A stretch of 43,040 nucleotides of DNA from Opitutales bacterium (GTDB lineage: Bacteria > Verrucomicrobiota > Verrucomicrobiia > Opitutales > Coraliomargaritaceae): contig JABBCA010000030.1 in assembly GCA_018607135.1 (NCBI GenBank), positions 1-43,040 of the forward strand, written 5' to 3'. The notes beneath the pieces are model-generated. The model worked only from the letters and a program-made list of their open reading frames with translations. It was not told where the DNA came from and searched no databases. The translations under genes were made by a program, and so were the position numbers. This document shows positions 1 to 43,040 of this stretch, one piece after another (positions within the stretch are counted from its first letter, which is position 1; the number at the start of each line of letters is the position of its first letter).

Positions 1-175
1 TAGTTAATCACGTCTGAACATATTTGCAGTATCGCTTTTGGCAGTGCAAAAAATTCCTGCACCGCACCGTAACCATTAGTGGTGCCAGCGCAAGAACTTG
101 CAAATGCAGCTAAAATAGCGTGGAGCCTGAAGACCTCTATCTATTAGCCCTCTAAATGTTTAATGAGCTAGAAGC

Positions 176-352
176 TTAGTAATTTCGAACCCAAGCACCT
201 CTGAGTTGGGTATCTGGAGGACTTGGATCTTCTCGTTCAATCGAAATAACCTTTTTGGTTTTCCAGGACGAATTCAATAGGTCAGATAATCGAGCGTTTT
301 TCGCTGTGTTAGTCGTTAGCTTTGTAGTGTCTTCTCTTCGTTCTTGTGGCAT
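176..352 (-). CDS. possible small hypothetical protein (58 aa)
   Basis: An open frame of 58 codons begins 15 nt after the stop codon of the lipoprotein gene on the same strand and ends with TAA. The product is charged and hydrophilic, with no signal peptide or membrane segment: an Arg/Glu/Thr-rich N-terminus (MPQERREDTTKL), a central LSDLLNSSWK stretch, and an RGAWVRNY C-terminus. I recognise no family. Its close spacing and shared strand with the two lipoprotein genes suggest a third member of that operon. There is no Shine-Dalgarno motif, but most genes in this window lack one. It could be a chance ORF, and support is position only. Confidence 0.4.
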   Translation of the reverse strand: MPQERREDTTKLTTNTAKNARLSDLLNSSWKTKKVISIEREDPSPPDTQLRGAWVRNY

Positions 353-367
353 TGTATTAACGGTTAA

Positions 368-1402
368 TTATTTCGTTTCAGATTTTTCTAGGTAAATGAC
401 CATTTCTTTAATGGCATTACTTTCTCGCATGGCCTTTCTTCCGGTAGTAAGCATGTCCATCTGTTTATCTTTTTCATTGGTTAACTCGATAACCTTCGCT
501 GGGTCGATATCAACTGTAGCAGCTGTGATACCTGGGGGCGCTGGTGTTAGGAATTGAATTTTTATGCCAGCACTAATGTCGTTTAGTGCATTTTTGAGGA
601 TATCGATGCTGTCTGATAAATCGCCGAGGTAGGTGACACTTGCATCGTATGCATTTACAGCGCTTGTGAAGGAGGCTTTATTGCTCTTTGTATAGCTCAA
701 GATGACTGAGGTGGGTTTACTATACAGTTTGATATCTAAATCATCTGGAATGACGTCGACTGCTTCTACTTTCGCTTTAACGGCTGCAGCATTGGCATCT
801 GATCCTGCGAATTTATCTATTATAGTTTTATACTGATTGAGTATCGTTATCTCTGTTAGCGGGATTGTCTCGGTTTTTTTTGAAATTTCAGTAAAAGCCG
901 CCTTTACTGCTTCGGCGTCTGTTTTGCCCTCTGCGTCGCGAGAAAACATCAGAGCGGCGCCGGGTTGTTTAACGGCGTTTTCACCCACCGCGAGTCTTTG
1001 ATAAACACTTGCATTGAAAGAGAGCAGGCCAGTAGCTTTAAGCTCCATGAGCACGTCGGTGGACTTGTCAGATCCTTTGATCTCAGAAATTCCAGATGAG
1101 TTGACCTGGTGGATTTCTTTGGTGATTCGATCTTTTGCGTCGTAGGTTACCTCATAGTGCTCGGATCGTGGCTCATTGTCAGGTTGCATACGATCTGTGG
1201 GAACGAGGGCAAGTTCATGGCGTGAATAACCTAGTTTACCCTCAGGGATTTGAGATGCCGGGTTCTGTGCCACTTCAATACCAATAAGTGTAGATGACGT
1301 AGCCACAACATAGTGCCCATTATTACTAGAGCATCCAGTAATAAAAAGTGCACCGAAGCAGCAGAGGGAGGAGAGTAAATACAGTTTTTTTGGCTTATTC
1401 AT
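368..1402 (-). CDS. putative lipoprotein, 344 aa, function unknown
   Basis: The N-terminus is a lipoprotein signal: basic n-region (MNKPKK), hydrophobic core, and lipobox ITGC with the lipidated Cys at residue 24. The mature part is predicted to be periplasmic or outer-membrane anchored. Residues about 30-70 (VVATSSTLIGIEVAQNP...YSRHELALVPTDR) align with the mature part of the upstream 109-aa lipoprotein (STVLGLNIIQ...TQVAVTPIDER), so the two share a small domain. Residues about 70-344 are hydrophilic and Ala/Lys/Asp-rich, without obvious catalytic motifs. Its ATG overlaps the end of the upstream gene by 8 nt (ATGAATAA), which implies translational coupling. I do not recognise a named family; a cell-surface or periplasmic structural or regulatory role is only a guess. 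Confidence 0.75.
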   Translation of the reverse strand: MNKPKKLYLLSSLCCFGALFITGCSSNNGHYVVATSSTLIGIEVAQNPASQIPEGKLGYSRHELALVPTDRMQPDNEPRSEHYEVTYDAKDRITKEIHQVNSSGISEIKGSDKSTDVLMELKATGLLSFNASVYQRLAVGENAVKQPGAALMFSRDAEGKTDAEAVKAAFTEISKKTETIPLTEITILNQYKTIIDKFAGSDANAAAVKAKVEAVDVIPDDLDIKLYSKPTSVILSYTKSNKASFTSAVNAYDASVTYLGDLSDSIDILKNALNDISAGIKIQFLTPAPPGITAATVDIDPAKVIELTNEKDKQMDMLTTGRKAMRESNAIKEMVIYLEKSETK

Positions 1403-1724
1403 TAGTCTTTTTGGGTTTATATATCTCGGTTCTTCCGTGTTTATGTTCTAAAATAATGCCTCTTTCATCTATGGGAGTTACTGCGACTTGGGTCTTGCTC
1501 ACCCCGAGCGAAGCCGAATTGAATTCAGATTGAATTATATTCAGTCCAAGGACTGTGGAGTTTGCCTGAATGACATCGTCACCCTGATCTGTGTCATTTA
1601 AGTGAACATATCCAACCCCAATAATTACGATTTTTCGACCTTCTTTGCTTGGTAGAATAGTTGTGCAAGCAGTGAGTAATGGAACATAACTTACTAGCGT
1701 GACTATTTGAAAAAAACGTTTCAT
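1395..1724 (-). CDS. putative small lipoprotein, 109 aa, paralogue of the downstream lipoprotein
   Basis: A short exported protein with signal MKRFFQIVTLVSYVPLLTAC and lipobox LTAC (Cys 20). The mature part holds the segment IQANSTVLGLNIIQ followed by VSKTQVAVTPIDERG, which matches the N-terminal domain of the 344-aa lipoprotein encoded next. It is first in a minus-strand operon with an 8-nt overlap into that gene. The domain looks like a minimal beta-rich unit of about 60 residues, and the tail (GRTEIYKPKKTNE) is basic. The function is unknown. A promoter should lie in the 243-nt divergent region between this gene and the NYN gene, but I could not assign convincing -35/-10 boxes. Confidence 0.7.
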   Translation of the reverse strand: MKRFFQIVTLVSYVPLLTACTTILPSKEGRKIVIIGVGYVHLNDTDQGDDVIQANSTVLGLNIIQSEFNSASLGVSKTQVAVTPIDERGIILEHKHGRTEIYKPKKTNE

Positions 1725-1967
1725 TACATCTAATTTAGGATAGCTAATTCAAGATGAATTTCTAACCTCGTTAGTCAATAGGTATTTAACACAGCTAAGG
1801 TTCGTTATTCTTTTGCTTGATTTATTTTATAATCCACAAGGGTCAAAATAGGCGAGGGTGAGGTTCAAATACGCTCACATTAGGCATGTAAATCATTCGC
1901 ATCGGCAGATTAGAGCGCTCCTGAATTTTAGCTATCTACACAAATAAACTCGTGATCTATGTGATGG

Positions 1968-2771
1968 ATGCTCACTTTAGTGGTTATGGATACCCCACTT
2001 AATCAGAATATTGCCTTGTTGATCGATGCGGATAATTCTCCTGCTGGAAAGATTGATTTTATTGTTTCCGAACTCGCGACCTATGGGGTGGTGAATATCC
2101 GCAAGGCATATGGGAATTGGAAGAAGCAGGCTCTTAAGGGTTGGGAAGAAGTTTTACATGAATATGCCATCCAGCCGATTCAGCATTTTGATTTAGTGAA
2201 GGGCAAGAACGCGACGGATATGGCGCTTCTGATTGATGCGATGGATATTCTCTATACTAAGAAGGATATTCAGGTCTTTTGTTTAGTCTCTTCGGATTGC
2301 GACTTTACCCCGCTCAGTATGCGTCTGAGAGAAGACGGCAAACAGGTGATTGGATTTGGTGGGAAAAATACTCCCGGTCCGTTTATCTCCAGTTGCTCCA
2401 AGTTTATTTATTTGGAGGAGGCAGATGAAGGGAAAATGAAGGCACAGGTTAAATCGGAATCAGCGGCGCAATTGAAGGGCAATACTAAGTTGATGAACAT
2501 TCTTCGCTCTGCGGTTAAATCGGCTGAGGACGAGGAGGGTTGGGCGCGTCTTGGTCCAGTAGGCTCTTTCATTTCCAATCAAGGCCCTTTTGATCATCGA
2601 ACCTATGGTTTTAAGAAGCTCAGCGATTTGTTCAAAGCGATCAATTTATTCAAGGTGCGAGAAAAAAAAGCCGCGAATCAAGTCGTCGTTGAAGTGAAAT
2701 TGCTTACATCCAAAGTAAAAAAGAAGGTCGTAAAGAAAACTGCGACGAAGAAGTCAGTGCCTCCTCAATAG
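1968..2771 (+). CDS. NYN (LabA/DUF88) domain protein with C-terminal LOTUS/OST-HTH domain
   Basis: The N-terminal half is a NYN/PIN-like nuclease domain. LIDADN (about residues 18-23) supplies the first acidic pair, KNATDMALLIDAMD (about 84-98) the second, and VSSDCDFTPL (about 107-116) the third, the typical acidic metal-binding triad of the family. FGGKNTPGPFISSCSKFIYLEE closes the domain. Residues about 170-240 (LRSAVKSAEDEEGWARLG...YGFKKLSDLFKA) match the LOTUS/OST-HTH RNA-binding fold. The C-terminus is a Lys-rich tail. A NYN domain plus LOTUS suggests RNA cleavage or RNA regulation; the substrate is unknown. The true start may be the Met at position 1986 (MDTPLNQN), which begins nearer the conserved domain. 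Confidence 0.85.
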   Translation: MLTLVVMDTPLNQNIALLIDADNSPAGKIDFIVSELATYGVVNIRKAYGNWKKQALKGWEEVLHEYAIQPIQHFDLVKGKNATDMALLIDAMDILYTKKDIQVFCLVSSDCDFTPLSMRLREDGKQVIGFGGKNTPGPFISSCSKFIYLEEADEGKMKAQVKSESAAQLKGNTKLMNILRSAVKSAEDEEGWARLGPVGSFISNQGPFDHRTYGFKKLSDLFKAINLFKVREKKAANQVVVEVKLLTSKVKKKVVKKTATKKSVPPQ

Positions 2772-2783
2772 GCGAATGCCTGT

Positions 2784-2807
2784 GGTTGGTTGGTTGGTTG
2801 GTTGGTT
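2784..2807 (+). repeat. (GGTT)6 tetranucleotide microsatellite
   Basis: Six perfect consecutive copies of GGTT, starting 12 nt after the stop codon of the NYN-LOTUS gene. Such tracts are prone to slippage. Here it lies outside any supported CDS, so a coding phase switch is not indicated; it sits in the 3' untranslated region of the NYN gene. Confidence 0.9.
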
Positions 2808-3123
2808 GCTAAAGAAGCCACATAGCTTTCTGATCGACTGAACCTGTGCGGAGGTATTTTGCAAGCAGAGGGGGCCTGCTTGGATGATCTGTTTCAAGCC
2901 CTCAGTTCGGGCATTCGGGCTAGTGTAGATAACCAACTTCGTCTGGGCTGCAGTCTAATGTGTTGGTAAATATGGAACGCCGGAAAGCAAGAGACCTTAC
3001 TCTGTAATGGCTGTGTCGATAGAGTGGCCTAGATTCTTGCCGTTCTGCTTTACTTATATAACCGCTATATCGTATCGGTTTGTGTATTCCATGTGGGCGG
3101 CTTCGTAGAAAATCGCTTTAAAA
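2808..3123. other. intergenic region without a recognisable gene
   Basis: Convergent gap between the NYN-LOTUS gene (plus) and radD (minus). I see no RNA gene, no strong terminator hairpin and no convincing small ORF. A 60-codon minus-strand frame covers the GGTT tract, but its Gln-Pro-Thr-Asn repeats are simply the translated microsatellite. Confidence 0.6.
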
Positions 3124-4860
3124 TTACAGTTCCTCGCTGAATATTTTTTCTGTAATCTTCCAAAACTTTCCTTGTTTGCGGGCAATCACAAATGAGGGCA
3201 TACGAAGCTGGGATTGCATCGCTATCACTTCGTCCACCGAGCGGATGTTGAGTTTTAATTCGGGTTTTCTCATGTGCGATCTCAAGAAGTTGATATTAAA
3301 TTTCTTCAGGCTGGTTTGATTATTAAGGTAGTGCATTTCAGAGAGGAACTGTGCGTCGTAATCGTAATACTTCACCTGCAAGTAAGGAGTGCCTTTTTTG
3401 TCAAAGCGCTCTAGCATCTCAATTGAATCGGGTGTGAGCACATGGGCGTTTTTGGATAGCTTCGCTTGTTTGAGCTTTTCGTCTGGGTCGATCAACAGGC
3501 TGCCGCAGTGATTACACTCACGGGCGCTGATATCATTTTGAGCAGAGCATTGGGTGCAGAGTTTGAATCGAAAGCGGTAACCGCACGGCGTGAATTCGAA
3601 TGTGTCGGGATGAGTCTGCCCGCCACGGCAGGTTCGCCCAAAGTGCTCAAGCACAGCGCCCTCCTCGTCGACGATGCCCCAAAAGTCATTCACGAAGCCG
3701 CATTCAGGGCAGGGGACTTGCACGGCGACGGATTCAGAGTCCGTTCTTTTGTCACCCACCTCTGGGCTGAAAATGCTATGCCCGATCCCGGTGTAGTCTA
3801 AAACAAGGCAGTCCTTTTTACCTGAATCTAAACGCAGGCCGCGACCAATGATTTGTTGATACAAACTAATCGATTCTGTTGGGCGGAGGATCGCGATCAC
3901 ATCCACATGCGGTGCATCGAAACCAGTCGTCAGGACAGACACGTTCACTAAATATTTAAAGGTCCTCTGCTTGAACTCCTCTACGATTTGATCGCGCTCA
4001 CTCAGCTCTGTCGAACCGAGGACGAGCCTTGCCTGTCCTTGGGGGAGACTATCCATTATTTCTTGAGCATGTTTTACAGTGGAGCTGAAAATCATTACTC
4101 CCTGCCGTTGGTAACTCTCTGTAATATCGATGATGTTTTTGACGATCAGGGGCGTGAGTCGTTTTTGTCTGTGGAGCAGTTCATCGACTTGAGCTAAGGT
4201 GTAAGTCTTACCAGCTTCGGTCAGCTCGGAGAAGTCGTAGGAGGTCACTGGAATATCTACCTTCACGGGGGGCGTGAGGTATTGGTTTTTAATCATATAC
4301 TCAAGTGGTAGATCGTATATACAGTGCTTGAAGAAGCGAAGCTCCTGAGTTTTGGTTTCACCGCGGAGCGCGTAGTTATAGATCCATCCGAGACCCAATC
4401 GATACGGGGTCGCGGTGAGGCCTAGGATGCAGATTCGTGGGTTGCTCTGCTTCAGCTGCTTGATGACTTGAGCATATTGGCTGTCAGGCTCTAGACCGAC
4501 GCGATGGCACTCATCGATGACTAGGAGTGTGAAATCATTGAAGAAAGCATCGTCCGCTTTTGCGACCGACTGGATACTGCCGAAGATCACTTTCTGAGAG
4601 CTGTCCTTTTGATTTAATCCGGCTGAATAGATCCCCGCGTGCAGACCATAGCTTTCGTATTTCAAGTGATTTTGCTCCACGAGCTCTTTGACATGAGCGA
4701 GCACCAATACGCGACCAACCGCTATCTTGGCCAATTCAGCGATGACTAAGCTTTTGCCAGCTCCAGTCGGCAAAACGATCACTGCAGGCTCTCGCTTCTT
4801 CTTGAAGTATTTGAGCGTGTTCGCGACCGCTTCCTGCTGATAAGTTCTAAGAGTATACAT
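3124..4860 (-). CDS. radD: RadD-type DEAD/DEAH-box ATPase (DNA repair helicase-like)
   Basis: This is a superfamily 2 ATPase that looks like E. coli RadD (YejH) over its full length (578 aa here, 586 in E. coli as I recall). Visible motifs: Q-motif region LRTYQQEAV; Walker A PTGAGKS (31-37, Lys 36); Walker B DECH (116-119); motif [12 protein letters not shown]; motif [13 protein letters not shown]; motif [12 protein letters not shown]. The C-terminal half carries the RadD zinc-binding cysteines (CPECG, then CTQC...[12 protein letters not shown]). RadD helps resolve recombination intermediates and aids RecA-dependent and double-strand break repair in E. coli. Here it is a lone gene with no repair neighbours. 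No Shine-Dalgarno motif precedes the ATG, but the start matches the family's N-terminus. Confidence 0.95.
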
Positions 4861-5111
4861 TGGGCGAATTAAAAGAGGGCAAACGTAGAGCTGTCTGAAA
4901 TAGGGTCAAGTGGGCGATGTGCAATATAAAGCCAAGTGATCTAAGGCTGAAAGCTGTGTGAAGAATAAGGTAAGCAGGCATTCAGGCAACGCTGAGGTGA
5001 AGTTATCAAGTAGGTTCGGTGCCTAAAGTTCCTGCGTTGCTCCCGCTTACAGGCTCCGTTTCGTCCTGCTTTCCTTATTGAAATATACTGTCTATTGGTA
5101 ACAGTTGTGGC

Positions 5112-5807
5112 ATGTATTACCTGCGCCCCTGGTTCATTGTTTGCTGCCTTTGTTTGCCTAGTTACAGTGTTGTTGCAGAGCGCAATGAAGCCGTGGAACC
5201 TAGCGTGCAAGGGGAGGATGTGATTTTTCTTATTGAGGAAGATAGTTTGAAGGGATGGACGGTGCCATCGGATCGCTGGTCGGTGGATCGAGGCGTCGTT
5301 ATCGGTGATACGGGACCAAAGCCGATCCATACCCCCGAATGGCTTTATTCCGAGTCGCGGTTTGCGGATTTCATCTTCAGTGCAGAGCTGAAGTTGACGG
5401 GAAGTCTGAAGCCGAATTCTGGGGTCTACTTTCGTGTGAATCCGATACTGTATCAAAGGCGTGAGAATGCGCCGACTTTTGAGGCTGCTGCTGGTTATGA
5501 ATACGATGTAGTGGCTGGAAAGTTTCTTGCTTCTCTGGGTGATTGGTATGCGCGGCCGAAGCTGCGGATTTTAGCGGAGCGAGCAATCATCGACCGCCTG
5601 TATAATGAAAACGATTGGAACCGTATGACCTTGCGAGCACGTGGGAATCGTCTTGAGTATTGGCTTAACGGGGTCAAGGTTTTGGATTATATGGACGTGG
5701 ATCCCAAGGGGTCTCGCGAAGGAATCATCGGTTTGCAAATTCACGATAATGCGGTGATGAAGATAGAGATGCGCAACGCGCACGTTTTACCGATCACTTC
5801 GGATTGA
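5112..5807 (+). CDS. exported DUF1080 (3-keto-disaccharide hydrolase-like) protein
   Basis: 231 aa with an N-terminal signal peptide (hydrophobic [16 protein letters not shown], predicted cleavage near residue 22). The rest is one DUF1080 concanavalin-like beta-sandwich: [17 protein letters not shown] near the start, [19 protein letters not shown] in the middle, then [25 protein letters not shown] and the closing GIIGLQIHD. The family is very abundant in Verrucomicrobiota and Planctomycetota. Some members cleave 3-keto-glycosides or bind sugars; the substrate here cannot be read from sequence. The gene is 78 nt upstream of the start preferred for the next exported protein and on the same strand, so the two may be co-transcribed. 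Confidence 0.85.
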
Positions 5808-5885
5808 GCGGGGAATTGAATAAAGGCACTTTTGAAGATGCTAGGTTGTAATTTGCGGCTTCTTACGAATAATCTAAATATTGAT

Positions 5886-6407
5886 ATGAAAAAGATACTC
5901 ATTATCTGCTTATTGTTTCCAGTGTCTGTTTCGATGCTGTTTTCCAAGAGTTTGAAGATCGCTAATTCCGTGTTGTTTGAGATACCTGCAGGTTGGGAGT
6001 ATTTGGAATCCACTCGACACTCGCTGTCTGGCTTAGGGCCTTTGGATCGGGCGATCCTGAAGAATAGCACTAGAGATCAAAAATTAACCGTATCTGTGTT
6101 ATCGGTCAGCAACCCCTCGGAGGGGGTGGATTATGCTACAGCCTTAGTGGATGCAACCTTATCGCCGTATATTGAAGTCTACCGCAAGCAGGGCAATCAC
6201 TACTATCCTCGGAAACTACTATGGAGGGGGAACTACTTAATGTATTCACAACCCGTAGGACGGTTGAATTCTCGAAAAGTGGAGCTAAGAGGTATCCTCA
6301 TTAAGCATGGTTCGAATTGGGTGAATTTTTTCTGTATTGGGCCTAGAGAAGTGAGTTGGGAGCAATATGCAGAATTGATGAATGGCACCCAGTTGCTAAA
6401 GAATTAG
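5886..6407 (+). CDS. exported hypothetical protein, 173 aa
   Basis: The frame is open from 5832, but the Met at 5886 gives a proper signal peptide (MKKILIICLLFPVSVSMLFSKS), so I place the start there; the 18 upstream codons look like leader. The mature protein opens with IANSVLFEIPAGWEYLEST, and the phrase 'F.iP.gW' recurs in small periplasmic proteins with a PsbP/DUF1795-like fold. Later segments are DQKLTVSVLSVSNPSEGVDYA and WVNFFCIGPREVSWEQYAELM. A PsbP-like fold is my inference from this pattern, not a firm assignment. It follows the DUF1080 gene and may share its transcript. No catalytic motif is visible. Confidence 0.65.
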   Translation: MKKILIICLLFPVSVSMLFSKSLKIANSVLFEIPAGWEYLESTRHSLSGLGPLDRAILKNSTRDQKLTVSVLSVSNPSEGVDYATALVDATLSPYIEVYRKQGNHYYPRKLLWRGNYLMYSQPVGRLNSRKVELRGILIKHGSNWVNFFCIGPREVSWEQYAELMNGTQLLKN

Positions 6408-6621
6408 GGCTGCCTGAAAGTCCACTAATGTCATATGGTTAGTGCTCAGTGCGCATGCCACGCAGAAGGTGGCGGTGCGTTCTAGCAACTACCGCTGCGG
6501 CTTTAGCGTTCATCTTATCTACGATTGAGCCTGCATATTTAATTGAATCTTGTAGAGGTCGCACACACACAAATGCTTTGCTTCTTATCATAATAGTGTC
6601 AGATGCATTGAGTTCAGACTT

Positions 6622-7476
6622 ATGAAAAAAATTCGAATTTATCACCTAACAGAGTATCGCTTCGAAACACCTGTAACCTTTACTGAGTATCAGCTACTGT
6701 TGCGTCCGCGTGAGGGGCATGATGTTCGAATTCACTCGTCTCGTTTGGAAGCCAGCCCAGCGTATGAGATCAAATGGCACCGAGATATTTATGGGAATTC
6801 GGTCGGCACCTTGTGTCTTCAAGAAAGTTCCGAGACGCTGCGCATCGAGAGTGAGGTCGTGATCGAGCATTACCAAGAGCGTCCTTTAGACTTCCTCGTC
6901 GATAAACGCTATGTGCACTTTCCGTTCGCGTTTGAACCCGAAGACCGTGTGGACTTGCTGCCATGTCGCACGCACACATGGCCCAATGAAACAAAACAAT
7001 TACGCCAGTGGGTGGCACGTTTCTGGGAGCCTGGTCAATCGATCGAGACCTTTACTTTGTTAGACCGGATGAATCAAGCGATCGTGGCTGACTTCGGCTA
7101 TGGTATGCGTGAGGAGCCTGGGGTGCAAAACCCCGATGAGACTTTACGTCTCGGGACTGGTAGCTGCCGAGACTTTGCCGCGCTTTTCATTGAGGCCTGT
7201 CGTTACCTTGGACTCGCCGCTAGGTTTGTGAGTGGCTATTTGCACAATCCTGGTTCGACGCAACACGGTTCGACGCATGCATGGTCGGAGGTTTACTTAC
7301 CTGGAGCGGGTTGGGTCGGGTTCGACAATACCAGTGGTCTAATCGCTGGCATGTCACACATCGCTACCGCGGTGCACCGTCATCCAGAAGCGGTGCCGCC
7401 CGTCGCGGGATCGTATTTAAGCAATCAGCAACTGGACTCGACTATGCATGTTCAGGTCGATGTGACTGAAATCTAG
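6622..7476 (+). CDS. bacterial transglutaminase-like protease family protein
   Basis: 284 aa. Residues about 1-85 (IYHLTEYRFETPVTFTEYQLLLRPRE...) form the bacterial transglutaminase-like N-terminal domain, followed by a transglutaminase core. The catalytic triad is readable: Cys182 in GTGSCRDFA, His219 in STHAW, Asp235 in VGFDNTSG. No signal peptide is seen, so it is probably cytoplasmic. The family is widespread, usually annotated as cysteine-protease-like, and sometimes found with circularly permuted ATP-grasp and alpha-E genes in a peptide-modification cluster; those partners are not in this window. It is convergent with the cytochrome pseudogene. The substrate is unknown. Confidence 0.9.
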   Translation: MKKIRIYHLTEYRFETPVTFTEYQLLLRPREGHDVRIHSSRLEASPAYEIKWHRDIYGNSVGTLCLQESSETLRIESEVVIEHYQERPLDFLVDKRYVHFPFAFEPEDRVDLLPCRTHTWPNETKQLRQWVARFWEPGQSIETFTLLDRMNQAIVADFGYGMREEPGVQNPDETLRLGTGSCRDFAALFIEACRYLGLAARFVSGYLHNPGSTQHGSTHAWSEVYLPGAGWVGFDNTSGLIAGMSHIATAVHRHPEAVPPVAGSYLSNQQLDSTMHVQVDVTEI

Positions 7477-7481
7477 AGGGT

Positions 7482-8057
7482 TCATTCGCTCTGGCGCCGG
7501 ACCCTTAGGTGTTTAGGTGCTTCTTTAGGCAGGGAACCCAAAATAGTGGCATCTAACACCTCCTTTAGGACGCGTTCGTATGGATCTTGTGGATCTGTTT
7601 TGACGAGGTATTCGAGATGGTTGCTTTGGCTGTCGTCGTTGGGGTCTTGGTTTTTAAGAGTCGCGGTTTCACCTGATCGTGCGGTGGCTGCCCATTCGGT
7701 GTAACTTTGTAGTGTGGTTAGGTCGCCGTTGATCCAAGTGCTGAGAAGAGCACCAGCATCGCTATCATATTCATTACTTGCTACAGGAGGCATACGAGTC
7801 GCGTCGGTGCTATTGATGCGGGTGAGAATCATTGAATAAGAGACTTCACCAGGGGCGATTGCAACGATTACCGTTATTACCAAGGTCGTCATTTAGGGCG
7901 CCATTGATGAGGTTTGCAAGGTCGGTTGGCACGCGCATCAAAGAGTGCGCTGCTTGTGGAGGAACCGGCGTAGTGGCTCATCACACAAACCCTCTGCAGT
8001 CGTGCAGCGTTCGCTTGAATGCGTTCTGCCGATTCTAAGTGGCTAAAGGTGCTTTCC
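7482..8057 (-). pseudogene. frameshifted remnant of a cytochrome c domain protein
   Basis: The minus strand reads as a C-terminal cytochrome-c-type domain only if two frame changes are allowed. From about 8056 one frame gives ESAERIQAN...CVMSHYAGSS...LFDARANRP; a shift near 7922 continues as LANLINGALNDDLGNNGNR; a second shift near 7863 continues as IAPGEVSYSMILTRINSTDATRMPP, then ALLSTWING and a calcium-motif-like tail DPNDDSQSNHLEYLVKTDP. This order (heme site, FDAR, INGAL..LG, N.VIAPG, RMPP, lL..WI, DPD-D-N-EYl) is that of exported dehydrogenases and PA14/cytochrome proteins in Verrucomicrobiota. The heme motif CXXCH is degraded to CVMSH. The 5' part of the gene is absent, replaced by the neighbouring 114-aa gene. 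The last 136 codons remain open, but I regard the locus as dead. Confidence 0.75.
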
Positions 8058-8402
8058 TTATAGTCGTTCGAAATACACTAAATTAAACGTGTATGTCGCC
8101 CAAAATATGATGACCGTCACGACACGAGCCACGAGTGCAATCGTCATTGCGAGTTCCCAATCTTTAGCGTCCGTGATCCAACGAATTAAATTATAGGTGA
8201 CTGCCAAAGCGACAATGTTGCGGATGAAGAATGCATTTTCACCTATATAACTATCAACAAGCAGGGTGCTGAATGCGACTAGCAGGCTGATTGGGACTAG
8301 GTGGCGGTTAAGTGCTGGAAAACCTGTTAAATGAAACGCTACCTTGAGCACAATCAAGGATAAGACTGCTTCGATTCCATAAGTGGCTAATGGCATATAC
8401 AC
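8058..8402 (-). CDS. small integral membrane protein (114 aa), paralogue of upstream gene's C-terminus
   Basis: An almost entirely hydrophobic protein with about four predicted membrane helices. It aligns well with the C-terminal membrane module of the gene immediately upstream: VLKVAFHLTGFPALNRHLV here, VLKLAFHFTGFPALWRQLV there, followed by similar VAF and (I/V)RW(I)TDAKDWE / VRQLTDVREWT segments. It lies 62 nt downstream on the same strand, so it most likely arose by tandem duplication of that module and is co-transcribed. The function is unknown. Alternative start: the Met two codons later. Confidence 0.75.
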   Translation of the reverse strand: MYMPLATYGIEAVLSLIVLKVAFHLTGFPALNRHLVPISLLVAFSTLLVDSYIGENAFFIRNIVALAVTYNLIRWITDAKDWELAMTIALVARVVTVIIFWATYTFNLVYFERL

Positions 8403-8464
8403 CTATCGTCGCTGGGTAGTGGTGACTTACAAAGTTAGTCTGCGCTCGTTGCTAGCTGAATGAG

Positions 8465-9310
8465 CTACATCAAGCGGCCCAAGAAGATGAGGAATACATT
8501 GATCAGAAGTAAGCCGAGTATGAATTTGACTACAGTGGCAGCGACAGCGATGGAAATGGCAGTCGTCCATTCTCGCACATCGGTTAATTGGCGGACCATA
8601 ATCATTAGTATGAAAAAGCCCAATCCGTCATCAATCAAACCAGAGAATTCAGCTGGTAGAATGATATTGATGACAGTGCTCGCGAATGCGACGGTTAAGC
8701 TCAAGAGGACGAGTTGGCGCCATAGTGCGGGAAAGCCAGTGAAGTGAAAGGCGAGCTTTAAAACAATGAAGACGACAATGGTTTCGAATATGAAGGTAAG
8801 AATGATGGCGAGTGCTCGTTCTTGTGGGGTCGGAGGTTCCACATCGTAGTAAGCATCATCATCGTAATCCTGATATGTGTAGTCTAGGCCTTCCTGCGCT
8901 TGCTCGTAGTCTGATCCGAGTAGGGTGTCACCGGTTGGCTCCATCGTCTCGGAAATATTAGGTGTTTCACGCAGCGGCTCGATTGCAGGCTCAGTTCCGA
9001 GTATGGGCTGGTTGCCGGCCGCTAGTGGATCTGACACCGCTTTGGGTTTAGGGCTTGGGCTTGCTGGGCTGGCTGCTGCACTTGCCTTGTTAAGCGGCAC
9101 TCCATTGATACTATGGAGTGCGTCATCGTGAAAAACATAGCGCTTACCATCTACGTATGTGAGTGTCTTGACTCCGTCTTTTTCTAAAGTAGACTGTGGC
9201 TTACCCATTTCGATACGCAACTCTCTGGCGGACATTCCACTTCTCGGTTCGGCAGCAGTAGTCACCACTAAAGAGCTAAGAGCGACTACAAATAGGAGAA
9301 TCACTTTCAT
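8465..9310 (-). CDS. BamE-like N-terminal plus C-terminal membrane module protein (281 aa)
   Basis: Layout: signal peptide (MKVILLFVVALSSLVVTTAA); residues about 25-75 resembling the SmpA/BamE-like fold found in many Verrucomicrobiota proteins (LRIEMGKPQSTLEKDG..TLTYVDGKRYVFHDDALHSINGV); a Pro/Ala/Glu-rich and then acidic Asp/Tyr linker (about 80-165); and about four membrane helices (about 165-281) homologous to the next gene. This would place the small domain and linker in the periplasm, tethered to the inner membrane. I know of no characterised homologue. It is the first gene of a two-gene minus-strand unit and starts 51 nt after the parC-like gene ends. Confidence 0.75.
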   Translation of the reverse strand: MKVILLFVVALSSLVVTTAAEPRSGMSARELRIEMGKPQSTLEKDGVKTLTYVDGKRYVFHDDALHSINGVPLNKASAAASPASPSPKPKAVSDPLAAGNQPILGTEPAIEPLRETPNISETMEPTGDTLLGSDYEQAQEGLDYTYQDYDDDAYYDVEPPTPQERALAIILTFIFETIVVFIVLKLAFHFTGFPALWRQLVLLSLTVAFASTVINIILPAEFSGLIDDGLGFFILMIMVRQLTDVREWTTAISIAVAATVVKFILGLLLINVFLIFLGRLM

Positions 9311-9361
9311 GGTAAGTTCTTAGTTGAGGGAGTTGGACTAGACCAGCGTCTTTTTACCGAT

Positions 9362-11440
9362 TTAGTTTTCTGCGTCTTCGCGGGCAGCCTTGGTCATACG
9401 CACAACATTACGAACGGAGTTTTTGGTCAAAATATTGCCGCCAGTTCCTCTGCCGCGAATCGCGTAATCTTTGAAGAAAACATCTTCCTCGGTTTTACGT
9501 AGTCGAGGTGCTGGCTTGAGGTTTACTTTGACCGCATCTGGGCGCCCTCCAGTTGGGTAGCAAGATAGGTAGAAAACCCGTGAGCCTGGTTTACCTTTAG
9601 TGAGGTCGTATTCCTTATCGCGGGTGACTCCACCAGTCGTGAAATGCTTGACCAGAGTTGGGCCTGTGCGACCGTCGCGATAGACCATGCAATAGGTCAG
9701 GGCGTTAGGCTCTGCACGGTTGAAAATATCGATGTGTAGGATGTTCTTACCGAAGAATGCCTTGGGGCTGACCTTACTGACGATGAGTGTGCCCTCTTGG
9801 TTGATGGCGATGATGTCGTCAAGGCTGGAGCATTTGCAGACGGCTTCGTCTTTTTTCATACTGGTTCCAGCGAAGCCTTCTTTTTTGTCCACATAAAGTG
9901 TCTCGTTGGCGATGACGACGTCTTGAGCAACGACTTTTTCAAACGAAGCGAGTTCAGTTTTACGCTCTCTGCCTTTACCGTAGTTCTTCTTTAATTCAGT
10001 GAACCATTTAATCGCGTATTTAGTCAGATACTTTAGGTTCTTAAGCGTCTCAGTGATTGCCTCTTCGAGGTTATGGATCAACTCATCTGCTTTGAAAGTG
10101 TCGAACTTAGAGATACGCTTAATTTTGATTTCAAGAAGCCGTAAGATGTCGTCTTCAGTGATTGCCCGCTTAAAGAGTTTCTTGTAAGGGGCGAGGCCTT
10201 TGTCGACGGTCGTGATGACACCTTCCCATGTTTCTTCTTCTTCGATGCGGCGATAAATCCGTTTCTCGATAAAGATTTTTTCGAGTGAACTGAAATGCCA
10301 TTTTTCTTCCAGCTCACTGAGTTGAATTTCTAATTCCAGTTGGAGTAGCTCACGAGTTTTTTCAGTCGCGAGGTAAAGCAGGTCGGCTGCTGAAAAGAAA
10401 TGCGGTTTCTCATTTTCGATGACGCAGATGTTGGTCGAAACGGAGAGTTCGCAATCTGTAAAGGCGTAGAGTGCTTGCTCGGATGTCTCAGCATCGGATC
10501 CAGAAGGGAGATAGACTAGAATTTCTACTTTATCGGCGGTATTGTCTTCGACGCGTGAGATTTTGATCTTTCCCTTGTCGTTAGCAGACAAAATCGAGTC
10601 AATCAGTGAAGTGGTCGTTTTACCAAAAGGAAGTTCTGTGATCGCTAGCAGGTTTTTTTTGCGTGTTTCGATTCGTGCACGAACTTTAACGCGGCCCCCA
10701 CGTTTACCGTTGTTGTATTCTGAGGCGTCGGCGATGCCTCCGGTCGGGAAGTCGGGCACGATCTCTGGCTTTTCTTTGCGAAGTAGGGCGATGCAGCCAT
10801 CGAGTAGCTCAATGAAATTGTGGGGTAGGATCTTGCAGGAAAGGCCGACCGCAATGCCTTCCGCTCCTTGAGCAAGCAGCAAAGGGAACTTAACTGGTAG
10901 TGTTTCTGGCTCTTTGTTACGGCCGTCGTAGGAGGAAAGCCATTTCGTGGTCTTCGGATTAAATACGATGTCGAGCGCAAACTTCGAGAGGCGGGCTTCG
11001 ATGTATCGAGCCGCTGCAGCAGAGTCACCAGTCAAGGTGTTTCCCCAGTTGCCCTGCATGTCGATGAGCAGGTCTTTTTGACCGAGCTGCACCATGGCAT
11101 CGCCAATGGAGGCATCACCGTGTGGGTGATATTTCATGGTGTTGCCGATTACGTTGGCCACTTTGTTATAGCGTCCATCTTCCAACTCTTTCATCGAGTG
11201 GAGTATGCGTCGTTGAACAGGCTTTAGGCCGTCGTTCGCATGTGGGACCGCACGTTCCAGAATCACATAGCTTGCGTAGTCCAGAAACCACTCGCTGAAC
11301 ATTTCATTTACATGCCCAGAGTTGCCTGTGAGATCGAAGAGCGCTTCGTCGGTGGTCTCCTGATCAGTAGACGCGGCTTTGGCGGCATCGAGTGTCAGTT
11401 CGAGGTTTTCGGCGTTCTTGGGGGTTTTCTTGCGGGGCAT
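9362..11440 (-). CDS. parC: DNA topoisomerase IV/gyrase subunit A family protein (ParC-like)
   Basis: 692-aa type IIA topoisomerase breakage-reunion subunit. Seen: a conserved start of the catalytic core (EWFLDYASYVILERAVPHANDGLKPVQRRIL), the winged-helix segment with KYHPHGDASIGDAMVQLGQ, the active-site Tyr146 in AAAARYIE, a long coiled-coil region about 360-490, and only a short C-terminal section (about 500-690) with degenerate beta-pinwheel blades. The usual gyrase GyrA-box is not apparent, which with the length favours topoisomerase IV (ParC) as found in Bacteroidota and Verrucomicrobiota over GyrA. The first 45 residues are a poorly conserved charged extension. It works with an ATPase subunit (ParE), whose gene is not in this window. 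It is a target of quinolones in other bacteria. Confidence 0.88.
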   Translation of the reverse strand: MPRKKTPKNAENLELTLDAAKAASTDQETTDEALFDLTGNSGHVNEMFSEWFLDYASYVILERAVPHANDGLKPVQRRILHSMKELEDGRYNKVANVIGNTMKYHPHGDASIGDAMVQLGQKDLLIDMQGNWGNTLTGDSAAAARYIEARLSKFALDIVFNPKTTKWLSSYDGRNKEPETLPVKFPLLLAQGAEGIAVGLSCKILPHNFIELLDGCIALLRKEKPEIVPDFPTGGIADASEYNNGKRGGRVKVRARIETRKKNLLAITELPFGKTTTSLIDSILSANDKGKIKISRVEDNTADKVEILVYLPSGSDAETSEQALYAFTDCELSVSTNICVIENEKPHFFSAADLLYLATEKTRELLQLELEIQLSELEEKWHFSSLEKIFIEKRIYRRIEEEETWEGVITTVDKGLAPYKKLFKRAITEDDILRLLEIKIKRISKFDTFKADELIHNLEEAITETLKNLKYLTKYAIKWFTELKKNYGKGRERKTELASFEKVVAQDVVIANETLYVDKKEGFAGTSMKKDEAVCKCSSLDDIIAINQEGTLIVSKVSPKAFFGKNILHIDIFNRAEPNALTYCMVYRDGRTGPTLVKHFTTGGVTRDKEYDLTKGKPGSRVFYLSCYPTGGRPDAVKVNLKPAPRLRKTEEDVFFKDYAIRGRGTGGNILTKNSVRNVVRMTKAAREDAEN

Positions 11441-11654
11441 GAATGGTTCGTTCGGTAGTCTGTGGAAGTAAACTGTGGAGGAAGCCGAAATCGCAGCTGT
11501 GGATCAAGTCGAAATAGAGGGTAGGCCGGGAAATCCTAAATTTTCTTCTCCTGCCTGGGAGTGTGCCCCAGATGAGGGCAATTTTGTATGTTTGCTGGTT
11601 CCAGTTATTGAGCAATAAGTTGTGTAATAAATTAGGTTAGCGCACTGAATAAAT

Positions 11655-11708
11655 ATGAAAAAAATGATCTTTTTGCTTATCGTGTGCGTGTTTCCTGCTA
11701 GCTATTAG
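11655..11708 (+). CDS. possible 17-aa hydrophobic leader peptide upstream of pckG
   Basis: ATG AAA AAA ATG starts a 17-codon frame encoding MKKMIFLLIVCVFPASY and ends at TAG, 3 nt before the pckG ATG. The sequence has the shape of a signal-peptide n- and h-region. It could be a regulatory upstream ORF coupled to pckG translation, the leftover start of a deleted exported gene, or chance. No attenuator hairpin is clear between it and pckG. Confidence 0.3.
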   Translation: MKKMIFLLIVCVFPASY

Positions 11709-11711
11709 ATA

Positions 11712-13517
11712 ATGACTAAAAGCAATACCCCGAAGACGTCTCACAAAGCGCTGTTAAAATGGGTTGAGAAGATGGTGACTCTCTGTGAGCCAGAATCTGT
11801 TCAATGGTGCGATGGCACACAAAAAGAGGCGGATAGCCTATTTGCCATGATGGTGAAGAAGGAGATGTGCATTAAGTTGGATGAGGATAAACGTCCGAAT
11901 AGCTATCTCTTTCGCTCCGACCCGAATGATGTCGCGCGCGTCGAGTCGAAGACTTTTATTTGTTCTCAAAATAAAGATGGCGCTGGGCCGACTAATAATT
12001 GGGAAGAGCCTCGCGTGATGCGTCGTAAGATGAAGAAGCTCTTCCAGGGCTGCATGCATGGGCGCACAATGTATGTGATACCCTTCAGTATGGGGCCTAT
12101 TGGTGGACCGATTTCAAAGATAGGCGTAGAGATTTCAGATTCTCCTTATGTGGTAGTCAATATGCGGATTATGGCGCGTATTGGTAATCCGGTTTTAGAT
12201 GCACTGGGTAAGGATGGGATGTTTGTGCCGTGTTTGCACTCAGTGGGCTGCCCACTGGACGAGGGGGTTGAAGATGTGGCATGGCCGTGTAACCCTGAAG
12301 ATACGCATATTGTGCATTTTCCTGAAGAGCGCACCATCGTCTCTTATGGGTCGGGATATGGTGGAAATGCATTGCTCGGTAAAAAATGCCTTGCGCTACG
12401 CATCGCTTCAACACTGGCTCGAGACGAGGGCTGGATGGCTGAGCATATGTTGATTCTTGGTGTTGAAGAGCCGGACGGTCAAAAGACTTACGTCACTGCC
12501 GCATTCCCAAGCGCGTGTGGTAAAACCAATTTTGCGATGGTCATTCCGCCGAAGGAAATGGAGGGCTATAAGGTGACTTGCGTGGGGGACGACATCGCTT
12601 GGATCAAGCCAGGCGAGGATGGGTGCCTTTATGCGATCAATCCAGAGGCTGGTTTCTTCGGAGTGGCACCTGGCACCTCTGAAGCCACCAATCCTAATGC
12701 CATGGCATCGTGCTCGAAGGATAGTATCTTTACCAATGTCGCACTGACCGATGATGGCGATATATGGTGGGAAGGCATGACTGAAGAAGTTCCTGCGCAT
12801 TTGATCGACTGGAAGGGTAATGATTGGACACCTGACTCTAAGACACCCTCATCACACCCGAATAGTCGATTCACTGCGCCTGCGGCGAATTGTCCAGTGA
12901 TTGATGAGAATTGGGAGAAACCAGAAGGAGTGCGTGTGCACGCCATGATCTTTGGTGGTCGCCGCATGCACGACGTGCCCTTGGTGACACAGGCATTTAA
13001 TTGGGGGCATGGTGTTTACCTTGGAGCCACTACGGGGTCGGAAATGACCGCTGCGGCAGAGGGCAAAATGGGTGCTCTGCGTCGTGACCCGATGGCGATG
13101 CTACCGTTCTGTGGCTATCACATGGGAGATTACTTCCGTCACTGGATTAGTATGCAGCGCTCCCTGACAGAGACCCCGCGTATTTTCAACGTAAATTGGT
13201 TTCGTAAGGATGATGAGGGTAACTGGTTATGGCCCGGTTTTAGTGAGAACATGCGTCCATTGAAGTGGATCGTCGAACGTGCCACGGGTCGCGCACTTGC
13301 GAAGGAAACACCGATTGGTTGGATGCCGCGCTACGAGGATCTTGATTGGCGCGGAATGGAAAACTTTACTGAGGAAAATTTCAACAAGTTGATGTCCATT
13401 GATCGTGAACGCTTACGAATGCAGACGCTGCAGCACGAGGAGCTCTTTTTGAAATTGTTTCAGCATTTACCGAAAGAAATGATCTTTGAGCGTGAGTTAT
13501 TGATCTCTAGGTTGTAA
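11712..13517 (+). CDS. pckG: phosphoenolpyruvate carboxykinase (GTP)
   Basis: 601 aa, the normal length for the GTP-dependent class. Diagnostic features: P-loop region FPSACGKTN (Pro266-Asn273) with the reactive Cys269; [13 protein letters not shown] metal/oxaloacetate region; FFGVAPGTS; and [21 protein letters not shown]. It converts oxaloacetate and GTP to PEP, CO2 and GDP, the entry step to gluconeogenesis, or the reverse as an anaplerotic reaction in some fermenters. It is cytoplasmic. It stands alone between the parC-like gene (divergent) and the TonB operon, with 499 nt free downstream. The start codon has no Shine-Dalgarno motif and is immediately preceded by the mini-ORF at 11655-11708, which may influence its translation. 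Confidence 0.96.
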
Positions 13518-14016
13518 GCATCGCTCACAGTCAATGTCCCGCAAATGTGCTGTAGCTTTATCGCTTAGACACTCATGAATTGTGATTATACTGCGGGAGA
13601 CTCTGATGGTGGGGTATCTCGTGGAATGTATACTTACTGATTCCGTCATGCGATAGATCCATGGTGCGTTGGCAATTGTTGGGAATTTTTTATCAACGAA
13701 AAACAATGTGGATGAGCGGATTGTGTAGAGTAACATTCGAAATTTTGAAGCCGCAGATTTCATCTGTTTAGGCGTTTAATTTCACCCGATCACTATTAGT
13801 TTTTGTTGAGTCACGCCTTGCAGGTTTCAAAGGAGGTTCAGCTTCAAGTATATATAAATAAGGAATTTATGGATTACCCTCGATAAGCAACGTTTATGCT
13901 GGGCAGCCCGCATGGTAATTTGTAGCTATGATGCTGTGATTCACAATAAAGGTATTGCATCAGCCGAAATTACTAAACACTCCTAATCCTAAAGTTTCTG
14001 ACTCCTATAACAATTT
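13518..14016. other. intergenic region, probable TonB-operon promoter region
   Basis: 499 nt without a supported gene. It must hold the 3' end of the pckG transcript and the promoter of the operon starting at 14017. I see AT-rich stretches (for example TATATATAAATAAGG near 13848) but no boxes I would stand behind, no clear terminator, and no RNA gene. An 88-codon minus-strand frame that overlaps the pckG end has no protein-like features. Confidence 0.5.
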
Positions 14017-14775
14017 ATGAAAATTAAAATCCTACTCGGAATGGGCTTTGCGGCGTCGTTTTTACCGCTCCAAGGCCAAGAAGATAAAATCGGGGAGACC
14101 CGAGATGTATTAGATCAGTGGGTGGAAACCCAGCAGATCATTTCAGAAACAAAAAGTAATTGGGATTTGGAGCGATCGATATTACAAGACAGCGAATCTT
14201 TATTGACGAGTGCGCTGGAGCGGCTCGACGAAGATTTGGAAGAGCTAGACCAGACTGCGACTGCGGCCGATGAGGAACGCTCGGGCCTAACCGCCGAAAA
14301 AGAAGTCTTGAGTGCTGCATCAGCGGTGGTTGAAGATAAAATTGGTGAGCTTGAAACGAAAGTGAAAGCGATTGTTGCGACCTTTCCTGAGCCTTTGGTA
14401 GATCGCATCAAGCCGCTCATTCGCCGTTTACCGAAAGATTCATCGAAGACGAAACTGACGATGGGAGAGCGCGTGCAAAACATCGTCGGCATTCTCAGCC
14501 AAGCTGACAAATTTAATGGCACCATAACGCAGACAAGTGAGTCGCGCGAGATCGAGGGCGGCAAAGTGATTGAAGTTCGCACGATTTACTGGGGGCTTGG
14601 AGGTGCTTACTTTGTGGATGCGGCTGGCGAGTATGCTGGCGTTGGGTTTCCTGGAGAAAACGGTTGGGAATGGCCTCGCATCGAGGGGGCGGGTCCTGAA
14701 ATTAAGCGTCTGCTAGATGTCTATGAAGGCACTGGTGAGATACAATTCGTAGAGGTTCCTGCCCACATCAAGTAA
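14017..14775 (+). CDS. DUF3450 family periplasmic protein of a TonB system
   Basis: 252 aa. Signal peptide [20 protein letters not shown], then a long alpha-helical coiled coil (residues about 25-120, heptad-like Leu/Glu/Asp pattern), then a C-terminal globular part with [24 protein letters not shown], characteristic of DUF3450. In gamma-proteobacteria, DUF3450 genes sit with TtpC-like TolQ/ExbB, ExbB, ExbD, TonB and TPR genes in TonB2-type operons, exactly the order seen here. The protein presumably acts in the periplasm with the large ExbB homologue that follows 20 nt later, which has a similar coiled coil. It is the first gene of a six-gene operon. The precise biochemical role is unknown in the family. 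Confidence 0.9.
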
Positions 14776-14795
14776 CGCTTTAGCTCGTCTTAGTC

Positions 14796-16178
14796 ATGCA
14801 GATTTTAAAAAATACTCTTCTAGTTGGTCTACTTGGTGCGTTTTCGCTAGGTGCGCACGGCCAATCCTTTAATTCCGCTTCCAGTCAGGCAAAAGCTGAC
14901 TTAAAAGCATCGCTCGCCGAGTTAGCCGAAGTGCGAGCAACGATTACCGCGGAAAAAATTCCGCTCGTAAGTGCGGTTGCCAAAGTCGAAGACGAGGTGA
15001 TTCGCAAGAAAGACGAAGTGGACCGTCTCCGCCGTCTCCGTGATAACAGCGATCTTGGCCTTAACCGCTTGCGCGATCAGGTAGAATCGATGAAGCAGCA
15101 AAATGAATACGCTGCTGGTTTGTTGGATGAATTCGTTCGTTCCTTCGAAACTCGTATCGATTATAGTGAGACACAGCTCTATTCACAAGCGACTGAAGAT
15201 GCGCGTTTGGCATTGGATGACTCTGATATGTCGCAAGCGGAACGTTTTGAAAAACAACTCGATGTGATCGGTGTTGCGCTGGATCGGATGGACAAGCTTG
15301 TGGGTGGTTACACGTTCGAAGGTCGTGCACTTGAGCCGCAGTCGGGTGGCATTGAAGAGGGCACCTTTGCCGTTTACGGCCCAACAGTTTATTTCGTATC
15401 TAAACAGTCCGATCTCGCTGGACTTACATTCAATAAGCTCAATGCGGCTGAAGCAGCGATCGCCATACCAGGAGCGGAGTTTACCTCAGGTATTCGTAAC
15501 TTTATTGAAGGTGGTAAAGGCACGATTCCAGCAGACGCGACACTCGGTAAAGCCATCAAAGTAATACAAGGCAATGACACCATTCTTGAGCATCTCGCAA
15601 AGGGGGGCAGTGTTGGATATGTGATTATCGCTTTAGGTCTCGTATGCGTGCTCTTGGGTGTGATTAAGTTCTTCGAGGTCTCCAAGTTCAAAGCTCCGAC
15701 TCCAGAAACTTTGCAAACGGTGCTCACTCACTTGGAGTCAGGCGACGTCGCAAACGCATCCTCTGCAGCAGCAGCAGACAAGACTGGGCTGATCTCTGCG
15801 GGCGTTGAGCATGCTAAAGACAGTCGTGGCACGCTTGAAGAAATTCTTTACGAAAGAATTTTGGCGGCTCGTCCAGGACTAGAGCGCTTCCTCCCATTCA
15901 TTGCACTGACTGCGGCTGCGGCTCCTTTGTTGGGCCTCTTGGGAACGGTTACGGGTATGATTAAGACGTTTAACTTGATTACTATCTTTGGCACGGGAGA
16001 TGCGAAGAGTCTGTCCTCAGGTATCTCCGAAGCACTGGTCACCACAGAGCTCGGTCTTATAGTCGCGATTCCTGCGTTGATTATACACGGCCTGCTGTCT
16101 CGTCTCGCCCGTCAAAAGCTAGGCGAGATGGAGCAGACTGCGGTTGGTTTTGTGAACGGCATCGCCCAGAACGATTAA
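14796..16178 (+). CDS. large MotA/TolQ/ExbB proton channel protein (TtpC-like)
   Basis: 460 aa. A signal sequence ([22 protein letters not shown]) leads a periplasmic coiled-coil domain (about 24-260), then a first membrane helix ([21 protein letters not shown], about 270-290), a cytoplasmic loop, and two more helices in the TolQ/ExbB signature region: [25 protein letters not shown] and [23 protein letters not shown]. The long periplasmic N-terminus distinguishes it from ordinary ExbB and matches TtpC of Vibrio TonB2 systems. It probably forms part of the proton-driven motor with the ExbB and ExbD encoded downstream and contacts the DUF3450 protein. It is in an operon, 33 nt before exbB. Confidence 0.92.
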
Positions 16179-16211
16179 TTCCCGAACCACTATTTTTTAA
16201 GTTTAACAATT

Positions 16212-16796
16212 ATGTTGGAAGATATCTTAGGCATTTGGTTGAGCGGCGGATGGGTGATGATCCCTCTCGCTCTCCTTGCTGTATTGATTTATTCAATCGG
16301 CCTAGAGCTGTTGCTGTATCTTCGTCAAGGCAATATGCAACTTGGGCATGAGAGTGAATGGTTGGTTTGGATTCAAGACCCATCGAAGGCAACCGGACGC
16401 GCGGGTGAGATCATTCGCTACACGCAAGATGGTGTCTCGACTTCCAAACACGTTCGCAACCGTTTCGAAGAAGTTCGCCTAGACTTGGTGACTGGTGCGG
16501 AACGTCGCTTGGTGTTTCTAACTACTTTAGTCGCCGCAGCTCCCCTCATGGGACTGCTTGGCACGGTGATCGGCATGCTCGGCACCTTCGCTGCGATATC
16601 GATGGGGGGAGGCTCTGAAACCGCCGCCATGGTTGCCGCAGGTATTTCTGAAGCACTGATTACCACACAGACTGGCCTCTTTATCGCCTTACCAGGCATT
16701 TTTCTCACGCTTATTATTCGTCGCCGTAAGCACTCTGTTGAGGCGGCTTTATCACGGATTGAATCGCTTAGCCTAACACAGCTGAAGCTCGACTAA
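16212..16796 (+). CDS. exbB: ExbB/TolQ proton channel protein
   Basis: 194 aa, smaller than classical ExbB (about 240) but with all three helices: an N-terminal helix ([24 protein letters not shown]), then [25 protein letters not shown] and [25 protein letters not shown], the canonical pore-lining helices with conserved Thr and Glu. It forms a pentameric inner-membrane channel around ExbD and converts the proton gradient into motion of TonB. It has the same family core as the preceding protein but lacks the periplasmic extension. Downstream spacing to exbD (80 nt) is larger than elsewhere in the operon and contains an 8-nt period repeat. Confidence 0.93.
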
Positions 16797-16876
16797 TTGA
16801 AATGCTGAAAATCTGAAACTCTGAAAAGAGTGATCACTTATACCTCCTGAATTCTAGCTTCTAACTTCTTAAAAAT

Positions 16877-17275
16877 ATGCGCCGAAATTTAACAGCCGAT
16901 GAACGCGACGACGTAGAGATCAATCTCTCTCCGATGATCGACATGGTCTTTATTCTATTGATCTTCTTTATTGTGACTACCGTCTTCGTTGAAGAGACAG
17001 GTGTGGAAGTCAATAAACCCGATGCGGGCGGTTCGGTAAACCTCGAGAAAAACAGTATTTTGATCGCGGTGACCGCTGATAACAAAGTGATTTATGGTGG
17101 TCGCGATATTGGCGTCAGTGGAGTGGCACCGATTGTAAAGCGCCTTACATTGCAGGAAGATATCCCCGTGATCATTCAGGCAGACTCTGCAGCAAACCAT
17201 GGTGTTTTCTCGCGTGTTTATGGTGAGGCTAAGCTAGCTGGGGCGAAGTTAATTAACTTTTCCACAAAGCGTTAA
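16877..17275 (+). CDS. exbD: ExbD/TolR biopolymer transport protein
   Basis: 132 aa. A short cytoplasmic start ([19 protein letters not shown]), one membrane helix with the essential proton-carrying acid Asp22 ([19 protein letters not shown]), and a periplasmic domain (about 45-132) ending in [24 protein letters not shown], the typical ExbD/TolR C-terminus. With ExbB it forms the motor that energises TonB. tonB starts 12 nt downstream, so translation is probably linked. No truncation is seen, and length is standard for the family. Confidence 0.94.
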
Positions 17276-17287
17276 CATCTTTCGAGT

Positions 17288-17950
17288 ATGGCACCTGTTT
17301 ATAAAGGTTTCAGTAATAGGAAGACATCTAAAACTGTCGGTATTACGCTCGGTGTAAGTGTGAGCGCGATCTTGTTTATTGCGATACCGCTTACCCAAAT
17401 TTTCACGCAATATGAGCGTTCAAACAACGATATCGATGCGATCGAATTTGCGACGCCTCCACCTCCACCGATGGAAGAGGAGCCACCGCCACCACCGCCA
17501 CCAGAAGAAGAGCCACCACCTCCAGAGTTTGAGCCACCGCCACCTCCTATCTCTCTTGAGCAACTTGAGATCGCACTGGAAGCTGGAACAGGGGACGCCG
17601 TGAGCGGTGACTTTGCGATGCCAAGTTTGAAAATCGATAAGGACGAGCTTGGTGGTTTAGACATATTTGATATCAACGATCTGGATAAGAAGCCTGGCAC
17701 CCAGAAGCAAGTAGCCCCGATCTATCCCATTGATGCGACGCGCCAAGGCTTAAGCGGTTGGGTGCGTGCAGAGTTTATCATCGATAAGCGCGGTAATGTC
17801 GTGAACGTAAAGATCATTCGTTCCAGCAATGCTATTTTCGAGAAGCCTACTATCAATGCGCTTCGTCAGTTTAAATTTAGCCCGGGAGAGAAGGGCGGCA
17901 AAGTAGTCACCACTCGTGCCCGTATCGAAATCCCATTCACTATCGAGTAA
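17288..17950 (+). CDS. tonB: TonB family protein
   Basis: 220 aa. A cytoplasmic N-terminus and one membrane helix (VGITLGVSVSAILFIAIPLTQIF) are followed by a proline/glutamate-rich rod (about residues 56-95, runs of 4-7 prolines broken by EEE) that spans the periplasm. The C-terminal TonB domain (about 140-220: PIYPIDATRQGLSGWVRAEF, then VVNVKIIRSSN and ALRQFKFSPG) docks to TonB boxes of outer-membrane receptors. It delivers ExbB/ExbD energy for uptake of large or scarce substrates. No TonB-dependent receptor lies within the window, so the substrate is not indicated. The TPR gene begins 12 nt later. Confidence 0.94.
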   Translation: MAPVYKGFSNRKTSKTVGITLGVSVSAILFIAIPLTQIFTQYERSNNDIDAIEFATPPPPPMEEEPPPPPPPEEEPPPPEFEPPPPPISLEQLEIALEAGTGDAVSGDFAMPSLKIDKDELGGLDIFDINDLDKKPGTQKQVAPIYPIDATRQGLSGWVRAEFIIDKRGNVVNVKIIRSSNAIFEKPTINALRQFKFSPGEKGGKVVTTRARIEIPFTIE

Positions 17951-17962
17951 CCCATAATCTTT

Positions 17963-19318
17963 ATGAAAAAAATTATTCACCTAGTTCTAGGAGCCGCGCT
18001 TTGCACGCAAGCTGCAATCGGGCAATCTGCACTGAGTAATCCAACGTCCCAGATGTGGAACGATCCAGAGTTCGTCAATTCATTCACTGCGAGTTATGGT
18101 GTCTTATCGGGTTATGAGCCAGAGATCAGCGACCCTGAGAAGGAAGTTTTGCGTGGTTTGCTGCAGACGATTAAGTCCAACCCGCGCGCTGCGATTAATG
18201 CGCTCGAGCCGCAAATTCGACCGAACACCAGCGCCGCGTTTGAGTTCATCCTCGCTAATTTATATTTTCAGCAGGGCAACCTTGATAAAGCGGCCCAATA
18301 CTACCGTAACTGCGTGCGTAAGTATCCAAACTTTCGCCGTGCGCACAAGAACCTCGGTCTAGTGTTGGTTCAGGCCGGCAAGATTCAAGAAGCTCGCCCA
18401 GCGATTTCTAAAGCGCTCGAATTGGGTGATGTGGATGGTCGTTCGTATGGATTACTTGGATACAGTTATTTGACGGATCAACTCTATTATCCAGCAGAGG
18501 TCGCTTATCGCCAAGCGATTTTGATGCAGCCTCAAGTGCGTGACTGGAAGCTTGGCTTAGCTCGTTGCTTGGTTGAGACCCAAGATTACCAAGGAGCGAT
18601 CGCTTTATTTGACACCTTAATTAAAGAAGCACCCGATAACACTGATTTCTGGCTACTACAGGCGAATGCTTACATCGGCATGGATGATACGATGGCGGCT
18701 TCGAAGAACCTTGAAGTGGTTCGCCGTATGGGTGCCGCTCAAGTGGCATCGCTTACGATGTTGGGCGATATCTACATGAATAATAATTTTCCTGGCTTAG
18801 CCTTGAGTGCTTATCTCGATGCCTTGGAAAAGTCAGCAAATCAAAATTCCAGTGCGTTGATGCGTGCAGCTAAATTGCTCACGCAAACAGGTAATCACGA
18901 CGAAGCGAGTCAGCTGATTACACAAATGCGCAGTCAATTCAGTAGTAATCTTTCAGATGATGCTGACCTCGATTTACTCACACTTGAAGCTAAGATTGCT
19001 CGTTCTAAAGGTGACAACGAAAAGGCTCTAGCGAGTCTGACTCAAATTGTGGAGCGTGATGCCCTCAACGGTGAGGCCTTGATTGAACTTGCAGACTACT
19101 ATACCTCGCAGGGAGATATGGAGCGTGCCGTGAATCGTTATGAGCAAGCTCAATTGATCGGCAAGTATGAGCGCCAAGCGTTGATTGCGCATTCACAAGC
19201 GCTCATCCGCACCAAGGAATATGGGGAAGCACTGGTGCTTCTTAAGCGAGCATTGGATTTAAAAGCGGATAAATACCTCTCCGATTACGTAGAACGAATT
19301 GAGCGCGTCGCTCGATGA
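17963..19318 (+). CDS. exported TPR repeat protein of the TonB operon
   Basis: 451 aa with signal peptide MKKIIHLVLGAALCTQAAIG and at least eight tetratricopeptide repeats. Clear TPR signatures include the 'A.YYRNCV...PNF..AHKNLG' unit near residues 110-135, 'GLLGYSYL...AEVAYRQAI' near 155-180, and DRLNG-type 'A.Y.SQGDMERAVNRYEQA' near residues 375-400. Periplasmic TPR proteins close the equivalent gamma-proteobacterial operons (DUF3450, TtpC, ExbB, ExbD, TonB, TPR) and there help the TonB2 complex function. It is the last gene; a strong terminator follows 23 nt after its stop codon. It is scaffold-like with no catalytic motif. Confidence 0.9.
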   Translation: MKKIIHLVLGAALCTQAAIGQSALSNPTSQMWNDPEFVNSFTASYGVLSGYEPEISDPEKEVLRGLLQTIKSNPRAAINALEPQIRPNTSAAFEFILANLYFQQGNLDKAAQYYRNCVRKYPNFRRAHKNLGLVLVQAGKIQEARPAISKALELGDVDGRSYGLLGYSYLTDQLYYPAEVAYRQAILMQPQVRDWKLGLARCLVETQDYQGAIALFDTLIKEAPDNTDFWLLQANAYIGMDDTMAASKNLEVVRRMGAAQVASLTMLGDIYMNNNFPGLALSAYLDALEKSANQNSSALMRAAKLLTQTGNHDEASQLITQMRSQFSSNLSDDADLDLLTLEAKIARSKGDNEKALASLTQIVERDALNGEALIELADYYTSQGDMERAVNRYEQAQLIGKYERQALIAHSQALIRTKEYGEALVLLKRALDLKADKYLSDYVERIERVAR

Positions 19319-19341
19319 GCTAAGTAGCACGAATTAATCTC

Positions 19342-19373
19342 AAAGGCCCGAACGATTTGTTCGGGCCTTTTTT
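19342..19373 (+). terminator. intrinsic terminator of the TonB operon
   Basis: Perfect 12-bp stem AAAGGCCCGAAC / GTTCGGGCCTTT with a 5-nt loop, directly followed by a T tract (six T counting the end of the stem). It is 23 nt after the TPR stop codon. Confidence 0.95.
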
Positions 19374-19478
19374 AATCTTAGATTTAACAGTGGGCTGGCA
19401 CGGCTACTTTAAACAGCTAATTTCGTTAATTTACGTAAACTGGCGGTTTAACTCATCCTGTAAGGTTTGTGGGTTCTT

Positions 19479-19628
19479 ATACCGAATGAAAAAATGTTTG
19501 ATCGGGTAGCGCTGACTGGCCCAGTCAGCACGATTGAAAGCTGCAGGCTCGTCGGATGAATGCGGTGTGGGCCACACCGCGCTAGTGAATACGAACGTAT
19601 AAGGATCAAACTTTATTGAATTTGGTAT
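19479..19628. mobile_element. MITE-like element with nested palindromes (150 bp)
   Basis: The ends are 25-bp inverted repeats matching at 20 of 25 positions (19479-19503 and 19604-19628), beginning ATACC and ending GGTAT, with a perfect inner 8 bp GTTTGATC/GATCAAAC. Between them lie two perfect 19-nt palindromes of identical 9-1-9 design: GCTGACTGGCCCAGTCAGC (19511-19529) and GCGGTGTGGGCCACACCGC (19562-19580), plus a smaller ATACGAACGTAT (19589-19600). It could fold as a three- or four-way cruciform or RNA. There is no ORF and no transposase. A 2-nt TA flank on both inner sides is compatible with, but does not prove, a target duplication. The alternative is a structured RNA. Confidence 0.65.
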
Positions 19629-20089
19629 TATAGTCCGAGTTTTCTCTAATATCCGTTAGGCGAGTTTCGTAGGGATCTTTATCGGGTGGTGTAGGTGTGT
19701 TTCGAATGACGCTACTTTGAGGCGAACTTTAGTCGTTCGAGTTGGGCAATGCAGGGCCTTCGTAATGAGGCGGTCTCATATGAAACTTCAGCTATTTCTT
19801 GGACCTAACAAACCTATAGCGCATGCATTCGTCTGCCTTTTTGCGATTTGTAGCCGAATGGGTTATGATTTCTTCAATTTTGAGACCGTTTCCAAGCGTG
19901 GGCCCTACGAACTCGCTCTGCACGGTTGCGATGCAGAATGCAAAGCTCAGTTGCGTCGCGGTAGTGCTGTTGAAGATGAAGTATCATTGCAATCAGCCTA
20001 AAGGTAGTGCTATTCGAGACGTCTCTGGGCTACGAAACCTCAAAGCTCAAAGATCAAAAAAATTGAAAACGGCAAGAGTGCCTAAGCTA
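19629..20089. other. intergenic region with overlapping weak ORFs, no recognised gene
   Basis: 461 nt between the MITE-like element and the ABC exporter, which is convergent with the TonB operon. Two plus-strand frames (19717-20001, 19823-20131) have no recognisable product. A minus-strand frame, 19792-19983, reads more like protein (segments FVGPTLGNGLKIEEII and NRKKADECMRY) but has no ATG; see findings. No RNA gene or terminator is obvious. Confidence 0.45.
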
Positions 20090-21868
20090 TTAACTATGCT
20101 CAGGTATCAAATCGCTTTGGTGCTGCCATAGCTTTGCGTAGTGGCCATCCGTGTCGAGCAGGTCTTGGTGTGTGCCTGATTCAATGATGCGCCCACCATC
20201 AAGGACGACGATGTTGTTGGCGCGTCGAACGGTTGAAAGTCGGTGTGCGATGACGAGCACGGTGCGCGCTTCGACGAGATTATCAAGTGCTTCTTGAATC
20301 TTGCGCTCGGTGATCGTGTCGACGCTTGCAGTGGCTTCGTCGAGAATGACGAAAGGTGGGTTCTTTATTAGCACACGAGCAATCGTGAGACGTTGTTTTT
20401 CACCTTGGCTGAGACGAATGCCTTTTTCGCCGATATTGGTATCTAGCTTTTCAGGGAGCGCCTCTACGAAGTCCAAAGCGCAGGCTTTTTCTAGGGCATC
20501 GACAATCTCCATTTCGGATGCGTCGGCCTTTGCAAGCAGGAGGTTGTCTCTTACGGTGCCTTCAAAGAGGAACGGGTCTTGGGCGACATGGCCCACGGAG
20601 TTGTGTAGTTCCTCGAGGTCAATTTCTCCTATGTCGGTGCCTGAGAGCTTCACGACGCCATGAGTAGAATCGTAGGTGCGCATGGCGAGGTTTGCTATGG
20701 TGGACTTACCCGCACCGGTATGGCCCACGAGTGCAGTCACTTGGTTGGCGTGCATGGTAAGATTAAAATCGTCCAGCACGGCTGGGCGGCCTGGGTATTC
20801 GAAACGAACATTTTCGAAGCTGACCTCAACTGGGCCCGCCGGCATGGGGCAGGGGGGTTCAGCCTCGGCCACGTCTATGGTGGCATCGAGGATTTCAAAG
20901 ACTCGCTCACCGGATGCTCGGCCTGCTGCGATCAAGTGATTGAGCCCATGCAGCTGCGAAATCGGCATGTAGAGCATATTCGCATAAAGGAAAAACGCGA
21001 TGAGTTTGCCGATCGTGAAATCGGAATCTCCTTGGAGCACGAAGTAGCCGCCGAGGCCCACGATGCTGAGAAAGCCGAGTTTGGTGACCAGATTGGTGCT
21101 CGGGTTATAGAGCGCCCAGCGATACATCGCCTTCAGCGTTTTAAAGCGTAGGTCTTCAGCTTTTTCCTCAAAACGTGCGGACTCCCGTTTCTGCAGTCCG
21201 AAGGTTTGAATCAGTCGGTTGCCTTGAATGTCTTCTACAAGAAGGCTGTTGAGATCCCCCGCGCTTTCACGCACGCCTTTCCATACCTTGCGTGAACCTT
21301 TTGAGTAAACGATACCCACTGCCAAGAGAATCGGAACGGGCAAAAAGACGCACCAGGCGAGCGTCGGCTCCATTACAAATAGAATCGCGGTGATCCCTAT
21401 GATCCGCAAAAGAGCGCCGGTGCCTTGTTCGGTGCCATCGAGTAGTGCGCGTTCCACCGCAGCCACATCTTCGATGACTCTAGAGGAAATTTCGCCACTC
21501 TTACGTTGATCGTAAAACGAGACTGGGAGTCGTAACAATTTGCTATGTAAGTCTCTGCGCATTTCGAGGAGGACTTGCTGCTCGAGCTTGTTGTTCACCC
21601 GGATTCGTAGGCTATTAAAGACCTCACTACCCACGTAGAGTATGCCGATAATGACCACACCCCAGACTAAAGTGCTCGCTGTGCCACTGCCTTGAATATC
21701 ATCCAAAATGATTTTAATTGCATACGGAACCGCGATTTCGAGTAAAGTCATACTCGCAGCCAGCCCGATGGTGAGCCAAAAGAGAGCCTTATAGCGAAAT
21801 AGGTAGGCGGACACTCTGAGAATGGTGCCTTTTTTCTTATCTTTACTGTCTGTCATACGATTTCTCAT
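20090..21868 (-). CDS. ABC transporter, exporter type, fused membrane and ATPase domains (MdlB/MsbA-like)
   Basis: 592 aa half-transporter. Residues about 20-320 form a six-helix exporter membrane domain (coupling-type segment ISSRVIEDVAAVERAL, then EDIQGNRLIQTFGLQKRE). Residues about 345-592 form the nucleotide-binding domain: Walker A GHTGAGKS (382-389), Q-loop VAQDPFLFEGTVRDNL, signature LSQGE (486-490), Walker B FVILDE (506-511), H-loop IAHRLS. It works as a dimer exporting lipids, peptides or drugs; the substrate is not predictable. The start may instead be Met5 (21856), which also fits. It is a lone gene, divergent from the RRM protein gene. Confidence 0.92.
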   Translation of the reverse strand: MRNRMTDSKDKKKGTILRVSAYLFRYKALFWLTIGLAASMTLLEIAVPYAIKIILDDIQGSGTASTLVWGVVIIGILYVGSEVFNSLRIRVNNKLEQQVLLEMRRDLHSKLLRLPVSFYDQRKSGEISSRVIEDVAAVERALLDGTEQGTGALLRIIGITAILFVMEPTLAWCVFLPVPILLAVGIVYSKGSRKVWKGVRESAGDLNSLLVEDIQGNRLIQTFGLQKRESARFEEKAEDLRFKTLKAMYRWALYNPSTNLVTKLGFLSIVGLGGYFVLQGDSDFTIGKLIAFFLYANMLYMPISQLHGLNHLIAAGRASGERVFEILDATIDVAEAEPPCPMPAGPVEVSFENVRFEYPGRPAVLDDFNLTMHANQVTALVGHTGAGKSTIANLAMRTYDSTHGVVKLSGTDIGEIDLEELHNSVGHVAQDPFLFEGTVRDNLLLAKADASEMEIVDALEKACALDFVEALPEKLDTNIGEKGIRLSQGEKQRLTIARVLIKNPPFVILDEATASVDTITERKIQEALDNLVEARTVLVIAHRLSTVRRANNIVVLDGGRIIESGTHQDLLDTDGHYAKLWQHQSDLIPEHS

Positions 21869-22010
21869 ACGGAAGCCCTCACTGGCATCGATGGCAAATC
21901 CGAATCGAGATTAATTAAAGGTGGACAGCATCGGTATTCCTGCGCTTCTTTCTAGTTTTTCGCTATTACACATTAGCACTTAGTCATTACTCTTTAGCCG
22001 TTTATATATT

Positions 22011-22298
22011 ATGTCCGTTCGACTTTACGTAGGAAATCTCTCTTTTGATGCCACCGCTGAAGATCTTCGTGAGATCTTTTCACAAACAGGTGAAGTCGAG
22101 GATGCAATCATTGTTACACGCCCGGGTGGTGGTCGCCCACGCGGATTTGGTTTTGTGACTATGTCTGACGAAGCGGCTGGCGAGGAAGCCATTCGCCAAT
22201 TGGATGGTCAAGAAGTCGCAGGGCGCGCACTCAAAGTGAATGTTGCTAAAGAGCGTGAAGGTTCACGCGACGACGATACGGGCGAGGACGAAGAGTAA
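22011..22298 (+). CDS. RRM domain RNA-binding protein
   Basis: 95 aa, a single RNA-recognition motif. RNP2 is LYVGNLSF (residues 5-12) and RNP1 is RGFGFVTM (44-51), with the typical helix FDATAEDLREIFSQTG between them. The C-terminus is an acidic tail (DDDTGEDEE) in place of the Gly-rich tails of cyanobacterial Rbp proteins. Bacterial RRM proteins of this size are usually RNA chaperones, often cold-inducible. It is monocistronic. The 142-nt divergent upstream region must carry its promoter; I could not define the boxes. Cytoplasmic. Confidence 0.95.
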   Translation: MSVRLYVGNLSFDATAEDLREIFSQTGEVEDAIIVTRPGGGRPRGFGFVTMSDEAAGEEAIRQLDGQEVAGRALKVNVAKEREGSRDDDTGEDEE

Positions 22299-22525
22299 TT
22301 GTAGGTTGGGCACTCTTGCCTGGCCATACGTATGAAAGACCTGCGCTAGTGTGCGACTCACCTAGCGACTGCAGTGGTTCTGAAAGAGATCGGTAGAATA
22401 AATAGGGGCAGAATAATTTTTGTTCTGTGAAGTTGTTCTGTCGTAAACCATTCTGTCTTAATTTTGCGGTCGGACATTAGGGTCCATGGGTAGTCTGAAA
22501 GGAGTGTCTGACTTAATCTCGGGCA

Positions 22526-23653
22526 TCAAAGTTCGCGAGAGCCCACATACACGCGGGGCACGCGCTTGGTGACTGAGCATAGGGTCTCCCACGGAATCGT
22601 ATTTGCGGTTTCACTGAATTCGGAAGTGGTGATTTCTCCGTCGTTGTGTTGACCGATTAATATCACTGCGTCGCCAGGCTTCGCGGTTTCGACATCTGTC
22701 AGATCGATGATGGTTTGGTCCATGGTCACTCGGCCCAGGACGGGGCAACGGTGTCCATCGACCAGCACGTAGCCTTTGTTGCTTAGATTGATGGGGATAC
22801 CATCCGCGTAACCAGCAGTTAAAATACCAATGATCGTTTCGCGCTGTAGCTGGTGGGTGCGCCCGTAGCTGATGTCGGTGCCTTTGGGCAGCGTTTTCAT
22901 GAGGCCGATACGTGCGTGAAAGCTAAAGACGGGCTCCACTTTCGCGCGGCCCAGTGCCGAATTGGGGTAGGGCGGCACCCCGAACTGTAGCAGGCCCACG
23001 CGCACCGCGTTGAAAGGGCTGTCACCGCTGAGACTATCGAGGCCCGCCGAATTGTCTGCATGGATAATGAGACCCTCGGAGTCTTTGGGCAAGGCAGCGA
23101 GAAAGCGTTCGCGTTGCGTGTGGGTGAATTCGATATCACTGTCTGCGCTGGAAAAGTGGGTGTAGATGCCTTCCAGATGTAGGTGAGGTAATTCTTGGAT
23201 GGTTTTGAGGAGTTGCGCTGCGGCTTCATGCCAAACGCCGAGACGCCCCATGCCAGTGTCGATTTTGAGGTGCACTTTGATGGCCCGTTGATGGTGCTCG
23301 CCGAGTGAGTTGAAACGTTGCGCTTCCTCGGGCGTGCTCACAGTGGGAGTGAGTTCATAATCGATTAAGAAGCGGTCTTCTTCGGGCAGTAGCGCGCTGA
23401 GTATTAAGATCGGCCAACCCATCCCCATGTGGCGGATGTCGGCGGCTTCATGCACATTGGCCACGGCAAAATAATCCACACCACTTTGCATGAGCCTGCG
23501 CACGATCTGTGGCATGCCATGGCCGTAGGCATCGGCTTTCACGACTGAGATGTAGCGCACACCACTGGGCAACGCGGCTTGGATACGTTTCAAGTTGCGT
23601 TCAAAGGCGGCGAGGTTGATCTCTGCCCAGCAGCGATGTGGTTTGATAGAAAT
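22526..23653 (-). CDS. alr: alanine racemase, apparent non-canonical start codon
   Basis: PLP-dependent fold-type III racemase supplying D-alanine for peptidoglycan. The PLP lysine is in [11 protein letters not shown] (Lys39 in my numbering) and the catalytic Tyr in [23 protein letters not shown] is also diagnostic. The conserved N-terminus [20 protein letters not shown] is fully encoded, but the frame has no ATG, GTG or TTG ahead of it: the next in-frame stop upstream is within tsaB. I place the start at an ATT (23651-23653), which would give a 375-aa protein beginning [14 protein letters not shown]. The only canonical option nearby is TTG at 23591-23593, which would delete the first beta-strand/helix. 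It follows tsaB by 16 nt. Confidence 0.9.
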
Positions 23654-23669
23654 AAGCTCAGTATTTGGG

Positions 23670-24344
23670 TTAAGTTGCGCGGTGGCGGTCGGGCGTCCAT
23701 TTAGCGAAGGTATTCACTCCGCTCGAGTAAAGCTCTACTCCTTGAGTGGGCTTCATCCAGTTTGCGTTGGTTAGAACTTCTGGTAAACGCTGAGGCGTGT
23801 ATTCGATGGATTGAGCATTGCTCGGTGGCTTTTGCCAACCCTTACGTTGGGGTAAGTGATAGACTGCGCCCTCCCATTCGGCGATCGTGGCATCGTCGGC
23901 TACGGTGGTGGCTCCAGCGGCACCATCGATAATCTCTATCGCGTTCCATGCGCCTTTCTTCCAATCGGAGACGAGTAGGGTGCGCTTGGGGAGGTCTTTG
24001 TCGGTGCACAGTAGTTGTGCGCAGAGTTGCAGTGTGTTGTAAGCGAAATAGGCAGCAGACTGCGGGTAGAGTCGGCTCCATGTTTCGATCGCCATCGCAC
24101 AGAGTCGAAGCCCCAGCACAGAGCCCGGACCCTCGCAGTAAAGATAGCTCCTAAGATCTGAAAGTTCGAGTGCGGCTTGTTTCAGCGTTGCTTCGACTGT
24201 TGGGAACAAATGCTCCAGAGGCGCGCCACTTTGTCTGCTTTGAGAGAGCCATTGCCCATTTTCGTCGAGCACGCCAGCAAAGACCTCGCTGCCGCTGCCG
24301 TCGATGACGAGCGCTGGATAGTCTGGTTTTGAATCGGTATCCAT
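23670..24344 (-). CDS. tsaB: tRNA threonylcarbamoyladenosine biosynthesis protein TsaB
   Basis: 224 aa of the ASKHA-fold YeaZ/TsaB family. The hallmark [11 protein letters not shown] (about residues 72-82; canonical GPGSFTGLR) is present, preceded by [11 protein letters not shown]. It partners TsaD and TsaE in making N6-threonylcarbamoyl-adenosine at position 37 of ANN-decoding tRNAs. The N-terminus [20 protein letters not shown] replaces the usual LaIDTS with a somewhat divergent phosphate-1 loop. The C-terminal half is less conserved than in E. coli. It lies between a SIS-domain gene (9-nt gap) and alr (16-nt gap) on one strand, so an operon is likely. Confidence 0.85.
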
Positions 24345-24353
24345 TTTGTGATA

Positions 24354-25088
24354 CTAGATCGGACGACGAATGCGGTGACGATACTTCTTGGCTAGTTTCT
24401 CATTATGCTCTGCGCCGCCATCTGCATTTTGGCTCACGTAGGTCGGTGGAGTCACGCCTTGTGCGATCAATTGCTCGATGATTTCCATGGATAGCAGGTT
24501 GAGTAGCAGCGCACCGCTCATGGTTGAGGTGGGGCCTACTTTGTATTGAAAACCTGGGGCATCGATTGCGGCGTCTCCCGGCATGCCGCCATTATCCAAC
24601 ACATAGTCGCCGATTTCGTAGAGCTTCTTGCCGCTGGGGTGGCGGGAGGTCGTGGCTTTGGACATGTCCAGCGAAGTCATCACTAACACGACAAGGCCTG
24701 CGGCTTTGGCTTCGAGTGCGACTTCAATTGGGCTAGCGTTGCGGCCAGAGTTGGAGATGACGATGACGACATCACCTGGCTGCACCGCATACTGATACGC
24801 GTAGCGCTGGAAGAGGCGTGCGCCGTAGCCCGGGATTTGTTCGGGCCAGCCATCTGCGGGATCGTTGATACTGCTCACGGGCACGAGTCCGCCCGCACGA
24901 CGCTCGATTTCGGCGGCTAGAATTTGTGAGTGTCCACTGCCAAAAGTATGCAGCACGCCATCGGCCGCAATCGAGTCGGCGATGCGCTTTCCCGCAACTT
25001 TAAGGGTCGCTGCGTTGGCAGCAAATACGGATTTTTGTAGCTCGTTTGAGCAATCGAAAAAGTTCTGTGCAAGTGACATGGTGTTCAT
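24354..25088 (-). CDS. SIS domain sugar-phosphate binding protein (UPF0309-like)
   Basis: Full-length match in pattern to UPF0309 SIS-domain proteins of about 245 aa: [23 protein letters not shown] near the N-terminus, [21 protein letters not shown] for the phosphosugar loop, [21 protein letters not shown], and the C-terminal [14 protein letters not shown]. Such proteins bind or isomerise phosphosugars; the specific substrate is unknown. The frame is open to 25115, but I prefer the Met at 25088 ([10 protein letters not shown]) because the extra N-terminal residues are not family-like; the Met at 25079 is also possible. It is the first gene of a SIS-tsaB-alr operon. Confidence 0.87.
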
Positions 25089-25213
25089 GCTGTAAGGTCT
25101 TTTTAAATTGAGCAAGTTTCCTTAGCGGTTCTAGCAGTAACACTAATATGAGCGCTTAAGGGCTCTTTTAGGATCGCGATTGCTATAAGTATTGCTGATG
25201 TCTCGACATAGAT

Positions 25214-26644
25214 ATGAAAGAAAATTTAATCAATAGTCATCATCTTGAATTGCCTGAAATCATACAGGGAGGCATGGGAGTCGCTGTATCAAATTGGAGT
25301 TTAGCACGCACGGTATCGCAATGCGGTGAACTCGGAGTGGTTTCTGGAACTGCGTTGGATTCGGTGTTGGTGCGACGCTTACAAGATGGCGATCTTAGCG
25401 GAGAGGTTCGACGTGCGCTGGCGGCATTTCCTGATCAGGAGATGGTGGCACCGATCGTGGAGAAGTGGTTTATCGAAGGAGGTAAGGCAAAGGATCAGCC
25501 GTATCGACTCAAGCCCATGCCCACAGTGAAGATGCGCCGCGAGGAAGAGGTGCTCACGATGGTGGCGAACTTCGTGGAGGTGTCTCTCGCAAAGGAAGGT
25601 CACTCTGGTGTGGTGGGTATCAACTTATTGGAGAAGATTCAGTTGCCGACCTTGCCCTCGCTCTACGGTGCGATGCTCGCAGGCGTGGATGCGGTGCTCA
25701 TGGGGGGCGGTATTCCGCTGGCGATTCCCGCAGTGCTCGATGCACTTTCGAAGTCGGCACCTGTCGAACTCAAAGTAAATATGGTGAGCACTGTGACGGA
25801 TCAAACACACCTGCTTCAGTTTGATCCTAGTGTGTATCCCTCGCTGTGTGCGGAGGCACTGAAACGACCTCAGTTCATTGCCGTGATCTCATCCGATATC
25901 TTGGCCAAGACGCTAGTGAAGAAGGCGAGTGGCTCGGTGGATGGCTTTGTTGTCGAGCACTATGATGCGGGTGGGCATAATGCGCCACCACGTCGAGAAG
26001 GAGCTTATGGACCACGAGATACTTGTAATCTTGAAAAACTGATCCCACTAGGAAAGCCATTTTGGCTGGCGGGTGGTTGTGCGTCACCACAACGTTTTCG
26101 AGAAGCGAAAGCGCTCGGAGCTCGTGGAATTCAAGTGGGCACTGCCTTTGCGTGTAGCGACGAATCGGGTGCTTTGCCTGAGATTAAACGTGATGTGATC
26201 GAGCGTCATCGCAATGGCACTTTAGAAGTGATTACTGACTTTAAGGCCTCTCCGACGGGCTATCCATTCAAGCGATTGGTGCCAACAGACCGTTCTGTTT
26301 CGGAGCCGTGTCGGGTGTGTGACCTCGGATACTTACGTCATGTTTATGAGAAGGTCGATGGCAGCATTGCGTATCGTTGCCCAGCAGGTCCGCGGGAGCG
26401 ATACCTCGCGAGTGGGGGCACTGAGGCAGAAGCAGAGGGCAAACATTGTTTGTGTAATGGATTGATGGCGACCATCGGGCTCGGGCAGATTCGTGATGGG
26501 CAAGCGATTCCGCCACTCATCACCTTTGGTGAAAATCTCAGCTTTCTAGACAGTTTATTGCAGCCGTTCGAAACGAGTTATACTGCCGAGCAATTGATCG
26601 CACATCTACGCAGTGAGGTAGAAGTTGAGCAACTGATGCTATGA
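25214..26644 (+). CDS. nitronate monooxygenase-like FMN oxidoreductase (476 aa)
   Basis: TIM-barrel flavoprotein of the nitronate monooxygenase/2-nitropropane dioxygenase group. Seen: the N-terminal FMN region IIQGGMGVAVSNWSLARTVSQCG...GVVSGTALD, the central VDGFVVEHYDAGGHN, and the phosphate site LAGGCASPQRFREAKALGARGIQVGTAFA. It is much longer than classic enzymes (about 330-350 aa). The extra C-terminal region carries cysteines CRVCDLG and CPAGPRERY...KHCLCNGLMA that may bind metal or be structural. This longer type is common in marine bacteria and resembles the PfaD-like oxidoreductase subgroup. The substrate is not known. It is convergent with the DUF3857 fusion gene. Confidence 0.88.
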   Translation: MKENLINSHHLELPEIIQGGMGVAVSNWSLARTVSQCGELGVVSGTALDSVLVRRLQDGDLSGEVRRALAAFPDQEMVAPIVEKWFIEGGKAKDQPYRLKPMPTVKMRREEEVLTMVANFVEVSLAKEGHSGVVGINLLEKIQLPTLPSLYGAMLAGVDAVLMGGGIPLAIPAVLDALSKSAPVELKVNMVSTVTDQTHLLQFDPSVYPSLCAEALKRPQFIAVISSDILAKTLVKKASGSVDGFVVEHYDAGGHNAPPRREGAYGPRDTCNLEKLIPLGKPFWLAGGCASPQRFREAKALGARGIQVGTAFACSDESGALPEIKRDVIERHRNGTLEVITDFKASPTGYPFKRLVPTDRSVSEPCRVCDLGYLRHVYEKVDGSIAYRCPAGPRERYLASGGTEAEAEGKHCLCNGLMATIGLGQIRDGQAIPPLITFGENLSFLDSLLQPFETSYTAEQLIAHLRSEVEVEQLML

Positions 26645-26680
26645 ATGTGTGCTAGACGTATTTGAATACGCTCGAAACCT

Positions 26681-29257
26681 CTAATTTCTAAAGGTTGAAC
26701 GCACTCGTTCGGAGATACTAAAGTAGGAACACCAGATCAAGCTACGCACGATACTAAGTGTCATTTCGGAGTCGTATTCGAGCGCATCGAAGCCGTTCGT
26801 TTTAAAGAGATAGCTGGTCGCGTAATGGTCTGCGATGAGCGTGACCGTCATTGTAATTGCCATTACGATAAAAAGGATGCGAGTGACTGCACGTTTCTTG
26901 AAAAATACATAGATCAACGCAAAGCTGAGAACTAGAAAGACGATATTTACGGCGACTTCGCTAAGCAAGAGAAGCTCAAATCCTGGTATATACGAACTGC
27001 TGTTCGATCTGATATATATGTCGACCCATGAGGAATGAAAGTGATTCTTTGTTTCGTAGATAGTTCCGATCAGTGATAGTGGTGCAATCACGACACCTAG
27101 TGCAGGTAGGACGAGCCACCCCGAGAGCCCATCTAGCTGGCTATTCACTGGAGGCTTTGGCGGCGTTTGTTTGCGTCTGGCAATCCACGCAACAAGTAGC
27201 AGGCCAACAACGCATGCTTGAAAAGCCACAAAGTAACTTGGCCAATAGGGTTTGTTGTGGCCGTTTGCTTCCGGGTTTTCGTAGTGTTCTTGATGGTCTG
27301 TATATGTTATAGAATAACCAAGAAGGTCGAGGGTTTCGTCTATTTTCTGAGCATACTCGGGATAGGCATTCGCAGGAATGCTTGGAGTCAAAGTTTTATA
27401 GTGATAGCGCAGTAATAGCTTCTCATAATTAGGTGTGACGCTGCGTGAGAACGTAAACCATGGAGAATCAATACGTGTTTCCTCTACTTGAAAGTCGCCA
27501 GCCTCTGGCAGGATAATCTCTATCAGGTGCTCAATCTCAAGAGGATGCGATTGTGCGGCAGGCATACTGCGGATACGCGTATCTGAGAGAAAAGTCCATG
27601 AGCGAATGAATTCAGAGTAGGTATAGAAGTCTGTCACTGCAGGGTTATTTTCATCCTGTAGCCATGCATCAGAGAGCGTATATTTCTCGATTGTTTCGAA
27701 CACATTTTGTTCGAGATTATCGATCTTTTCGAGTGCTGCTTGGGGGGCGATTTTTGGAAACTGCTGCGCGTAAAAATTCAGATATTCTTTCTCTATTTCG
27801 TCGGGGCTCGCACGCTCGAAGTAGCGACGTTGGCTTTCGGCTTCGGCACCATGATAACGAGTATGAATTGTAAGCCACACGTCACTATTGTAGTCAGCCA
27901 TCTTGTAGCTCTCGCGAATTACCGTCATACTTTTTTCGGCTCCTTGACCAGGAACTAAGCTTAACTCTTTAGCGTCTGAAGAGAGTTTCAGGCCATAGCC
28001 GTAATTGGGTAACCACAGTTGTTCGAGGGCACCGGTTTGAGCGCTATCAGTTGGGTCGACCCAATACACTTGCTCTTCAATCTTTAGAGTCGTGATGACA
28101 TGATCGAAACTGGAGCTAGAGGGCAGGTATTGGGCAATGCCTTCACGGCTGCTAGTATTGACTAAGAAGGGCGTGGCCTGAATGCCCATTCTATTGAGTA
28201 AGTAACAAAGAAGCTGTGTCTTATCCTTACAATCTCCAAAGCGACGTTCGAGGGTTTGTTCAATGCTGTAGGGCTTATAATTATGAGGGCCGATGGTGAT
28301 GGCGACATAGCGAATCTCATCTTGAACCCATTTCAATGCGGCAGTTGCTTGCGCTTTAGGTTCCTTTAGCTGCTCCCATTCGGCAATCTTCATTTCGAGG
28401 TCTTTAGGGAGCGAGCGTCCTTCAGCACTGTAATTATAGAGTTTAGTTGCCCAAATACTGACACTTTCCCAAGACGGCCAGTCACTCGCATGAAAGTAGG
28501 TATAGGGGGTATAGCTGTTCGGTATGTTTTGATCTACATGCACTGCGGGGACGTCTTTACGTTCGAAACTGTAAATCAGCTTGCCGTTTTTATGGTTGGC
28601 TGTCGGTAGCGGAATCGATGTCTCGCTTTCTGAAATGAGGCGAAACTGTATTGGGCGACTTTCTGGTGTGCTAACGATTCGACCATGCACATGTGCTACA
28701 GGCACCGAGTAGCTGAGTGAAAACCACCAAGAGAAATGTCCTTGAGTGATGGGGTTGGCTCCTTTGATCGTGTAAGCATAGTCGAGAATATCGCCTTTTT
28801 GGGTATTCTTGATAATCGCTAAGCATTCGAGTGAGTTATCATAAATGAGGTAGTCGTTATTTTGATTGGTTGAGGTGCGAAACTCTTGCTCCGAGAGTAA
28901 GTCGATGTGTTCGCCGTTACGAATGATTTTGAGGTGGTGCCAGATGAGCTCTTGGTGGTCGGGGTCAATATTTACTGAGATACTGGAATTATTTTGCACA
29001 CCTTCAGTTGTGACCAAGCGCAACGCGTAGTGCTGGTAAACTAGCTTTTCGTCAGGAAGTGCTTGTTGGTCTGAGAGAAGGTAATAGACGCCGTCAGATG
29101 CTCCGTTGGAAGGTGTCGCCTTTTCGATATCAGGAGGCACGATCTCGACCCATTGAGGGAGTTCATTTACGATGGAAACACAGTCTGGAAGCTCTCGAGC
29201 TCCGAGAACCAATGCAGAAAGAGAAAATAGAAAAAAAGTGTGTAAGAAATACTTCAT
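26681..29257 (-). CDS. DUF3857-transglutaminase-DUF2569 fusion membrane protein
   Basis: 858 aa. Signal peptide (MKYFLHTFFLFSLSALVLGA); DUF3857 domain (about 60-240); transglutaminase core with a readable triad, Cys343 in RFGDCKDKTQL, His386 in FDHVITTL, Asp401 in YWVDPTDS; a beta-rich region (about 430-640); then one helix near residue 680 and the DUF2569 membrane domain (about 705-858, DGLSGWLVLPALGVVIAPL and three or four further helices). The soluble part would face the periplasm. DUF3857-transglutaminase proteins are common in Bacteroidota and Verrucomicrobiota, and the function is unknown. A role in protein cross-linking or proteolysis in the periplasm is inference. It is a lone gene. 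Confidence 0.9.
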   Translation of the reverse strand: MKYFLHTFFLFSLSALVLGARELPDCVSIVNELPQWVEIVPPDIEKATPSNGASDGVYYLLSDQQALPDEKLVYQHYALRLVTTEGVQNNSSISVNIDPDHQELIWHHLKIIRNGEHIDLLSEQEFRTSTNQNNDYLIYDNSLECLAIIKNTQKGDILDYAYTIKGANPITQGHFSWWFSLSYSVPVAHVHGRIVSTPESRPIQFRLISESETSIPLPTANHKNGKLIYSFERKDVPAVHVDQNIPNSYTPYTYFHASDWPSWESVSIWATKLYNYSAEGRSLPKDLEMKIAEWEQLKEPKAQATAALKWVQDEIRYVAITIGPHNYKPYSIEQTLERRFGDCKDKTQLLCYLLNRMGIQATPFLVNTSSREGIAQYLPSSSSFDHVITTLKIEEQVYWVDPTDSAQTGALEQLWLPNYGYGLKLSSDAKELSLVPGQGAEKSMTVIRESYKMADYNSDVWLTIHTRYHGAEAESQRRYFERASPDEIEKEYLNFYAQQFPKIAPQAALEKIDNLEQNVFETIEKYTLSDAWLQDENNPAVTDFYTYSEFIRSWTFLSDTRIRSMPAAQSHPLEIEHLIEIILPEAGDFQVEETRIDSPWFTFSRSVTPNYEKLLLRYHYKTLTPSIPANAYPEYAQKIDETLDLLGYSITYTDHQEHYENPEANGHNKPYWPSYFVAFQACVVGLLLVAWIARRKQTPPKPPVNSQLDGLSGWLVLPALGVVIAPLSLIGTIYETKNHFHSSWVDIYIRSNSSSYIPGFELLLLSEVAVNIVFLVLSFALIYVFFKKRAVTRILFIVMAITMTVTLIADHYATSYLFKTNGFDALEYDSEMTLSIVRSLIWCSYFSISERVRSTFRN

Positions 29258-29618
29258 CTGAGGTTTTTAAGTAAAATGATGCGCAAGGCTTACGGAGCAA
29301 TGGTAATGTCAGCGCATCGAAAGGAGGTCAGATCTTCCTGTCTGAACAGTCGAGCCTATCGGAGTCCAGCAGGAGTGCCCGACTTACAAAGGGCTGGTAT
29401 GCTGAAACCTTGCGAATGCTCATACTGAGATTTTCGCTGTCGTAATCGCATTCGCTGCCCTAATCCTAGTCGAGTCGGTGGAAGGTAAAGACTTAAGAAA
29501 AAGAGAGAGGATTATGATTCAGAGTCAGATTACGATTAAGACACAAATACGTAGGAATCACGGGGGCTGTTTTTCTCTTTTGAGACAGTATTCAAGCAAA
29601 GGCCCTGCTATTTTAGAA
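29258..29618. repeat. intergenic region holding a solitary hairpin motif
   Basis: 361 nt between two minus-strand genes. Positions 29328-29345 (TCAGATCTTCCTGTCTGA) match, in the opposite orientation, 16 of 18 bases of the hairpin at 34653-34670, a member of the GGAA-loop family described at 32216. Around 29450-29545 is AT-rich, purine-rich sequence with loosely repeated GATTA-type words. There is no ORF worth calling and no terminator. Confidence 0.5.
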
Positions 29619-30569
29619 CTACCACTCCAGAACCTTCAGTCCGATGCTGATCCAGATAGGAATGGTGATCAGGCTGACGATGGTAGTGCCGAGCACGACT
29701 TTGAGAGCGACTTCCGCTGAGCCGTCAAAGTGGCGAGTGAGGACAATCGGGAAAACGGCGCAAGGCATGGCCGCTTGGATGACGAGCACTTGTTTGAGCT
29801 CTTGCGACAAGGGGAAGACCACGACAAACACCAGAAATAGTAATGGAAAGATTCCCAAGCGCAGCACACTCGCGGTGATGGGGATGTGGAGCCGTTCGAC
29901 CATTCGCACGCCCTTTGCTAGGTCGGCAAAGGTTGCGCCGATTAGTAAGAGTGCGAGTGGTATGGCGCATTTTCCAAGTAGATCCAGTGCTTCGAAACAG
30001 AAGTTAGGCAACAGTTGATCGACCCGTATCCAGTTGAGGGGCACGGCGATAAGTATTGAGATGACTGGGGCACTGAAAATACGACGCCAGATCGATTTCG
30101 GGTCATTGGCAGACAGTATAAAACCAACACCTAGTGCCCACATTGCCATTTCCACGCCGACATTGTGCACCAGTAGCACGCCAGTGGTTTCACGATCAAA
30201 TAGCAGTGCGACGATTGGAATCGGGAAATAAGCGTAGTTGTGCATGCCGGTGGTGAAGGCAAAGGTGCGGCATTCCTTTTGATCGCCGATTTTTAGACGG
30301 CGGGCAACGAGCATACTCAAGCCGAAGGCGGCGACGATAGTCGTCAGTCCGATGAGTGGCGGCATGATTAGATTGGAAGGAGTGCGAAGCGCCTCATTGC
30401 CGAGCACATAGGAAAAGATAAAGGCTGGGTAAAGTAAGTTGACCACTACCTGCATCAAGCTGCGGTCTGCGTGCTGATCGAGCCAACCAGTGCGTCGTGC
30501 AAAGAAACCCGAACCAATCACAAAGAAAATTGGGATGACGGCGGTGAAGATGAGGAGTGTCGTATCCAT
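29619..30569 (-). CDS. AEC (auxin efflux carrier) family transporter
   Basis: 316 aa integral membrane protein with about ten helices. The N-terminal [20 protein letters not shown] and the central [18 protein letters not shown] segment (the conserved Asn/Pro crossover of the family) identify AEC permeases. The repeat half contains [15 protein letters not shown] and ends in [20 protein letters not shown]. Characterised bacterial AEC proteins export or exchange malate, malonate or amino-acid derived acids. It begins 11 nt after ilvA on the same strand, so co-transcription is likely and a role with threonine/2-oxobutyrate-derived compounds is conceivable but unproven. Confidence 0.9.
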
Positions 30570-30580
30570 TGATAACTACT

Positions 30581-32116
30581 TTAACTTAAAATTCGCTGAA
30601 TGGTTCGTTCGGAAACACGTTCGTAGGTGCGGTAGGCATCGTGCGCAGAGGCGAGCACGGCGCCGAATTGCGCATTTTGTTTAGCCGTTGAGAACTCGAA
30701 ACCAAGTAGGGCGCGACCGACTCGTTCGCCTGAATACACATAATTGAAATAGCATAAATTGGCGTGTGGGCTCACTGCTTTCAGGAACTCAGCCAGTGCG
30801 CCTGAACGCTCGTGGAACTCTAAGGTGATGAAGAATGGATGGCTGAGTAGTTTGGCTTCGTAGTGAATCATACGAAACACGACATCGGTTTCTGAAGTCA
30901 CCTCGGTAAACGAGTAGCCGCCGTCGTTGAGTGCTTTGACCAGCACTTTAAATTGCATCGGGGCGACATCGAAGCCGATCACTGGGCTGGCGTCTGCGAC
31001 GTCAGTTTTACCGTATTGAAAGTCCACGATGTTGACTGTTTTGGGCAAGGCATTGAGTAAGCCATACATCGCTCCAGATTGCTCTTTGATATCAATCTTT
31101 AAGTAGTGACGTCTTGAGGCACCGACCGCCGAGCGCTGGGCGATACTCGCGAGTTGCTCGAAGTCCATATTCGCACCACAGAGAATGCTCAGCACACGTT
31201 TATCCGCGAGCTCGGCGCGACGCTTGAGGACTGCTGCTACACCCATTGCGCCGGATGGCTCAGGGATGCAGCGTAGTTCCTCCCATAGAAATTGCACCGC
31301 AGCGGACACTTCATCGTTCGTGACTGTTATCCATTCATCGACCATCTCCGCGCAGACTTGATGGGTGAGGATGCCTGCTCTGCGCACTGCAGTGCCGTCG
31401 CAGAATACATCAATTGTTTCGAGGGTTACGGGCTCGCCTGCTTTAACCGCTGCCGCCATAGAGGCCTGCTCGACACCTTCCACTCCGATGATGTGGATCT
31501 TTGGAAACTGCATTTTTAACCAAGTGGCGGTCGCTGCCGCCATACCACCGCCGCCAACTTGCAGGAAAGCGATGTCAAACGGACCTTTGCCTGACATGAC
31601 GATTTCATCGGCGAGTGTGCCTTGTCCAGCCATAACCGCTAGATCGTCGTAGGCGTGAATGTATGACTTCCTCTCGTCGGCCGCACAGGCGTGCGCTGCT
31701 GCGCTTGCAGCATCGTATGAGTCGCCGCAGAGACGGATCTCGACCAAATCGCCCCCGTGTCGTTTAACGGCCACTTGTTTCATACGCGGCGTCGAAAGGG
31801 GCATGAAAATGATTGCTCGGCTGCCCAGCTTGCGCGCGGAGAGTGCCACACCTTGTGCATGATTACCTGCCGATGCGGTCACCACGCCACGAGCCAACTC
31901 TTCGGCACTGAGTTGCGCCATGCGGTTATAAGCACCTCGCCATTTGTAAGCATGAATCGGGGAGAGGTCTTCGCGTTTCACAAAGAGCTCAAACTTAGGT
32001 TCAGTGACATGAATACGCTCAAGTGGAGTGGCTTGACCGACTTCGTAAATCCGGCGACGCGCAAAGAGAATTTCTTGCCGCAGCGAACGTATGAGTGCTT
32101 CCGTATCCATTGGCAT
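30581..32116 (-). CDS. ilvA: threonine ammonia-lyase, biosynthetic (threonine dehydratase)
   Basis: 511 aa, full length for the biosynthetic enzyme (E. coli 514). The PLP lysine is Lys58 in [12 protein letters not shown] (canonical SFK.RGA). The tetraglycine phosphate loop is [11 protein letters not shown], and [11 protein letters not shown] is conserved. Residues about 330-511 hold two ACT-like regulatory domains ([12 protein letters not shown]...; [34 protein letters not shown]...; [19 protein letters not shown]), which bind isoleucine and valine in characterised enzymes. It deaminates threonine to 2-oxobutyrate, the first step of isoleucine synthesis. The third codon is also Met and could be the start. 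It heads an ilvA-AEC transporter unit. Confidence 0.96.
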
Positions 32117-32215
32117 GATTGCAACGCTATCTCATAAACAGCGCAAGCGAGGTTTTGGAAGATTTGCAGGATGAAAGTTCGAAGATGGGGAAGTGGGAAG
32201 GTTTTAGGGTAGTTT

Positions 32216-32310
32216 AGAGACACGGAGGAGGAGCAAAGGAGCAAGGACATTCCTGTCCTTGTTTGTGGTGGCATGCGTAAAAAACGGACAGGAATGTCCG
32301 TCCTCCTTTA
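32216..32310. repeat. 95-bp dispersed hairpin repeat, copy 1
   Basis: Starts AGAGACACGGAGGAGG and carries two facing hairpins with 7-bp stems and a TTCC or GGAA loop: AAGGACATTCCTGTCCTT (32243-32260) and ACGGACAGGAATGTCCGT (32284-32301); the two cores are also inverted repeats of each other. About 90% identical to copy 2 at 33086. It is between ilvA and the RDD gene and is not coding. Confidence 0.9.
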
Positions 32311-32312
32311 AA

Positions 32313-32957
32313 TTAAACCACGCGTTCTTCACGCATTTGTCGGCGGCGCTTGCGTTCGTTTTCCCACAGATCGGCGCGCACGACGACGGTGCCGGCAATG
32401 AAGTCGTGTAGAGCACGGCGCTTCTCATTCGAGAGCATGGTGATGACTTCGAGAAGGAACCAAATTCCAAACACCATGAAGATCCATTGGAGTAGCGACT
32501 CATCGCCTGTTGAGGAGCTAAACATACCGGCAACTAAGATGCCACAGATGAAAAGAAAGGGAATCAGATCTCTGAGAAATGCTTGCTTGAAGCCAATGGG
32601 ACGCTCGGTCTTGGCATCGACGACACGCACCTTGCAAATTCGTTTGCCCACGGTCGCGCCTTGGATCGTGTGGTAGTAGATCGAGTAGGCGAAATAGGAA
32701 AGATATGCGATCCCAAAAATAAACTCAGTGTGTGTGTCGCCACTATCGAGTAGCTGGACAATCAACATGGGAATCAGTGTAACTACGGGCCATAGAACCA
32801 GTTCATCGATTGAAGGTGCCCAAAAACGTGGCCAAAAAGTTGAATACTTTTCTTCAAAGTCAGATTCGTGGTCTTTGTAGGCCAGCCACACGATGAGCGC
32901 CAGCAGCGCGGTGCCTCCCAGCTCACTAAATTTAGGGTTCTCGAATAGGAAATTCAT
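32313..32957 (-). CDS. RDD family membrane protein
   Basis: 214 aa from the Met at 32957 (MNFLFENPKFSELGG). Longer frames reach 33200, but they translate the repeat copy and are not protein-like, so I reject them. The C-terminal RDD domain has APSIDELVLWPVV, the TVGKRICKVRVVDAKTERPIGFKQAFLRDL signature, and the closing NEKRRALHDFIAGTVVV. Four or so membrane helices are expected, and the family's Arg/Asp pairs lie at the ends. A further helix occurs near residues 15-30. RDD proteins are of largely unknown function, some being transporters. The gene is bracketed by two copies of a 95-bp repeat in direct orientation; the spacing between copies is 870 bp. Confidence 0.85.
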   Translation of the reverse strand: MNFLFENPKFSELGGTALLALIVWLAYKDHESDFEEKYSTFWPRFWAPSIDELVLWPVVTLIPMLIVQLLDSGDTHTEFIFGIAYLSYFAYSIYYHTIQGATVGKRICKVRVVDAKTERPIGFKQAFLRDLIPFLFICGILVAGMFSSSTGDESLLQWIFMVFGIWFLLEVITMLSNEKRRALHDFIAGTVVVRADLWENERKRRRQMREERVV

Positions 32958-33085
32958 GTCGCTTTGTATATGCTGACCGTAGTTATGGGCAATGGCTAAT
33001 ATGACGAATGCTCTTGGGAATAGTGGGGCTTCTGTGTGGCCTGTGAGAATGAAACCACCCGCTTCCTGCGGTCGCTTGAGGGCAC

Positions 33086-33180
33086 AGAGACACCGAGGGG
33101 GCGCAAAGGAGCAAGGACATTCCTGTCTTTGTTTTTTGGTGGCATACGTAAAAGACGGACAGGAATGTCCGTCTTCCTTT
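33086..33180. repeat. 95-bp dispersed hairpin repeat, copy 2
   Basis: Same orientation and layout as the copy at 32216: AGAGACACCGAGGGGG, then AAGGACATTCCTGTCTTT (33113-33130), then a longer 10-bp stem centred on GGAA (33152-33175, AAGACGGACA...TGTCCGTCTT). It differs by scattered substitutions and one indel. It lies between the RDD gene start and the methyltransferase gene. Confidence 0.9.
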
Positions 33181-33263
33181 GATTGCCGATACGTGAGCAC
33201 TCTATTATTTAGTATTCACTGACATCGTATTGATCTCCAGCGAAGCTCTGCTAGTGTTCTCTC

Positions 33264-33845
33264 ATGAAAGATTGGGAAGCTGCGTATGCAAATGAAGATA
33301 CGCCATGGGATAAGGGCATTGCAGCACCGCCCTTAGCGCAGTTCTTGAGTCTGCAATCGATTTTGGGTTCGGTCTTAGTGCCGGGGTGTGGCGCGGGGCA
33401 TGATGTTCGTTTACTTGCAGGGCAGGGTGCTTCAGTCACGGGGATGGACATTGCACCCAGTGCCGTGCGTAAGGCGCAATCGTTTCCAGTCGTGAATGAT
33501 GAACACTATGTGGTCGCTGACTTTTTGAATTTGGCTGAGGAGTGGCAGGGCTGTTTTGATTCGGTGGTCGAGCACACTTGCTTGTGTGCCTTAGAGTTGG
33601 ATCAACGGGCTGCTTATGCCGCATCTATTGTGAAGGCATTGAAGCCGGGCGGGCACTATCTAGCAATTTTCTACCGTGAAGTGACTGGCTATAATGAAGA
33701 TGGCCCGCCGCATCCAATTTCAGAACAACAAATGCATGCGCTCTTTGGTGACTTGTTTGAACGATTGGACTCGTTCGTGCCAGCCGACCACTATCCCAGT
33801 CGTCCCCATGGGAGCGAGGAAGTCGTGCTCTTTCGTAAGCATTGA
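33264..33845 (+). CDS. TPMT-like SAM-dependent methyltransferase
   Basis: 193 aa with the thiopurine S-methyltransferase-type layout: WEAAYANEDTPWDKG at the N-terminus, the SAM-binding loop LVPGCGAGHDVRLLAGQG, the acidic motif II GMDIAPSAV, then DSVVEHTCLCAL and LKPGGHYLAIFY. Related enzymes methylate thiols, halides or thiocyanate; the family includes plant and bacterial halide/thiol methyltransferases. The substrate is not decidable here. It stands alone, convergent with the small membrane protein at 33917-34204. The start is well placed at the conserved Trp-rich N-terminus. Cytoplasmic. Confidence 0.9.
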   Translation: MKDWEAAYANEDTPWDKGIAAPPLAQFLSLQSILGSVLVPGCGAGHDVRLLAGQGASVTGMDIAPSAVRKAQSFPVVNDEHYVVADFLNLAEEWQGCFDSVVEHTCLCALELDQRAAYAASIVKALKPGGHYLAIFYREVTGYNEDGPPHPISEQQMHALFGDLFERLDSFVPADHYPSRPHGSEEVVLFRKH

Positions 33846-33916
33846 GTGGTTAGAGTGATGCTGAAGTGAAGGTGCATGACGAACCGAGTGCAACACGCGC
33901 TTGGTTAGCCTGCTGG

Positions 33917-34204
33917 TCAATGTGTGCTCGTCGATGGCTGTTTGCCGCTACATGCGCTTTTAAGCGCTAGAAGACCAGCAATTATGGAGCCGATGCACAA
34001 AGTGGCGTATCCTAGCTGCCAAGGCCAATTCGGTGTATCTAGTGGCTCGAAAGACGCTAGGAACCCAAACGCGCAGAAAGCCGAGAATCCGAATGCAAAC
34101 ATAGCTATGATGACACGAGCAAACACCGACCGGCTGAATAAAACGAGGGCGGCTAGCAGGACTACTGAAAGCACTCCAAGAATAATGAGTAATGTTAAGT
34201 TCAT
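33917..34204 (-). CDS. small membrane protein of unknown function (95 aa)
   Basis: Three hydrophobic segments: LTLLIILGVLSVVLLAALVLF, VFARVIIAMFAFGFSAFCAFGFLA and WQLGYATLCIGSIIAGLLAL, joined by short loops, with a polar C-terminal tail (CSGKQPSTSTH). It reads as a real small membrane protein from its hydrophobicity pattern, and no family is recognised. A 6-bp inverted repeat (GCGCTTTTAAGCGC, 33954-33967) lies inside the coding sequence. The upstream AT-rich region (34205-34270) includes GCATATT...AATATGC, perhaps a regulatory palindrome. No neighbour suggests a role. Confidence 0.6.
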   Translation of the reverse strand: MNLTLLIILGVLSVVLLAALVLFSRSVFARVIIAMFAFGFSAFCAFGFLASFEPLDTPNWPWQLGYATLCIGSIIAGLLALKSACSGKQPSTSTH

Positions 34205-34424
34205 GAATCCATCATTTCACAAAAAAAATATTATACAATGTTCAAAATCGGCATATTGAAAAAAATATGCACGATACTCAGATGCTTCAAAGTGTGGGAA
34301 CTCGCTGTTGGAACTCGCCTATCCAGATAGATGGGGATGGAAAAGGATTCAGCTCTAAAGTTAAGCCTTACGGGGTCTCAATACCTTCTACAGTGCTTTG
34401 TTCTTCGGTAATGGTGACCTACGC

Positions 34425-34622
34425 CTATAGCCTAATTTTGTAATACCAGGATTGAGTGAATGGAAAGCTTAAGACTTTTACTTCCGCCACAGGCCACTCA
34501 GCTGATCGCAGCAGTTCTTCTCTGATTTCTTTTGTTGCTAACTTGATGGCATCCGTGACGGCTAGAAGTCTGGGGCTGTCGGCATTGGGTTTCCATTTGG
34601 GTGAGCACTCTTTGAAAATCAA
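34425..34622 (-). CDS. possible small or truncated protein (65 aa), TTG start
   Basis: The frame reads with convincing protein character: LAVTDAIKLATKEIREELL, AEWPVAEVKVLSF and a WYYKIRL end. It resembles the C-terminal part of small exported PepSY-like proteins ('A..A......W......Wyy.v.f'). There is no signal peptide and no ATG, only TTG at 34620-34622, and an in-frame stop 33 nt further upstream, next to the repeat at 34631-34670. It may be a decayed gene that lost its 5' end, or a real short gene. Confidence 0.35.
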   Translation of the reverse strand: MIFKECSPKWKPNADSPRLLAVTDAIKLATKEIREELLRSAEWPVAEVKVLSFPFTQSWYYKIRL

Positions 34623-34630
34623 GACCCCTG

Positions 34631-34670
34631 TAGCGGGGCTGCTCTGGGAGCGTCAGACAGGAATGTCTGA
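34631..34670. repeat. repeat module with two hairpins, related to the 95-bp repeats
   Basis: Two adjacent hairpins: CCCC-loop-GGGG at about 34625-34638 (overlapping the left edge) and a perfect TCAGACA GGAA TGTCTGA (34653-34670). The second shares the GGAA-loop core ACAGGAATGT with the 95-bp repeats at 32216 and 33086, but the flanks differ. Confidence 0.65.
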
Positions 34671-34709
34671 TTGACCTGTCTGGGCTTTATGATTAGACGT
34701 CTATCAGAC

Positions 34710-35759
34710 TTATTCAGTGCTGAATTTAAAGAGCGTCGTGGAGGTGTAAGTGTCGCCTGCTTTGAGGACTGCGTTGCCCATGTCGGGATGGTTGATGGAG
34801 TTTGCGTAGTCTTGTGTCTCTAAGCATAGGCCGTGCACGGGCGGGTAGATGGCGCCTCCTTTGCCCACTTCCGGGCCGCCTTCTGAAAGTGCGAGTCCTG
34901 CGTAGAATTGCACGCCAGGTTCGGTGGTGAATACTTCAAGTTTACGACCTGATTGAGTATCGATTACCGTAGCGGCTGGTTTGGGATTTGTTGTGATGCC
35001 ATCGGGGAGAAAATAGTGGATATCGGCATTGCCGGCATCGAGCGTATCGAGGTCTTTGAGCACGATAGGCTGACGGAAGTCGTTGTAGCCCGATACGACA
35101 GCATCGCGCCGGCCTAGTAGCGTCGCATTTTGATCGACGGTGGCAACTGAGTCGCTGAATATTTGCACGCTGTGCTGAAGCACGTCGCCGCTGTCGTGGC
35201 CGCCTAGGTTGATATAGGCGTGATTGGTAAGATTGAGCGGGGTGGTTTTATCGCTGCTGGCGAGATAGGTAATCTCAAGTGTGTTGTCTTCGAGCAGTGC
35301 GTAGGTAACGGTGACATCGACGTTGCCGGGAAAGCCGTTGCTGCCGTCGGGGTCTGTTGTGCTGAGGCGGAGTTTTTCGACACCGTCTTGCTGGACGATG
35401 CATGCTTGCCAAAGTATTTTATCGAAGCCTCTAAGGCCGCCGTGGAGGCAGTTGCCGTTGTTGTTTGCCACGAGGCGGTAGGGTTGGCCGTCGATTTCAA
35501 AGCGTGCCTCGGCGATTCGACCTGCAACCCGACCGGTGATGCAGGCAAAATGTGGGTGACCTGCTAAGTAAGCCTCAAGTGTGTCTTTGCCGAGTATGAC
35601 ATCGGCGTAGTTGCCATCGCGGTCTGGGACATTGAGGGAAACGATGATGCCTCCGTAATTGGTAATGGTGGCTGAGAGTCCCTTTTGATTACGTAGTGTA
35701 AATAGGTGGACGGTTTCGCCGCTGGGAAGTTTGCCAAATGGTTGGGTATCGATGCTCAT
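34710..35759 (-). CDS. galM: aldose 1-epimerase (mutarotase)
   Basis: 349 aa, the usual size. Typical GalM signatures: [20 protein letters not shown] at the N-terminus, [33 protein letters not shown], the catalytic His in [17 protein letters not shown], and the catalytic Glu in [16 protein letters not shown]. It interconverts alpha and beta anomers of galactose or glucose. No signal peptide, so cytoplasmic. It follows the Usp gene by 23 nt on the same strand and may be last in a SulP-Usp-galM unit, although these functions have no obvious link. Confidence 0.95.
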
Positions 35760-35782
35760 TTTAGTGAGCAGGAAACTCGAAA

Positions 35783-36634
35783 TTAACGGAAGAGCAACAC
35801 GGGAATTTTCACAGTGCGTATCATCGCGGTGGTTGTGCTACCAACGATCATATGGCGGATGTGTGAGTGTCCGTAGGCGCCCATAACCAAGAGATCGATG
35901 TGGTCGCTGGAGACGACTTCGCCAATGACTTTTTCGGGTTCGCCATCGCGGTGCTCGATCGTGACGTCATATCCAGCAGTGTTGAGCTTTGCTTCAGCTT
36001 CTGCGAGCTCAGCTTCGATTTTTGCGTTCCCCGATCCGACGTGGAGTAGGTAGCAATGCATACCTTTCAGGAGTGGGTTGCTGACGGCGAAATCAACTGC
36101 TTTTTTGGAACTGTGGCCGCCGTCGAATGCGAGCACAAAATTTTTGAGCGGTGCATAGGCGCGGTTGGCAACGAGCACTGGGTGCTTGCAGCTGCGGATA
36201 ACACGCTCGAGGTTGCTGCCGAGGTGGCCTTTTTCAAAGTCGGCATTGTTCCCGCGCTTGCCGATGACGATGAGGTCGGCGTCGCTCTCGTAGTTTTGAA
36301 TCTCGTCGCTCAGTTTGCCGTGCTTCTGATTCGCGAGCACCTGGTCGATACCTTCTGCTTTGAGCGCGGTTTCTGCGTCTTCTAGGATGGCTTGTCCACG
36401 TTTTTGTGCAATCTTGGCACGGGCGGCCTCAAGCTCTACAAGCTCATTGAGCAATGCGGTGCGGGCACCCACACCCATACTGCCACTGTAGTTTGCTTTA
36501 ACTGGGTCTTCGTGGTGCGGATTGAGCATGTGCAACACATGAACGGAGGCATCCATTTGTTTGGCTGCCCATGCGGTGTGTTGATAGATGCTCTGGGAAT
36601 ATTGAGAGCCGTCGGTGCAAGCTAAGATGTTCAT
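35783..36634 (-). CDS. universal stress protein with two UspA domains
   Basis: 283 aa, tandem UspA domains (about 1-140 and 145-283). Each carries an ATP-binding G-rich loop of the G-2X-G-9X-G(S/T) type: [24 protein letters not shown] in the first and [23 protein letters not shown] in the second. The first domain starts [17 protein letters not shown], and the second opens [18 protein letters not shown]. Tandem Usp proteins of this kind often sit beside SulP or other anion transporters, as here: the SulP gene ends 38 nt upstream. It likely modulates transport or responds to stress or energy state; this is inference. Confidence 0.93.
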
Positions 36635-36642
36635 ATGGCTAA

Positions 36643-36670
36643 ATTAGGAATTAAGAATTAGGAATTAGGA
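36643..36670. repeat. four tandem heptamers ATTAGGA
   Basis: Four exact-period 7-nt units (third base run variant ATTAAGA in the second) fill most of the 38-nt gap between the SulP stop codon and the Usp start codon. AT-rich and not coding. It may be a simple slippage tract. Confidence 0.85.
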
Positions 36671-36672
36671 AT

Positions 36673-38160
36673 TTAGTGCCCCGCGGGTGCGTCACTTGTG
36701 TTCTCCTTATCGTAGGTAGCAACTTCGAGGACGAGAGTCTTGCTGGCTTCGTTCATGCCGAGGATCTCCACTTCAGTGCCTTCGCGGCGAAATTTCAAGA
36801 CTACACGGTCGAGCGCGTTGATTGATGAAAGGTCCCAGAAATGTGCTTGAGACACATCGATGGTCACTTTTTCGAGCACTTCGCGGAAATCGAAGGCATC
36901 GCCAAAAGAGTTTGCAGATACGAAGAAGAGCTGACCGCGAATCGTATAGGTGCGAGCTTTCTTGGTAACTTCGAGTTCGGAGTCGATCTTGAGCTGACCA
37001 GATACCTTATAGGCAAAGAAGATGGCGCTGAGGAGCACACCTGCGCCCACACCATAGGCTAGGTTATGGGTGAAGACGGTGGTCAAAACCGTTGCGAGCA
37101 TGACAAAGCTGGAAGTGCGGTGATGGACGCGCAGATTCTTAATAGAGGTCCAGCTAAATGTGCCGATGGAGACCATGATCATCACGGCGACCAACGCGGC
37201 CATTGGGATTTGGCTGACGAGGCCGCCCATGAGCACAATCAAAATGAGCAGAATAATACCTGCTGAAAAGGTAGAGAGGCGACCGCGGCCGCCAGACTGC
37301 ACGTTGATCACTGATTGTCCGATCATCGCGCAACCTGCCATGCCGCCGAAGAAGCCCGATACGATATTGGCGATGCCTTGACCCGTGCATTCTTGGTTCT
37401 TGTTGCTGGTCGTGTCTGTAAAGTCATCGACAATGGTCGACGTCATCAAGGACTCTAATAATCCGACAATCGCGAGTGAGATTGCATATGGGAAGATGAT
37501 AGCAAGGGTTTCGAAATTGAGTGGCACATCTGGCCATAGAAACACGGGCAGTGTGGAGGGCAGGTTGCCCATGTCTCCAACGGTTTCCAGAGTCTCGCCC
37601 CAGCCCATAGACATGGAAACTGCGGTGAGCACTAAAATGCAAATCAGTGGAGAGGGGATCGCGGTGGTCAATAGCGGTAAGCCATAGATGATGATCAGGC
37701 CGGCTGCGACCATGCCATACATGAGAAGCCCTTGCTCTTTAAAGAGTGGGAGCTGTGACATGAAAATGATGATCGCGAGGGCATTGACGAAGCCTGTGAC
37801 CACGGATCGTGAAACGAAGCGCATCAAGTTGCCCAACTTTAACGCACCAGCGCCGATTTGGAGAATGCCAGTCAGAATCGTTGCGGGCAGTAAGTATTGT
37901 AAGCCGTGATCGGCTACAAGGGATACGAATAGAACCGCCATGGCGCCTGTCGCTGCCGAGATCATACCCGGACGTCCACCGATGAATGCGATTACGACTG
38001 CAATACAGAAAGATGCGTAGAGCCCGACTGCTGGGTCGACACCTGCGATGATCGAGAAGGCAATGGCTTCGGGAATCAGTGCGAGGGCAACAACCGTGCC
38101 TGCAATGATGTCGCGACGTGGGTTGGAAAACCACTCTTGAAAATATTTTGAGCTATTCAT
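36673..38160 (-). CDS. SulP family inorganic anion transporter with STAS domain
   Basis: 495 aa from the ATG at 38160 ([18 protein letters not shown]); the longer frame to 38241 only translates the tRNA antisense and terminator. About eleven to twelve membrane helices, with the SulP motif [32 protein letters not shown] at the first helix pair and the SulP core [24 protein letters not shown]. The C-terminus (about 395-495) is a STAS domain ([18 protein letters not shown]...[16 protein letters not shown]). Substrates in the family include sulfate, bicarbonate and dicarboxylates, and several bacterial members near Usp genes are bicarbonate transporters. The actual ion is unknown. It is followed by a tandem Usp gene. 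Confidence 0.92.
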
Positions 38161-38176
38161 GGTAGGTAAGAAACAG

Positions 38177-38206
38177 AAAACCGTTTCCTTGAGGGGAAAC
38201 GGTTTT
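38177..38206 (-). terminator. hairpin terminator after tRNA-Arg
   Basis: A 12-bp stem AAAACCGTTTCC / GGAAACGGTTTT with a 6-nt loop (38177-38188 and 38195-38206). Read on the minus strand it follows the tRNA 3' end by 5 nt and is followed by TTTTCTGTTTC. It also falls in the leader of the SulP gene. Confidence 0.85.
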
Positions 38207-38211
38207 AAAAG

Positions 38212-38288
<77 letters not shown>

Positions 38289-38379
38289 TTTAAAGAAGTG
38301 CGGGATAAAGACAAAGGGAGCGTATGAGATCAAGCAGAACTTTTACTTTTTTTCAGAAATTTGACTCAACTCCATGAAT

Positions 38380-40044
38380 TCACTCTGCAGCCGCTTCGTC
38401 TTCGGTGTCTTGTTCTGGCAGACCGATCGTGATGTATTCATTCATTAGGCTACTGGAACTGGCTGCAGAAGAAAGGTAGGTAAGGAACTGCGCGGACTGT
38501 TTGGCCTCTTCACTGTCTGCGGCAATTTCTGGAATCTCTTTGGATTCTAGATAGACGAATATGCCGATTTGATTGGTCGTGAGCATCGCGGAGACTTCGC
38601 CAGTTTCCATACCTTGCGCTGTTTGTAGTGCTGAGCGGTTTAATTCGCGTGGAGCTTCGCTTACCTTGAACGCGTCGAAACGGTTAACTTTGAGTTCTAG
38701 CTCTGCAGCGGCGTCGGCGAATGTTTTGCCTTCGGCAAGTTTTGCGTCGAGTTCTGTTTCGAGTGCTTCGCCCTTGGCGTTGAAGAGTTCACGTTTTTGC
38801 TCTGCGTTATATGCTGCGGTGACTTCGGTGAGGATGCTTTCGAGCTCTGGAAGCTCAGGTGCGATGCGGTCTTGGTAGATCAAGACTGCGTAAGCGCCGC
38901 TCACAGGATAGGCGTCTGAGTAGTAGCGCTTTTTGTTAAGCGCGAATGCGGACTCGAGCATTTCTGGAGAGAGTGCGCGTTGTGCGGCACCGTCTGCTGT
39001 GTAAGGCTCGATTGGGATGAGCGTGAGCTTGGAGTCGTTGAGTAATTGATTGAATACAGTCGAGTCGCGTTCGACTTCGTCGCGGTAAAGGGTGTATGCG
39101 AAGGCTTGTGCGGCTTCGTTTGCTAGGCGCTCAGCAGACTGGTTTTTTAAGCTCTTTGCAACGGCCTCGCGGACGTCTTCGAATTTAACGGCAGGTGCTT
39201 CTTCGCCTTCAGCTGGTTCTGGAAGTGTTGCTTTGTATGCATCTACAAAGCTTGCACGATTCGAGATGAAGTGCTCGCGAAGTTCGGCTTCTGTAGCTTC
39301 TGCGACTTGATCGGCGTATTTTGAAGCGGGGAAGACTACGTAGCTAGCTTGGATGCGCTCGGCGATTGTGTAGCGTGCGCTGTTGGCCTCAAAGAATTCT
39401 TTGAGTGCGGCTTCGTCAGCTTCAATGGATGGGTTGAAGTCGTTGTAAGCGATTTCGGCAGTGGTCAGCTCAAGAGTGGTTTGGCTGCTCACTGTCTGTG
39501 CGGTTGCTTCGGATGGTAGAATGAATCCAGGCCCACTCATGACAGTCATTAATTGGCCGATGCGGTAGTCTTCTTCAAGCACTAGGCCGACGAGACCAGA
39601 CTGAATCCGAGGGTTGGTTTCAATCGAATCTACAAAGGCGGTGTAGCTATCCACACTGAATTGACCCTCTGGGCCTTGAAAAGCAGGCTTGGTCTTGATG
39701 TATTCTGCGAGTGTTGCCTGGTCTGGAGTTGGCACGCCAATCTGGTCTGCAAGGTGCAACATCGCGACTCGGTTGAGGATCAGTGATTGATACTGTTGTT
39801 CGGAGCGGATTTGCTGACGATTGAGATTCGCGCTCAAGTTTGCTTTATCAGCGATGATCTGGCTGTCGCGTGGGGAATTGAGGTCAATTCCGTAGAATTG
39901 CTGCTCGCGGTAGGCGCTTTGATCGGTCGTGCACCCGGGCGTGTTGCCAATGGTAAATACGAAAGCGACGATGATGAGCGCGAGTAATGATAGGAATATC
40001 CAGCGACCGTGGCGGATAAGGTGATGTTGAATCCAAGAAATCAT
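38380..40044 (-). CDS. SurA/PpiD-like periplasmic folding factor
   Basis: 554 aa. A cytoplasmic start and one membrane anchor (WIFLSLLALIIVAFVFTIGNT), then a SurA N-terminal-type helical domain (about 35-180, with ILNRVAMLHLADQIGVPTPDQATLAEYIKT), and long charged helical segments, including two regions that look like degenerate PPIase/SurA_N_3 pieces (FEDVREAVAKSLKNQSAERLANEAA; KGEALETELDAKLAEGKTFADAAAELEL). A clear parvulin active site is not visible, so it may be a chaperone without isomerase activity. E. coli PpiD (623 aa) is the nearest architecture. It probably assists outer-membrane or secreted protein folding. The C-terminal tail is acidic. Confidence 0.78.
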   Translation of the reverse strand: MISWIQHHLIRHGRWIFLSLLALIIVAFVFTIGNTPGCTTDQSAYREQQFYGIDLNSPRDSQIIADKANLSANLNRQQIRSEQQYQSLILNRVAMLHLADQIGVPTPDQATLAEYIKTKPAFQGPEGQFSVDSYTAFVDSIETNPRIQSGLVGLVLEEDYRIGQLMTVMSGPGFILPSEATAQTVSSQTTLELTTAEIAYNDFNPSIEADEAALKEFFEANSARYTIAERIQASYVVFPASKYADQVAEATEAELREHFISNRASFVDAYKATLPEPAEGEEAPAVKFEDVREAVAKSLKNQSAERLANEAAQAFAYTLYRDEVERDSTVFNQLLNDSKLTLIPIEPYTADGAAQRALSPEMLESAFALNKKRYYSDAYPVSGAYAVLIYQDRIAPELPELESILTEVTAAYNAEQKRELFNAKGEALETELDAKLAEGKTFADAAAELELKVNRFDAFKVSEAPRELNRSALQTAQGMETGEVSAMLTTNQIGIFVYLESKEIPEIAADSEEAKQSAQFLTYLSSAASSSSLMNEYITIGLPEQDTEDEAAAE

Positions 40045-40153
40045 GTGTAGGTAAAGAGAAAGCGGAGGAGGTTAGGTGTGCCATATCCGCTGTCAACCAA
40101 TTGGTTGCACTCAGAGCACTAGATTTTGGCACTTTTCGGCGTGAATGTGTCGA

Positions 40154-41629
40154 CTAGACTAAATCGCTGATTTTAAGTTCTGCTTGGGCGCAGTTTTTAA
40201 GACTGGCAACTTCGTCTAAGTAGGTGCGAATTGCGGGTGAGGATTCAGCTACGAGCTCAACGCCGTCATTATTTCCGTAACATTCGAAGTCTTGTTTGAA
40301 TTTACCGAGTGTGATGGATTCAAGAGGGCGACCTGGTTGGTAGGCATGGTCGCGCTCCTCATCGACGGTTTTGGTCTCGACTTGGTAAAGATAGCCAATC
40401 GCACAGAGTCGCTCAATGCTGGTGTTTAGAATGTGACTAGGGACGCGTAGATTCTTGTGTAATTCACTGACATGTGTCGGCGGCGCACCGTTTTGAAAGC
40501 GTTTGGCGATCATTAGCAAAACCGCGAGCGATACCGTCTCTCGGGAGCGTTCGCTGGTTTTTTGCCATGCGCTTTCGTTGGTTAAGAAATCGGCGTTTTG
40601 CATCGCATAGGTGACTTGGCCGCCGAGTAAAATAAGCAGCCAGAAGACATAGAGGCCGAGCATGAGCACAACGATGATGCCGACTGAGCCGTAAAGGCTT
40701 TTGTTACTCACGACTTGTTGCACGTAGAGAAAAGACAGCATTTTATAGAGCTGTAGAAGTGTGACAACCAGTATCGCTCCGACCAATGCTGGTTTCCATT
40801 CCACTTGCGTGTTGGGTATGAAACGAAGGAATGCGGCCAGTAGTAATACGATAATAGTGAATGTGATGACGGGTATGAAAAAGCTAAGCACTAGGCGTAA
40901 CTCTGCCCCGAATGGTAGCGACTCTGCAAAGTTTAGAAAGACATTGAATACCTGCAATGAGAGGGCTGCGGTGCCCAGCACAGCTCCCAGACTTAAGAAT
41001 GTCCAATAAGTCACAATTCGCTCGGTGAAATTTCGCCCTTTGGCCACTCCCCAGAGTGTATTGAATGAAGTTTCAATCGATGTGAGCACTCTTAAGCAGA
41101 TAAATAAAAGCACAAAGATACCAACAACGCCTACAGTTCCTGATTTTGCGACTGAGCTAAAATTATTAATGAGTTCAAGTAACTCTGGGGCGAGTTCTGC
41201 TTTTTCTGTATTCGAACCTTCATCATTGACTGTAACCGCTACCTGCGGAGCAGCAAATTGTATGATCTCTGAAATCTTCTGAACGACCACGCTGTCTTGG
41301 GGGTTGGCGTTTGGGTCTGAAATATCCTTATCGAGAAGAAATCCAGAGATCATGATACTAAACGCGATCAGAGGCCCGATTCCAATCGAAGAGTAAAATG
41401 TCAGCGCGGCCGACTGCATTGGCAGTTGATTGCGCCTGAGCCCTTGAAAGGTGAGCGTTAAGATCCTTAAGAGTAAGTAGATACGAGCTCGAACGGTTCT
41501 GCGCCCGAGATGCTCAAGCTCCCAGATTTCCCGATTCAGTAGTCCTTGAGTCCGTTGACTGTAAGCCTTTGCTTTATTGATAAAGAGAGTGATCTTTCCA
41601 GCCGCCTCGTTGTTTTCGGAGTTTTTCAA
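40154..41629 (-). CDS. YihY/BrkB family inner-membrane protein with C-terminal winged-helix-like extension
   Basis: 491 aa. Residues about 65-330 carry the YihY/BrkB membrane core: MQSAALTFYSSIGIGPLIAFSIMISGF, FICLRVLTSIETSFNTLWGVAKGR, FLSLGAVLGTAALSLQVFN and GIIVVLMLGLYVFWLLILLGGQVTYAMQ, with a roughly 60-residue periplasmic insertion. Compared with E. coli YihY (290 aa) it has a long charged N-terminus and a roughly 110-residue C-terminal extension (SRETVSLAVLLMIAKRF...PSHILNTSIERLCAIGYLYQV) that looks like a winged helix. The family was once misassigned as RNase BN. Its role is unknown. The gene is 29 nt after the GYF-domain gene on the same strand. Confidence 0.88.
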   Translation of the reverse strand: MKNSENNEAAGKITLFINKAKAYSQRTQGLLNREIWELEHLGRRTVRARIYLLLRILTLTFQGLRRNQLPMQSAALTFYSSIGIGPLIAFSIMISGFLLDKDISDPNANPQDSVVVQKISEIIQFAAPQVAVTVNDEGSNTEKAELAPELLELINNFSSVAKSGTVGVVGIFVLLFICLRVLTSIETSFNTLWGVAKGRNFTERIVTYWTFLSLGAVLGTAALSLQVFNVFLNFAESLPFGAELRLVLSFFIPVITFTIIVLLLAAFLRFIPNTQVEWKPALVGAILVVTLLQLYKMLSFLYVQQVVSNKSLYGSVGIIVVLMLGLYVFWLLILLGGQVTYAMQNADFLTNESAWQKTSERSRETVSLAVLLMIAKRFQNGAPPTHVSELHKNLRVPSHILNTSIERLCAIGYLYQVETKTVDEERDHAYQPGRPLESITLGKFKQDFECYGNNDGVELVAESSPAIRTYLDEVASLKNCAQAELKISDLV

Positions 41630-41658
41630 AATCTATTGGGCGCTGTCGGTGCCTTTCA

Positions 41659-42471
41659 CTAGCTAGAGATTAAGTCTAGGACTACCGTATCGAAAAACTC
41701 ATCAAAGCGACCGATTGAAGCTAGATATGCAAAGTATCCGTTGCCACCAACGCCCAAGAGTATTGCAAGAAACATCATGGACGCACGTTGGGTGATCGAA
41801 GCGATAAACATTCCAGCACCTGCAGCGGCAGAGAGCGCCATGATAATCGGGTCACCTAAAGCCCAGCCTACATACACTCCAAAGCCGAGAGTTAACATCG
41901 ATCGCCCTCGAATGATTGGATATACCTCAGTGACTGATAGAAAGAGTAGGATACCTAACAATAAATCTAGGAATCCTAAGACTGCGAAGGGGTAGTTGAT
42001 GATGTCAGCATATCGATTTTCGCTGGATATGGTGCTTAAGACATCGAAATGCGGGTAGAGTAGGAAAATGGCGGATGCCATCGTCATGAACCCAAGGCTA
42101 GGGGCAGACATTGCGGCAGATTTGTGGAGGCTTTCCTCTTTTTGTTTAACTGATTTTCTTTGTTTGGTGTTGCCGTCGGCAGCATCTAACATTTCTTGCA
42201 CATTCAATCCACCAGGATCGCGCTCTTTCTCTTCCTTCTTTTTTGCTTTATCCGATTGTTTGATCTTCAAAGAGAGGCTTTCTCGCTTTGGAAAGACCTC
42301 GGCGTGTAATTCTTTGTTCAGCGCGATGGGAATCCACTCTTCTTTAGATTCGTCGTAGTAGAGAGAGTTCTCTGTGATTTGGCCGGCTTCAGCTAGTGTC
42401 TGAAGTTTGATTGGATCGAATGGGCCACGCGATTCATTATTGTCTGGAGTGCGTATGTAGTAGTCAGGCAT
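41659..42471 (-). CDS. GYF-domain membrane protein (270 aa)
   Basis: The first 55 residues are a GYF_2 domain (YYIRTPDNNESRGPFDPIKLQTLAEAGQITENSLYYDESKEEWIPI), a protein-peptide binding fold common in Planctomycetota/Verrucomicrobiota. A Lys/Glu-rich linker (about 65-115) follows, then four or five membrane helices (SLGFMTMASAIFLLYPH; FAVLGFLDLLLGILLFL; TLGFGVYVGWALGD; IIMALSAAAGAGMFIA; MMFLAILLGVGGNGYFAYL). The linker and GYF domain are probably cytoplasmic. It may form an operon with the YihY-like gene downstream (29-nt gap). The function is unknown. Confidence 0.82.
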   Translation of the reverse strand: MPDYYIRTPDNNESRGPFDPIKLQTLAEAGQITENSLYYDESKEEWIPIALNKELHAEVFPKRESLSLKIKQSDKAKKKEEKERDPGGLNVQEMLDAADGNTKQRKSVKQKEESLHKSAAMSAPSLGFMTMASAIFLLYPHFDVLSTISSENRYADIINYPFAVLGFLDLLLGILLFLSVTEVYPIIRGRSMLTLGFGVYVGWALGDPIIMALSAAAGAGMFIASITQRASMMFLAILLGVGGNGYFAYLASIGRFDEFFDTVVLDLISS

Positions 42472-42657
42472 CGTTTGGAAAGTTGACTTTGAATTCGTTT
42501 TGCGGGCGATTCCCTAATTGTTGATAATATCAAATTAGGCCAGCCTTCGGAGCTTCCAGCAAGCGAAAATAAAGCATATTCTGTGACTTTGAATTCAGCA
42601 TAATGTAAGTGAACACTGGCTTGCACACCGCTATAAATCTCTTAGCGTCTCGTATTT

Positions 42658-43040
42658 ATGGAAGATGATCTAAACGAATCCTCAAGCTCGATGCTACCAG
42701 TCGCGTTGACTGTGCTCGCAATTGCACTCGGTGGTGCTGGACTTTATTTTGGAATGACTGCGAACCAGCGTCTCGATCCACTGTCGGAAAACATGGAAGC
42801 TAGTAGTGGTAGCGCTGCTCGCGTGGAAAAACAGCTGGCTAATTTTGAGACAAAATTAGCTGAGCTCAGTGCGCAAAATGATGAGTTGAAGAAGACGGTG
42901 AATCGCTTGCGTGTCTATAGTTCTCAAAGCGAGCGTGACGCAAAGCAGGCTTTGTCCGGTGTGAAGGCAAATCGAGAGGAAATGGTGAAGTTGGTCGAGA
43001 CGCTAAATCAATCTGGTCCTAAGTCTCCGCGAGCTGAGGC
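42658..43040 (+). CDS. partial membrane-anchored coiled-coil protein, cut by window end
   Basis: 127 codons are visible and the frame remains open at the right edge. N-terminus: MEDDLNESSSSMLPVALTV, then a single membrane helix (about residues 13-33, ALTVLAIALGGAGLYFGMTA), then a long charged helix (about 40-120) with heptad-like leucines (KLAELSAQNDELKKTVNRLR). It is a type II-like membrane anchor with a periplasmic coiled coil. In relatives such proteins often continue into a LysM or peptidoglycan-binding domain, but that part is outside the window. It is divergent from the GYF-domain gene, with 186 nt between the start codons. Confidence 0.75.
   Translation, partial: MEDDLNESSSSMLPVALTVLAIALGGAGLYFGMTANQRLDPLSENMEASSGSAARVEKQLANFETKLAELSAQNDELKKTVNRLRVYSSQSERDAKQALSGVKANREEMVKLVETLNQSGPKSPRAE

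Follow-up and report, generated by a model that had tools for sequence, protein, structure and literature searches.

A probable new MITE family with a REP-like core in the genome of an Opitutales bacterium

The DNA analysed here, referred to as the window, is the whole stretch of 43,040 nucleotides at positions 1 to 43,040 of contig JABBCA010000030.1 (GenBank assembly GCA_018607135.1) from an Opitutales bacterium. It contains a short element bounded by inverted repeats, whose parts are listed in Table 1. The nearest upstream ORF of at least 100 aa ends 162 bp from the element; in our reading it has TPR-like repeats, and it is followed by an intrinsic-terminator-like hairpin. No ORF of at least 80 aa in the ORF list of the window overlaps the element, and a tRNA at 38215-38288 is the sole match in the window at the Rfam gathering threshold.

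A sequence-only reading had described the stretch 19479-19628 as a 150-bp element with 25-bp terminal inverted repeats around two perfect 9-1-9 palindromes. An inverted-repeat search recovered these symmetries. The arms 19479-19503 and 19604-19628 are 25 nt long and complementary at 20 of 25 positions (80%), with perfect inner parts GTTTGATC and GATCAAAC, and both palindromes are perfect. A further 24-nt inverted repeat lies between the hairpin units (19507-19530 and 19561-19584, 75% complementary). The extent of 150 bp was correct as regards the repeat itself and too long by one base on each side, as the outermost A (19479) and T (19628) are part of a TTA target-site duplication. The alignment of copies and their ends place the element proper at 148 bp, from TACC to GGTA.

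Table 1. Positions in the window of the element, its parts and its upstream context.
Feature	Position	Strand	Remark
Intrinsic-terminator-like hairpin after the TPR-like ORF, upstream of the element	19342..19370	+	context, outside the element
Left copy of the 3-bp target-site duplication, TTA	19477..19479	.	
MITE proper	19480..19627	.	copy alignment and ends; 148 bp, TACC...GGTA
Left terminal inverted repeat TACCGAATGAAAAAATGTTTGATC	19480..19503	+	
Left REP-like unit GGTAGCGC-TGACTG-GCC-CAGTCA-GCA	19505..19530	+	GTAG tag 19506-19509; palindrome 19511-19529
78-bp core TAGCGC...GCGCTA	19507..19584	.	six broken ends of other copies at its two borders
30-nt spacer between the hairpin units	19531..19560	.	
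Right REP-like unit, family consensus GGTAGCGC-GGTGTG-GCC-CACACC-GCA	19561..19586	-	palindrome 19562-19580
Right terminal inverted repeat, minus-strand reading TACCAAATTCAATAAAGTTTGATC	19604..19627	-	
Right copy of the 3-bp target-site duplication, TTA	19628..19630	.	

The element is repeated in its own genome (G000), a draft assembly of 3.53 Mb in 106 contigs. A BLAST search with the 150 bases found 27 places at 87-100% identity (E 1.4e-73 to 2.5e-7). Including the copy in the window, 10 of these 27 places cover positions 1-150 of the query and 14 cover at least 1-147. The matches on contigs C20 and C6 are one site on overlapping contig ends (55-base overlap), and two rows on C64 (50223-50610) are one interrupted copy, so the genome holds at most 25 copies. 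Further copies had been named as a check in the sequence-only reading, and the similarity among them stops at the ends of the element, as that check required. In an alignment of 20 copies, which leaves out the interrupted C64 copy and those on C10, C13, C16, C20 and C29, between 2.2 and 8.1% of positions differ from their own consensus. The copies are intergenic: by a simple call of ORFs of at least 100 aa, not one of the 14 full copies is contained in an ORF, and one (C64b) partly overlaps an ORF of 158 aa. The shortest member seen, 47 bp on C29 (45739-45785), looks like two right ends and nothing else, flanked on each side by TAA.

Two copies may bear traces of other elements. A stretch of 233 bp splits the C64 copy; its ends are inverted (CCCAGATTATGCA / CCCAAACTATGCA) and it comes with TTGAA as a 5-bp direct repeat, and it may represent another family of small elements inserted into the present one. 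At the copy C89:19281, 13 bases of another MITE left end stand inverted in the left flank, a few bases before the copy. Outside G000, none of the 56 relatives searched (genus, family and order) carries the 150-bp element. Plasmids and phages gave no match to it, and an exact 30-base piece of its core was absent from a collection of viral contigs.

The flanks of the copies indicate how they were inserted. The sequence-only reading had proposed looking for TA or other target duplications, and a duplication is present, as a 3-bp TNA rather than TA. The same TNA triplet stands on both sides of 11 of the 14 full copies (TTA, TAA and once TGA), truncated and contig-end copies being excluded from this count, and the flanks of the other three do not match. 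When the right triplets were shuffled among the copies, the mean number of matches was 4.5, and 0.02% of trials reached 11 or more (P 0.0002). At flank widths of 4 and 5, no pair matched in the full copies. Identical triplets at width 3 and none at 4 or 5 therefore define an element of 148 bp with a 3-bp duplication. There is also a mild preference beside the duplication, with C before it in 5 of the 11 copies and G after it in 7. The search for an orthologous empty site found none: the upstream TPR gene has relatives in two other genomes (G001 and G002), but blastn with the downstream DNA found no similarity there. The IS1031 group has target duplications of the TNA type.

A sister family was found in another family of the same order. 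In genome G103, the terminal repeat at up to 3 mismatches gave 60 ends, and the reversed control gave none. These ends paired into 26 copies, 20 of them 268-269 bp long. The flanking triplets were identical in 21 of the 26 paired copies, leaving five without a match, as compared with a mean of 10.0 and a maximum of 20 in 100,000 shuffles. A single pair, flanked by TTA on both sides, was found in G075, a genome of the same genus as G103, and its full length matches a G103 copy at 90% identity. The window element resembles the G103 and G075 elements only in the terminal ~29 bp (79-83%), the interiors sharing chance-level scraps. In the class as a whole, 9 of 384 genomes had a match to the end pattern at up to 3 mismatches; paired ends were seen among them in G000, G103 and G075 only, and the other six look like chance single ends. 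When the G103 consensus and single copies from G103 and G075 were folded in silico, the predictions had an outer stem of the terminal repeats around two large hairpins and one small one. The layout of terminal repeats around two hairpins is found again in this other family of the order, where the interior differs, an indication that hairpins beside the ends are tolerated or favoured.

Some G103 sites call for separate mention. Those with a single end look like truncated MITEs. On contig C80 of G103 (C80:4777, 1480-1525 of the locus read), a MITE end immediately follows the TAA stop codon of a gene scored as an integron integrase (TIGR02249), and this codon doubles as the TNA target. This integrase was considered as a partner of the family and rejected; because no second end was found around the gene, the site was taken as an insertion at the TAA stop.

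The sequence-only reading had also held that a trans-acting enzyme would be needed, and our searches leave that need standing. The end patterns matched 18 left and 19 right ends in the own genome, all at known MITE copies or fragments. The end patterns revealed no autonomous partner in the own draft genome, 273 genomes of the order or 384 of the class (overlapping sets). The end-matches read in other genomes were scanned over about 1.5 kb on each side, or over 5 kb at several sites of G103, and none of them showed a transposase gene with such ends. Contigs of genomes in general had 6 single matches and viral contigs 2, with no TNA-flanked partner end in the loci read. A search of the own genome with two transposase families (PF01609 and PF13359) gave one match for DDE_Tnp_1 and none for DDE_Tnp_4, and no IS5-type DDE transposase with these ends was found by it. 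The one DDE_Tnp_1 gene, on contig C69, was rejected as a partner: it belongs to the IS4 family (NF033592, 130 bits, cut-off 115), and these ends are missing around it. It is split over several ORFs (G000:C69:46756-47196), and CCATCCCATAGGGATG-like ends were seen beside it by eye. The helper may be unassembled, lost or diverged. The TNA duplication, taken alone, hints that it was IS5- or PIF-Harbinger-like.

Two accounts that dispense with transposition were weighed against these results. The element could be a structured RNA or an RNA regulatory element, such as a terminator or an mRNA stabiliser, kept by selection at about two dozen intergenic places. A structured RNA had been the other option of the sequence-only reading, and the fold it called for is strong. 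On each strand the predicted RNA fold is stronger than those of all 200 dinucleotide shuffles (z -4.07 on the plus and -5.36 on the minus strand). In favour of an RNA are also the intergenic position of the copies and the left tag, in which all 20 aligned copies keep TAG. The proposed covariation check did not bear the RNA out. In the 20-copy alignment, pairing holds in 94.9% of stem cells, and shuffles give 94.9% as well; a two-sided change occurred in one of 16 stem pairs, in one cell, compared with 0.5 expected from shuffles. Per cell, the two stems change at rates of 0.056 and 0.032 and the spacer at 0.048, and the left and right arms have rates of 0.022 and 0.056; the stem rates are like that of the spacer and not clearly below it, and thus no selection on the stems after insertion is seen. 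No Rfam match was accepted at the gathering threshold within the element, and of five nearby matches from a permissive RNA-family search none enters it past the first base. As the copies are also flanked by target duplications, a conserved RNA is not supported and must be considered very improbable. It is slightly less probable still that the repeat was spread by recombination or by duplication together with flanking DNA. The evidence for this comes from two fragments, C75:288 (the first copy on that contig) and C16:6464, which both break off at position 135 and continue into the same DNA (GAAA.AGGCATTACAGGTTCAATAGCTC). Their common junction and the shared DNA beyond it imply that some copies spread with neighbouring DNA, and these two truncated copies may belong to a larger repeated unit. 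However, the flanks of the 14 full copies differ, the similarity stops at the same base on each side, and the direct repeats described above rule out such spread for most full copies.

The origin of the core is a separate question. Both hairpin units follow one frame, GGTAGCGC-N6-GCC-N6-GCA. A comparison by eye shows that 3 of 6 stem pairs are different between them, yet each stem remains paired. In each, a GTAG tag is followed by a hairpin, and the two units stand in inverted order, which is the make-up of a GTAG REP dimer. In the window copy the right unit begins ACTAGCGC, its tag being mutated. Searched through the genome with up to 2 mismatches, the frame had 56 matches, as against 22 in the reversed control; 37 of them are in MITE copies and 19 elsewhere. 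None of these 19 has both an intact tag and a paired in-frame stem: one on C4 has 5 of 6 pairs in frame and a broken tag, two (C13:39628-39653 and C43:142935-142960) form GTAG hairpins in a different register and may be single REPs from other families, and the remainder have 0-4 pairs. The own genome has 10 Y1_Tnp (RAYT-type) ORFs (13 PF01797 rows; one ORF below the cut-off), and all six of those scanned match REP_Tyr_transpos, two of them above its cut-off. The exact unit pattern is absent from all 10 of these loci, one of which is cut by a contig end, and other GTAG hairpins occur at five of them by a home-made rule that has no chance control. Rows of Y1_Tnp matches numbered 50 in G103, 13 in G000 and 0 in G002.

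These findings bear on whether the core is a GTAG-tagged, head-to-head REP pair (REPIN-like) that was put in or moved independently by a RAYT, which would make the element a composite of two mobile systems. The shared frame with differing yet paired stems, the Y1_Tnp ORFs and the hairpins at half of their loci agree with it. In addition, GTAG lies outside in both units, as in the HH arrangement described in the accessible part of PMC3733652. A further argument comes from six broken ends at the core borders. Contigs C13, C102, C83 and C10 end at GG|TAG or CTA|CC, covering positions 1-28, 29-150, 1-106 and 107-150, and the second copy on C89 and the copy on C85 run into other DNA at, or no more than 2 bases from, these junctions. 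Such breaks could mark borders of the core or an effect of the hairpins on assembly. Against independent movement, about two thirds of the frame matches fall in MITE copies with no intact free unit among the rest, the RAYT-type loci lack the exact unit, and the G103 sister hairpins (consensus) have no GTAG-tagged unit. Moreover, other broken ends lie at positions 44, 81, 124 and 135, and four of the six border breaks are draft contig ends. We therefore regard a RAYT-moved core as unlikely. A two-tier element, in which a TNA-duplicating MITE carries a 78-bp REPIN-like core with exact borders of its own, at which arms were exchanged or the core was cut, so that a DDE transposase and a RAYT acted on one element, is more doubtful again. 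Should the REP-like core indeed have its own borders, nature would here have brought two transposition systems together in a single element. Our verdict is a new MITE family whose core is REP-like rather than a REPIN.

Accordingly, the stretch in the window is very probably one copy of a non-autonomous DNA transposon (MITE) family spread by DDE-type transposition. The copies share exact terminal inverted repeats and a target-site duplication, are multiple and have no coding capacity, and the MITE proposed from the sequence alone is supported by the further copies, the similarity that stops at the ends and the duplication. A transposase supplied in trans would have recognised the ends of ~24-29 bp (TACCRAAT..A..AA.GTTKGATC) and joined them to the target with a 3-bp stagger, duplicating a TNA triplet, mostly TTA or TAA. 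We infer that this mover was a DDE enzyme of the IS5/PIF-Harbinger kind that has since been lost or is missing from the assembly, and that the copies drift. In this reading the inner pair of hairpins belongs to the founder sequence; after insertion the hairpins decay at spacer-like rates, so no host function is indicated for them.

To the known systems the results add a MITE family whose ends are clear and whose TNA duplication is defined. In the literature searched for MITEs of Verrucomicrobia and Opitutales, no such family was found, as judged by titles or abstract openings. In the portions available of PMC3733652 and PMC10969869, bacterial MITEs such as Nezha, ERIC, NEMIS and Chunjie are similarly 70-300 bp long, with terminal inverted repeats of 15-30 bp, no coding capacity and strong secondary structure. 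The family described here differs from them in its own terminal sequence and its TNA duplication, with no helper found. A TNA or TWA target duplication was found here, and the IS5-family and PIF-Harbinger (PHIS) elements share the 3-bp TNA duplication, mostly TWA, whereas no transposase gene was found with the present ends. According to the consulted part of PMC4482050, the duplication is TWA in PIF/Harbinger, TNA in NuwaII and ANT in bacterial IS5, and the C|TNA|G of NuwaII is like the mild preference for C before and G after the duplication in our copies; a TNA rule was not found in the part of PMC7031236 at hand.

As regards the core, GTAG-tagged REP dimers and REPINs, as presented in the accessible text of PMC3733652 and PMC3116915, have the same two inverted GTAG hairpins with the tags outside, and they too occur in genomes with RAYT-type genes. 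In contrast to them, the present units were found neither as intact free units nor beside a RAYT-type gene, and the family has spread with terminal repeats and duplicated its target. QMITE2 of Coxiella burnetii is likewise a MITE with a GTAG REP, but it has direct repeats of 7-9 bp according to the available part of PMC10969869, compared with 3 bp of TNA here. Another parallel is GTAG-15 of Anabaena variabilis, whose dimers lie inside long palindromes in the part of PMC3733652 seen. There, too, a REP dimer stands within long inverted repeats, and the sequence of the arms is different. Palindromes without REPs were not found in A. variabilis, as stated in that part of the source, whereas the present family includes the ends-only member of 47 bp on C29.
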